This document shows positions 1-42,907 of a stretch of DNA of 42,907 nucleotides, piece by piece. The notes under the pieces were generated by a model. The model was not told the origin of the DNA and did not search any database. It saw only the letters and a program-made list of their open reading frames with translations. This DNA is from a virus. The position numbers and the translations under genes are program-made. The stretch is from the IMG/VR virus record IMGVR_UViG_3300044858_000992, positions 1 through 42,907 of that record; one strand, 5' to 3'. Position 1 is the first letter of the stretch. Each line of letters opens with the position of its first letter.

Positions 1-263
1 GCAGAGTCATAGGAAATAATGCCATTGGTCTGATTGCTTCCTCGGCCAGAAGAAGCGCTGGAACCATCGCCAAGAAGATAGGTATTAGAATAATTGCTTC
101 CTGTATCAGAATTAAAACGCAATAATCCGTTACCGCTTACGCTTCTTGAATAAGACATAACAATAACTAAGTCGGTGTAACTCCCACTAATGCTAGAAAA
201 TGTTACAGATGCAGCCGCGCTTCCAAGTGTTGTCGTTGCTATGCAGTCATAAGTCGCTGTCAT
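1..263 (-). CDS. tail adhesin paralog, MTATYD type, partial
   Basis: The ATG is at 261-263 and the frame stays open to base 1, so the 3' end is outside the window. The N terminus (MTATYDCIATTT, then SISGSYTDL) is nearly the same as the complete paralog at 41022-41525, including an identical DNA stretch over the first codons. The middle differs (GDGSSASSGRGSNQ here). It is a small beta-rich virion protein, presumably part of the receptor-binding apparatus. Its place just before the GTG-started gene at 302-898 mirrors the order at the right end of the window, except that no HNH gene lies between. It is probably a strain variant of the same locus rather than an extra gene. Confidence 0.75.
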   Translation of the reverse strand, partial: MTATYDCIATTTLGSAAASVTFSSISGSYTDLVIVMSYSRSVSGNGLLRFNSDTGSNYSNTYLLGDGSSASSGRGSNQTNGIISYDS

Positions 264-301
264 TATGCCCCCTTAAAAAAGTTAGTTGTCATTGTTATCT
301 C

Positions 302-898
302 CTAGGCAGATTTTAAGCCGTAAAGCGCGAAGTGTGAGTATTGGGCAAAGTTTCCGCTACTTTGTAAGCCGTCTATTGTAATAGATGTTATAGCGTTTGT
401 ATTTGCCCAAAGGCCTGATTGATACATTACATAACCGGCTGTGCTTCCACCTGTGCCACCATTTACATCCCAACCGCCAAGGTAACGCAAAGTTTTATTT
501 TTATTAGTATTTTCATAATCTAATATATCAATAATTCCAACCGCAAATGTGTCAGCAATTGACGCTGCGCTAGTTGTATAAACATAAGGAAACGCGGATG
601 TGTTGGCTTCTCCACCTGCCGTAACAGCAGAACCTGTACCAAATAAGTAGTGAGTAGCGTAACCTGTTGTACTACTGTTAAATGTTAATTTTGCAAAATT
701 ATATGATGTTGAACCAACAGTAGTTGTGGCTCTTGCTAAATATCTAATCTGCAAATGCTTGTAAGTGCTTGGGATACTTGTAAAACTAATTGATGAAGCA
801 CCACCAGAGCCAACAGCAACGGTGGCAATAGACTCGTAAGAGGTTGTTGATAAACCTTGTCGCGTAGCAGATGCCCAGATGCCAAGGATAGGACTCAC
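302..898 (-). CDS. tail adhesin paralog, MSPILG type (198 aa)
   Basis: The GTG start (896-898) overlaps the TGA of the upstream gene as GTGA. The protein opens MSPILGIWAS, then has YESIATVAVGSGGA, an FTSIPSTYKHLQIR segment, a variable middle, the segment DILDYENTNKNKT, and ends YSHFALYGLKSA. The same N- and C-terminal signatures occur in the gene at 42097-42666, while the middle is different. This pattern of constant ends and variable core fits a host-recognition or capsid/tail decoration protein. No enzymatic motif is present. Function is inferred from position among tail genes and the family pattern. Confidence 0.8.
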   Translation of the reverse strand: MSPILGIWASATRQGLSTTSYESIATVAVGSGGASSISFTSIPSTYKHLQIRYLARATTTVGSTSYNFAKLTFNSSTTGYATHYLFGTGSAVTAGGEANTSAFPYVYTTSAASIADTFAVGIIDILDYENTNKNKTLRYLGGWDVNGGTGGSTAGYVMYQSGLWANTNAITSITIDGLQSSGNFAQYSHFALYGLKSA

Positions 899-1314
899 GA
901 TATATCTCCTAGGATGTACCAGACGTTAGTGCCTTCATATAGTGCAGTTGCTGCAGAATACTGAGCGCGTAGGTATGGACCAGTAGCAGTAGCACCGGTA
1001 GAGCGAATGGTTGTACCAGAACCTTGGGTAATCTGTACCGGTCCAGTTCCTGCTCTTACGATGTTGACTGCAGCGCCAGTAGCAAATGAGACAGATGAGT
1101 TCTGCGGAATGACAATAGTCTGAGTTCCAGCATTACTGATACTGATAAGGCTATCTTGGTCAGCTAAAGCAAAGGTGTACAGCGTTCCGCTTTGTACGTT
1201 GATTGCATCAACGCCGCCAGGTCCTACGGGACCTGTGGCACCAGTACCGCCAGTAGGACCGGTCGGTCCAGTTGGGCCAAGAACATTGGGATTGGGTGTG
1301 ATTCCGACTGCCAT
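895..1314 (-). CDS. short collagen-like fibre protein (139 aa)
   Basis: Residues about 13-34 are Gly-X-Y triplets rich in GPT, GGT and GAT, so a short trimeric collagen-like stalk is likely. They are followed by a domain of about 100 residues ending in RAQYSAATALYEGTNVWYILGDIS. The same C-terminal domain pattern (TLYTFALADQDSLISISNA... RAQYSAA... WxxxGDI) occurs at the end of the 279-aa protein at 1646-2485, so it is a reused head domain. A near-identical copy begins at the right end of the window (42663-42907). It starts with ATG at 1312-1314, sharing a base with the next stop codon. Presumably a fibre tip or decoration protein. Confidence 0.8.
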   Translation of the reverse strand: MAVGITPNPNVLGPTGPTGPTGGTGATGPVGPGGVDAINVQSGTLYTFALADQDSLISISNAGTQTIVIPQNSSVSFATGAAVNIVRAGTGPVQITQGSGTTIRSTGATATGPYLRAQYSAATALYEGTNVWYILGDIS

Positions 1315-1646
1315 TATGATATCTCGCTTCCGAACGCACTGAACGAACTTGTACCATTAGTTGAATAAACCGTTACAACATCTGTAGTGTCTACAGTTAT
1401 ACCTGCTGTATAGGTAAATGTAGCACCAGCGGCAAGGCTTAATCCAAAGACTATGTAATGCTGATTGGCTAGTGTTGCACCGGCTGGCCTTACTGCTATA
1501 CGAATAACATCGGCAGTAGTAGTGCTGGTATTTACAACATTGATAGTTGAGATAATCGAATCAGTCAAGGCAGGTACCGTATATAGCGTTGTCGCTACAG
1601 TAGCCGAAGGCGCTGACTGTCCTAGTACTTTATAGATTGTTGGCAT
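1314..1646 (-). CDS. small tail-associated protein (110 aa)
   Basis: The protein starts MPTIYKVLGQSAPSA and is rich in Thr, Ser and Val, with alternating hydrophobic stretches (TLYTVPA, STINVVNTS, VIRIAVRPAGA, YIVFGLSLAAGATFTYT) that suggest an all-beta, Ig-like or jelly-roll fold. It has no catalytic motif. It sits between two fibre genes with 1-base overlaps on both sides, so it is translated together with them. Similar short beta proteins are common among tail or decoration genes of aquatic phages. The exact role is unknown to me. Confidence 0.75.
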   Translation of the reverse strand: MPTIYKVLGQSAPSATVATTLYTVPALTDSIISTINVVNTSTTTADVIRIAVRPAGATLANQHYIVFGLSLAAGATFTYTAGITVDTTDVVTVYSTNGTSSFSAFGSEIS

Positions 1647-2485
1647 TAGGCTATATCTCCAATCACTGTCCAGGAATCTGTGCCAGTCTTGATAATGCTT
1701 GCTGCAGAGTATTGCGCTCTTGTTACCGGAGCAGTAGCAGTAGCACCGGTTGAGGTAATGGTAACTCCGCTTGCTCCTTGGATAGTTACCTGCCCTGCAC
1801 CAATCTGCTGGATGTTGATAATTGCGCCGGTTGCGTATGCAACAGATGAGTTAAGCGGCACAGTCAAGGTTATGGCAGCAGCATTACTTAAAGTAACTAG
1901 GCGACCATTATCAGTTAGAACCAAGGTGTATGTAGTTCCGGTCTGTGCATTTAGGTTTATATTCTGGCGGGCATCGCTGATGGTTGGCGTATTGATAGTT
2001 GGGCTAGTTAAAGTCTTGTTAGTTAGCGTCTGTGTGGCAGTAAGCGATACAACGGTATCTGTGATGGCAGGAAGTGTAAGTGTTCCTGATGCTACCGCTG
2101 AGGCTACAAGGGTTGTAGTTCCACTAGAAGAACCTGACAAGGCCCAAGATGCTACCGGGCTGGTATTAGACTCAAACCAAGTTAAGTCATCGGAAGTAAG
2201 AACGTGCTTTACTGTAGCTCCTGCTGCGTGTGTTACCGCAGATGAGCCTGCCCTGCCTCTGGTAATTGTGAAAGTATCGCTAGATGCTGCTGTGATAAAG
2301 ACAATCTCTTCATTGTTTGTGTCTGGGTCTAGCGCTACTGTGAACTGGTCGTTGGCGCCTAACGTTACTCCACCAAGGAGGGCAGAGCCTGTACCGGCAG
2401 CAACAGTCATAGAGGTTGCGCTATTTGATATACCCGAGGCCAGCGTTGTCTCTACGCTGATTGACGAGAATTTACGTACTGCCAT
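1646..2485 (-). CDS. tail fibre protein with reused C-terminal domain (279 aa)
   Basis: The N-terminal 110 residues form a beta-rich domain (SSISVETTLASGISNSATSM, ITRGRAGSSAVTHAAGA). Then come a low-complexity linker and the segment TQTLTNKTLTSPTINTPTIS, a motif often seen in phage tail fibres. The last 100 residues match the C-terminal domain of the collagen-like protein at 895-1314. This modular build fits a receptor-binding fibre. The gene is followed at 1 base by the 110-aa gene. The long open frame on the opposite strand (1680-2507) is a shadow of this biased sequence. Confidence 0.8.
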   Translation of the reverse strand: MAVRKFSSISVETTLASGISNSATSMTVAAGTGSALLGGVTLGANDQFTVALDPDTNNEEIVFITAASSDTFTITRGRAGSSAVTHAAGATVKHVLTSDDLTWFESNTSPVASWALSGSSSGTTTLVASAVASGTLTLPAITDTVVSLTATQTLTNKTLTSPTINTPTISDARQNINLNAQTGTTYTLVLTDNGRLVTLSNAAAITLTVPLNSSVAYATGAIINIQQIGAGQVTIQGASGVTITSTGATATAPVTRAQYSAASIIKTGTDSWTVIGDIA

Positions 2486-2494
2486 ATGCCTTCC

Positions 2495-3397
2495 TTACTT
2501 GGTATAGTGAAGCCGAATGGGGAACTGGTCAGACAACTTCAACGCTTCTTCTTGAAGTCTCTGTTGGAACAAAGCGAATACATAACGGCTTGCAGCAGAA
2601 CCAGAGTTATATGGGTTCTTAGAATCTGCAAAGTCAGACTCTGCTGAGGTTAGATTGATACGGCCTGCATCTAGGAATGTAAGCAGACGATAAGCTGCTC
2701 CATACACAACTACATCCTGGCAGGATTCTGGTAGTCCGGTTACATCTACAAAGTCGTCGGTATTGGCATCCATAGTATCTGGAACCATTGTGTACCAAAC
2801 TTTTACAGTACGACCTGGCTGGATATTCTCATAGATGTTTATAGTCTTTTGAGTATTGAATGTAGGTATGTTTGCTAGTGGGTCAAAGCGCCAGCGCTTG
2901 ACTGGTAACCATTCCCTAGAAGAACCTGTAGTCTGCCAAGACATATAAAGAACTTCTCTTGCATCATCAGGTAGGGCGTAGGTTGTCTGGGCTGCATTAA
3001 ATGTAAAGGTAGTTGAACCTACTGCAAATAACTTAGGATAGAAACTCTTGATTGTATCGTTGATAGCCTTCTTGATGCTGTTTCTCGGGAAAGCTGGAGC
3101 TAAGGTTACCATCGCATTAAGGCTGTGAGGAGATGGAGTTGTTCCCATATATCCTCTACCAAATCCTGGTGCTACGTTAAGAGTGTTGTTCTGCTTATCA
3201 AATGAATCAATCCAAATTAACTCATCGTCAATCTCGATGATACCTTTAGCAAGGTTGTCAGATGAACCGACGGTTATTGCAGATGATGAGGTAGTAATAC
3301 CTCCAGCATTGGTGACATAAGTCAAACGGTCTTGACGTAGTGCGTAACCGATGAGGTTACTTTTTACCTCGTCCACCAGTTCGTCGAACGTTGGCAT
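2495..3397 (-). CDS. neck / head-tail adaptor-like protein (300 aa)
   Basis: The N terminus (MPTFDELVDEVKSNLIGYALRQDR) is helical. It is followed by a beta domain that recognises or packs around a loop (SSAITVGSSDNLAKGIIEIDDELIWI... GFGRGYMGTTPSPHS), then a helical central part and a helical C terminus (YVFALFQQRLQEEALKLSDQFP). This general architecture resembles adaptor or gatekeeper proteins of short-tailed phages, but I infer this from pattern and position only. Its ATG lies inside the 3' end of the glycosyltransferase gene (41-bp overlap), with a purine-rich GGAGAAGAAGG just before it, so translation is probably coupled. Confidence 0.7.
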   Translation of the reverse strand: MPTFDELVDEVKSNLIGYALRQDRLTYVTNAGGITTSSSAITVGSSDNLAKGIIEIDDELIWIDSFDKQNNTLNVAPGFGRGYMGTTPSPHSLNAMVTLAPAFPRNSIKKAINDTIKSFYPKLFAVGSTTFTFNAAQTTYALPDDAREVLYMSWQTTGSSREWLPVKRWRFDPLANIPTFNTQKTINIYENIQPGRTVKVWYTMVPDTMDANTDDFVDVTGLPESCQDVVVYGAAYRLLTFLDAGRINLTSAESDFADSKNPYNSGSAASRYVFALFQQRLQEEALKLSDQFPIRLHYTK

Positions 3398-4436
3398 CCT
3401 TCTTCTCCTTATAGAACGCTAGGTTCTTCTGTAGTCGTTCATCATTAGGCGACATCTCTGCCGCTACCTTGCCGTGCTTATACGCTTTCTTAAAGTTTTT
3501 TAATTGCCAAGCACATACCGCAATCAAATCATCTGCCATATGTCCCCAAGCCCAACCTTCGGATAGGAACTCTGTTGGCTTCTGTGTAACTTTCAAGGCT
3601 TCTTCTGCTACCAATACGCACTCAGCCCATTGCTGAGTCATATAGTAATGATTGGCTAGAGCCAGCAACGCTTCCCTACAAGGGAAAGTTTCTATTGCTT
3701 TAGTCAACCACTCTTCTGCTTCATCAGGCTCACACTTAGCAAGCATTCGCATTGCATAGGCCATCTCAGCTTTGAATACAGACTTCTCCAAGTATTGCTT
3801 TAGAGTATCGGCGCATTCGGTATACATCTGGCGATAAAAGTATTCCCGTCCAAGATAGTAAAGATTCCTTGAGTCAGGATTTTCTTTGGCTGCCATAATT
3901 AACATCGGCAGATACTGGCCTCTAGATTTACTTTTATCTGGTACGTGATGTATCTCAAAGTTGTAACGCTTGCGTACATCTGGTCCATCGTAAGTGCTAG
4001 GCACTTCGTGGATTGGATATATCCATCTTACGCCGTGACGCCTGTGGATTCTAAATCCATCAAACTCTACTGCTGGTTTGCCTTCAGCATCCCAGTCAGT
4101 AATAAATCTATACTGCGGTCTATCTGTTCCTTCTTCAAAGGCTTTCTCTAGTTCAGGCCTCCAGCCTGGAACCATAACCTCATCCATATCCAAGGCTACG
4201 CAGTAGTCTGTATCTTCAGGTAATGTAAACAAACTAATGTTTCTAGCATCATCAAACCTGAATGGTGTAATCTTGCATTTAATTACTTTGATACCTAAAG
4301 ACTCTGCAACTTCAACAGTTTTATCTGTTGAACCTGTATCGCAGATTAAATGATAGTCGGCATCCTTGCTGGATTCATACCAACGTTGGACGTGCTTCTC
4401 TTCGTTTAAGGCAATGGTATAGACAGATACTTTCAT
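3357..4436 (-). CDS. family 2 glycosyltransferase with TPR-like tail (359 aa)
   Basis: Residues 1-100 form a GT-A glycosyltransferase: MKVSVYTIALNEEKHVQRW at the start, ICDTGSTDKT as the nucleotide-binding loop and CVALDMDEVM carrying the D-x-D metal site. Residues about 175-340 are helical repeats with TPR character (NLYYLGREYFYRQMYTECADTL, ALLALANHYYMTQQWAE, AYKHGKVAAEMSPNDERLQ). This build is known in enzymes that glycosylate proteins or cell-surface polymers. It sits directly behind the collagen-like fibre gene (11-bp gap) and overlaps the neck gene, inside the virion block rather than with the other sugar genes at 30-33 kb. I infer that it modifies a virion protein, possibly the adjacent fibre. 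Confidence 0.9.
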   Translation of the reverse strand: MKVSVYTIALNEEKHVQRWYESSKDADYHLICDTGSTDKTVEVAESLGIKVIKCKITPFRFDDARNISLFTLPEDTDYCVALDMDEVMVPGWRPELEKAFEEGTDRPQYRFITDWDAEGKPAVEFDGFRIHRRHGVRWIYPIHEVPSTYDGPDVRKRYNFEIHHVPDKSKSRGQYLPMLIMAAKENPDSRNLYYLGREYFYRQMYTECADTLKQYLEKSVFKAEMAYAMRMLAKCEPDEAEEWLTKAIETFPCREALLALANHYYMTQQWAECVLVAEEALKVTQKPTEFLSEGWAWGHMADDLIAVCAWQLKNFKKAYKHGKVAAEMSPNDERLQKNLAFYKEKKDANVRRTGGRGKK

Positions 4437-4447
4437 AGTAGCAGAGT

Positions 4448-6074
<1,627 letters not shown>

Positions 6075-6075
<1 letters not shown>

Positions 6076-6362
6076 CAGGAAGCGATACCTCTGAGAGCTT
6101 GCGCTGCAGGTAAGCCAGAAGTGCCAGCGAGGAAATTGCATATACCGCTGTAATCAAGATGAGGTGCGTTAGGGTCCGTATTACCCGCGATGTCATTTAG
6201 AACTCCTACGGTATCTGTGTGATAAGGCGTAATGCCTCTGGCGATAGCCCACTGCTTTGCTGCCAAAGCGCTATCAACCATTTGGTTATTGGCTCGATAG
6301 GTGCCACCATTGGCAAGGCGGTTCAATTCCTGATTAAGAGTTGACTGACTGTTGATGGACAC
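6075..6362 (-). CDS. conserved structural-block protein (95 aa)
   Basis: The protein starts MSINSQSTLNQELNRLANGG and contains MVDSALAAKQWAIARGITPY and DYSGICNFLAGTSGLP. It is small and largely helical, and has no membrane segment or signal peptide. Its stop overlaps the start of the next gene as ATGA. I do not recognise a function. Its position between the tiny basic genes and the fibre genes suggests a virion or assembly role. Confidence 0.7.
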
Positions 6363-6372
6363 CTATCTCTCC

Positions 6373-6531
6373 TTACTTCTTCTTTTTCGCTACTGCTGCG
6401 TTATCCACTAAATTTGGATAAGGGCGACCTGCTGCTTTAGCGCGTTTCTTTGCAGCAGTCTTTTGTGCTGGTGTTAACTTTTTAGATTTCTTCTTAGGAT
6501 TCTTTGTATCCCAAAATGCTTTCTTCTTCAC
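6373..6531 (-). CDS. tiny lysine-rich protein, GTG start (52 aa)
   Basis: The GTG at 6529-6531 overlaps the TGA of the upstream gene as GTGA, the coupling used throughout this genome. The product begins VKKKAFWDTKNPKKKSKK and ends VDNAAVAKKKK. About a third of the residues are Lys or Arg. It is a probable nucleic-acid-binding or internal head protein. It belongs to a row of six tiny basic genes between the capsid and fibre genes. No family is recognised. Confidence 0.65.
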   Translation of the reverse strand: MKKKAFWDTKNPKKKSKKLTPAQKTAAKKRAKAAGRPYPNLVDNAAVAKKKK

Positions 6532-6794
6532 CACTTCACCTTGTCTGCCCAATACGCAGCAGACATCTTGCCTTTGGCAATGTTCTTTGCGTGACGGGCT
6601 TTGAAGGAAGCCTGGCGTTTGGTTGGCTTCTTATCGCCACTAACGCCTTGCTGTCCGAAACGAATTGTCTTTACTTGACTACCCTCTTTAGCCACAACTA
6701 CGTGTGACTTCTTCGGGTGATTAGGAGTTCTCTTCGGTTTATTAAACCCAGATACTCCGGCTCTAGCGAGCCTTGAGTCCTTCTTGCTTGCCAT
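6528..6794 (-). CDS. basic protein of a phage-conserved family (88 aa)
   Basis: The sequence is MASKKDSRLARAGVSGFNKP, then RTPNHPKKSHVVVAKEG, QVKTIRFGQQGVSG and FKARHAKNIAKGKMSAAYWA. The combination of the SGFNKP/TPxHPxKSH opening and the RHxxNIAKGKMSAAYWA ending is, as far as I recall, a small phage protein family of unknown function (DUF6321-like). It is very basic and has two short conserved segments separated by Gly/Lys-rich linkers. It probably binds DNA or acts in head assembly. Its neighbours on both sides overlap it. Confidence 0.8.
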   Translation of the reverse strand: MASKKDSRLARAGVSGFNKPKRTPNHPKKSHVVVAKEGSQVKTIRFGQQGVSGDKKPTKRQASFKARHAKNIAKGKMSAAYWADKVKW

Positions 6795-6915
6795 ATTCTC
6801 CGTACTTTCCTAATACGGCTCGGACAGTGCCGTTCTTATTTAGACGAACTACTAAACCATCTTTAATTTGGACTTTGTTAAAACCTCTATGGGTTCTGTA
6901 CTTCCCTGATGACAT
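6763..6915 (-). CDS. small basic protein (50 aa)
   Basis: ATG at 6913-6915 overlaps the preceding TAA as TAATG, and the stop TAG at 6763-6765 lies 32 bp inside the next gene. The product is MSSGKYRTHRGFNKVQIKDG, then LVVRLNKNGTVRAVLGKYGEYG. It looks like a compact beta-strand protein. No family is recognised, but the coupling on both sides supports expression. Confidence 0.65.
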   Translation of the reverse strand: MSSGKYRTHRGFNKVQIKDGLVVRLNKNGTVRAVLGKYGEYGKQEGLKAR

Positions 6916-7100
6916 TACTTAAAACTTTTACGAGTTGCTCTTTCAGCGCGTACGCGAGCAGCACTTCTTTCAAAAGGCTTAAGACCTTTTGGTCCAGCCT
7001 TAATGCCCTTCTTGCTAGCTACTTGACCGGCAACTTTTGCTAAGTCCTTTTGGTGGCCCTTAACAACCTGTGATTTTTTGTTAGTCATTTTCTTTGCCAT
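6915..7100 (-). CDS. lysine-rich small protein (61 aa)
   Basis: The sequence starts MAKKMTNKKSQVVKGHQKDL and ends RVRAERATRKSFK; about 40 percent of residues are Lys or Arg. It shares 1-base overlaps with the genes on both sides. It is a likely DNA-binding or packaged internal protein. I know of no defined function. Confidence 0.7.
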   Translation of the reverse strand: MAKKMTNKKSQVVKGHQKDLAKVAGQVASKKGIKAGPKGLKPFERSAARVRAERATRKSFK

Positions 7101-7267
7101 TATTTCTTGCCTTTCTTTTTCTTTGTCTTAGATTTGGACTTGCCAGCCTCGGACAGAGCAATGGCAATAGCTTGTTTACGGGAAGTTACTTTGGAGCCAG
7201 ATGATGACTTAAGAGTTCCTCTTTTGAACTCTCCCATCACCTTTCCTTCTTTGGTTTTCTTTTTCAT
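7100..7267 (-). CDS. DUF6496-family small protein (55 aa)
   Basis: The product contains VMGEFKRGTLKSSSGSKVTS followed by RKQAIAIALSEAGKSKSKTK. The core VMxEFKxGxLKSxSGxKVTxRKQAIAIALSEA is the signature of DUF6496, a small basic family found in bacteria and phages whose function is not known. The ATG at 7265-7267 overlaps the upstream TAA. It is encoded in the middle of the tiny basic gene row, suggesting that the row acts as a functional unit. Confidence 0.85.
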   Translation of the reverse strand: MKKKTKEGKVMGEFKRGTLKSSSGSKVTSRKQAIAIALSEAGKSKSKTKKKKGKK

Positions 7268-7431
7268 TACTTGCCTTGCTTAGGAGCAGGCTTTCCTGGA
7301 GCACCTTGTGATAGGGCTTCGTATGTCATAAATGGCTTGTCGTTTGAGTCTGAAGGATATGGTTGGTAGAACTCTGGACGCTCGGAAGCCTTGTACTTAT
7401 TCTTGTATTGTGCTGGGTCTTGGATTGGCAT
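7267..7431 (-). CDS. small Pro/Lys/Tyr-rich protein (54 aa)
   Basis: The product starts MPIQDPAQYKNKYKASERPE and ends APGKPAPKQGK. It is mostly unstructured by composition. The ATG at 7429-7431 is 2 bp from the upstream stop, and its own stop overlaps the DUF6496 gene. It is a conserved-looking linker-type protein in the capsid-to-fibre interval. Function unknown. Confidence 0.65.
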   Translation of the reverse strand: MPIQDPAQYKNKYKASERPEFYQPYPSDSNDKPFMTYEALSQGAPGKPAPKQGK

Positions 7432-7433
7432 TG

Positions 7434-7721
7434 TTACTCCTTAAAGGATAGTGTGTTTCCATCGAACGCCTTGCCTGCTTCGTTGGAAAGTCGGACAGCA
7501 GCGTCTATATCTTTTTTCTTTGTTGATATTGGTTCTATACCCTGGCGTACTGCTGAGTAATAGGAATCAAGTTCCTTCTTATCAGCATTCTCCTTGGCTT
7601 TGTCCCAACCTTGCCGAGTGGGGAAGCACCCTGCAAAACCTACATTTGAATCCATCAGGCAGTCTGCATAGGATTCGTGGTCCTGGGTCTTGCACCCAGA
7701 CCTACAGTTTGAATTACTCAT
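7434..7721 (-). CDS. Cys-containing small protein (95 aa)
   Basis: The N-terminal 35 residues hold four Cys (MSNSNCRSGCKTQDHESYAD, then CLMDSNVGFAGC), a possible metal site or disulfide cluster. The rest is helical and charged (WDKAKENADKKELDSYYSAVRQG; STKKKDIDAAVRLSNEAGKAF). The spacing of Cys with nearby His gives a treble-clef-like impression, but I cannot name the fold. It follows the capsid region genes and overlaps its upstream neighbour by one base. Confidence 0.7.
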   Translation of the reverse strand: MSNSNCRSGCKTQDHESYADCLMDSNVGFAGCFPTRQGWDKAKENADKKELDSYYSAVRQGIEPISTKKKDIDAAVRLSNEAGKAFDGNTLSFKE

Positions 7722-8032
7722 CAGGTCCCTGCTATCGGTGTGACGTATTCGCTGTAACCAGCGTTGATAAGAATATCTGCTGCTGACTGGTCAACGGTGT
7801 ATTCGTGACCGCCTAGGTAGTACGCGTCTGCGTTAGCCAGGTCATCTTGGTATGGAGTTCTGTTTTCAGTAACAGTAGTTCCATTAACAATCAGAGTTAC
7901 ACCTCTTGGCACATCTGTAAGGAAAGTTCCGTTGGACAATGGACGACCAGCAAGACGAGCATATGGGTCATACTGAGAACCAGTAATCCAAGTTTCATTC
8001 TGGAAAGGTGTCTTTACTTGATAAAGAGTCAT
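7721..8032 (-). CDS. capsid-proximal small protein (103 aa)
   Basis: The protein opens MTLYQVKTPFQNETWITGSQ and contains RGVTLIVNGTTVTENRTPYQ and DQSAADILINAGYSEYV. It is a mixed beta/helix protein with no catalytic motif. Its place directly downstream of the major capsid gene is typical for a head decoration or head completion protein, but that is only positional inference. Confidence 0.7.
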   Translation of the reverse strand: MTLYQVKTPFQNETWITGSQYDPYARLAGRPLSNGTFLTDVPRGVTLIVNGTTVTENRTPYQDDLANADAYYLGGHEYTVDQSAADILINAGYSEYVTPIAGT

Positions 8033-8095
8033 CTTGTCCTTTCTTAGATTAACTCACCACCAGGCAGGGTTGCCCCTGCCCAGCAGTCAATCAAA

Positions 8096-9022
8096 CTAGT
8101 TAATTGAAGAAGCAGACTCGATACGATATAGAGCAGCTTCACGGAGGCGGTTAAAGCCACCGAAGTAGTACCAACCAATGGTACGGAAACGACGGAGTGC
8201 GTCGATTTCTGGACCGATGACGGTTGTAATGTCTTGTGCCATTGCTTCAGCAAGAGCCTCACGGCCTGCGATAACAGCGTCATAGACGTTTGTTGTTCCG
8301 TTTGTAGCAAATGGAACACGTGGGGTTTCAACGATGAATGCACCTTCGAGAACTCCAACGGCACCTGCAACGAACGGTGTGCGCTCAACGTACTTGGTCA
8401 ATTCCTGGAACCCGCCGGTACCTGATTCGGCACGGAGGTCAGCAGACTGACGTGGGTGTAGATAAGCAGCATACAACTCGCCAATGCGAGGAACAGCCTT
8501 GTTGGTACGGAGCTGAACAACAGCCTCACGGATGTCAGCAACAGAAATTGTCATTCCTGATGTGATTCCGTTGGTGTTTGTAGCGGTACCTGCGTAGATT
8601 ACGTTGCTTCCTGCAGTGAGAACACCTGCTACAACCTGGTCGATAGAATCGGCAGCGTTGTAAGCAATGATGTCTGCAAGAGCAGCATCTACGTCGTTGA
8701 AAGAAGTTAGGTTTAACTTCTTGGTTGTGGTCACAGCAGAGCCGTACTCTTGAAGAGTAACGGTTACCTGTGATGGATTGCCAAGGGCAATAGAGGAAAC
8801 GTCAGCAGTTTCTGTAAGAGTGCTGGTTGCAGCGCTCAAATCTGAATAGATGGAGAAAACAACTGACGAACCTGGCATAGCCTGTTGAACAGGCTTTACA
8901 TCTGCAATCGCTCTCATTACTGGAATGGAACGAAGGGCCATACGAACGTATTGGTCATACGCTGTTTGGACTAGAGCAGCTACGGACGTTACCGTAGTGG
9001 GATTACCACCAGGAACTGCCAT
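8096..9022 (-). CDS. major capsid protein (308 aa)
   Basis: It forms the icosahedral shell. The sequence starts MAVPGGNPTTVTSVAALVQT, with a helical N arm (YDQYVRMALRSIPVMRAIAD), a central segment with the pattern GSSVVFSIYSDLSAAT and VTVTLQEYGSAVTTTKKLNL, and a C-terminal part ending RFRTIGWYYFGGFNRLREAA. The segment LQEYGSAV...T is typical of HK97-fold capsid proteins. A scaffold-like gene lies 32 bp upstream, as expected. AGAAAGG lies 11-12 nt before the ATG. I am confident in the role, less so in the exact family. Confidence 0.88.
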   Translation of the reverse strand: MAVPGGNPTTVTSVAALVQTAYDQYVRMALRSIPVMRAIADVKPVQQAMPGSSVVFSIYSDLSAATSTLTETADVSSIALGNPSQVTVTLQEYGSAVTTTKKLNLTSFNDVDAALADIIAYNAADSIDQVVAGVLTAGSNVIYAGTATNTNGITSGMTISVADIREAVVQLRTNKAVPRIGELYAAYLHPRQSADLRAESGTGGFQELTKYVERTPFVAGAVGVLEGAFIVETPRVPFATNGTTNVYDAVIAGREALAEAMAQDITTVIGPEIDALRRFRTIGWYYFGGFNRLREAALYRIESASSIN

Positions 9023-9054
9023 TTAGCCACCGCCTTTCTGTAGTTAGGTTCGGA

Positions 9055-9522
9055 TTAGAGTCCAGACTGCCTAATCACTTCATCCAACTCTTCACGGCTG
9101 TTAGCGTTGAGTAGACGACGCATAATGTCATCTGCTCCATCAGGTGATGAGCCAGTATCAACTGTCTTAGTCATCTTCTGATATTGCTTTGCCTGAGTTG
9201 GGTCAATGTTAGGTGTAGCCTGGTTCGACCCAGTGTCTACGCCGAATACATCGGCATAATCACTAAGCCATTTCGATACAGACTCCTCAGTTGGGTCTAT
9301 ATCCTGTGGGATAAATGCAGCAATTTTCTGATTTACCCCGCGACTAGCGAGGGCGTCTTTGATTGCTCGTTCTCTTTGTGCTTTTGAAAGATTCTCAAAC
9401 TGGCTTTTCAAATCTGCCAGTTCTTTTTCTTTCTGCTTATTTGCTTTACGCAACTGCTTAACGAGGTCATTTGCAGTATCTTCGATACTGTCATCTTCGT
9501 CGTCGTAGTCGTAGTTGGACAT
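9055..9522 (-). CDS. capsid scaffold protein (155 aa)
   Basis: It has a very acidic N terminus (MSNYDYDDEDDSIEDTANDL), then a coiled coil at about residues 22-55 (LRKANKQKEKELADLKSQFE), and a C-terminal helical segment (IMRRLLNANSREELDEVIRQ). Acidic, coiled-coil, Asp/Glu- and Lys-rich proteins directly before the major capsid gene are classic scaffolds for head assembly. No protease gene accompanies it, so it may be released whole. Its leader (9523-9638) holds inverted repeats. Confidence 0.85.
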   Translation of the reverse strand: MSNYDYDDEDDSIEDTANDLVKQLRKANKQKEKELADLKSQFENLSKAQRERAIKDALASRGVNQKIAAFIPQDIDPTEESVSKWLSDYADVFGVDTGSNQATPNIDPTQAKQYQKMTKTVDTGSSPDGADDIMRRLLNANSREELDEVIRQSGL

Positions 9523-9549
9523 AGGTCCTTCTCCCTTATTTGTAGTTAC

Positions 9550-9633
9550 GTAGGCCTCATATAGTTTGGGGAACGCTATATGGCTCCTACTACCGGTATT
9601 TATATCTCTCTAACGGACCGGTCGTCCCGTTAG
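9550..9633 (-). promoter_or_regulatory. two inverted repeats in the scaffold/capsid leader
   Basis: The first repeat has arms GTAGGCCTCATATAG (9550-9564) and CTATATGGCTCCTAC (9576-9590), pairing at 12 of 15 positions with an 11-base loop. The second has arms CTAACGG (9610-9616) and CCGTTAG (9627-9633). On the minus strand a TATAAA sits between them (around 9600). No T-run follows either stem, so they are not ordinary terminators. They may control or process the mRNA so that scaffold and capsid are made in excess. The role is inferred. Confidence 0.5.
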
Positions 9634-9638
9634 CAGGC

Positions 9639-10907
9639 CTAAATTGCTCCAGCTCGTTCTCTGCCTAGAGCGCCACCAGCGACTCCGGCTTGACCGGAGA
9701 ATGCAGCAGTCTCAAGTTGCGTTAATTGTCTACGCTTACGTTCTGCTTCTGGTGCTCCAGCAAGGCCGAACACTTCTTGTTCAGCGGTTGTCTGGGTATA
9801 TGGTGCTTGTTTGTAAAACTCTGCTAGTTGGCTACCGCGAGGTAGTACTCCTGCAACAGCCTGGAATCCTTGACGTGCTTGGTCTGCAGTAACGCCATAC
9901 TGAGCAAGTTCTTCTGCTCTAGATACGCCAGTTGCAAGGCCAGCCATTGTTGCAGCTCCGCCAATTTCTGCAGCGGTAACTTTACGCTTGATATTTTCGA
10001 TAGCCTTATCTGGGTCTAAGAAGTATGCAAGCAAATCTCCTTGACCAATTTCTGGATAGAATGAACGAAGAGATGCAGTTATCTCAGGGGCAGCGTTGAT
10101 AACTCTACGCTGTGCTGTTTGGATTCTATCTTCTAATTCGACAGGTGATACATCTCCGCCGATAAATCTTTCAAATCCTTCTTGGCGACCCATATCGCCT
10201 CGGTTATAGTAATTCTCAGGTAGACCGTAGCGACGCATAACATCTTGGTATTGGTCTTCTAAGCCGATATATTCTGCTTCAGATAGAGCACGGAGTCCCT
10301 TTTGAATGCGAGCCTGATTAGCAGCAAAGCGCTTCTTATAGGCATCAGTATCGCGTAAGCGAAGTGTAAACTCTGCAGGCGATAGACCTTCGGTAATAAA
10401 GGCTTGAAGTGGTGCAACTAATGCACCGAGTCCAAACTGATTAAACTGTTGGAATAATAAATCATAAGCAGACTGTCCAGCCGCACGCTTCGCATCAGCT
10501 TTAAGTTGATTGATGTATGCGTTATACGCATTTAAGTCTGTAAATATCCTACCGTCTGGAGCGGTATATATAGTTGTTGACCCCCCTGTTGCGGGTCCGG
10601 TTCCACCCGTAAATGTTGGCCCAGTTCCGCCCGTAGCGGTTGGTCCGGTTGGTCCAGTTGATAGAGTTGGTCCTGTAGGAGCTATTGGCCCAGTTGGTGT
10701 TACGGAAGGTTCTTCTGTTGGTACTTCTTGCGGTGTAGAGATAACAGGAGTTGGGATAACACCTATAGCCTGTAATCTTCTACGCTCAGGTTCATCGAAT
10801 ACTTCTGGGGTAGCGGCAGGGAAGTTAGCCATAGATGCTTCTTCGCCCATACGGAATCTTGCCGCATTAAATGATGACGTAACAGCAGGTTTCTTTTTCT
10901 TAGCCAT
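9639..10907 (-). CDS. presumed internal virion protein with GPT linker (422 aa)
   Basis: Residues about 75-115 are an interrupted Gly-Pro-Thr linker (TGPTGPTATGGTGPTFTGGT). The rest is helical and Ala/Gln/Arg-rich (QLKADAKRAAGQSAYDLLFQ; FAANQARIQKGLRALSEAEY; VTADQARQGFQAVAGVLPRG). Its size, helicity and place between scaffold and two larger helical proteins fit ejection or internal core proteins of short-tailed phages. It has no lysozyme or transglycosylase motif. The collagen-like linker may be flexible rather than a true triple helix. Function is inferred from position. Confidence 0.65.
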   Translation of the reverse strand: MAKKKKPAVTSSFNAARFRMGEEASMANFPAATPEVFDEPERRRLQAIGVIPTPVISTPQEVPTEEPSVTPTGPIAPTGPTLSTGPTGPTATGGTGPTFTGGTGPATGGSTTIYTAPDGRIFTDLNAYNAYINQLKADAKRAAGQSAYDLLFQQFNQFGLGALVAPLQAFITEGLSPAEFTLRLRDTDAYKKRFAANQARIQKGLRALSEAEYIGLEDQYQDVMRRYGLPENYYNRGDMGRQEGFERFIGGDVSPVELEDRIQTAQRRVINAAPEITASLRSFYPEIGQGDLLAYFLDPDKAIENIKRKVTAAEIGGAATMAGLATGVSRAEELAQYGVTADQARQGFQAVAGVLPRGSQLAEFYKQAPYTQTTAEQEVFGLAGAPEAERKRRQLTQLETAAFSGQAGVAGGALGRERAGAI

Positions 10908-10909
10908 TA

Positions 10910-12307
10910 TTACCCCTGGAATCCGAAGTCACGGAGGACTTTTAATGCAACATCTGACACTTCTTCTCTAGCATTATCTGTGTACTGCCAGCGAGGGTCC
11001 TTGCGAACCGCTCTCTTGAAATCGTAGATAGACATTTCTTTGTCTGGTCCAATCGCAGAACGAAGCAACGGGTCATCTAAGTTGATTTGGTCATCATTTA
11101 CTTCTAGTAATGTTGCCATCTGCCTGCGGTATGGCTCATATACTGCTTGCAAATCCACACCTTGGTCCATTAAAGCGCCAACTTTATCTGGCAAACCTAA
11201 CTTGGCTACACCGCGAATGATGCGCTTGTAGGTATCTACATCCTCGCCACGTTCTATATTCTGTAGCCAGCTTTTAATCTGACCACCGAATGCTTTATCT
11301 AAATCAAGTCCGTTGGCTCTAGCAGTCTTGCGTAAGTCTTCTAGGTTAGAACCTGCTCTTCCGCCAAGGTTCTCGCCAAGGTTAATCTTATCCTTTAGGT
11401 AAGCACGTACCTGTGCAGCATCACCTTCAATACCTAAATCATAGATTTCTGCAGCAACGGAATCTAAGTCTGCTAGTTCTCCACCAGCCTCAAGTAGATA
11501 TTCGTTAATTCCGGCCTTGATGCTATTGATAGCGCGACCGTATTCAGTCTTACCCATTGCTTTTGCTAAAGCATCTCCGGTTAAGCCTTTAGTTGCTTTC
11601 TCAAACTTTGTCTTTATTGCCGCTCTTGCAGCGGTATCTTTATCTACAAGCCCTGCTTCTTCAATCTGGGTCTTGAATGTCTTACCTAAGTTTTTCTCTA
11701 ACCAGAAAGCATCATCTAGACCGCCAGTTACGGTGGCAGTTGTAACACCATTTTTAGTTACATACTTAGTAGTTACAGGTTTCTTGCGTTGCTCTTCTTG
11801 TAGTTTTTCTCGCCATTCTTTAACTTGCTCAGGTGTTGCAGTAATACCTAAACGCTCAAATGCTGTGACAACCTTTTGTTCGGCAGCGGTGTTGTCATCA
11901 ACTCGTGTATCAATTCGAGTTCCTGGTTTACTACCTGTTCCACCTTCAACAACTGCTGCGTTTTCCATCAGGTATTGCCTGAAGGTTAATCCTGGTCTAC
12001 CGGTCCTTGCGGCTTCTGCAGAGAAATCCATATTTGCTCTGGTGTAAGCGTCAGCAAAAGCCTTGTTATATTTCTTACTTGCTGCCTTTAAGTAGCCTGC
12101 CTTAACAAGCATCTGTGATATTGCAAGTCTATCTGCGTCAGAGGCATTAAGAAGGTCTACTGCATATGGGTCTACGGCAACGCCCGTTGCTGTGGTTCCA
12201 CCCTTAAATCCTTGGTATGCACCAGAAGCAGTAGGGTTTGAGATAGTAGAGCCAGTTGCGGGTATGGCTGTACCCTTCCAGTTATTCCAGAATGCGCCTT
12301 CTGTCAC
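10910..12307 (-). CDS. presumed internal/ejection protein (465 aa)
   Basis: It is mostly helical and charged (LNASDADRLAISQMLVKAGY; VVTAFERLGITATPEQVKEW; REKLQEEQRKKP), with a repeat-like C-terminal half (GVAKLGLPDKVGALMDQGVD). No catalytic residues are evident. It lies 2 bp downstream of... and is transcribed between the 1563-aa and 422-aa genes, forming a three-gene set like the ejection proteins of podoviruses. It does not resemble a tape measure. The function is inferred. Confidence 0.65.
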   Translation of the reverse strand: MTEGAFWNNWKGTAIPATGSTISNPTASGAYQGFKGGTTATGVAVDPYAVDLLNASDADRLAISQMLVKAGYLKAASKKYNKAFADAYTRANMDFSAEAARTGRPGLTFRQYLMENAAVVEGGTGSKPGTRIDTRVDDNTAAEQKVVTAFERLGITATPEQVKEWREKLQEEQRKKPVTTKYVTKNGVTTATVTGGLDDAFWLEKNLGKTFKTQIEEAGLVDKDTAARAAIKTKFEKATKGLTGDALAKAMGKTEYGRAINSIKAGINEYLLEAGGELADLDSVAAEIYDLGIEGDAAQVRAYLKDKINLGENLGGRAGSNLEDLRKTARANGLDLDKAFGGQIKSWLQNIERGEDVDTYKRIIRGVAKLGLPDKVGALMDQGVDLQAVYEPYRRQMATLLEVNDDQINLDDPLLRSAIGPDKEMSIYDFKRAVRKDPRWQYTDNAREEVSDVALKVLRDFGFQG

Positions 12308-12318
12308 TATATCTCCTA

Positions 12319-15300
12319 TTAGTCTCTAATCAACTTCGAGAACAAAGCAAAGTAAGCATCTTGTGCGTTGCGGTTTGTCTTAGATAGACGCTCCAACTCA
12401 GCCTTTGCTCTTACCTTTAGTAAGTCTCTGTAGTTCTGTGCAGATTCTGTGTATCCAAATACAGAATCACGAGCATTTACGTACTCGTTGTATGTTGTCA
12501 ACATATCCTGTATTGGCTTGCGGATTTCAGGGTTTAGCCTGACCGTTTTATCTGAAAGTAAAGACTCTAAATCGTTTAGAGCCTGTGTTCTTTCGATAGC
12601 TCTTTCAGCACCCTTGCCAAGTTCTTCTTGAAGGTCCGGTCTTGCCTTCTTAAACTGAGTTGACCAGTTCTCCCATTGGGACTTGAGTTGGCGTTTCTGC
12701 CAGTCACTAAAGGTATTGGCTAATTCCTGCTCAAATAAATCTTGTTGCTCATAGTAGAAGTTCTCATCATAAGCCGTATTGATTTGACGCAAGAAGTCAC
12801 CTATTGGTTTGGATTCTTTTAAGCCCATCTTAATAAGCAACTTGTATGCACCGAAGTCAAACTCGCCTTCCTTCGGAATAAAGAATGACGCAGCCTGCGG
12901 ATACTTCTTGAGTAAGCCTTCGTTCTTTTCGACCCACTTACGAGCCTTTTCGTTAGCACTAATGAGTGGAATAACTGTTGATTCAGACTCAGAGATGGTA
13001 TATGGCAACTCGTTTGGATAGTATTTAATCCACAGTTCCATAGCCTTGTCGTAATCATCAGTCTGTTCGAGCAAGTTATTCCAAGTTTGCTTGAAGTTAG
13101 TCTCACCATTCTCACGTACCCACGTAGCAATATCGCTCTTAAGAGTTGCTTGAGGTGGTGCTGGTACGAAAAATCCAAGAGTAAAGCGTAAGAATAGCGC
13201 TGTAATTGTAGATGCTTCTAACTTATCCTTATACTCACGAAGTTCACCTTCGCTTAATGGAATCTCTTGACCTGTTGCTGGGTCTATCTTTGGCTGTGGT
13301 GCGTGACCTGCAGCCTTTAGATAAGTAGCAGCCTTACGGAATGCTGAGGCAAACTGTGAGTTACGCTCATCGCGGTTCATTACGCTTAAAAAGCGATTAA
13401 CGTGAGCAGGGAATAAAGCATTAACCATTGGTTGGTCTTCTGCATATACACCAAGAAGTGCTCGTTCTAACTTATCTAGTTGTGGAACTAGAGCAAATAC
13501 ACCCTTTAGTGCTATTGAAGATATTGGTCCAGCAAATGTTGGAAGCAAAGAATCTGGGTTAGAAGATGGAGTAATCATCTTTAACTTAGCGCTAAACTCA
13601 ATAGGCATCGGAGCCTTGATTGCATTCTCTTGCCCGAAGAGACTCATAGTTTCACCTACGGCCTGGTACATCTGAGTAGTACCTGGGTAAAAGAAGTATT
13701 GGTCACCGCTGTCGTCAGTCTGTACAAAACCAGAGTGTGCTATGCCGTCATATACTAAAGCAGCGCGAGCGATTGATTCTGGATTGTAACGAACTGTGCG
13801 ATAAAAGCGGCGATAAAAGTCTTCAGTTGCACGGTAGAATCGAGCAAAGTTACGAGCAGCCATAGCCAACTGGGTACGAACTGCTGGATTATCTACATAT
13901 GCTAGTGCACTATTCTTTGCCAAATCCTCAGCAATAGAATTTACGTGACGCATAGCAGCCTTATATGCCGCCTCGTAAGCCTCATCGGTTTTACCTGCAG
14001 TTAAGTTATCAATTATTCTCTTAGTAAATCCTGATGCATCTAACTCTTTGCGGAATCCAATAACTTCGTTAAGTACAATAGCTTCTCTTGACCAGCGAGC
14101 ATTGGCCTCGCCCATTGCATCCCAGCCTTTGTCAAACATAGATGCAGCAAAGTTGTCGCCTTCAGATACTGGAACTAGAGTTGGACCTGATATAAATTGA
14201 GGCGCTTCAGTCGGGGTGGTTGGTAAATCGGTAAGGCGTAAGCCCTTAGCGCTAACCTTTACGTAGCCATCTGTATCTGTCTTGCGAACTTTATTCCAAA
14301 GGTCTACGTTTAAGTCGCCATTCTGCTTTGAGAATAGGTTACGAACAGCAATGTACGCACGTTGTGCGTGGATTCTTTCGCTACCGCCTCTAAAGTAAAG
14401 CTGGTATTGGTCACGCTCAGACTTAGGTAGGCTCTTTAGATACTTAAAGATTGCTTCTACAGCCTCTTCTTCGTTATCAAGAAACTTAATTGCTATACGA
14501 CCGATGTCATCTTGGGTCATTATTCCAATCTGGAATAGCCAAGAAACCAATGATTGCTGGTTAGCAACTGGGTTAAATTCAGTAAATGCTTTATCTCCGA
14601 CGGAGCGCTTATAGGCAATACCGTCAATGTTAATTGCTTCTACTTTACCGAAACGACTTACGTCATCAGATACAGTCCAGTAACGACCGCCACCACGTAC
14701 ACCGTTCTTAGCACCTTCAGATACTTCAGCAAGTAATTGGTCTAAATCGCCATACTTTGCAAGACTTGCAAGGATTTCTGCTGATTCTGGGTCTAATGAC
14801 TTTGCTAACTTACGACGAAGAATCGCCTCTGCCATAACAGCACGAACTTCTGTTTCGCTTGTAGCAGCAGCAATCTTAGCGGCAAACTCTTCTAACTCAT
14901 CTGCTTTAAGAAACTTATTGATAGCACCAAGTTCACCCTGTGCGCTGTCAAAAAATACTGTGTCCTTAAACTTTTGTAAGGTGGTATCTTCACCTCTTAC
15001 GGCTTTGCCAATGCGAATACGGGTTGACCATAGGCGACCCTTTACAAAATCCCAAGGATTACGGCCTCTTGCTAGATAGAAAATATCATCTTCGATAGCG
15101 TTTCGGATAGGGAAACGTACACCAGCAAGGGTCAAGAATGACCAGCCAGATGTAATCTTATCTGCCCAGCGCTGGTGAGATACACCAACAAGGCGAGATA
15201 TTAGACCTTCTCTAGCAGTTAATCTATCTAAATCTACAACTGACGGAACAACCATAGATGTAGATAACTGGTATGGAAATAACGCTACTTGCTCTCCAGC

Positions 15301-17010
15301 AAACTCAGCAGGGTTTCCTAAACGTTGACCATTAACAACAATATCTGCCGCATAGCGCTTTTCTAGCCCTTTGCCAGCAAACTGTTCCATAAAGGACTTG
15401 CCTGCGTTACCTTTACGTACACCTCTAGTTGAGAAGATGGTGTTCCAAAGACCTTTAGTAATCTGCATACGCTGACCTACATCGCCTGCTGCGAATGCTT
15501 CAGCAATAATCTTGCTATGGTAACGAGAGTTACTTAAACGAGCTATACGATAAATTTCATCTGTAGCATTTGGCGCCATAACATCAAATACTGTTGATGT
15601 TGGGTTTGGTGTTCTAGTAAACTTACGAGCAAACCTGTCAATACGTCCTAGTATTTGACTGGCGCTTAAGCGAATTGCGCCATCTGGCCTCTTAAAGCGA
15701 CCAACTTGCTTCTCTAATCCAGCAATTTCCTCGGAGCGGGTTGTAATACCAGTTAAAACATCTTCAAATTGTGGCGCTAGTCCATACAGAGAACGAACAA
15801 GGGTTTGTCCTACCTTGTCAATGTTAAGAATCTTGTTACCGGTGGTAAGTGCTGCGATTCTAGCCTTACGTCCAACGGTTAATCTAGGTACAAGAGGGGT
15901 TTCTCTAGCTGCTTGACCTGTAAGAATAGCTTTCATATCTACGCCATTTTGTAAAAATGCTTTTGCAGTGTCGGCATCCTTGACGCCAGCTTTAATAAAC
16001 TCATCAATAGCAGCAGGACCGAACTCAGGAGCGATACGGCGCAACTTTGTTGACGCCTCTTCTGCTGCAACTATGTTCTTTGAACTGCGGGCCTTAGATA
16101 GATTGTCTAATTCCTTGCCATACTCGTTAAAAAAGTTAACAACTCTTGGATTCTGGAAGACTGTATCTACTTTATTACCATTACCGACCACTTTAATTAG
16201 GGCATAGTTGAAAGCATCGTAGGCTTTCTTGGCTTTTCCTAGTGCAAGGGTTGGGTCAGTGAAGATTCTGTATGAAGCATCTACTATTCCAGAGATTCCT
16301 TTGTATAAAAAGCCAGAACCTTCTAGCCCTTCAGGTAAAAGTGTGTTAGCGACTTGGCGACCTGGTGAATACTTAGATGCAAATACTGCATCATAAGCAT
16401 CTTGCCATAGTGGGTCTTTATCTTTAGCAGCAAGAGCGGCAATCTCACGCTCTTCTGGAGAACCATTTGCTATAAAGTCTGATAATGGACGTCTGTTTTC
16501 GGTGACATCCTGTACCATCTTGACGCGAACTGGGCCATACTTTTTGACTGCTTTAGATAAACGCTCTTCATTGTATAAAAGTTCGCCTTTATCATTAGCC
16601 TTCTTAAAAGCCTCTTGTATATTTGGAATGTTTGGTATTGCTATTCCAGTAGAACCAACGCGACCTGTCTTAAAAATACCGCCTTGTTCTTGTGCTATAG
16701 CACCGGTGCGGTATAAACGCGTCATAAAATCTGACGCTTCCCAAATGGCACCAAGTACTGCGCCACCTGTGTAGTGCCAAGCAGTGCCTAACCAGCCACG
16801 CTTTGGCTTGTCTGGCTCTGTACCAAAAGTAGATGTTAGTGCAGCCTGTTGGTCTGCAGGTAAAGTTTGGAATTTAATGCGAGCTTCTGAGGCTGGCATA
16901 TCAAGCAAATTCTTATGAGTGCTAACAACCTTAGAGAGAGTGTTTACTTTCTCCTTGTCGGCAGGACTAAGATTTGCTGCTGCGGATGCAATCTTTAGTT
17001 GTTTCTCCAC
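12319..17010 (-). CDS. very large internal virion protein (1563 aa)
   Basis: This is the largest gene of the window. The start is GTG at 17008-17010, sharing a base with the upstream TAG. The protein is helical, with few Gly/Pro-rich breaks. An early hydrophobic patch lies near residues 80-100 (AWHYTGGAVLGAIWEASDFM). Later segments such as WSFLTLAGVRFPIRNAIEDD and FYRATEDFYRRFYRTVRYNP have the look of proteins that enter or line a channel. It ends in a charged helical tail. It lacks coiled-coil heptads of the tape-measure type. By size and context it is the counterpart of the large ejection protein of short-tailed phages, without a recognisable transglycosylase motif. Confidence 0.7.
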   Translation of the reverse strand: MEKQLKIASAAANLSPADKEKVNTLSKVVSTHKNLLDMPASEARIKFQTLPADQQAALTSTFGTEPDKPKRGWLGTAWHYTGGAVLGAIWEASDFMTRLYRTGAIAQEQGGIFKTGRVGSTGIAIPNIPNIQEAFKKANDKGELLYNEERLSKAVKKYGPVRVKMVQDVTENRRPLSDFIANGSPEEREIAALAAKDKDPLWQDAYDAVFASKYSPGRQVANTLLPEGLEGSGFLYKGISGIVDASYRIFTDPTLALGKAKKAYDAFNYALIKVVGNGNKVDTVFQNPRVVNFFNEYGKELDNLSKARSSKNIVAAEEASTKLRRIAPEFGPAAIDEFIKAGVKDADTAKAFLQNGVDMKAILTGQAARETPLVPRLTVGRKARIAALTTGNKILNIDKVGQTLVRSLYGLAPQFEDVLTGITTRSEEIAGLEKQVGRFKRPDGAIRLSASQILGRIDRFARKFTRTPNPTSTVFDVMAPNATDEIYRIARLSNSRYHSKIIAEAFAAGDVGQRMQITKGLWNTIFSTRGVRKGNAGKSFMEQFAGKGLEKRYAADIVVNGQRLGNPAEFAGEQVALFPYQLSTSMVVPSVVDLDRLTAREGLISRLVGVSHQRWADKITSGWSFLTLAGVRFPIRNAIEDDIFYLARGRNPWDFVKGRLWSTRIRIGKAVRGEDTTLQKFKDTVFFDSAQGELGAINKFLKADELEEFAAKIAAATSETEVRAVMAEAILRRKLAKSLDPESAEILASLAKYGDLDQLLAEVSEGAKNGVRGGGRYWTVSDDVSRFGKVEAINIDGIAYKRSVGDKAFTEFNPVANQQSLVSWLFQIGIMTQDDIGRIAIKFLDNEEEAVEAIFKYLKSLPKSERDQYQLYFRGGSERIHAQRAYIAVRNLFSKQNGDLNVDLWNKVRKTDTDGYVKVSAKGLRLTDLPTTPTEAPQFISGPTLVPVSEGDNFAASMFDKGWDAMGEANARWSREAIVLNEVIGFRKELDASGFTKRIIDNLTAGKTDEAYEAAYKAAMRHVNSIAEDLAKNSALAYVDNPAVRTQLAMAARNFARFYRATEDFYRRFYRTVRYNPESIARAALVYDGIAHSGFVQTDDSGDQYFFYPGTTQMYQAVGETMSLFGQENAIKAPMPIEFSAKLKMITPSSNPDSLLPTFAGPISSIALKGVFALVPQLDKLERALLGVYAEDQPMVNALFPAHVNRFLSVMNRDERNSQFASAFRKAATYLKAAGHAPQPKIDPATGQEIPLSEGELREYKDKLEASTITALFLRFTLGFFVPAPPQATLKSDIATWVRENGETNFKQTWNNLLEQTDDYDKAMELWIKYYPNELPYTISESESTVIPLISANEKARKWVEKNEGLLKKYPQAASFFIPKEGEFDFGAYKLLIKMGLKESKPIGDFLRQINTAYDENFYYEQQDLFEQELANTFSDWQKRQLKSQWENWSTQFKKARPDLQEELGKGAERAIERTQALNDLESLLSDKTVRLNPEIRKPIQDMLTTYNEYVNARDSVFGYTESAQNYRDLLKVRAKAELERLSKTNRNAQDAYFALFSKLIRD

Positions 17011-17408
17011 TATAGACCTCGCGCAAGCATATCCTGATACAGAACCGCAATTTCTCCAGACTCATCGAATGGAAGCAACTTAGCTAAAGTATCTGAATAC
17101 TTCTCTGTCTGGCGACCTGCTCCTAGAACTTCTGGTCCTGGTCCTTCGCCCATTGCAATACCTGATGTAATTGGTTCATCGGGGCGAGTTGTTGCTGCGT
17201 ATAATGGAGTAATTGGAGTTTGTGCTGCAGCCTCACGTACATCTGATGCTCTAGCACCGCGAACATCTGCAGTCTTAGCGAGCGGAGCGCCTGCTTTAAT
17301 AGCGGCAGTCTCAACGCCTTCGCCGTATGCGATAGAACCCATATTCAAATCTGTTCTCTTGGAGAACTTGCCAGGGCCTGATGCGCCTGCTAATGGACCT
17401 CTAGCCAT
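17010..17408 (-). CDS. small portal-proximal protein (132 aa)
   Basis: The N terminus, MARGPLAGASGPGKFSKRTD, is Gly/Pro/Lys-rich and disordered, and the C terminus (YSDTLAKLLPFDESGEIAVL) is helical. The protein lacks enzymatic motifs. It overlaps the 72-aa gene by 8 bp upstream and the 1563-aa gene by one base downstream. It is probably a small structural component or an assembly factor for the large internal protein. I do not recognise a named family. Confidence 0.7.
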   Translation of the reverse strand: MARGPLAGASGPGKFSKRTDLNMGSIAYGEGVETAAIKAGAPLAKTADVRGARASDVREAAAQTPITPLYAATTRPDEPITSGIAMGEGPGPEVLGAGRQTEKYSDTLAKLLPFDESGEIAVLYQDMLARGL

Positions 17409-17619
17409 TGTTGTCCTCCATCGTTTCTAAATCTACTGTAAATTGTTCCCAAGCCTGATTTACTTGGTTCTTTCTAATTGCGTTATATGTTGCTAAATCT
17501 AAAACTTCTTCTGAGAATAAATGAACTGCATTCATAATGTTATGAAACAAACCTGCAAACAAAACAAAGACATCGGCGAGACGGACAGAGCGCGGTATGT
17601 AATCTGGTTTCTTATCCAC
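17401..17619 (-). CDS. small helical protein (72 aa)
   Basis: The sequence MDKKPDYIPRSVRLADVFVL is followed by FAGLFHNIMNAVHLFSEEVL, then a helical acidic tail (QFTVDLETMEDNNG). The central stretch is amphipathic and could touch a membrane or a partner helix. It overlaps the next gene by 8 bp. Function unknown; its position between portal and ejection genes suggests a virion assembly role. Confidence 0.65.
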   Translation of the reverse strand: MDKKPDYIPRSVRLADVFVLFAGLFHNIMNAVHLFSEEVLDLATYNAIRKNQVNQAWEQFTVDLETMEDNNG

Positions 17620-17644
17620 ACTCTGTCCTCTCGTTAGACTTTAA

Positions 17645-17776
17645 CTAAGCCTTCTTGCCCTTACGTCCGGCAGGGGCATATCCGAACTTCACAGCTCCGC
17701 CTTTTGGCTTTGATGTGTCTTTCTTGCCTTCTGTTGGCTTCTGCACGGGTGCAGCAGCACGACCACCTTTTTTCAT
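17645..17776 (-). CDS. tiny Lys/Gly-rich protein (43 aa)
   Basis: The ATG at 17774-17776 opens MKKGGRAAAPVQKPTEGKKD, and the product ends YAPAGRKGKKA before TAG at 17645-17647. It lies 22 bp after the portal stop, with GGAGGTGC before the start. It is basic and disordered, much like the tiny proteins near 7 kb. It may bind DNA in the head. Function unknown. Confidence 0.6.
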   Translation of the reverse strand: MKKGGRAAAPVQKPTEGKKDTSKPKGGAVKFGYAPAGRKGKKA

Positions 17777-17798
17777 TTAGCACCTCCTTCGGCTATGC

Positions 17799-19535
17799 TC
17801 AACCTGCGATTTGCGCGAGCAAACTTGCTATATCGGGACGAGCGCCAGCAGCAGGGGCCGCACCAGTCATCATTTCTGGAGTTGGCTGCGAGGCAGGGGC
17901 TGGGGCCATACCTGCTGCTGGAACTTGACCGCCCATCATTTCTGCTGGGACTTCTGGTTCTTCTGGGGCAAATACTTCTTCTACGATAGTTTCTATCGCT
18001 TTGCCTTTTTGTCTTCCTTTAATAACTTCAGCAATCCGCGAAACAATTTGTGAAGGGTCTTGACCTTGCGCTGCAAGTGCGGGTATAGCTTGAGCATACT
18101 GAGCAACAGCAACACGCAAACTATCACGCATCTCTTCGATGTCAACACGTTGTTCTTCTTGGGTGACATTTAACTCCATTGGTATTTCACGACGTACATA
18201 GTCGCGGGAAACTAGTTTATCGCTACGCATTTGTAGTAGTGCAATGATTGCACGGTTAGGGTCCATACCGGACATAATTCCGTAGCGAACATCTACTCCA
18301 TACTCGCCGCCAATAGCGCGAGATGGTACGTACTTCATAGAGAATGGTGTTCCATCTTCGGAGCCACGAATCTCTTTGGTCATATTGCCAAATATCTTTT
18401 CGTCTACCTCAAAGCAGAGTGCAACCATATCTGTAAATAGGCGAGCAAACTGTGCTTGAGCGCTGCGGATTTGAGTATCGAATCCTGCTTGTAGCGCTTG
18501 TACGCCACGACCGGTAACGACTGAAGCATCTAGGTTACCTGAGCGTACTTCTGGATAGCGTGAGCCAAGACGTAGTTCTCGCTCTAAAACTCCAGATTCA
18601 GTAAATACACCTGCTGGAAGTTCTAGCGGCACACGGCGAATCGCTTGTGGGTTAGCAGAGCGCATAATCGAATCAGGACCGAGCGCGAGTTCTTGCACAT
18701 CTTGTGGGATGGCAATAGGTGCTTGAATTGATTTCTCTGCTGCTTGTATCTGCAGAACTGCAAATCGAGCGCGAGCCAACTGCACCGCTAGAACATCATC
18801 AAACTGACCGCGTGCTTCACCGTCAAGAGAGGAACGGACAGCAACAGCGGCAAGGCATTTACCGATTGGGTTAGGTATATTAGCTAGAACTAGATTCTGT
18901 CGCTCAGGTAGGAAGATTAAATCCTGGTCCTTGTCGTGATAACGAACAAGTGAAACGTAAGGAGAGTTATTGATATAAGCGTTTCCGCCTAGGATTTGTT
19001 TTGCGAACTCTGGGTATTGTGATGCGATACTTTCCGCATCAGACTGAACAACCTGAGTGATTGAGATGGTGCGACCGAATCTGTCGATTTCCGGGTAAAC
19101 ACCAAACGGATTAAGCATACGAATACGCGGATTGTTAGTTTCATAATCCATCTCCACTATTGCTGGCAACATACCGTAGGTGTTAAACCAATCAGCGCCA
19201 GAGTACATCTGAATCTGTAAATCACTAGATGCTACGTAGTAGTTAGCAATACGAGTTCTAGTATCTGCAGCCTTGCGAGCAGCATCAGAAACCATATTGG
19301 TAGCAGAGCATTCAAAGGCTGGCAGTGGTGCCATAGCCTCTGCTAAATCACGGGCAGCTACATCGATGAAGTTAGCAACGAGTGGCTTTGGGTAATCCTC
19401 TGAGAACATAGCAGGATAGACCTTGGAGATGTCTCCTTGGCGCACTGATAGAACATCACGCATACGCTGGTCGCGTTTAGCGTAACGAGTCTGCAGGCGA
19501 GCAACCTTAGCAATGACCTCTTTGGACGTTAACAT
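17799..19535 (-). CDS. portal protein (578 aa)
   Basis: It forms the dodecameric DNA gate at one head vertex. Order of features: a helical N terminus (MLTSKEVIAKVARLQTRYAK), VANFIDVAARDLAEAMAPLP, a core with a beta wing (YETNNPRIRMLNPFGVYPEI), the segment GSRYPEVRSGNLDASVVTGR, and a long helical region (VQALQAGFDTQIRSAQAQFA) of the stem/clip type. The C-terminal 60 residues are Pro/Ala/Met-rich and disordered. Length and position just after terminase fit a portal. Synteny (terminase, then portal, then scaffold and capsid) supports it. Confidence 0.88.
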   Translation of the reverse strand: MLTSKEVIAKVARLQTRYAKRDQRMRDVLSVRQGDISKVYPAMFSEDYPKPLVANFIDVAARDLAEAMAPLPAFECSATNMVSDAARKAADTRTRIANYYVASSDLQIQMYSGADWFNTYGMLPAIVEMDYETNNPRIRMLNPFGVYPEIDRFGRTISITQVVQSDAESIASQYPEFAKQILGGNAYINNSPYVSLVRYHDKDQDLIFLPERQNLVLANIPNPIGKCLAAVAVRSSLDGEARGQFDDVLAVQLARARFAVLQIQAAEKSIQAPIAIPQDVQELALGPDSIMRSANPQAIRRVPLELPAGVFTESGVLERELRLGSRYPEVRSGNLDASVVTGRGVQALQAGFDTQIRSAQAQFARLFTDMVALCFEVDEKIFGNMTKEIRGSEDGTPFSMKYVPSRAIGGEYGVDVRYGIMSGMDPNRAIIALLQMRSDKLVSRDYVRREIPMELNVTQEEQRVDIEEMRDSLRVAVAQYAQAIPALAAQGQDPSQIVSRIAEVIKGRQKGKAIETIVEEVFAPEEPEVPAEMMGGQVPAAGMAPAPASQPTPEMMTGAAPAAGARPDIASLLAQIAG

Positions 19536-19540
19536 TTTAC

Positions 19541-19717
19541 CTACTTCTTCTTAATCTTTCTTGGTGGGTTCTTCTTGGTTGGTTTTGTATAACCCATACC
19601 TGGCAGGATTACATCGTAATCTGGTGGAATCTTTTTTCTGCCCTTGATTGGAACTTTCTTGCCTTCCATAATTGCTTTATCAAGCGCATTCATTTTCTTC
19701 TTCTTTTTAGCTGGCAT
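19541..19717 (-). CDS. tiny basic protein (58 aa)
   Basis: The ATG at 19715-19717 overlaps the terminase stop (TGA, 19717-19719) as ATGA, and the frame closes with TAG at 19541-19543, 5 bp before the portal start. The product is MPAKKKKKMNALDKAIMEGK, then DYDVILPGMGYTKPTKKNPP and a Lys-rich end. It has Lys clusters at both ends around a short core. Its position between terminase and portal is conserved in many phages for small head-related proteins. Function unknown. Confidence 0.65.
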   Translation of the reverse strand: MPAKKKKKMNALDKAIMEGKKVPIKGRKKIPPDYDVILPGMGYTKPTKKNPPRKIKKK

Positions 19718-21576
19718 CAGATGAACTGCCTCTCTTGTTCTGCCAACAAATTATCTATGTTGACAACGATTCGTTTTTGTTTTTCCGCTCTAGATAGAAA
19801 CGGGTTCTTTAGATGGTGCTGTTGATGGATACCGTTATTGAGCCATTCTCTTGCTCTGATTTCACAGAACCAAAGAGCCATAACCATATCTGTCTTACCC
19901 TTAGTCGTGGGTGACCAAGTGATAAGTTGTTCTATTAAAGCCTTTACGTTTTCGGTTTGGTCCGACGGTAGATGAATGAGATTATCTCTATGATGCTTGC
20001 CGTCCTGCTGTTTAGTACCAAATAGCGTCGACATCGACGCAACGCCGAATCCTGAATCCCACTTGTTATTGCCAGTGTGGTGCTCCCTTAATACAACGCC
20101 CTTCGTAGCAAGGAACTGTCTGATTCCTTCGTCTTGGGTAAGGAAGGATTGAAAAGCATTACGTTCAACAATCCACTCGCCTGGAGTGTAAAGATTAGTC
20201 CAATCGATAATGAGCTGGCGGATTTGCGAAGGAGTGGGACGCGTGATTTTCGTAGCATCAACAATGTACCTTTTATGAGAGATACGGTCAACCGCGTAAC
20301 ATACTGCTGCTGTATCTCCGACCATTGCTGGGTCGAGGCCACAGACGATACTGAAACCGTTGAGGTCTCTGGGGTGACCAGGATTGCCAGGTACCAGACG
20401 TCCTGCTTTTCGCATTCCATCAATGGAGCCTTTCACACATACCGGGTCAAATATGGCATCGTCGGAAACATCTTGTTGTTGATAAACCAAAGCCCAGGTT
20501 TGAGCATCCATAGCTTGGCGCTCATTGTAAAGATGCTTGCCATTCCAGCGGGGATATAGCCCCTCTTCAGTCTTATCTGATTCTGATTGACCATCAAAGG
20601 GTTGGTCAGAGTAAGGCCAGAGCGTAACCCAGTTCTCAGGTGATTCATCAGTTTCTAATAGTGCTGGCATAGCCAAGTAGGTCCAAGGGACCAGGCCTCC
20701 AGGATACCTGTCGGGGTTACGCAATTCTTTGTATAAATCTACAGCGGCAACACGGGTGCCGATAACTACCAACTTACCAGTTGGGTTAAGACGGGAACGT
20801 ACATCTTGGGTGAGCCATCTGATTTGTTTTTCAAACTCGTTAGCATTTTTTAAGGTAACAGCATCATCGACAATAATCATATCGGCGCGTTTACCGTATA
20901 TCTGACCGCCGATACCGACGGCTTCTATGTTTGGGTCCTTTTCTGAGGATTCCCTGAGTTCATCTCCGAAGACTACGCGGGTGGCCTGCCAGGAGGCTGA
21001 CTTAGAATTAAAGCCAACGCCTGCTGCATAAGCATTCTGTAGACCCTCATACATCGGGTGGGTAAGTCTTTGCTTGATAGCATATAGAAAGTCTGCTGCG
21101 AGCTGCTGAGTCTGAGAGACTATCAAGACTCTAAAGTTAGGGTTCTGGGCTACCTTCCAGGTTACATAGTCAACGGTTATCGTAATTGACTTGGCGTGGT
21201 TTGGAGGTATGTTGATAAGGATGCGGTTGTCAGCGGTACCCTTTTCGTACTTCATTGAAGGGTGGTGCCAACTGGGGCTTCGCCCCTCTATAACATCTAC
21301 CAGGTTCTGTTGATGACCGAAGGTGTGTTGATGAAGAAAACGTTTTCTAAAGTCTGCGAAAGGTAAGTCGTGAACATCGGCTTCGGCGTAGTTCTTGGTT
21401 TTCAGTCCTAGCCTAGTTCTATCCATCTTGTCGGCAAAGGACCTATCGGTCCTGCGGTAATACTCATAAGTCTTCATAGACTTACCAGCGGAGCCGACTG
21501 CTTGTTCTACGGTTAAGCCTTCAGCTACTGCTGTAAGGATTACCCTCTTAGCAATCTCTGAGGATTTTTCAGCCAT
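19717..21576 (-). CDS. terL: terminase large subunit (619 aa)
   Basis: It packages DNA by ATP hydrolysis and cuts it with a C-terminal nuclease. The P-loop region is INIPPNHAKSITITVDYVTW near residues 121-140, a variant Walker A. Walker B is MIIVDDAVT (233-241). The nuclease domain shows GLDPAM (about 413-418), WIVERNAF (about 468-475) and a late acidic KTDMVMALWF (about 570-580), giving the expected acidic triad. The N-terminal 60 residues are helical (a small helix-turn-helix-like start) and may replace a separate small subunit. It shares ATGA-type overlaps with both neighbours. No separate small terminase is recognised. Confidence 0.95.
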   Translation of the reverse strand: MAEKSSEIAKRVILTAVAEGLTVEQAVGSAGKSMKTYEYYRRTDRSFADKMDRTRLGLKTKNYAEADVHDLPFADFRKRFLHQHTFGHQQNLVDVIEGRSPSWHHPSMKYEKGTADNRILINIPPNHAKSITITVDYVTWKVAQNPNFRVLIVSQTQQLAADFLYAIKQRLTHPMYEGLQNAYAAGVGFNSKSASWQATRVVFGDELRESSEKDPNIEAVGIGGQIYGKRADMIIVDDAVTLKNANEFEKQIRWLTQDVRSRLNPTGKLVVIGTRVAAVDLYKELRNPDRYPGGLVPWTYLAMPALLETDESPENWVTLWPYSDQPFDGQSESDKTEEGLYPRWNGKHLYNERQAMDAQTWALVYQQQDVSDDAIFDPVCVKGSIDGMRKAGRLVPGNPGHPRDLNGFSIVCGLDPAMVGDTAAVCYAVDRISHKRYIVDATKITRPTPSQIRQLIIDWTNLYTPGEWIVERNAFQSFLTQDEGIRQFLATKGVVLREHHTGNNKWDSGFGVASMSTLFGTKQQDGKHHRDNLIHLPSDQTENVKALIEQLITWSPTTKGKTDMVMALWFCEIRAREWLNNGIHQQHHLKNPFLSRAEKQKRIVVNIDNLLAEQERQFI

Positions 21577-22082
21577 TATTTCCTTTTAGACTTCTTGGCT
21601 TTTTCTTGTTCCTTACGGAGTTGATAGCCCGCAGTCAATGCGGCAGGTACCTTAAGTTTAGCCGCAGTCTTTTTCTTTGCTGCGGATTTTGCAACGGCTA
21701 CTTGCCCTGCTTCGCCTTTACGTGGGTTTACTACCCGCTGAATCTTTGCCTTAGTACCTGGCTTTGGTGAGCCAGCTTTCTTTGCCCCAGGAGTCTTTAG
21801 AGTTATATTTGCATTCTTTGCCTGAGTACCTGTAGAGACTCTTACATATGGAGTTTTCTTAGAAATTGCTTCTTTGACAACTTTTGCTGTACGGGCGCCC
21901 TTAATGGTCGCGCCCGCTGCTGGAACTAGAATAGAGCCAACGAGTATGCCTAAGTCTTTTAGGTTCTGAACGTTTTTCTTAGAAGGCCCTTGAACTGGCT
22001 TGCCTTTACGTTTTGCAAGTTGTTTACGTAAAAGAGCGGCGCCTTCGCCGCGAGTATAAGTCTTTGACTTTTTCTCAGCCAT
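21576..22082 (-). CDS. basic protein upstream of terminase (168 aa)
   Basis: It is the first gene of the leftward virion block. The sequence is highly basic (MAEKKSKTYTRGEGAALLRK; KAKIQRVVNPRKGEAGQVAV; TAGYQLRKEQEKAKKSKRK) with one hydrophobic segment (DLGILVGSILVPAAGATIKG) around residue 45-65 that could be a membrane or packing helix. It may bind DNA and help packaging, taking the place of a small terminase, but no helix-turn-helix is clear. It overlaps terL by one base. Confidence 0.7.
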   Translation of the reverse strand: MAEKKSKTYTRGEGAALLRKQLAKRKGKPVQGPSKKNVQNLKDLGILVGSILVPAAGATIKGARTAKVVKEAISKKTPYVRVSTGTQAKNANITLKTPGAKKAGSPKPGTKAKIQRVVNPRKGEAGQVAVAKSAAKKKTAAKLKVPAALTAGYQLRKEQEKAKKSKRK

Positions 22083-22283
22083 TAAATCTCCTAAATCATC
22101 GGCGGGTTAATCGATAGATTACACCCCACTAAAAGAGGCGTCGCTCGCGCCTCTCTCGGAGCAAACTCCCGAGCGAGCCACAGCGACGTGAGGGGTAGGT
22201 CTGCTCTCCGCCCTAGGGGGCGTAGCGTAAGCGCAGCCCTACCCTCTGGACGGTCGCAAATGGAACTTCCGCCGCATTTGCTC

Positions 22284-22323
22284 CCTACTGTATAGTAGGC
22301 GGGAAATTTAGAGCATTTCCCGC
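22284..22323. other. two adjacent perfect hairpins
   Basis: CCTACT-GTAT-AGTAGG (22284-22299) is immediately followed, sharing one base, by arms GCGGGAAAT (22299-22307) and ATTTCCCGC (22315-22323) with a 7-base loop. Neither is followed by a clear T-run. Together with the neighbouring GCAAATG repeat they could form a cruciform block, consistent with an origin, a protein-binding site or a transcription stop for the late direction. Confidence 0.6.
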
Positions 22324-22676
22324 ATTTTGGTAAAAAATCTTTATAGAAGTGACTAACGTCACTAATATAGGTGGTTAAAACGGACAAACCGTACCCGAGC
22401 AGGGATTTCACTTTAGTAGAAATTTCTGAGAAGGGTACACAATACACCGTCCCCAGTTTATAACAACACCCGGGTCCGGTCGGCGTTCGGCTATCGCCGA
22501 CCCCCACCCCCTCCTCCTCTTACCGATAGGGGAGAGGGGAGGGCTTGCTACAACCCGGGCAGACTCTCGCGCCCCCGTCTGATTCTTAAAGCCCGCCACT
22601 CGTGCCATTAATAATCAGCTCACTCAGCCAACTCTCAACCCTCAACCTTTACTTCACCCTTACTCTTGCCCGCCGA

Positions 22677-22694
22677 TAGTTGAACTTTCAACTA
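22677..22694. promoter_or_regulatory. 18-bp perfect inverted repeat, operator-like
   Basis: Arms TAGTTGAA and TTCAACTA are separated by two bases (CT). The size and symmetry fit a dimeric regulator site. It lies about 150 bp upstream of the first rightward gene. The phage WhiB-like or sigma-like proteins, or a host factor, could act here; no binding partner can be assigned from sequence. Confidence 0.5.
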
Positions 22695-22729
22695 ATCTCA
22701 TCCCTTAACTCTCTCAGCCAGCTCCCAGG

Positions 22730-22751
22730 TAATCGTTATCTAATCGTTATC
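22730..22751. repeat. tandem 11-bp repeat TAATCGTTATC x2
   Basis: Two exact copies of TAATCGTTATC are directly adjacent, followed by a partial CGTTTTCCGTATC. This iteron-like pair sits about 95 bp before the first rightward gene. It may bind an initiator or transcription factor. Confidence 0.55.
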
Positions 22752-22843
22752 GTTTTCCGTATCTCTTGTCTTGCGCCTAGGGGAGAGTGTGGTACTTTTC
22801 TCCTATCGGCAACACCGCCGAACGAACCGAAAAGGGGCAACAA

Positions 22844-23050
22844 ATGACACGCAAAGACTATGAACTAATAAGCGAAGCAATCCGCAACACTCGCGCAAAT
22901 GAAATCCAAATGGGAGCAGAAGGAGCAAACCTTCAATTTGTTGAAGTGATTCTCTCCTCCGTTGCTCAGCAACTCTCCGTCTTACTCGCCGGAGATAATT
23001 CCAAATTTAACACCGAAAGATTCTTGAACGCTTGCGAGGTCAAATACTAA
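22844..23050 (+). CDS. early small protein (68 aa)
   Basis: The ATG at 22844 follows GAAAAGGGG with a 7-base spacer; the frame is open to a GTG at 22787, but that leader has no ribosome site. The sequence is MTRKDYELISEAIRNTRANE, then LQFVEVILSSVAQQLSVLLA and FLNACEVKY. It is a mostly helical protein of a type commonly found as a small early gene in aquatic and actinobacterial phages (start MTRKDYELI). Function unknown. It is the first gene of the rightward island. Confidence 0.75.
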   Translation: MTRKDYELISEAIRNTRANEIQMGAEGANLQFVEVILSSVAQQLSVLLAGDNSKFNTERFLNACEVKY

Positions 23051-23056
23051 GTCGAA

Positions 23057-23072
23057 ACCGCCTTCGGGCGGT
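23057..23072 (+). terminator. ACCGCC-TTCG-GGCGGT hairpin
   Basis: A perfect 6-bp GC stem is capped by a UUCG tetraloop, 6 bases after the stop of the first island gene. No T-run follows, so it may be an RNA end protector or an attenuating stem rather than a full terminator. A second repeat-like block (AGGGTAGAGTGG...CTCTCCCTA) follows at 23075-23099. Confidence 0.55.
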
Positions 23073-23132
23073 CTAGGGTAGAGTGGCTCTCTCCCTACTG
23101 ATGAGACAAGCCAAAGAATGAAAGGGTAAAAA

Positions 23133-23267
23133 ATGGAAAGCATCTTTCAAGATGTAAGCGAGATTCTCTGCTCTGCTTGCGGTTGCTTTTTTGATAAGTC
23201 TGAAGCCGATAAGCAAGGCTTCCATAAACTAGAAGAATGTTCCGCCTACGCCGAGGAGATTAACTAA
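23133..23267 (+). CDS. small Cys protein (44 aa)
   Basis: The ATG at 23133 is preceded by GAAAGGGTAAAAA. The product is MESIFQDVSEILCSACGCFF, then DKSEADKQGFHKLEECSAYA. It has C-x2-C-x-C in one half and a later H-x4-C, a likely zinc site. The stop overlaps the next ATG by one base. It is the first of a coupled trio. Confidence 0.65.
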   Translation: MESIFQDVSEILCSACGCFFDKSEADKQGFHKLEECSAYAEEIN

Positions 23268-23398
23268 TGTCCGATGACCTAAAAAAGCTCCTTGCGTGGC
23301 ACGAAGAGAACGCCCGAGAGTTAGAGGGCGAGCAAGGAGAAGAAGATAACTACGCCTTCCACAAGTGGGCAACCGATACGATTAGAAAGGCGCTCTAA
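23267..23398 (+). CDS. small acidic protein (43 aa)
   Basis: The ATG overlaps the upstream stop (TAATG). The sequence MSDDLKKLLAWHEENARELE and the ending FHKWATDTIRKAL are helical and charged. It is translated with its neighbours by a 1-base overlap. Function unknown. Confidence 0.6.
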   Translation: MSDDLKKLLAWHEENARELEGEQGEEDNYAFHKWATDTIRKAL

Positions 23399-23529
23399 TG
23401 TCTAACGCAGACTTTCACATCTGCCCACGTTGCGGGGCAGAATTCAACCGGCGGGACGAGTGGTCTATGCTTGAACTATTGCCGGAACATAATTTCCGCC
23501 ACGAACAAGCCGACAAGGGCGAGATTTAG
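23398..23529 (+). CDS. small zinc-finger-like protein (43 aa)
   Basis: The ATG overlaps the previous stop as TAATG. The sequence MSNADFHICPRCGAEFNRRD ends in a His-rich segment (LLPEHNFRHEQADKGEI). C-P-R-C-G with later His residues makes a one-knuckle zinc site likely. It could act as a host takeover factor, but nothing specific is known. Confidence 0.65.
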   Translation: MSNADFHICPRCGAEFNRRDEWSMLELLPEHNFRHEQADKGEI

Positions 23530-23540
23530 AGCCTGCCTTC

Positions 23541-23566
23541 TGTGTTCACCTAATCCGGTGAACACA
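23541..23566 (+). terminator. perfect 10-bp hairpin
   Basis: Arms TGTGTTCACC (23541-23550) and GGTGAACACA (23557-23566) with a TAATCC loop lie 12 bases after a stop codon and 42 bases before the next start. No T-run follows. It probably ends or stabilises the first mini-operon. Confidence 0.6.
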
Positions 23567-23607
23567 AAGGGGAGGGGCTAAACCTTCCAAATAACGAAAG
23601 GGAAACT

Positions 23608-23781
23608 ATGAACACCGAAACCGAAGTTAAGTCAATAACCCATAGGGATTTAGGCTTTGCCTTAGCCTTTCATCTCACCCACGAAAAGGAATCGGGGGCA
23701 GATGATAAAGAGATAGAGTACCTTTTCAAGGTATTTACCGACTTCTATGAGAAGGTCACCGGCAGGAAAAAGCTAATCTAG
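23608..23781 (+). CDS. small early protein (57 aa)
   Basis: The ATG follows the ribosome site GAAAGGGAAACT. The sequence MNTETEVKSITHRDLGFALA, then FHLTHEKESGADDKEIEYLF and FTDFYEKVTGRKKLI, is helical with mixed charge. It stands alone between two hairpins. Function unknown. Confidence 0.65.
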   Translation: MNTETEVKSITHRDLGFALAFHLTHEKESGADDKEIEYLFKVFTDFYEKVTGRKKLI

Positions 23782-23793
23782 TGCTTACTATGG

Positions 23794-23818
23794 GGGAGAG
23801 GGTGTGCTATCCTCTCCC
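23794..23818 (+). other. GGGAGAGG/CCTCTCCC leader hairpin
   Basis: Arms GGGAGAGG (23794-23801) and CCTCTCCC (23811-23818) flank a 9-base loop. Related blocks occur at 22776-22800 and 23075-23099, each about 50-70 bases before a start codon with a GAAAGGG-type ribosome site. It may be a shared leader or terminator/promoter unit of the island. Confidence 0.55.
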
Positions 23819-23868
23819 TCGTGGTATCCGCTAGAAAGCCTAGAGGATAATAAAGAAAGGGTAAGACA

Positions 23869-24198
23869 ATGACAACAAAAGAGCTAAATTGTGCTCAAAG
23901 AATAGATGAACAGATGAAAGAAAGAGAGGATGAGATAAGAGCGCTCATCTCTAACCCCGATTCTGACTGGTTACAGGATGACCCGGCGCTATCTATTGAC
24001 CGGCGAGAAGTCTTTACTATCTGCCTATCTTGGGGCGGTCCGTCGGATTATATTGAAGTGACTACTAACGAGGGAGAGATTGAGAAAATGATTTATCGCT
24101 TTTCTGATTGGTTTGATACTGCGACAATGCCAATAGATGAAGACTCTCCCTTGTGGGAGTATGCCCGCTTCCAAGTTGAGATGATGAGGGGTGAGTAA
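23869..24198 (+). CDS. island protein (109 aa)
   Basis: It is the largest of the early part of the island. The ribosome site GAAAGGGTAAG precedes the ATG. The sequence contains RREVFTICLSWGGPSDYIEV, then TTNEGEIEKMIYRFSDWFDT and SPLWEYARFQVEMMRG. The pattern (a C-terminal W/F-rich beta-helix unit preceded by charged helices) is that of a small phage protein family of unknown function that I have seen in several Gram-positive phages. No enzyme motif. Confidence 0.75.
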   Translation: MTTKELNCAQRIDEQMKEREDEIRALISNPDSDWLQDDPALSIDRREVFTICLSWGGPSDYIEVTTNEGEIEKMIYRFSDWFDTATMPIDEDSPLWEYARFQVEMMRGE

Positions 24199-24347
24199 TG
24201 TTTGAGGTGTCTTTACGCTGGCAAGACGGAGCTATCCAATGCCTAATCTATGGCGTGGTAATTGTTGCTTTCTGCTGGCTATTAAGTAAGATAGAACTAA
24301 AGGGTGGGGGAGAGTCTCCCACCCAACAAGAGAAAGGGAAAGAGTAA
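24198..24347 (+). CDS. small membrane protein (49 aa)
   Basis: The ATG overlaps the upstream TAA. MFEVSLRWQDGAIQ leads to a single hydrophobic segment CLIYGVVIVAFCWLLS (residues 15-30), then a charged tail. It would sit in the inner membrane with the tail probably inside. A GGGTGGG/CCCACCC hairpin (24302-24324) lies inside the coding part. It may affect host envelope functions; no evidence for a specific role. Confidence 0.65.
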   Translation: MFEVSLRWQDGAIQCLIYGVVIVAFCWLLSKIELKGGGESPTQQEKGKE

Positions 24348-24487
24348 TGGAGAAGATACTAAACCCTGCTAAGTGTATAGACTGCGGGGAAATCTACGAG
24401 TTAGACGGGTTAGACCTAGACCTAAGATGTGAGGATTGTGTAGAACAGTGGGAGATAGACGAATTGGAAGGGAAAGAGAATGCCTAG
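24347..24487 (+). CDS. small zinc-finger-like protein (46 aa)
   Basis: The ATG overlaps the upstream TAA (TAATG). The sequence MEKILNPAKCIDCGEIYELD ends LRCEDCVEQWEIDELEGKEN. It has two C-x2-C pairs 18 residues apart (C10/C13, C28/C31), a clear zinc ribbon. The 8-bp overlap with the next gene indicates coupling. Confidence 0.7.
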   Translation: MEKILNPAKCIDCGEIYELDGLDLDLRCEDCVEQWEIDELEGKENA

Positions 24488-24623
24488 ATATGACTTTCAA
24501 GTGACTAAGACCTATCAAGTCACCGCCGACTCTAAAGAGGAAGCGCTGGAGATGATTAACTCTCCGCAAGAGTACTACTACTTAGTGGATGAGGAGTGGG
24601 GCGAGGTGGTCGTTAATGTGTGA
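24480..24623 (+). CDS. small beta-rich protein (47 aa)
   Basis: The start follows GGAAGGGAAAGAGA and lies 8 bp inside the previous gene. The product is MPRYDFQVTKTYQVTADSKE, then EALEMINSPQEYYYLVDEEW, a two-strand/helix unit like other small phage proteins with the beginning xYDFxVTxTYxVxADSxEEA. Function unknown. Confidence 0.65.
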   Translation: MPRYDFQVTKTYQVTADSKEEALEMINSPQEYYYLVDEEWGEVVVNV

Positions 24624-24726
24624 CCTATGTTCTAGCTATGGAGTCCAAACAGTATTAACCAAAGTGAATAATGAAGAGATAGAAGTCTGCTTTGAGTGTC
24701 TAGTAGCAAGGAGGACATATGCCTAA
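24616..24726 (+). CDS. tiny zinc-finger-like protein (36 aa)
   Basis: It overlaps the previous gene by 8 bp. MCDLCSSYGVQTVL is followed by EEIEVCFECLVARRTYA. Two C-x2-C pairs (C2/C5 and C25/C28) suggest one zinc ion. The product is one of several Cys-pair mini-proteins of the island. Confidence 0.6.
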   Translation: MCDLCSSYGVQTVLTKVNNEEIEVCFECLVARRTYA

Positions 24727-24865
24727 GTGTGGAGTATGCCAGCAACACTATGGCGAGTTAATGATTCCTCACGCAGAGGTGTGCGAGGATGATAGAAAGG
24801 CACCGGCGCAGAGATACTCGCCGGAAATAGATGACCTAATCAAAGAAAGGGAAGAGAATGAGTAA
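24719..24865 (+). CDS. tiny Cys/His protein (48 aa)
   Basis: The ribosome site AGGAGG precedes the ATG by 5 bases. MPKCGVCQQHYGELMIPHAE is followed by VCEDDRKAPAQRYSPEIDDL. C4, C7, H18 and C22 would coordinate zinc (a C2HC knuckle). Overlaps of 8 bp at both ends. Confidence 0.65.
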   Translation: MPKCGVCQQHYGELMIPHAEVCEDDRKAPAQRYSPEIDDLIKEREENE

Positions 24866-25067
24866 GATGAAAGAGTATTTACTAGACCAATACGAAAGGG
24901 AAACTATGAACAAGGAACTAACAACAGAGGAGCAGATAGCTCTAATCGTAAAGGCAACAGAGGTGGGCAAGAAAGCCAAAGTCCGGCGCAACCTAGTCTA
25001 TATGAAGACAGCACTCGGCGCGACCCTCGTGCCGGTAGAAGTGGAGGAAGAAGATGAAGTTAATTAA
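24858..25067 (+). CDS. small charged protein with two plausible starts (69 aa)
   Basis: The first ATG (24858) lies behind GAAAGGGAAGAGA. A second in-frame ATG at 24906 (MNKELTTEEQIALIVKATEV) lies behind GAAAGGGAAACT, the same ribosome site as the gene at 23608. Either a 69- or a 53-aa protein could be made, perhaps both. The product is helical with a basic middle and an acidic end (EVEEEDEVN). Function unknown. Confidence 0.65.
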   Translation: MSKMKEYLLDQYERETMNKELTTEEQIALIVKATEVGKKAKVRRNLVYMKTALGATLVPVEVEEEDEVN

Positions 25068-25329
25068 ATTCTATGAGGTATGCGACCAGCAGGACAACGC
25101 AGTATGGGGAGGGACTAGCACTATCGAGGCGCTGGAGTGGTTTCGCAGGGCGCTAGACCGGAAGGTCTATGTGAGTGTATGGAATGAGGAAGACCCTGAA
25201 GAGCCTCGCCTAGTCACCGACAAGATAGAAGTGACTCCTATGATGAGAACCTGTCTAGCCTTCAGCTTAGATGATAAATACAGTTATAGACCTTCTAAGC
25301 CTTGGGATGATAAGAAGGTGAAATACTAA
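25054..25329 (+). CDS. small mixed alpha/beta protein (91 aa)
   Basis: MKLIKFYEVCDQQDNAVWGG is followed by EALEWFRRALDRKVYVSVWN and IEVTPMMRTCLAFSLDDKYS. The pattern, a strand, a helix, then two strands, looks like a folded cytoplasmic domain. It overlaps the previous gene by 14 bp. Function unknown. Confidence 0.7.
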   Translation: MKLIKFYEVCDQQDNAVWGGTSTIEALEWFRRALDRKVYVSVWNEEDPEEPRLVTDKIEVTPMMRTCLAFSLDDKYSYRPSKPWDDKKVKY

Positions 25330-25448
25330 TGGATAATCAAGAACAAGCGTTCTTTGAGTGGTGGGAAAAGATAGAGCCATATAAGGATAAGCTTAACTTG
25401 CGTATGGCTTGGGATGCTGGATATGAGGCAGGAAGGGAAAGAGGATGA
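25329..25448 (+). CDS. tiny helical protein (39 aa)
   Basis: ATG overlaps the preceding TAA as TAATG. The sequence is MDNQEQAFFEWWEKIEPYKD, then AWDAGYEAGRERG. The ending WDAGYEAGRxRG is a short motif seen at the end of many small phage proteins. Function unknown. Confidence 0.6.
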   Translation: MDNQEQAFFEWWEKIEPYKDKLNLRMAWDAGYEAGRERG

Positions 25449-25525
25449 GCCTATTACTTGGAGTAATCTTGGCTTGTCTGCTAGCCTATACCCTGTTATG
25501 TATGGAAGGAGATAATGAATGGTAG
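25445..25525 (+). CDS. 26-aa membrane peptide
   Basis: The ATG overlaps the previous TGA as ATGA. The sequence is one hydrophobic helix (LLLGVILACLLAYTLLCM) with a short charged end (EGDNEW). With a transglycosylase gene nearby it could be a holin-related or regulatory peptide. Small size limits confidence. Confidence 0.5.
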   Translation: MSLLLGVILACLLAYTLLCMEGDNEW

Positions 25526-25803
25526 ATGTGGAGAAGAGAATTAGAACTGCCACAACCCACGCCGTAAGGCAACGGAACTATCGCAGAGTAAGAGATAGGG
25601 CGCTAAGGCGCCTCGGTAATCTCTACCCTGACTTATACCGAGAGTTATTGGAGGAAGAGAGGGCAAGAGATGAAGCTGAGGGTAAGGCTTGGCTTGATAT
25701 TAGTGGCAGGACTAACGCTAACTTGGGCGCATCAACCCCAAGCAAGGCAAGTCAAACTGCCAACGGACTTGGTAATAGTAGCGAAGAAGGCGAGCTGGGA
25801 TGA
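25519..25803 (+). CDS. basic helical protein (94 aa)
   Basis: The ATG is preceded by GGAGATA and overlaps the previous gene by 7 bp. The N-terminal 60 residues are helical and Arg-rich (VEKRIRTATTHAVRQRNYRR, DRALRRLGNLYPDLYRELLE). The C-terminal 30 are Ser/Gly/Asn-rich. The last third overlaps the transglycosylase gene in another frame. It likely binds nucleic acid. Function unknown. Confidence 0.7.
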   Translation: MVDVEKRIRTATTHAVRQRNYRRVRDRALRRLGNLYPDLYRELLEEERARDEAEGKAWLDISGRTNANLGASTPSKASQTANGLGNSSEEGELG

Positions 25804-26089
25804 GAAGCAAGAGAACAAACGAATCGCCAAGGCTTACGCTTCTGCCGGGTGGGGATGGAGTGGGAAGGAATGGGTCTGTCTCAGATTACTCTGGACTTAC
25901 GAATCTCGTTTTGACCACTTGGCAAAGAACCCAAAATCATCAGCTTTCGGAATCGCTCAACGACTTGGAGAGAGAAGTCCAGACCCTCGAATCCAGATAC
26001 TTAGAGGTTTGCGATACATTGAACATCGTTATCAGCGACCTTGTAAGGCTTGGGCTTTTTGGAATAAAGCAAGACCTCACCACTACTGA
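25670..26089 (+). CDS. exported lytic transglycosylase-like protein (139 aa)
   Basis: It cleaves peptidoglycan glycan strands. Residues 1-25 are a signal peptide or membrane anchor (MKLRVRLGLILVAGLTLTWA). The SLT-type domain shows WTYESRFDHLAKNPKSSAFG with catalytic Glu at about residue 78, GIAQ right after, and the C-terminal QILRGLRYIEHRY and KAWAFWNK typical of actinobacterial phage enzymes. Its start lies inside the 94-aa gene, and its whole C-terminal half overlaps another open frame. Position in the early island suggests a role in entry or envelope remodelling rather than late lysis. Confidence 0.85.
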   Translation: MKLRVRLGLILVAGLTLTWAHQPQARQVKLPTDLVIVAKKASWDEKQENKRIAKAYASAGWGWSGKEWVCLRLLWTYESRFDHLAKNPKSSAFGIAQRLGERSPDPRIQILRGLRYIEHRYQRPCKAWAFWNKARPHHY

Positions 26090-26099
26090 GGAGGAATGA
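25800..26099 (+). CDS. overprinted open frame, possibly a real gene (99 aa)
   Basis: The ATG overlaps the TGA of the 94-aa gene as ATGA, the same coupling used by proven neighbours. The product is soluble and ends in a coiled coil: LNDLEREVQTLESRYLEVCD, then TLNIVISDLVRLGLFGIKQD. It lies almost wholly in another frame of the transglycosylase gene. The good start context, plausible composition and coiled coil support expression, but the overlap makes it uncertain. The sequence alone cannot tell which frame came first. Confidence 0.45.
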   Translation: MRSKRTNESPRLTLLPGGDGVGRNGSVSDYSGLTNLVLTTWQRTQNHQLSESLNDLEREVQTLESRYLEVCDTLNIVISDLVRLGLFGIKQDLTTTEEE

Positions 26100-26260
26100 T
26101 GTTTAGAGTATGGCTAAAGTATGGCATAAAGAGAGGTTGGATAAGCCCGCCTTACTGTATGACACACGAAGGCAACTACGATTATATGACAGAGGAAGAG
26201 CGTGATGAGTGGGATAAAGACGGAGACCCTTGCCATACAGCTATATCTGTGTTAATATAA
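26099..26260 (+). CDS. last island protein (53 aa)
   Basis: Two ATGs occur in tandem (26096 and 26099); GAGGAGGA precedes them. The sequence MFRVWLKYGIKRGWISPPYC continues with MTHEGNYDYMTEEERDEWDK and CHTAISVLI. It contains Cys and His residues, possibly binding metal. It is the final gene before the terminator. Function unknown. Confidence 0.65.
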   Translation: MFRVWLKYGIKRGWISPPYCMTHEGNYDYMTEEERDEWDKDGDPCHTAISVLI

Positions 26261-26303
26261 GAGAATTGCTAGGCTCTTAAACCCTTTCGACCTAGCAAAG
26301 AGA

Positions 26304-26331
26304 AAGCCCCGGCTAACCCCGGGGCTTTTTT
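26304..26331. terminator. bidirectional Rho-independent terminator
   Basis: Stem AAGCCCCGG (26304-26312) pairs with CCGGGGCTT (26319-26327) around a 6-base loop and is followed on the plus strand by TTTTTT. On the minus strand the same stem follows the FmdB-like gene stop and is trailed by TTTCTCTTT. It ends the rightward island and very likely the leftward replication operon. Confidence 0.9.
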
Positions 26332-26503
26332 ATTGGTCAGTCGAGTAGAAACCCGGTCCCCGGAAGGTGATAGGGGGAGAGGACCAGAGCCTACTCATCA
26401 GACTACCGCAGTCAGCACAGGAGGGAGTGCTAGCTTCGGCGTGGATAGAACGCTCAACTGATAGAAGGGTTGAGCATTGAAGACATTTGTATTCGTATAT
26501 CAA
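26330..26503 (-). CDS. FmdB-type zinc ribbon protein (57 aa), TTG start
   Basis: The TTG at 26501-26503 overlaps the TGA of the gene upstream. The product is MIYEYKCLQCSTLLSVERSI (TTG read as Met), then CADCGSLMSRLWSSPPITFR and GPGFYSTDQ. IYEYxCxxC at the start, C-x2-C-G later and PAITFxGxGFYxTD at the end are the signature of the FmdB/CxxC_CxxC_SSSS family of regulatory zinc ribbons. The role in phages is not established. The gene ends on the terminator stem, and it is too short and non-ATG to be found by simple searches. Confidence 0.8.
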   Translation of the reverse strand: MIYEYKCLQCSTLLSVERSIHAEASTPSCADCGSLMSRLWSSPPITFRGPGFYSTDQ

Positions 26504-26877
26504 AGTGGAAGACCATAGTCTAGGTGGAGGAAGCCAACGAGTTTCATTATCTTGCGGGTATCAGAGAACTCAGTAGTAGCAGGCATCCTTCTCTCTTCCC
26601 AGGCTGGTTCGGGAACTCTAGATAAATCAAAAGCCCAGACACCTTGCGGTGTGGAGTTAATGTAATAAGGAGTAAGAGAGCCAGCTTGATTTATTAGACG
26701 GCGATACTTCATCTCTTCTATCAGCAGGTCTGGATAGTGGGTATGCCTACACTTTAATTCTATATATAAACCTTTGCCCGATGTAGTACAGTCGAAAGAA
26801 TCGTAAGCGCCTTCTGATTTCTCTAAGTCGGGGAAGTGTGTACCTTTAAGATAATCGAATAGCTCTTGTTCTCTCAT
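26500..26877 (-). CDS. PD-(D/E)XK nuclease-like protein (125 aa)
   Basis: The sequence shows YDSFDCTTSGKGLYIELKCR near residues 25-45, a D...ExK-type site on two strands, followed by a charged helix (LLIEEMKYRRLINQAGS) and a beta hairpin (PQGVWAFDLSRV). This pattern matches small restriction-like or VRR/Holliday-type nucleases. Its ATG overlaps the upstream TGA. It may act in DNA processing or host DNA degradation. I infer the family from motif pattern only. Confidence 0.65.
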   Translation of the reverse strand: MREQELFDYLKGTHFPDLEKSEGAYDSFDCTTSGKGLYIELKCRHTHYPDLLIEEMKYRRLINQAGSLTPYYINSTPQGVWAFDLSRVPEPAWEERRMPATTEFSDTRKIMKLVGFLHLDYGLPL

Positions 26878-27506
26878 TGCCAGGGACTCTCCCCGCCGAG
26901 TAGATTCTGGAGCTTACGCATAGAATGATTAACCTTTCTATCGGCAGTAGAGAGGGCGCAACCTAGATACTCAGCCATCTCTTGGAGGGTAAGGTTCTCG
27001 TGGTATCTCTTGATAAGTATGTCTTTATCTACCACATCTAACTTCAGGTAAGCCTTCTTTATATCTATTAGGATAGCCAGCAGGTTGCCACCTTCAGCCG
27101 GAGCCGAGGCTCTGCGTGGTTGCCCATCGTTAATCATCTCTTGTGCTTGCTCTAATACTGTCCCGTCTAGAACTGATGAGATGACGTGAGGTAGGAGCTG
27201 GGCTAGAACTAGCGTATCGTAGAAGGACTCATCGCCTATCTGATAGCCAGACTTCTTAGCCTTCTCTTTGCGAGCATAACGCTCTGCATTACGGCGCATC
27301 TGCCAACTAATTCGCTTCTCATTTATTGTACGCTGTAATTTATTCTCTTCATTCAATAGCGTAGCGTAATGCTCTGCCCTACTTAAAGCCCAGGCGTAGC
27401 ACTCTTGGGTTATATCATCCCGCTCTACCCATTGACGGAAGCGTCGGTGAATTGATGACGCTACCGGAGGAATCAAATCGTAGAAAGCAGGATGCAGTTC
27501 AGTCAT
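26874..27506 (-). CDS. sigma-70-like transcription factor (210 aa)
   Basis: The N-terminal half has a region 2-like helix set (RFRQWVERDDITQECYAWAL, with DDITQE as in ECF factors). The C-terminal part is a region 4-like helix-turn-helix: DILIKRYHENLTLQEMAEYL, then GCALSTADRKVNHSMRKLQ. The overall length and order fit an ECF-type sigma or an anti-host transcription factor. It would guide host RNA polymerase to phage promoters, possibly the late region. It overlaps the downstream and upstream genes by 4-8 bp. Regions 2 and 4 are separated by an unusual 90-residue charged insert. Confidence 0.75.
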   Translation of the reverse strand: MTELHPAFYDLIPPVASSIHRRFRQWVERDDITQECYAWALSRAEHYATLLNEENKLQRTINEKRISWQMRRNAERYARKEKAKKSGYQIGDESFYDTLVLAQLLPHVISSVLDGTVLEQAQEMINDGQPRRASAPAEGGNLLAILIDIKKAYLKLDVVDKDILIKRYHENLTLQEMAEYLGCALSTADRKVNHSMRKLQNLLGGESPWQ

Positions 27507-27642
27507 TGGGTAGCTCAGGCCAAGTCTTATCTAATACCATAATTGCAATGGCAGAATAGTTAAGTAAATCTACGAAGGAGTCTCGGAGGGATTCGTTTGA
27601 GGGAGATACTCTGCTATCAAGGAGGTTATTGATGCGAGCCAC
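27499..27642 (-). CDS. truncated Nmad1-type fragment (47 aa)
   Basis: The GTG at 27640-27642 overlaps the upstream TAG. The product MARINNLLDSRVSPSNESLR, then DSFVDLLNYSAIAIMVLDKT is closely similar to the C-terminal third of the protein at 28499-28906 (RINNLLDNGVQPSNESLRDS). It lacks the N-terminal part with the KHSDYG signature. It is a partial duplicate or relic kept as a short coupled gene. Frame extension to 27756 has no good start. Confidence 0.6.
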   Translation of the reverse strand: MARINNLLDSRVSPSNESLRDSFVDLLNYSAIAIMVLDKTWPELPND

Positions 27643-27794
27643 TAACTCGGTCCCATCTCTAAAGATGGACAGTTCAAGCAGTACACTTTTGGTCGCTCTC
27701 CTTGTGTCTTGTTCATATTTATTTTTGACGCACAAGAGTAACAAACAAAAGCCCACATTGTGTGTTTGGACTCATCATAATTATCTTGTGTCAT
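27642..27794 (-). CDS. small zinc-ribbon protein (50 aa)
   Basis: The ATG at 27792-27794 overlaps the preceding TGA. The sequence MTQDNYDESKHTMWAFVCYS continues with CASKINMNKTQGERPKVYCL and NCPSLEMGPS. Two C-x2-C pairs (C18/C21, C39/C42) form a zinc ribbon. The gene is followed by a 1-base overlap. It was hidden because the region also has longer open frames in other phases. Confidence 0.75.
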   Translation of the reverse strand: MTQDNYDESKHTMWAFVCYSCASKINMNKTQGERPKVYCLNCPSLEMGPS

Positions 27795-27967
27795 TCAAAA
27801 TTTCCTTCAATAAGTTGAATTGTAAAACAAGGGTATTGTTGTCCCATACAAGTTAGACACAACCCATAATCATCTCTATGTATTTGTATAACTTTTTGTA
27901 AGGTCATCCAACAATCCTCTAATTCAGAATTATTAGTAACTTTATCTAGCAATTCTTCATATGTCAC
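27791..27967 (-). CDS. small protein, GTG start (58 aa)
   Basis: The GTG at 27965-27967 overlaps the preceding TGA as GTGA. The sequence is MTYEELLDKVTNNSELEDCW, then MTLQKVIQIHRDDYGLCLTC and QQYPCFTIQLIEGNFE. It has a Cys-rich middle (C-x2-C) and AT-rich codons. Function unknown, but context is consistent with a real gene. Confidence 0.7.
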   Translation of the reverse strand: MTYEELLDKVTNNSELEDCWMTLQKVIQIHRDDYGLCLTCMGQQYPCFTIQLIEGNFE

Positions 27968-28086
27968 TTTACAAATCCTTCGCGCAACATAATTACTGCA
28001 AACTTTATATCCGTTGCAGTTAGTACAGGGTTCCAGGCACCATCTGGACCTACATCAGTTGCTTTGAGTGACTCTTTGTCTGTCAT
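27964..28086 (-). CDS. small protein (40 aa)
   Basis: The ATG at 28084-28086 overlaps the upstream TGA as ATGA; another ATG lies 6 bp upstream. The product is MTDKESLKATDVGPDGAWNP, then TATDIKFAVIMLREGFVK. It is helical at the C terminus. Function unknown. Confidence 0.6.
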   Translation of the reverse strand: MTDKESLKATDVGPDGAWNPVLTATDIKFAVIMLREGFVK

Positions 28087-28514
28087 TTCCATACCTCCAA
28101 GTATTTTTCTACGTTGGCTAATGGTACATCACGTTTCTCAAAAGAACCCATAGCAGAGTTACACTTGAAACATAAAAGTCCTCTGACTTTGCCTGTCTTA
28201 TGGCAGTGGTCAACCGCTAAACGGTACTTCACTCCGTTACGCTCCTGAGTTTCAGGTTGCTTACAGATAGCACAGACTCCACCTTGCTGTACTTCCATAG
28301 CGTTGTATTGCTCAACAGTTATTCCATACTCACGCATCAAATGGCGAGCGCGATTAGAGTCAGGGTTGTTTTCTCTGTATCTCTTAGACCAACTTCTAAA
28401 CTTTTCAGGGTTTTCCTGGCGCAGTTCTTTATGCTTGGCTAAGACTTTATCCCGATGTCTTTGGTAATAACGCTGGGCTTTAGTAAGCCCGTCTGCACCT
28501 ATCCCTGTGGCCAC
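28083..28514 (-). CDS. recombination endonuclease VII-type protein (143 aa)
   Basis: It is a phage Holliday-junction or branched-DNA endonuclease. The HNH-like core shows VCAICKQPETQE, then LAVDHCHKTGKVRGLLCFKC, with C-x2-C, DHCH and C-x2-C as zinc and catalytic sites. The N-terminal 50 residues are a basic DNA-binding tail (RYYQRHRDKVLAKHKELRQE). It could resolve DNA before packaging. Its start overlaps the Nmad1-type gene by 16 bp. Confidence 0.9.
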   Translation of the reverse strand: MATGIGADGLTKAQRYYQRHRDKVLAKHKELRQENPEKFRSWSKRYRENNPDSNRARHLMREYGITVEQYNAMEVQQGGVCAICKQPETQERNGVKYRLAVDHCHKTGKVRGLLCFKCNSAMGSFEKRDVPLANVEKYLEVWK

Positions 28515-28906
28515 TTGTCATCCAATACTAGAATTGCTATAGCGCAGTAGTTGAGTAAGTCAATGAAACTATCACGCAAAGACTCGTTAGAAGGTTGAAC
28601 TCCATTATCCAGGAGATTGTTTATCCTCGCTGTCTTGTCCCACATTCGCACGCGGAGTCCGTTGAGTGCTCCACCTGGACTGTGAGCGATGTTCTTCGGG
28701 CCGTAATCACTATGCTTGCGGATGAGCAGATTTCCAGCGGAGTCCAAGATGGACCAGACATCTCGAATGAACTCATCATCTATTTTCGTACTGGTATTAG
28801 CTTGCAAGTAATCGTTCCAGCCTTGTAATCTATCGAGACTATTATCATCCCCATATCCATCAATAATCTGGCTGCCTCTTGTAGTTCTTTTTTCTTGCTC
28901 ATTCAT
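28499..28906 (-). CDS. Nmad1 (DUF1599)-type protein (135 aa)
   Basis: The central part reads LLIRKHSDYGPKNIAHSPGG, GLRVRMWDKTARINNLLDNG, then NESLRDSFIDLLNYCAIAIL. KHSDYGxxNI, VRxxDKxxRINNLL and ESLxDxxxDLxNYxxI match the nucleotide-modification-associated domain 1 (DUF1599), predicted to interact with modified bases or nucleotides. This is family recognition, and the reaction is not known. A partial copy lies 1 kb downstream (27499-27642). Confidence 0.8.
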   Translation of the reverse strand: MNEQEKRTTRGSQIIDGYGDDNSLDRLQGWNDYLQANTSTKIDDEFIRDVWSILDSAGNLLIRKHSDYGPKNIAHSPGGALNGLRVRMWDKTARINNLLDNGVQPSNESLRDSFIDLLNYCAIAILVLDDKWPQG

Positions 28907-29547
28907 CGCACTCCTCCTAGTAGGTTATTCAACGCGTCAGGTCCTTCTGCCAGATAGAACTCGTTGATGTCCATACCTGGTGGTAATTGTACTATTTGCC
29001 CATTTGTCAACTCACCTGCGACACGCCGAGAGAACTCTGCTCCAGGATTAGAGCCATCTTCTTTCACATCATTGTCGCCAACAATATAAACTGTATCAAA
29101 TCCACTAAACAATCTAGCAAAGTGTGGCTTCCAAGCTGTAACACCTGGCACACCAACTGCTGGAATGTTACACATACCCGATAGAACTACTGCATCTAAC
29201 TCACCTTCACATATCACAATACTTCCAGCATCTAAAGTTACGTCGGCTACGTTGTAGAGATGAGCCTTCTGACCAAGAGGTGAACCATACTTAGGTGAGC
29301 CACCATCTAATCTTCTAAACTTAAAACCAACGCAATGACCAAGGACTGTGATGTAGGGAATGGATAACCAACCCTCGTGCATCTCGTGTCCTGCGTGTGG
29401 TGAGACGATAGTGCCGAGCATAAACTGCCGAGCAATATCCTCAGATATTCCACGTCCTTCTAGGTATTGCACGGCCTCTGCGCTTAGATTCTGAGCGTAC
29501 CGTTGCGCCGCCTCCAGCAAGGATTTCATCTGCTCGCTCGACTGCAT
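28903..29547 (-). CDS. DNA primase TOPRIM part (214 aa)
   Basis: It makes RNA primers together with the zinc protein upstream. N-terminal region: AQRYAQNLSAEAVQYLEGRG, then GISEDIARQFMLG, as in DnaG-type proteins. The TOPRIM core has IVICEGELDAVVLS (catalytic Glu) and VYIVGDNDVKEDGSNPG (acidic GDND). Start is ATG at 29547; M7 (29529) is also possible. It overlaps the CHC2 gene by 107 bp in a +1 phase, so the primase is split or joined by frameshifting. A helicase domain is absent. Confidence 0.88.
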   Translation of the reverse strand: MQSSEQMKSLLEAAQRYAQNLSAEAVQYLEGRGISEDIARQFMLGTIVSPHAGHEMHEGWLSIPYITVLGHCVGFKFRRLDGGSPKYGSPLGQKAHLYNVADVTLDAGSIVICEGELDAVVLSGMCNIPAVGVPGVTAWKPHFARLFSGFDTVYIVGDNDVKEDGSNPGAEFSRRVAGELTNGQIVQLPPGMDINEFYLAEGPDALNNLLGGVR

Positions 29548-29836
29548 CTTTGAAACCTATCCCTTCCTTCTCCATAATAATATCTAAAGCTGACCCACCT
29601 TTACCGCAAGTGTGACAGAAATATAAATTGCCGTAAGTATCTATCACTGCACTCCGACGTCTGTCTTCGTGGATGCAACAGCGAACCGATACGTTCCGTC
29701 CCTCCCTTACTTCGCCTCCATAGAAGCGAACGATGTCACCTATGGGGATTGTACTTGCATCAACGGAGCCTTTGCGTTTGCTTTTACGTACCACCCTGGA
29801 CCAGTCTTGTGTTGACATCCGCAGTTTCCTTTGCAA
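29441..29836 (-). CDS. DNA primase zinc-binding part, CHC2-type (131 aa)
   Basis: It recognises template DNA for primer start. Core: TIPIGDIVRFYGGEVREGRN, then VSVRCCIHEDRRRSAVI and YFCHTCGKGGSALDIIMEKE, with C-x2-H and C-x2-C zinc ligands. Starts at 29836 or 29818 overlap the small gene at 29740-29916. The end (DAVERADEILAGG, then a basic tail) runs into the TOPRIM gene in another frame. In single-chain primases these segments are continuous. Confidence 0.88.
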   Translation of the reverse strand: MQRKLRMSTQDWSRVVRKSKRKGSVDASTIPIGDIVRFYGGEVREGRNVSVRCCIHEDRRRSAVIDTYGNLYFCHTCGKGGSALDIIMEKEGIGFKDAVERADEILAGGGATVRSESKRRGRAIPRRTWNI

Positions 29837-29916
29837 TATCCGTGTAGCTCTTCTGCTTTATCGTAATTACCTTTGGCGTTGAAGTCACCACCTACTTGAC
29901 AGTCAGCGCAAATCAC
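29740..29916 (-). CDS. small Cys/His-rich protein (58 aa), GTG start
   Basis: The GTG at 29914-29916 overlaps the TGA of the resolvase as GTGA. The sequence MICADCQVGGDFNAKGNYDK continues with AEELHGYCKGNCGCQHKTGP and GWYVK. C-x2-C and C-x3-C-x-C-x-H with CQHKTGPGWY are, as I recall, a repeated motif in small actinophage proteins of unknown function. Its 3' part overlaps the primase zinc gene by 97 bp in another frame. Confidence 0.75.
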   Translation of the reverse strand: MICADCQVGGDFNAKGNYDKAEELHGYCKGNCGCQHKTGPGWYVKANAKAPLMQVQSP

Positions 29917-30332
29917 TTTGTTTCTTCCTTCGGTTCTTCTTTTGGTTTAAGAATCTCCGTCGATGTTATATCACCTTGTGGTGTTGGCATCTGCCCTATC
30001 CATTTCTCTAGTGTTGTTACTACCCAAGCATCTTCGATGCTGGCATTACGTCTCTTGACTATCACAAAGGCCGGAGGTGCAACCACTTGCCCTCTAGCCT
30101 TTGCGTAGTTATGCGTTTCCTTCATTGCTTCGTCCCAGAAGGTAGGCAAATCTAGTTTCTTTCGGTTCTTACATTCCAAAATATAGGTCTGACCTGCGAT
30201 TATGGTAACGATGTCACCTTCATCTGAGGCCCCGGCCTTGGCTAATCTTTCAGCAAAGTGTCCCAGTTTGCGTAGATATTTCATCACATCTGTCTCAAAC
30301 TTTGAACCCTTAACCTTGTTGTAACTACTCAT
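29913..30332 (-). CDS. Holliday-junction resolvase-like nuclease (139 aa)
   Basis: I choose M5 of the frame (ATG at 30330-30332), which overlaps the methyltransferase stop tightly. The fold shows KGSKFETDVMKYLRKLGHFA, EGDIVTIIAGQTYILECKNR (D...ExK site) and AFVIVKRRNASIEDAWVVTT. This is the Hjc/PD-(D/E)XK pattern. It likely works in recombination or junction resolution with the endonuclease VII-type protein. The C-terminal tail is acidic and disordered (ILKPKEEPKEETK). Confidence 0.8.
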   Translation of the reverse strand: MSSYNKVKGSKFETDVMKYLRKLGHFAERLAKAGASDEGDIVTIIAGQTYILECKNRKKLDLPTFWDEAMKETHNYAKARGQVVAPPAFVIVKRRNASIEDAWVVTTLEKWIGQMPTPQGDITSTEILKPKEEPKEETK

Positions 30333-30906
30333 CGCGTACTCCAAGAAGTACCTGTGACCAGCCAGCTACATATAGTTTATTTACTATACGGTATCCGCCC
30401 TGTGTAATCAGGTTGTTATACCCCTGCTGGTCCCAAGCCCATAGATGAAACTCATAATGGTTTATGTTGCTCTCATTGTAAGGACTGCTGGCAACAATAA
30501 ACTTAGATGGTAGTTCTCGCACCACTTTGTGTGGTTCAATCATATGCTCAAGAGTTTCAGTTAAGATAGCAACGTCACCATACTCAATGTCATCAGACAC
30601 AAAGTCTGTGTATCTAGCATCAACGTTCCTTACCTGAACTGCATAGTCCACATTAGCCTGAAGTAAATCATAACCCCAGACTTTTATGCCTGAGTTCTTG
30701 AGTAGTTGAAGTAGTCCACCATCACCGCAACCTAAATCAACAGCAGTCTTAGCACCCATACCAATAGCAACGTTAACTAATGAAGCAGCAGCGTGGAGTC
30801 TTTCCTTGTGCGTATCTTCTTCTAGATGATGAGCAGCTTGTCTACCTTTATACCATTCAGAAGTAGCAAACTCCGATGCGTTACCATCAAATAGTTTCCA
30901 TTCCAT
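30325..30906 (-). CDS. class I SAM-dependent methyltransferase (193 aa)
   Basis: Motif I is KTAVDLGCGDGGLLQLLKNS (near residue 55), the acidic end of strand 2 is VWGYDL, and motif IV/V is VAILTETLEHMIEPHKVVRE, followed by FIVASSPYNE and a post-core beta hairpin. The pattern is of small-molecule or sugar methyltransferases, not DNA methylases (no NPPY/DPPY). Context next to an epimerase and glycosyltransferases suggests sugar O-methylation. A second, related methyltransferase is at 31766-32311. Confidence 0.88.
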   Translation of the reverse strand: MEWKLFDGNASEFATSEWYKGRQAAHHLEEDTHKERLHAAASLVNVAIGMGAKTAVDLGCGDGGLLQLLKNSGIKVWGYDLLQANVDYAVQVRNVDARYTDFVSDDIEYGDVAILTETLEHMIEPHKVVRELPSKFIVASSPYNESNINHYEFHLWAWDQQGYNNLITQGGYRIVNKLYVAGWSQVLLGVRDE

Positions 30907-31769
30907 TAGCGGATACCTTTAACTGCCATATCGATACCTTGTTCCAAAGTAATCTTTGGCCTGTAGAATCCAAGCATAAAGTCATTGTTGGATACGCGGT
31001 GCATACAACCAACAGGTTTATCTGGTCTTGTAACTATCTCACCTTTATATCCCACTGCATCCATACACATCTGAGCCAGCTCCAAGAATGAGGTTGACCT
31101 ACCCCAACCAAGATTAGTAGGTCCGGTAATTCCTTGGTCCAATGCAGTCATAACCGCACTAACGATGTCTCTGATATGAATGAAATCTCTTGTCTGTTCT
31201 CCAGTTCCCCACACTTCAAACGGGTCTGCCTTATCGAGCGCTCTCTTGACATACATCGGGAACGGATAGGTCAAGTCTTGGTCTGTACCATACCCGCTGA
31301 ATGGCCTGAAGATATAAACATTATCCACAAATGACGATAGGTATTCACCCATCAACTTGCTCATTCCGTATGTCATATCCGGCATATTCAAATGTTCCCA
31401 GCAGGACATCTTCTCAGATAACCTAACGTAACGATGATGAGTTTGTAAAGATATTGGATATGCAGCAGAACTAGAAAAGTAAACTACCTTCTCAGGTTCA
31501 GTCCTAAGACACCACTGAAAGAACTCTGAGTCAATACTGAAGTTATCTGCAACCGCAAGTGGGCGACCCTCGATGGATTCACGCCCACCTACGATAGCTG
31601 CTAAGTGTATTACCAAATCAAACTTTGTATAGTCCCGCTTGAAGAATGTTCGGCAGTCTAAACCCTTCTTGATGTCAACCTTTGTGATGATGGTATCTTC
31701 TCTGTCTAGAGCTTCAACAAAGTATCTACCAACGAAGCCTTCGCTTCCAGTAATTAAAATCTTCTTCAC
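30906..31769 (-). CDS. NAD-dependent sugar epimerase/dehydratase (287 aa)
   Basis: I choose the GTG at 31767-31769 (MKKILITGSEGF) because it overlaps the preceding TGA; an earlier GTG at 31781 is possible. It is an extended SDR: GSEGFVG NAD-binding loop, LVIHLAAIVGG, SSSAAYP, and the catalytic YGMSK. The later SGYGTDQD and TGEQTRDFIHIRDIVSAV are typical of nucleotide-sugar epimerases or reductases (GDP-fucose synthase or GalE type). It would supply an activated sugar to the phage glycosyltransferases. The exact substrate cannot be read. Confidence 0.9.
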   Translation of the reverse strand: MKKILITGSEGFVGRYFVEALDREDTIITKVDIKKGLDCRTFFKRDYTKFDLVIHLAAIVGGRESIEGRPLAVADNFSIDSEFFQWCLRTEPEKVVYFSSSAAYPISLQTHHRYVRLSEKMSCWEHLNMPDMTYGMSKLMGEYLSSFVDNVYIFRPFSGYGTDQDLTYPFPMYVKRALDKADPFEVWGTGEQTRDFIHIRDIVSAVMTALDQGITGPTNLGWGRSTSFLELAQMCMDAVGYKGEIVTRPDKPVGCMHRVSNNDFMLGFYRPKITLEQGIDMAVKGIR

Positions 31770-32311
31770 TTTGCCACCCACATCTGATAGTCGTATTCAA
31801 AATCCTCGCTGAAGAAGTGTAGTACATTCAACATATAAATCTTAAAACCGGCTCGCTGTAACATATCTTTGATACCATCGGTATCCCAGCCCCAATAGTG
31901 TTCTGGGTTGTTATTATTGGTTTCATTAAGTGGTGTAGATACGAATAACCACTCAGTCTTTTCTCTGATTTTAGATAAAGTAAAGTCTGGATTATCAAGA
32001 TGCTCAAGAGTTTCCGAGCAGATAAACAAATTAACCTTTGGTATCTGGTGTATGGTTGCCTCTATTGCTCCGGTGTATTGGTAACCAGGAGCATAGTCTC
32101 CAATGTGCTTTTCGTTAGCACTTATGCCATTGATTATTGAAGCATCTCCTGCCGATAAATCAGCAGCGGAATTAAACTCAAATGGTTTAAGCATTCCGAT
32201 ACTGGTCTGAACCCTGACCTTATGGTCAAACCATTGGCTGTGGTTATGTGGCGTAGCGTAGATATTAGCCAGCTCGCCATCGCTATACTTCTCCCTAAGC
32301 CTTACTCGCAT
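31766..32311 (-). CDS. class I SAM-dependent methyltransferase, second (181 aa)
   Basis: Core motifs: AADLSAGDASIINGIS (motif I, lacking the usual GxGxG), LFICSETLEHLDNPDFTLSK, and FVSTPLNETNNNNPEHYWGW. The final part YMLNVLHFFSEDFEYDYQMW is beta-rich. The first motif is weak (SAGDASI), so binding of SAM could be altered or the enzyme partly degenerate. Its general similarity to the 193-aa methyltransferase downstream suggests an old duplication flanking the epimerase. It overlaps both neighbours (4 and 17 bp). Confidence 0.8.
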   Translation of the reverse strand: MRVRLREKYSDGELANIYATPHNHSQWFDHKVRVQTSIGMLKPFEFNSAADLSAGDASIINGISANEKHIGDYAPGYQYTGAIEATIHQIPKVNLFICSETLEHLDNPDFTLSKIREKTEWLFVSTPLNETNNNNPEHYWGWDTDGIKDMLQRAGFKIYMLNVLHFFSEDFEYDYQMWVAK

Positions 32312-32975
32312 CGGTCACCGCCATCAATACTTTAATCGCATCATCCTTAAGTTGAGTCTCGCAGTATTCTTTGAATGCCAAGGCATCGTGGTTAGATACA
32401 TCCGATGAGTTAACCTCTAGATATTGTGCATCTGATTGACTCTTACCAGCCATATAGTGCATATGCTCTACTATCACATCTGCCCTGTAGTCTAAACAGG
32501 CAAGCACTTGCCCAAAGAACTTCCAGAAGTTATCCATAAACAAATGAATCTGTTTCGGCGGAGCCATAAAGCCTAACGTCTTGATGATATTGGTTGACAT
32601 CATAACCATAGTTGGTAGGTTCTCACCCTGGAACAAGTCATTACCATAGGCAATACCAAATCCTCTATTCTTAATTGTCTCGTATAACTTCTCATCCCAG
32701 CCTTCAGTTCTAACCAAGTGGTCATCACCCATAAAGGTAATCGTCTCATACTTATCGGCATACCTAGTCGCCAGTAGATTCAAGGTGCCATTCATCTTCA
32801 GCCTTGGGTTTACTTCTCTAATGACCCCATCTATCTCTGGGTAATTATCAGCATCGTCATCGTCGAGGCCAATCATAAAATCTGAAATCTTGCTGAGTTG
32901 TTTCAGCGCATCGAATGCAGTCTTAGCCTTATCTGGCCTGCCTCTTGCTGGAATTATTACTAGGTTAGTGTTCAT
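32295..32975 (-). CDS. glycosyltransferase-like protein (226 aa)
   Basis: It opens MNTNLVIIPARGRPDKAKTA, followed by DFMIGLDDDDADNYPEIDGV with the acidic metal cluster and ITFMGDDHLVRTEGWDEKLY with a GDD site. This is a GT-A-type nucleotide-diphospho-sugar transferase pattern (family 2-like). The C-terminal part has CLDYRADVIVEHMHYMAGKS, a possible acceptor site. It is coupled with the GT25-like gene by an ATGA overlap. Confidence 0.8.
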   Translation of the reverse strand: MNTNLVIIPARGRPDKAKTAFDALKQLSKISDFMIGLDDDDADNYPEIDGVIREVNPRLKMNGTLNLLATRYADKYETITFMGDDHLVRTEGWDEKLYETIKNRGFGIAYGNDLFQGENLPTMVMMSTNIIKTLGFMAPPKQIHLFMDNFWKFFGQVLACLDYRADVIVEHMHYMAGKSQSDAQYLEVNSSDVSNHDALAFKEYCETQLKDDAIKVLMAVTDASKA

Positions 32976-33553
32976 AGGTATTTATCCGTTACGTCTCGGA
33001 ACTCCTTTTCAATATCTGAGTAGCCTGGCGCTTGACCTACTAGCGCTGGCTTAGGGCAAAAAGCGTTAATGTATGGATGCGTTGATGATAATGCAATATC
33101 TATTGGCTTTGGTTTACAGGCTTGAGAGTATGCCTCTTGCATATAATGTTCATTGACGCCGTAAGCGTGGGCAGAATAACTCTCTATCATCTTTACGATG
33201 CCCTCCTTATATGCTTTGTAAACTAAATGCCAAGCTCCTAGATATAACATATCCCATCTCTCCGGTAGTTCCTGGTAGAACTGCGGAAATTTAGTATCAA
33301 ATTCAGCATCAAATAAAGCATCATCTTCAAAGACAAACAAACGCCTTACTCCGTTTTCTATTGCATCTTTGAATACAGCTCTATGACTATCTGCACAGGC
33401 CCAAGTTGGAGGTAGGCTTGAGTTAGCAGGTATCGCTGAGAATCTTTCATACTTGATTCCAAACTTTTTAGCCTGAGCATCGAATTGCTCCAACCTATCA
33501 GGCCTAGAGTCTAGGTTGATGACAACTATCCGGTCAAAGATTTCGTTAAGCAT
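32972..33553 (-). CDS. GT25-like glycosyltransferase (193 aa)
   Basis: The start MLNEIFDRIVVINLDSRPDR is the family 25 signature (vvINLdsrpdR), then the acceptor/metal part WACADSHRAVFKDAIENGVR, followed by LFVFEDDALFD. GT25 contains bacterial lipooligosaccharide galactosyltransferases and animal procollagen galactosyltransferases. That makes it notable in a phage with a long collagen-like fibre. It overlaps the DnaB-like gene by one base, so it is part of the replication operon transcript. Confidence 0.88.
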   Translation of the reverse strand: MLNEIFDRIVVINLDSRPDRLEQFDAQAKKFGIKYERFSAIPANSSLPPTWACADSHRAVFKDAIENGVRRLFVFEDDALFDAEFDTKFPQFYQELPERWDMLYLGAWHLVYKAYKEGIVKMIESYSAHAYGVNEHYMQEAYSQACKPKPIDIALSSTHPYINAFCPKPALVGQAPGYSDIEKEFRDVTDKYL

Positions 33554-34386
33554 CAGTACCTAACTTCTGCATTACCGCGACGAACCATACGACCTATCTC
33601 ATCTGCATTCTCAATGCGACAGGTTGCATAGTCTACAAACAAAGCAACGTGTTGGTCAGCATTTGCATACATCGGACCAAAGCGATTCTTAACTGGTGCG
33701 ATACGAAGCGTACCTTCCAATGGTGAATAACCAAGGGTAAGTATCAATGATGGAAGCTGGCTTACCTTTCCGTGAATGGCTCGTCTTGCAGGTGGTGTGG
33801 TGGTGTCACCATACTCACCTTGTTCTGATACGTGGTGCAATACCATAACGCAGGCTTGGGTTTTCCTAGCCATATCGTGCAACTCCATCATTATCTGACG
33901 AAGCCCAGCCCATTCATTCTCGTGTTCTGCTACTACGTTCATCAGGTTATCTATCACAATAAGTTCTGGTGCTACACCAAAGACTTCTACATAGGCTTTG
34001 ATTTCCAGTTCGATGTCGTCGAGTGATGGTGATGAATCAAAGACCCATTGAATGTGAGTCATATCCTGCAGGTACTTATCGTAGTGACGAGGATTGTTTT
34101 GCAAGTTAGTCTCAACGCTGACCTGTCCGTGACCTGAAAGCGCTGAGGCTACTCTTATCATAACCGTTGCAGTATCGGTATCTGCTGAGAAGAAAAGTGT
34201 TGGAACCTTTGCCCTAATAGCATAGACCAAAGCAAACATAGATTTACCAGCGTTAGGTGCTGCGGCAACCATACAGACCTGTCCCCTTCGGAACTTAATC
34301 TGCTTGCTACTAAGGTCTTTCCATACATCAGGCAGAGGCGTAGCTTTGGTTGTTACACTACTCCAAGCACGTGACAGCTTAAGCAC
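33553..34386 (-). CDS. DnaB/RecA-like ATPase, short form (277 aa)
   Basis: It has a RecA-fold core without the DnaB N-terminal domain. Walker A is AAAPNAGKS at residues 41-49, then LFFSADTDTATVMIRVASAL, Walker B LIVIDNLMNV, the HHVSEQGEYGDTTTP loop (possible DNA-binding loop) and FGPMYANADQHVALF at the end. Length is close to the catalytic half of DnaB-type helicases. It probably unwinds DNA or loads the replication complex. No DNA polymerase gene lies in the window, so the phage should use the host's. Confidence 0.85.
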   Translation of the reverse strand: MLKLSRAWSSVTTKATPLPDVWKDLSSKQIKFRRGQVCMVAAAPNAGKSMFALVYAIRAKVPTLFFSADTDTATVMIRVASALSGHGQVSVETNLQNNPRHYDKYLQDMTHIQWVFDSSPSLDDIELEIKAYVEVFGVAPELIVIDNLMNVVAEHENEWAGLRQIMMELHDMARKTQACVMVLHHVSEQGEYGDTTTPPARRAIHGKVSQLPSLILTLGYSPLEGTLRIAPVKNRFGPMYANADQHVALFVDYATCRIENADEIGRMVRRGNAEVRY

Positions 34387-34636
34387 AACTCTCCCTTGGC
34401 AAGATTATGTTACGTCTGCGACGGATACTCTTTCTTTCGCCTGCGGTAAGTCCACCCCAGACGCCGTGTCGTTCATTGTTAATGCCCCATTCGGCGCATT
34501 CGAGTCGGTGGGTACAGAGTTTACATATATTCTTTGCTCGAAGTACGATAGTTGTATCTCCACCGACTTCGGGAAACCATAAGTCCCCTCCGACTTGTGC
34601 ACATAGCGGAGCCTCGTATTCACGTGGCTCTCGCAT
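34379..34636 (-). CDS. WhiB-family transcription factor (85 aa)
   Basis: I choose the ATG at 34634-34636 since a longer frame would overlap the upstream gene by 95 bp. The four iron-sulfur Cys are in APLCAQ, NICKLC and RLECAEW (C...C-x2-C-x5-C). The downstream helix pair has HGVWGGLTAGERKSIRRRRN, the typical WhiB GVWGG turn and basic tail. WhiB proteins are limited to Actinobacteria and their phages. It likely binds the host sigma factor and redirects transcription. It fixes the host phylum. Confidence 0.93.
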   Translation of the reverse strand: MREPREYEAPLCAQVGGDLWFPEVGGDTTIVLRAKNICKLCTHRLECAEWGINNERHGVWGGLTAGERKSIRRRRNIILPRESCA

Positions 34637-34640
34637 AGGG

Positions 34641-35018
34641 TTACCTGACCCAGATTGTTGGGCACTTGTCCGTCGCTCCTTTAGGAGCAGCGCACATCCA
34701 GCCCTTCCAAGGTCCTTTAGCTCCAGTTCCCTCACGGAAACTCATTGCACCGTGCTTGCAGACGTGACCGTCTGTTGGCGTTGGCGTTTCCGGGGTAAAG
34801 GTTTTGGCAAACTGTCTTGGTGTTGGATTAGCGTAAACGGGCGTAGCCGAAGCAACGCTTCCGAAAGATTGGCTAACGCTTGCAATGAGGGCGGAAAAGT
34901 CCTGCGCTGCTGTTAGCAACGCTTCTAGTTCCTCCTTGTTCGCAGCGTACAGATTGATGAGTGTTCCATCGGGTGACTTAAAGTTCACCTGGAACTTAGT
35001 TGATTCGGGTGCAGCCAT
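34641..35018 (-). CDS. protein with C-terminal Cys/His segment (125 aa)
   Basis: The N-terminal half contains FQVNFKSPDGTLINLYAANK, ELEALLTAAQDFSALIASVS, then a Pro/Thr linker (residues 60-80). The C-terminal 40 residues (HVCKHGAMSFREGTGAKGPW, then KGWMCAAPKGATDKCPTIWV) hold Cys and His likely to bind zinc, a pattern found on small phage proteins next to Cas4/RecB-type nucleases. It may be a single-strand DNA-binding or recombination mediator; this is inference. Coupled to the nuclease gene with no gap. Confidence 0.7.
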   Translation of the reverse strand: MAAPESTKFQVNFKSPDGTLINLYAANKEELEALLTAAQDFSALIASVSQSFGSVASATPVYANPTPRQFAKTFTPETPTPTDGHVCKHGAMSFREGTGAKGPWKGWMCAAPKGATDKCPTIWVR

Positions 35019-35966
35019 TTATATTCCTCCAGTTTGTTTAACGGAAAGCCTTGCGCTTTCCTTGCCCTGCTTAGTCGGTACGAAGCCAAGTGCTTTCTCC
35101 ACCGCTTCCTTATCGACTGTATTGTTTTGGACTGTCGTCCATTTAATCTCGAAACCAGATTGCGTTACGCCGAGTAATCCAGTTAGACCATCTCGCAATG
35201 CTTCCTTTCGTTCGGTCAGTTCCTTAATCTGGTTGTCGAGCTGTAGATATTCCATAGCAGACTTGTCTGCATCAGGATTATCAATGATAGGTAATTCAGT
35301 TTTTGTACGTTCTTTTTTTAGACCAACGCATCCCATCTCGCCTGTTGAGTCATAGTACTTGCAATAGAATTTGCAGTAAGACTCATCGCGTTCTGGTGCT
35401 GGTGCTTCAGCAGAATCTTTGATAGCAGCAAGCCAGTCTAAGGCTTCCAATGCCACCTTCTCATCGTATGGTTCTGAGTGGACCTTGATGTCTCTCTCAT
35501 CACCATCTCTTGGTATGGCTACCAAATTTACAGTTTTGGGCTTCCCCACCCCAGACTTTTCAATCAGGTAGCCATAGACCTGTACTTGCCAACGCTGTTG
35601 TTGACTTGGAAAGTAGGAAAGGTTCTTAGCCTTAACTGTTTTCCAGTCGATGACGTCTCCTGTGTCCGGCAGGAAGGCGTCGACGTGGGCTTTCATACCG
35701 TTATATTCAACGGTACTTTCAAGTAGTATTGAGTTGTTACCAGCGAAAGCAGACTCGATGGCAGAATGTATTGCTGTGCCCATTATGGCAGCGAGCTTTA
35801 GTTCTGCGTCGTTCGTCTCGGGCTGGTTGTTGAGTCGATACCAAACCTTACGGCGGCACCCACCCAATTCTGATGGACCAATCTGTACCTGTGTAGACCT
35901 TGGTCGGTTGTTCTCTCTGTCGTGCAGAGCCTTAACTAATAAATCTTTTATATCCATTCTGCCCAC
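35019..35966 (-). CDS. Cas4/RecB-like Fe-S nuclease (315 aa)
   Basis: PD-(D/E)XK family: GPSELGGCRRKVWYRL (first Cys), MGTAIHSAIESAF (motif His), AHVDAFLPDTGDVIDWKTVK (the D...DxK catalytic site) and QRWQVQVYGYLI (motif Gln-Tyr). Three more Cys follow in YCKFYCKYYDSTGEMGC. Four Cys in this order make a 4Fe-4S cluster, as in Cas4 and AddB-type nucleases. A coiled coil follows (LDNQIKELTERKEALRDGLT). It probably processes DNA ends. It lies with the WhiB and DnaB-like genes in one operon. Confidence 0.88.
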   Translation of the reverse strand: MGRMDIKDLLVKALHDRENNRPRSTQVQIGPSELGGCRRKVWYRLNNQPETNDAELKLAAIMGTAIHSAIESAFAGNNSILLESTVEYNGMKAHVDAFLPDTGDVIDWKTVKAKNLSYFPSQQQRWQVQVYGYLIEKSGVGKPKTVNLVAIPRDGDERDIKVHSEPYDEKVALEALDWLAAIKDSAEAPAPERDESYCKFYCKYYDSTGEMGCVGLKKERTKTELPIIDNPDADKSAMEYLQLDNQIKELTERKEALRDGLTGLLGVTQSGFEIKWTTVQNNTVDKEAVEKALGFVPTKQGKESARLSVKQTGGI

Positions 35967-36130
35967 CTGGTAAATGTAATGTTAAAGAATAAGAAATTCA
36001 ACTGTAAAACTGATGCTTCTAACTTGTTTTCTTTGAAAGACCTTAATTGGTAGTAATCAAAACCGAGAGCAAAGTTATTCAAATAATGTCGGTTGATATA
36101 GATACTATGCTTCTTAAAATCTTTTTGCAT
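35948..36130 (-). CDS. small basic/aromatic protein (60 aa)
   Basis: The ATG at 36128-36130 overlaps the peptidase stop (TGATG), with GAAAGGAG before it. The product is MQKDFKKHSIYINRHYLNNF, then ALGFDYYQLRSFKENKLEAS and LNFLFFNITFTRWAEWI. It is AT-rich and rich in Phe/Tyr. It overlaps the nuclease gene by 19 bp. No family is known; the tight coupling is the main evidence. Confidence 0.6.
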   Translation of the reverse strand: MQKDFKKHSIYINRHYLNNFALGFDYYQLRSFKENKLEASVLQLNFLFFNITFTRWAEWI

Positions 36131-36693
36131 CAATACTCCTTTCGTTGGACAACCAACTGTATTGGAGGGCAGGTATGGACGTCAAGCACCGATGCAATCT
36201 CAACAGCTTTCTCGGCGTGTTTCACAGGGTCGATGCGAAGTACGCGAGGGCTGAGGCCGTAAAGATAACCAAGGCCGAAAGCGCCACCCGACCCAAGACC
36301 GTAGCATCCGTAATCTGATTGTATAAACGATAGGTCCACAGCGATATGAAAGAGGTTACCGTTGAAGGCAACGAGGTAATCAAAGCCTGCGTCCTTCTCT
36401 TTAGTTGCTTCAAATGGGTCATAACTATTCTCCTTAAACGCCGCGAGTATGGACGGCAGTATCTTCTTTCCCATCCACTGAATAGGGTCTGCGCCTTTAT
36501 AGCTCGGCGGATTCCAGTTATAGGCAAGGATGTCACCAGGTCTAGCATCGCCTGTAATACCCAGCAGATACTTACCAACGGAGATTATCTTCGGTGTTGC
36601 GGTAGCAACAGTCCTCTGATTATCTTCGGTTATCTGACTATCTGCTGCAATAACACAGCGGTCATCTAACTGGATACCTATGAGTGTGGTCAC
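36130..36693 (-). CDS. proteasome beta/HslV-like Ntn hydrolase (187 aa)
   Basis: The start is GTG, giving Met-Thr-Thr-Leu at the N terminus. After removal of Met, Thr1 becomes the nucleophile. The order TTLIGIQLDDRCVIAADSQI, then TATPKIISVGKYLLGITGDA matches the proteasome beta/HslV fold, with Asp17 (in AADS), Lys33-34 (TPKII) and a GxxGDxxxGxxL turn. Later GSGGAFGLGYLYGL and KHAEKAVEIASVLDVHTCPP match helices of that fold. No alpha subunit or ATPase partner is visible. It may form a self-compartmentalised peptidase, perhaps acting on host or phage regulators. It is the first gene of the leftward operon. Confidence 0.87.
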   Translation of the reverse strand: MTTLIGIQLDDRCVIAADSQITEDNQRTVATATPKIISVGKYLLGITGDARPGDILAYNWNPPSYKGADPIQWMGKKILPSILAAFKENSYDPFEATKEKDAGFDYLVAFNGNLFHIAVDLSFIQSDYGCYGLGSGGAFGLGYLYGLSPRVLRIDPVKHAEKAVEIASVLDVHTCPPIQLVVQRKEY

Positions 36694-36718
36694 AGAAGAA
36701 TCTTACCTTTCCTCCGGC

Positions 36719-36737
36719 GTGTCGCCCTTAGCGACAC
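36719..36737. promoter_or_regulatory. GTGTCGC/GCGACAC inverted repeat in divergent promoter region
   Basis: A perfect 7-bp stem with a 5-base loop lies 25 bases before the GTG of the peptidase gene. TAATAAT on the minus strand and TACAAT on the plus strand occur just to the right (36740-36756), so promoters in both directions are plausible. The stem could be an operator or a leader RNA hairpin. Confidence 0.5.
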
Positions 36738-36845
36738 ACGGCAGATTATTACAATATGAGCCGAAGGCGAATTACAGACGGCCCCTTACAGGGCCGAGGC
36801 GGTAGCCGAGAGGCGACCGACCACAGGAGGGAGCCGTGCCGAGCA

Positions 36846-37076
36846 ATGTGGTTCCGTCTACTTAGGCTGCGGAAAGAAAGCCTACCACCAATACAAGCTG
36901 CTGACCTTCGCTCTGTTGGTCCTACTCACGCCTGTACCTGTGGTTGTACAGTCTTTAATACTTACGTACAGTTTGAAGATTATGAAATCTGCTGGTATGC
37001 CCTTGATGTTCAATGCGCTAACTGTGGCAACTTACTTAAAGCTCCTTGTCCTATAGATAAACCTGACCAAATTTAG
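36846..37076 (+). CDS. zinc-ribbon protein on the opposite strand (76 aa)
   Basis: It is the only plus-strand gene between 26.3 and 42.9 kb. The C-terminal 50 residues are THACTCGCTVFNTYVQFEDY, then EICWYALDVQCANCGNLLKA, with C-x-C and C-x2-C pairs forming a zinc ribbon. The start is uncertain: ATG at 36846 has GGAGGGAG 13-15 bases before; a longer frame from 36756 is encoded across GC-rich hairpins and looks non-coding. Codon use is gene-like only in the second part. It faces the lysis terminator (37082-37111). Confidence 0.6.
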   Translation: MWFRLLRLRKESLPPIQAADLRSVGPTHACTCGCTVFNTYVQFEDYEICWYALDVQCANCGNLLKAPCPIDKPDQI

Positions 37077-37081
37077 GCAAC

Positions 37082-37111
37082 AAAAAAAGACCCCACCGTT
37101 TCCGGTGGGGC
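37082..37111 (-). terminator. strong Rho-independent terminator of the late block
   Basis: Stem CCCCACCG (37091-37098) pairs with CGGTGGGG (37103-37110) around TTTC. On the minus strand it is followed by a run of seven T (37082-37088 read as A). It stops leftward transcription of the tail and lysis genes before the separate leftward replication operon, and could also slow the plus-strand gene end. Confidence 0.9.
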
Positions 37112-37130
37112 CTTGCCTCGCGCTACTAAA

Positions 37131-37319
37131 CTACTTCTTCTTGCGTCCAAACTCTGGAGCAGATGGGTCTAGCCACTTAAGGACTGGACCAAGGAAACCT
37201 GCAAGTGCTGCAGTTCCTAGTACTTTCAGGTCAGTCTCTCCTGCTAGGTAAAGCGCAATAGCAGCGGCTGCTGCAGCGCGGAACCAGGTAAGAGATACTT
37301 GCTTTAACTGTTCCTTCAT
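37131..37319 (-). CDS. holin-like protein (62 aa)
   Basis: The protein is MKEQLKQVSLTWFRAAAAAA, then IALYLAGETDLKVLGTAALA and GFLGPVLKWLDPSAPEFG with a basic C-terminal end (GRKKK). Two hydrophobic segments (residues about 12-26 and 32-48) and a charged tail fit small actinophage holins. It sits one base from the endolysin gene, the usual lysis cassette order. Confidence 0.8.
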   Translation of the reverse strand: MKEQLKQVSLTWFRAAAAAAIALYLAGETDLKVLGTAALAGFLGPVLKWLDPSAPEFGRKKK

Positions 37320-37834
37320 TAGATTGCCTTTCTTTGTTTATTGTGAACCTTGCAGCAGGTGCAAACTTCTGCCTCTGCTGGTTTCTTTTTAGGCTTAGGC
37401 GATAACTTAGCCTTTACCTGATTCACAATCTTAGGTTGATTCATCCACCAGAACCAAGGACTAGTATCGCCAGCGGTATCAGGATTGATAGAAATATGAA
37501 GATGCTTAGTGTGAGGGTTGCTACCAGTGTAAACACGATTGCCAGACTTAGCCAGCTTGCGTGACCAAATTTTCTTATTGAAGATAAGGTAAGTAACCCT
37601 TTCATCCTCTTTAAGTTTTTCAAATATAACAGCACAATCAACCCCACCTTCCGGGTCGTGGGTTAAATCAACAGCAAGACCGGTGTTGTGGTCGCTGTTC
37701 GGACTGGCTACTAGGTGAGCCGATGAAGGCAATAATCCGTCTGACGCTTTCTTGCGCTTGGGCCACAACGCTGTCGCCTGTCTCAGCACAGCAATAGCTG
37801 CAGGACTGGCGCTCTTGGCTACTTTCGGTTTCAT
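37319..37834 (-). CDS. M15-family endolysin (171 aa)
   Basis: It is a peptidoglycan peptidase (D,D- or L,D-carboxy/endopeptidase type). The zinc motif has SDHNTGLAVD (residues 47-56, His49 and Asp56) and HTKHLH (108-113, His113), with the catalytic acidic residue likely Glu/His in between. The C terminus (KLSPKPKKKPAEAEVCTCCK) carries a basic linker and a Cys pair. No signal peptide, so it depends on a holin. It lies between two holin-like genes. Confidence 0.9.
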   Translation of the reverse strand: MKPKVAKSASPAAIAVLRQATALWPKRKKASDGLLPSSAHLVASPNSDHNTGLAVDLTHDPEGGVDCAVIFEKLKEDERVTYLIFNKKIWSRKLAKSGNRVYTGSNPHTKHLHISINPDTAGDTSPWFWWMNQPKIVNQVKAKLSPKPKKKPAEAEVCTCCKVHNKQRKAI

Positions 37835-38038
37835 TCATCTCCTGATTGCCGCTTGTACTATGTCGGTTAATATGTCAACCTTTTGCTCCAAAGCGTTTAC
37901 TTTGTCTTTAAGCGATGACCCGCCGTTGGGCTTTAGTTCTATTAGGTAATGCTTTACAAGCCACCTTACAAGGCCTGCAAAGGCCGTTATGAGGGTTGTT
38001 ACTGCTACAGCAAGGGCTGCCCAATCAATAGGGGTCAT
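37835..38038 (-). CDS. membrane protein with coiled coil, holin-like (67 aa)
   Basis: A single membrane segment (WAALAVAVTTLITAFAGLVR, residues 6-25) is followed by a linker and a coiled coil (LKDKVNALEQKVDILTDIVQ). This is a known pattern for small phage holins or antiholins. It lies directly upstream of the endolysin. It may form the second component of the lysis system. Confidence 0.75.
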   Translation of the reverse strand: MTPIDWAALAVAVTTLITAFAGLVRWLVKHYLIELKPNGGSSLKDKVNALEQKVDILTDIVQAAIRR

Positions 38039-38046
38039 TGTGGCTC

Positions 38047-40251
38047 CTATACGCTTCTGATAGTGACAACGAGTATTCCTCCAAATCCGGAGAATCTCTT
38101 GTCAGTAGGTGTACGGTTGATAAAATCCATCTCTTCAATTAACCCGATGTAAGATTCACCGGTTCTGAAGTCTTCAATGCGGATGGAATCGCCAGCATTT
38201 TCTACGGCTTCTAGTTGTTGCATACGGTCCCAAGCACGGCCCTCGTAGCCAACCATTACGCCGAACTTATCCGACTCTCTATCAAAGCAGAGCAGCGGAT
38301 ATTGAATCAAACGTTGACGCGGTACTGCTGGCAAAGCCTTAAGTTGGTAGCCAGTAAATAGCGGTCCTTTTGTATTGTTAGTAGAACTGCGGGTCATTGT
38401 GAACTTGTAGCCCACATACTCCTGCGGTCCTACTGGGTATTGAGTATTGACTTCTTGGATGATTGACTCTTGAGCAAATGAGCCAAGGTTATATTCATTA
38501 CCAAGTGAGTCAATAGATTGGATAGATAGTCCACCATTGGCGGAATCAAATCTAGGAAATAGAACTTTGAATAGTTTATTCTCTGTGGTGTTGTAGCGGA
38601 TATAACCAGTCTGTATGTAACCTTCCGCTACCAATCTGCCGGTATCTGTAGCAGTCTCTATATAGACTGCACCATCAGTTGTAGTGTAGTTAGTTGTAAA
38701 TGCTAGGCGGTCAGTACCGTTAATGAAGGCACAAGCAGTTGTGCGGCGATTAGTTGTACCATTGTAGTAGGTATCCCAAGCATAAGGAAAGATAAGCTGG
38801 CCTATCTGAGTACCAAGGTCAATGCGGGTAGTACCAGGGAATCCATCTACGTTAGTAGCACACCAGACGTAGCGGTCCCTTGCGGCAAAGTCATAGACTG
38901 GTTGCTCTGATTCAAATAGCAATGGGCCGTAGGCTATAGAGCCATCGTCAGATACAACGGCTACTCGTACACCTTTAGATGTACCGATTAGCATATAGCC
39001 AAGGTAATAATAGATTCTAAAGATTAACTCACCAACTGGCATTTCAGCAGCAGTGATAGCGCTGGTTAAGGTAGGCATAGCACCAGCAGTAGTGAGTGTG
39101 AACTTCTGGATATTGGATTGTCCACCAGAGTATCCGGCGCAATAGATAGCAGCGCCTGATGAGGTTATGGTGGTGTAGACAAAGTTATCTACTGGGTGGG
39201 TATAGACAGCAGTCGGCAAAGCCGATGCAGTAGTTGAAACTTCAAATACTTTGTTGTTGATGCAAGTAACAATACGCTCTTTGGTGAACTCCATCTGAGC
39301 CGTGTTGACTATGATGGAGGTAGTCTTAAACATTTCGGTCGGAGATACTGTTGCATCATCATTGAGCAACTTCTTATACATAGCAGTCTTATCAGTACCG
39401 GAATCGTTAATGAGGGCTATCCAGTAGGCATAGACTCCATCATCACAGTAAGCATAAACCTTGTATGCGCCAACTACTGCGTAATCTTGGAAATGGGTAT
39501 CGTTGCTGTATACAGTTCCTGTTGCAGCGGTAGAAGTTACGTTAGATGCAGTCTTAGCGTATGAGAATGTAGTGCTAGTTACTGCTGTAATCGTATAAGA
39601 ACCATTGAATGTAGCATCTACACCGCTTACCTCAGCGGTCATACCTACTGCAAAGCCGTGAGCAGCAGAGGTAGTAAGGGTAGCCACGTTAGAAGTTAAA
39701 GCCTTGTTGGTAACGGTTGCAGTGATGGTTGGATAGACTTTGTTTATATCGTAACCATCTAGCAATAAACAACCCTGATAGGTGTTACCACTCTTGGTCC
39801 ACTCAATGGAGCGTAGGTATTGACCAGGCTTTCCGTTAGATTGGATAGTGGTAGTCGTATTATGACCAACATCAACATCGTTGATGAGGGTTACTTGACC
39901 CTTCTCCCAGACGTTGACTCCCTTAGATTCGGTGTATTGGAATCGTAAGGATTCATCCTGAGCAGGCTCAAAGTATTTAATGCCTTGGCCTAAATGAAAG
40001 GACGACTGGCTTCGTAGCCACCAACCGGTAAGAGTCTGCTCACCAGGCTCTCTTGATTGGTCAATCTGTTGCTTACGATACTGCGCTGTAACTCTTCTAT
40101 AAGGCGTATCATCGCCAGAGTTCAAGAAGAATGGCAGACCGTTAACAGCTATATCGTATGCTTCACCGGTTGCTGAATAGGTAGTCGAACCAGATGGGTT
40201 CGATAGTACATACGGTATACCTTCGGTAATATCATCGGCATAAGGTGCCAA
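38047..40251 (-). CDS. large tail protein, tail tubular/nozzle-like (734 aa)
   Basis: It is a beta-rich protein starting MAPYADDITEGIPYVLSNPS. The centre carries Ig-like and propeller-like repeats (VAVVSDDGSIAYGPLLFESE, YVWCATNVDGFPGTTRIDLG), and near residue 190 there is a segment TATVTNKALTSNVATLTTSA like a bacterial Ig-like domain. The C-terminal domain has LLCFDRESDKFGVMVGYEGR and a final RIEDFRTGESYIGLIEEMDF. By size and position it resembles the tail nozzle of short-tailed phages or a large minor tail protein, without a recognised signature. Function is inferred. Confidence 0.7.
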   Translation of the reverse strand: MAPYADDITEGIPYVLSNPSGSTTYSATGEAYDIAVNGLPFFLNSGDDTPYRRVTAQYRKQQIDQSREPGEQTLTGWWLRSQSSFHLGQGIKYFEPAQDESLRFQYTESKGVNVWEKGQVTLINDVDVGHNTTTTIQSNGKPGQYLRSIEWTKSGNTYQGCLLLDGYDINKVYPTITATVTNKALTSNVATLTTSAAHGFAVGMTAEVSGVDATFNGSYTITAVTSTTFSYAKTASNVTSTAATGTVYSNDTHFQDYAVVGAYKVYAYCDDGVYAYWIALINDSGTDKTAMYKKLLNDDATVSPTEMFKTTSIIVNTAQMEFTKERIVTCINNKVFEVSTTASALPTAVYTHPVDNFVYTTITSSGAAIYCAGYSGGQSNIQKFTLTTAGAMPTLTSAITAAEMPVGELIFRIYYYLGYMLIGTSKGVRVAVVSDDGSIAYGPLLFESEQPVYDFAARDRYVWCATNVDGFPGTTRIDLGTQIGQLIFPYAWDTYYNGTTNRRTTACAFINGTDRLAFTTNYTTTDGAVYIETATDTGRLVAEGYIQTGYIRYNTTENKLFKVLFPRFDSANGGLSIQSIDSLGNEYNLGSFAQESIIQEVNTQYPVGPQEYVGYKFTMTRSSTNNTKGPLFTGYQLKALPAVPRQRLIQYPLLCFDRESDKFGVMVGYEGRAWDRMQQLEAVENAGDSIRIEDFRTGESYIGLIEEMDFINRTPTDKRFSGFGGILVVTIRSV

Positions 40252-40272
40252 GACTTACTCCTTCTAAATTAT

Positions 40273-40500
40273 TTAAGCGCCGACGAGTGCTGCAACTTCA
40301 AGGTCTGTTAATCCAAGAGCCTTGAGTTTGTCTTGTGCTGCCTGCTTTGCTGCTGCTTTAGCGGCTGCGGCTGCATCTTCTGCGGCTTTAGCCTCAGCGA
40401 ACGCTGCTGCATCAGCCTCACGCTGTGCGATTTCCTCGGCGGTTAATTCAACCTCTGAGGTGATTCCGGTGGAGCAGTCCACTACGAGTTTGGTTGGCAT
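40273..40500 (-). CDS. Ala-rich helical tail protein (75 aa)
   Basis: The N-terminal 20 residues are beta (MPTKLVVDCSTGITSEVELT). A long Ala/Glu/Lys helix follows (EEIAQREADAAAFAEAKAAE), ending LKALGLTDLEVAALVGA. The start MPTKLVVDCSTGITSEVELT is typical of small proteins next to phage tail genes. It may act as a tail assembly chaperone or a fibre linker. No catalysis. Confidence 0.75.
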   Translation of the reverse strand: MPTKLVVDCSTGITSEVELTAEEIAQREADAAAFAEAKAAEDAAAAAKAAAKQAAQDKLKALGLTDLEVAALVGA

Positions 40501-40511
40501 TGTTTCCTTTC

Positions 40512-41018
40512 CTAGACTGTGTTTTTGATTCCGTAAAGGGTGGCGGTTGAGTATTGCACATAGTTTCCTGAAACTGGTGCAATTGTCACTCTGTTAATAG
40601 CGGTTGTTTGATTCCATAAACCAGCCACCAAAACCGCAAACGCAGTAGAAGAATTATCTTCCGATACGCTATCTACTGAAACTGATTTTTCATTAGAGCC
40701 GGCATAGTTTGGGATGTAAATAGAACCGTTTTGGAAAGTGCTAGCAGTAGTGCCTGAGTAATTTGCGTATCCAGCGTGAAGAAAAGTTTCCGTTGAGGAA
40801 CTTGCCGCCGAACCGTTGCCGCGCACCCATCTTGAAGAAAAGGTACCGGTGCCACCACCATTAAAAGTTAATGTAGTAGCAGAAGTACCACTATCAACTC
40901 GTACAGATGTTTGAAGAACTAAATCCGTGTAAGTTGCCGGAATACTTTGAAAGTCTATATTCGCAGCCCCGCCGCTTCCCACCGTTACGGTGGCTATTGC
41001 TACATAAGTAAGTGCCAT
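40512..41018 (-). CDS. tail adhesin paralog, MALTYV type (168 aa)
   Basis: It begins MALTYVAIATVTVGSGGAAN, then IDFQSIPATYTDLVLQTSVR, a variable middle (SSRWVRGNGSAASSSTET), GLWNQTTAINRVTIAPVSGN and ends with YVQYSTATLYGIKNTV. This is the same constant-variable-constant layout as the genes at 41022, 42097 and 302. The N- and C-terminal motifs are strongly conserved, the middle is not. It is likely a virion decoration or receptor-binding protein. Confidence 0.8.
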   Translation of the reverse strand: MALTYVAIATVTVGSGGAANIDFQSIPATYTDLVLQTSVRVDSGTSATTLTFNGGGTGTFSSRWVRGNGSAASSSTETFLHAGYANYSGTTASTFQNGSIYIPNYAGSNEKSVSVDSVSEDNSSTAFAVLVAGLWNQTTAINRVTIAPVSGNYVQYSTATLYGIKNTV

Positions 41019-41021
41019 AAG

Positions 41022-41525
41022 TTACTCTGCCTTTATTCCGTAAAGGGTGAAGGTTGAGCCGGAAGAAAAATTGGCGGCGGTTGCGCCAAAAATGCAAGTT
41101 AAATCTATTGAAGTTATGGCTGAAGTGCTTCGCCATAATCCAACGACTGCCGCAGTTCCATTATTAGCATTATTCGCTCGTGATACAACAGTCTTATACG
41201 TTGTTGTATTAGAATAATTCATAAAATGCGCAATCATATTCGCCCAAGTCGTATCTAAATAACCATAATCATTCAAAATCGGACTAGACTGATTGCTATA
41301 CCTAGAGGAAGTTGCAGAAGAACCAGTTCCACTTAGTGTTGTATAAGAGTAGTTTGTTCCTGTATCAGAATTAACACGCCATCGGATGTTGTAACTTCCG
41401 CTTCCCACTTTGGCAGCGATTACTAGAATCAAGTCCGTATAAGAACCGCTTATACTTGTGAAACTAATATCCGAAACCGAACCATTGGCGGTTGTCGTTG
41501 CTATGCAGTCATAAGTCGCTGTCAT
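41022..41525 (-). CDS. tail adhesin paralog, MTATYD type (167 aa)
   Basis: It begins MTATYDCIATTTANGSVSDI, then SFTSISGSYTDLILVIAAKV and ends FTLYGIKAE. The partial gene at 1-263 shares the first 12 residues exactly and the motif SISGSYTDL. The middle differs in sequence. The HNH endonuclease gene overlaps its start by one base. Same family as the GSGGA adhesins, but without the GSGGA motif. Confidence 0.8.
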   Translation of the reverse strand: MTATYDCIATTTANGSVSDISFTSISGSYTDLILVIAAKVGSGSYNIRWRVNSDTGTNYSYTTLSGTGSSATSSRYSNQSSPILNDYGYLDTTWANMIAHFMNYSNTTTYKTVVSRANNANNGTAAVVGLWRSTSAITSIDLTCIFGATAANFSSGSTFTLYGIKAE

Positions 41526-42097
41526 TATGCGGTCACCTCCGACAGATACTCAGGGGCGTATAGCCGCAGAATTTCTAAAGCGTATTCCACTTTATCCTCT
41601 ACTCTCTGACCCTTGGGTTGCTTGACTGACCACAACTCTAGATTCTCAGGTCTGTTATCTTTTCTATTGCCGTTCTTGTGGTGTACGTTTTCGTGCTTTT
41701 CAAGAAATCTTCCAATCATCTCTTCCATAACTACTCTATGTTCAAGGATTCTTCCTTGTTTTGTAGCAGAAGGATGGTTGGGTCTATAAAGGCTTATATA
41801 ACCCTTTTCCTTTACCCTTGAGAATTGCGCCCAGTCCACAGGGTCTTTGTGCTTATCACAGAAAGCAATCCAAGATTTGTAATGTGCTTGGCAGAATCCG
41901 TAAGAGAGATGCTTCTTGCCGCAGTCCTTGATGACACAAACTTCGGTTGTCTTGTTCCAAGGAACTCTCTCTGCTAAATCAGTTCTTCCTGTCTGTCGCA
42001 ATCTACGCTGATGCTTCTTGCACATATGCCAAGCGTATTGTTCCTTGTCGCAACCATCTACGACACAGGTACCCATTTGTGTTTTTACCTTAGCCAT
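41525..42097 (-). CDS. HNH homing-type endonuclease (190 aa)
   Basis: The N-terminal 90 residues have two Cys/His knuckles (CVVDGCDKEQYAWHMCKKHQ and CVIKDCGKKHLSYGFCQAHY), probably zinc-binding DNA recognition units. The C-terminal HNH domain has ILEHRVVMEEMIGRFLEKHE, NVHHKNGNRKDNRPENLELW, with the catalytic HH...N...N pattern. It separates two adhesin genes with one-base overlaps. In the other version of this locus (1-898) it is missing, so it behaves as an inserted, possibly mobile gene. Confidence 0.92.
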   Translation of the reverse strand: MAKVKTQMGTCVVDGCDKEQYAWHMCKKHQRRLRQTGRTDLAERVPWNKTTEVCVIKDCGKKHLSYGFCQAHYKSWIAFCDKHKDPVDWAQFSRVKEKGYISLYRPNHPSATKQGRILEHRVVMEEMIGRFLEKHENVHHKNGNRKDNRPENLELWSVKQPKGQRVEDKVEYALEILRLYAPEYLSEVTA

Positions 42098-42666
42098 TAT
42101 GCGGATTTACAACCGTAAAGCGCAAAGTGTGAGTATTGTAGAAAATTAGAGCCAATATTAGGCGTGAATGTTAAAGTGGTAATTGCACTTGTGTTATTCC
42201 ATAAACCGGAACTCAACCAAATTTCACCAGCGCCATTCAAGTCTACTCCACCTAGACATCTGATTGTTGTATTTTTGTTTGTGTTTGCATAATCTAAAAC
42301 ATCTATAATTAGACCGCCCCAAATGTTAGTAGCCGAAGTATTACCGGCCGCACGAAACGTCACAATTTCATTTAGATTAGCGCCACCATCAACAAGGGCA
42401 GAAGCGCCATCGCCATATAATCCGTGCCAAGCATAAGGAGAACCTGTGCTCACACTATTCATACGCATTCGCACACCATCTCTGTTTAGTGCTCGGTCTG
42501 TTTTAGCAAACATTCTCACTTGCAAATGCGTGTATGTTCCAGGAATAGAAGTAAATTCAGCACTAGCAGCGCCGCCAGAACCAACGGTGACGGTGGCTAT
42601 GGATTCGTAAGAAGTTGCCGGTGCACCCTTTCTTGCAGATGCCCAGATACCAAGGATAGGACTCAC
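42097..42666 (-). CDS. tail adhesin paralog, MSPILG type (189 aa)
   Basis: The GTG start (42664-42666) overlaps the upstream TGA as GTGA. The protein opens MSPILGIWASARKGAPATSY, then ESIATVTVGSGGAASAEFTS, IPGTYTHLQVRMFAKTDRAL, a variable core, LIIDVLDYANTNKNTTIRCL and ends YSHFALYGCKSA. It is the allelic counterpart of 302-898. The ends are nearly identical and the core differs in sequence and length. Confidence 0.82.
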   Translation of the reverse strand: MSPILGIWASARKGAPATSYESIATVTVGSGGAASAEFTSIPGTYTHLQVRMFAKTDRALNRDGVRMRMNSVSTGSPYAWHGLYGDGASALVDGGANLNEIVTFRAAGNTSATNIWGGLIIDVLDYANTNKNTTIRCLGGVDLNGAGEIWLSSGLWNNTSAITTLTFTPNIGSNFLQYSHFALYGCKSA

Positions 42667-42907
42667 GATATATCTCCTAGGATGTACCAGACGTTAGTGC
42701 CTTCATATAGCGCAGTTGCTGCTGAGTACTGAGCGCGTAGGTATGGTCCAGTAGCAGTAGCACCGGTAGAGCGGATAGTCGTACCAGAACCTTGGGTAAT
42801 CTGTACCGGTCCAGTTCCTGCTCTTACGATGTTGACTGCAGCGCCAGTAGCAAATGAGACAGATGAGTTCTGCGGAATGACAATAGTCTGAGTTCCAGCA
42901 TTACTGA
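42663..42907 (-). CDS. short collagen-like fibre protein, partial (C-terminal end)
   Basis: The frame ends at 42663 with the same last residues as the 139-aa gene at 895-1314 (YLRAQYSAATALYEGTNVWY, ILGDIS) and is open to the right end. Bases 42781-42907 are identical to 1013-1139 and the preceding 118 bases differ at only 7 positions. It is best seen as the same gene as 895-1314 in another strain version or at the closing point of a circular genome. Confidence 0.8.
   Translation of the reverse strand, partial: SNAGTQTIVIPQNSSVSFATGAAVNIVRAGTGPVQITQGSGTTIRSTGATATGPYLRAQYSAATALYEGTNVWYILGDIS
42781..42907. repeat. 127-bp exact duplicate of 1013-1139
   Basis: The last 127 bases of the window equal positions 1013-1139 exactly. 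Just before them (42666-42780 against 898-1012) seven single-base differences are seen. A match of precisely 127 bases ending at the contig end equals a common assembly word length, so it most likely marks a graph junction. The genome probably continues from 42907 into 1140. Confidence 0.85.

Follow-up and report, generated by a model that had tools for sequence, protein, structure and literature searches.

The window analysed here is the whole 42,907-nucleotide stretch of the IMG/VR virus record IMGVR_UViG_3300044858_000992, and the question raised by this locus is what a phage-encoded peptidase of the proteasome/HslV type could do when it leads an early operon and is encoded without an ATPase. 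A first inspection of the letters and open reading frames (the sequence-only reading) had proposed such a peptidase, with an exposed N-terminal threonine, in a phage of Actinobacteria. We followed this proposal through the gene, its fold, its relatives and its surroundings.

The peptidase gene and its active site

The gene and the codons of its predicted active site were located as follows:

36130-36693, minus strand: gene of a proteasome/HslV-like N-terminal threonine peptidase of 187 aa, starting with GTG (GTG-ACC-ACA), assigned from sequence, profile and fold
36688-36690, minus strand: Thr1 codon (ACC) in the sequence, the predicted nucleophile once the Met is removed; T2 in 81/81
36640-36642, minus strand: Asp17 codon; D18 in 81/81, invariant in the 32-row alignment A2
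36589-36591, minus strand: Lys33/34 codon; K35 in 81/81, invariant in the 32-row alignment A2
36550-36552, minus strand: Gly47 codon, oxyanion hole position; G48 in 81/81, invariant in the 32-row alignment A2

The N-terminus of the encoded protein is M-T-T-L, and the alignment of 81 sequences of close relatives showed no variation at M1, T2, T3, D18, K35 and G48 (Met counted). The GTG-ACC-ACA start giving Met-Thr-Thr, and the presence of Thr1, Asp17 and Lys33/34, were thus as the sequence-only reading, which gave no strand, had described them, and Gly47 can be added to the set. An ATG or a GTG is found directly 5' of the Thr-Thr pair in all but one of 80 relatives, the sole exception (L027) having an ATT at the start-codon position. 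An in-frame stop is located a few codons upstream of the start in the window and in most relatives, which leaves little room for a propeptide. The N-terminal propeptide, a trait of 20S beta subunits, is absent from the window peptidase, whose start codon immediately precedes Thr1, in agreement with the earlier prediction that this threonine is exposed.

One scan of IMG/VR gave at least 594 relatives of the peptidase, and the median dN/dS was 0.14 (NG86, 1727 pairs). By these sequence comparisons, 36130-36693 is a real gene, far beyond chance, and its family is kept under purifying selection.

Family assignment, predicted fold and phylogeny

The window peptidase matched PHROG_1040 ('peptidase HslV family') with an E-value of 8.9e-21 and fell below the threshold of Pfam PF00227 (17.8 bits, gathering score 22.4). 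Its score was 24 bits with the HslV model TIGR03692 (curated cut-off 157.75) and 19.3 bits with the 20S beta model TIGR03634 (cut-off 224), and the search with TIGR03690, another curated 20S beta model, gave no match. Measured against these curated cut-offs, the peptidase is neither an HslV nor a 20S beta subunit. A profile search of solved structures with a 20-row profile placed BPH (5ovs) first, with an E-value of 2.5e-11 over residues 2-180, followed by HslV (1.9e-9), the 20S beta subunits being at 2.4e-5 or weaker.

The AlphaFold2 monomer model, made from a 32-row alignment, had a pLDDT of 90.4 and a pTM of 0.87. Its strands and helices followed one another as in an Ntn sandwich, and both helix pairs were present, including helices at residues 50-59 and 70-88. 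Comparison of the model with the PDB by Foldseek again gave BPH 5ovs as the top match (3e-11), then HslV (about 1e-9), while comparison with viral models gave 38 matches at E < 1e-3, among them one from Gordonia phage Daredevil and others whose entries bear the name HslV or proteasome. A predicted fold lacking the Ntn sandwich had been named beforehand as the result that would speak against a proteasome/HslV-type Ntn hydrolase. The sandwich was found, and the PHROG match, the model and the Foldseek results all support the assignment. The predicted Ntn beta-sandwich, together with Thr1, Asp17, Lys33 and Gly47, places the protein in the Ntn/proteasome superfamily.

In a 42-row tree, in which the two 20S beta sequences are 100% identical to PDB chains, all of the phage homologs and the close prophage and plasmid copies formed a single group (support 96/95). 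Within it, Met-Thr-Thr proteins from actinophages formed one subgroup (90/83) and Met-Thr-Cys proteins, mostly from phages of Proteobacteria, another (99/95). Among the cellular families BPH was nearest to the phage group, and the window peptidase was placed outside the BPH clade, although AU tests did not reject alternative deep groupings. Grouping the early clade alone with HslV was marginally rejected (p 0.040) and grouping it with 20S beta was borderline (p-AU 0.062, at a cost of 10.9 lnL), whereas joining the whole phage group to HslV (p 0.53) or to 20S beta (p-AU 0.43) was not rejected. The phylogenetic comparison with BPH, HslV and 20S beta that had been suggested with the sequence-only reading gave BPH as the nearest family, and the AU tests did not discriminate among the orders of the three relative to the phage group. 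Cellular relatives were represented, in one scan of genome contigs, by only two gammaproteobacterial loci with 27% identity, one of which adjoins an integrase-like ORF.

Host and position in the early operon

The terminase of the window was nearest to those of the Planktophila phages OX376640 and OX376641, then to those of Streptomyces phages. These two records are labelled ct2KA10 and the first carries the assembly name LanE43-AprE7; going by this name, they correspond to E7 and F5, two Planktophila phages whose isolation host was Ca. Planktophila LanE-43 (PMC10202952). The matches of the DnaB-like protein were almost all actinophage and a WhiB gene is present in the window. Since terminase and DnaB are nearest to actinophages and a WhiB gene accompanies them, the actinobacterial host proposed earlier is secure on sequence grounds. 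The phage family is abundant in freshwater, with hundreds of contigs.

The peptidase gene is flanked in the window by:

37087-37114, minus strand: intrinsic terminator closing the late/lysis (endolysin/holin) operon, 12-bp stem and T run
35019-35966, minus strand: next operon gene and conserved neighbour, a Cas4/PD-(D/E)XK exonuclease, identified by profile matches

The order is late/lysis terminator, peptidase, then the Cas4-type exonuclease, L5 gp49-like, WhiB and DnaB-like genes. By this gene order, the early operon of the window lineage begins with the peptidase gene, confirming the first reading that it leads the replication operon with a regulatory region of its own. An extra set of records was chosen by the portal gene to avoid circularity. 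In this set the peptidase occupied the early position in 7/7 window-type records measuring 37 kb or longer and was located just before the exonuclease in all nine records holding the exonuclease.

Several other features were observed in the window. A cluster of glycosyltransferase, epimerase and methyltransferase genes, located between primase and helicase (30325-33553, minus strand), suggests sugar modification of DNA or of the cell surface. A collagen-like protein of 425 aa with long glycine-rich GPT/GAT-type repeats is encoded at 4448-5725 (minus strand). A complete type II hammerhead ribozyme lies in a gene-poor stretch at 23050-23116 (plus strand; Rfam RF02276, 40.4 bits, gathering score 37) and was not found in the six related loci or records searched.

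The upstream region

The region upstream of the peptidase gene contains:

36700-36705, minus strand: TAAGAT, a -10-like hexamer 6 nt 5' of the start codon, leaderless promoter candidate
36715-36737, minus strand: operator-like inverted repeat GTGTCGC-n5-GCGACAC with a conserved ACACGCCG extension (alignment A3, dereplicated loci)
36748-36771, minus strand: conserved TTCGCCTTCGGCTCATATTGTAAT upstream block (alignment A3)
36846-37076, plus strand: divergent gene encoding a small protein with CxC...CxxC (zinc-ribbon-like), with relatives in 126/133 early-type loci

The whole of 36694-36771 (minus strand) is highly conserved, from the TANNNT -10 element through the inverted repeat with ACACGCCG to the ATTCGCC...GGCTCATATTGTAAT block. 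Of the 36 dereplicated loci, 35 have a TANNNT hexamer whose end lies 5-11 nt 5' of the start codon, compared with a mean of 7.2 and a maximum of 15 in 500 shuffles, and a Shine-Dalgarno-like core within 12 nt of the start was found in only one of the 36 dereplicated relatives. From these sequences the conserved early promoter appears to be leaderless. The inverted repeat, as GACACGCCG or AACACGCCG, is present in 36/36 dereplicated loci, and its right arm, ACACGCCG, was invariant in 30/30. A conserved RNA structure was also considered for the upstream element and dropped, RNAalifold having given no consensus pairs; because of this lack of predicted conserved pairing, the element was read as a DNA operator/promoter. 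The divergent CxC...CxxC gene shares the intergenic region with the peptidase promoter, and its ORF had no Pfam match.

Two further observations concern regulatory sequences. An exact second copy of GCGACACGCCG is found at 29018-29028 (plus strand), in the primase gene region and on the strand opposite to that of the operator copy. The phage also encodes a sigma-70-like factor (PHROG_354; 26874-27506, minus strand), a candidate reader of non-standard promoters.

A small protein coupled to the peptidase

Downstream, the peptidase gene overlaps a second gene:

35948-36130, minus strand: undescribed beta-rich protein of 60 aa, its start overlapping the stop of the peptidase gene in TGATG (translational coupling)

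The coupled small protein has a length of 60-67 aa across the relatives and a dN/dS of about 0.29. Its gene is present in 133/133 near-kin early-type loci versus 0/161 E7-type loci. When loci were found by the small protein alone, the peptidase ended at the start of the small gene in 69 of 80, and in most others it lay a little upstream of that position or was truncated by the end of the contig. No significant relative of the small protein was found in Pfam, PHROG or INPHARED; its model, four strands at moderate confidence (pLDDT 75.6), had no match in the PDB.

An obligate partnership between the two proteins was rejected, as the small gene is missing in 3/9 early-type records of the independent portal-selected set. 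The more distant early-type records G009, G010 and G012 carry other short ORFs in its place or have no counterpart. The small protein is, by gene content, a frequent, non-obligate companion of the peptidase, and shared descent of gene order is a sufficient explanation of their linkage.

Proposed function and alternatives

Because Thr1, Asp17, Lys33 and Gly47 are conserved and the fold is that of an Ntn hydrolase, an active threonine peptidase is predicted. The host methionine aminopeptidase would remove Met1 and so expose Thr1, and the subunits would self-assemble into a homomeric compartment by analogy with BPH and HslV, which are homomeric rings without alpha subunits. The absence of an ATPase partner, noted in the sequence-only reading, was confirmed: a search for the ClpX/HslU-type AAA+ domain (PF07724, AAA_2) gave no match in the record, and hence no HslU-type partner beside the peptidase as in HslV systems, while the same search was positive in 14/14 control genomes. 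Without an AAA_2-domain ATPase in the record, the peptidase would act alone on unfolded or short substrates or borrow a host factor. We propose that the compartment would cleave peptides and proteins that are only loosely folded, needing no ATPase from the phage and presumably no ATP. Operon position and promoter lead to the prediction of immediate-early expression, the peptidase being probably produced from a leaderless mRNA as soon as infection begins. During takeover, its substrates would be host or phage-regulatory proteins or peptides, and in most close kin the co-translated 60-aa partner would act together with it. This explanation as a whole, a catalytically competent Ntn hydrolase near BPH/HslV that is homomeric, ATP-independent, made immediately on infection and engaged in protein degradation during takeover, seems to us reasonably probable. 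It builds on the family and fold of the peptidase, on its conserved active site and the purifying selection, on its place in the operon and the promoter signature, and on the lack of an AAA+ gene in the record. A doubtful extension of it is a phage protease of two components, with the small protein taking over from the ATPase as a cap, adaptor or substrate selector; the pair would be fired immediately on infection from the leaderless promoter.

The missing ATPase gene, the purifying selection and the frequent coupling to a dedicated small protein would also suit a specific processing enzyme, one that would cleave or ligate a single defined protein of the host or the phage instead of acting as a bulk peptidase, and the superfamily does include a specific ligase, connectase (PMC8665760). 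However, the secondary structure predicted here lacks the two-helix insertion that connectase has between S3 and S4, and the nearest folds are the barrel-forming BPH and HslV, which makes such a protease/ligase unlikely. Cooperation with a host unfoldase (ClpX, HslU or ARC/Mpa-type), or joining or disturbing the host 20S proteasome, has in its favour that Actinobacteria often have 20S and ARC/Mpa and that the grouping of all phage homologs with 20S beta was not rejected. The profile and the fold are nevertheless closest to the homomeric BPH and HslV, above 20S beta, the curated 20S beta and HslV cut-offs were missed by far, and a tree uniting 20S beta with only the early clade is costly. The earlier suggestion that the protein joins the host particle is therefore not favoured, and we hold a host partner of any of these kinds to be quite improbable.

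A role as a capsid or virion maturation protease is suggested by the E7-type phages, LanE43-AprE7 and its kin, in which the homolog belongs to the late operon and immediately follows the portal gene, as head proteases usually do; 68 of 80 E7-type portal loci have the peptidase in their flank. Early expression is thus not general for the family. Nevertheless, the gene is in the early operon in the window lineage and among non-structural genes in other phages. Moreover, four E7-type loci with the same portal (L326, L342, L350 and L390) hold another small ORF or nothing in the peptidase slot, and two E7-type records of 37-40 kb (G016 and G018) have no homolog anywhere. By these counts the gene is widespread yet replaceable in E7-type phages. 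An essential head-protease role is unlikely since such near relatives do without the gene, and we give a maturation protease very little credence.

Comparison with known systems

Phage proteasome homologs, PPH and AAH, were described by Fuchs, Alva and Lupas in 2021 (PMC8665760), and the window peptidase, from an actinophage branch, adds to this kind of phage gene. The sequence-only reading mentioned neither these described homologs nor the coupled 60-aa gene and the apparently leaderless promoter. Like PPH and AAH, it is a phage-borne Group I proteasome homolog without an AAA+ partner (PMC8665760). It is unlike PPH, whose hallmarks are a length of about 140 residues and a missing helix H2 (PMC8665760), in having 187 residues and two predicted helices in the H2 region. 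AAH, compared here by its published description, was not found in any Actinobacteria-specific phage in that survey (PMC8665760), whereas the window phage and its kin infect Actinobacteria. The literature searched contained no study of the function of any phage proteasome homolog.

The best solved match by profile and fold is BPH (5ovs/5ovu), whose chain also starts at the catalytic Thr, with no propeptide and no known dedicated AAA+ partner (PMC8665760). Its identity to the window peptidase is about 23%, and the tree tentatively places the latter outside the BPH branch. The phage group of the window (96/95) includes Microbacterium phage Pumpernickel gp135 ('protease'), Arthrobacter phage Hum25 gp81, the HslV of Actinomycetia phage DSL-LC01 and the Ntn-hydrolase of Psychrobacter phage D'Alembert, and all of the phage representatives tested match PHROG_1040. 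These named homologs share the Met-Thr start and the Rxxx...PP motif region with the window peptidase, but their identity to it is about a quarter to a third and their gene neighbourhoods are different. The INPHARED collection showed no coupled 60-aa partner.

The homolog of LanE43-AprE7/F5 (OX376640, OX376641) belongs to the same phage family as the window (52% identity for the portal and 46% for the terminase), with Ca. Planktophila as host, and the Thr1, Asp, Lys and Gly residues are conserved as in the window. It differs in its 32% identity to the window peptidase, its post-portal position in the late operon, the lack of a small partner and its optional presence in near relatives. The 2021 survey reported no AAA+ partner, few functional clues and no informative gene context for PPH and AAH (PMC8665760). 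The present locus places a proteasome-homolog gene in actinobacterial phages, for which the survey found no AAH, and in an informative context, as the first early gene, with an apparently leaderless promoter and a small partner, within a family that has cultivated members on cultivated Ca. Planktophila. With such a context and with cultivated phages and host, the purpose of a phage proteasome homolog becomes directly testable.
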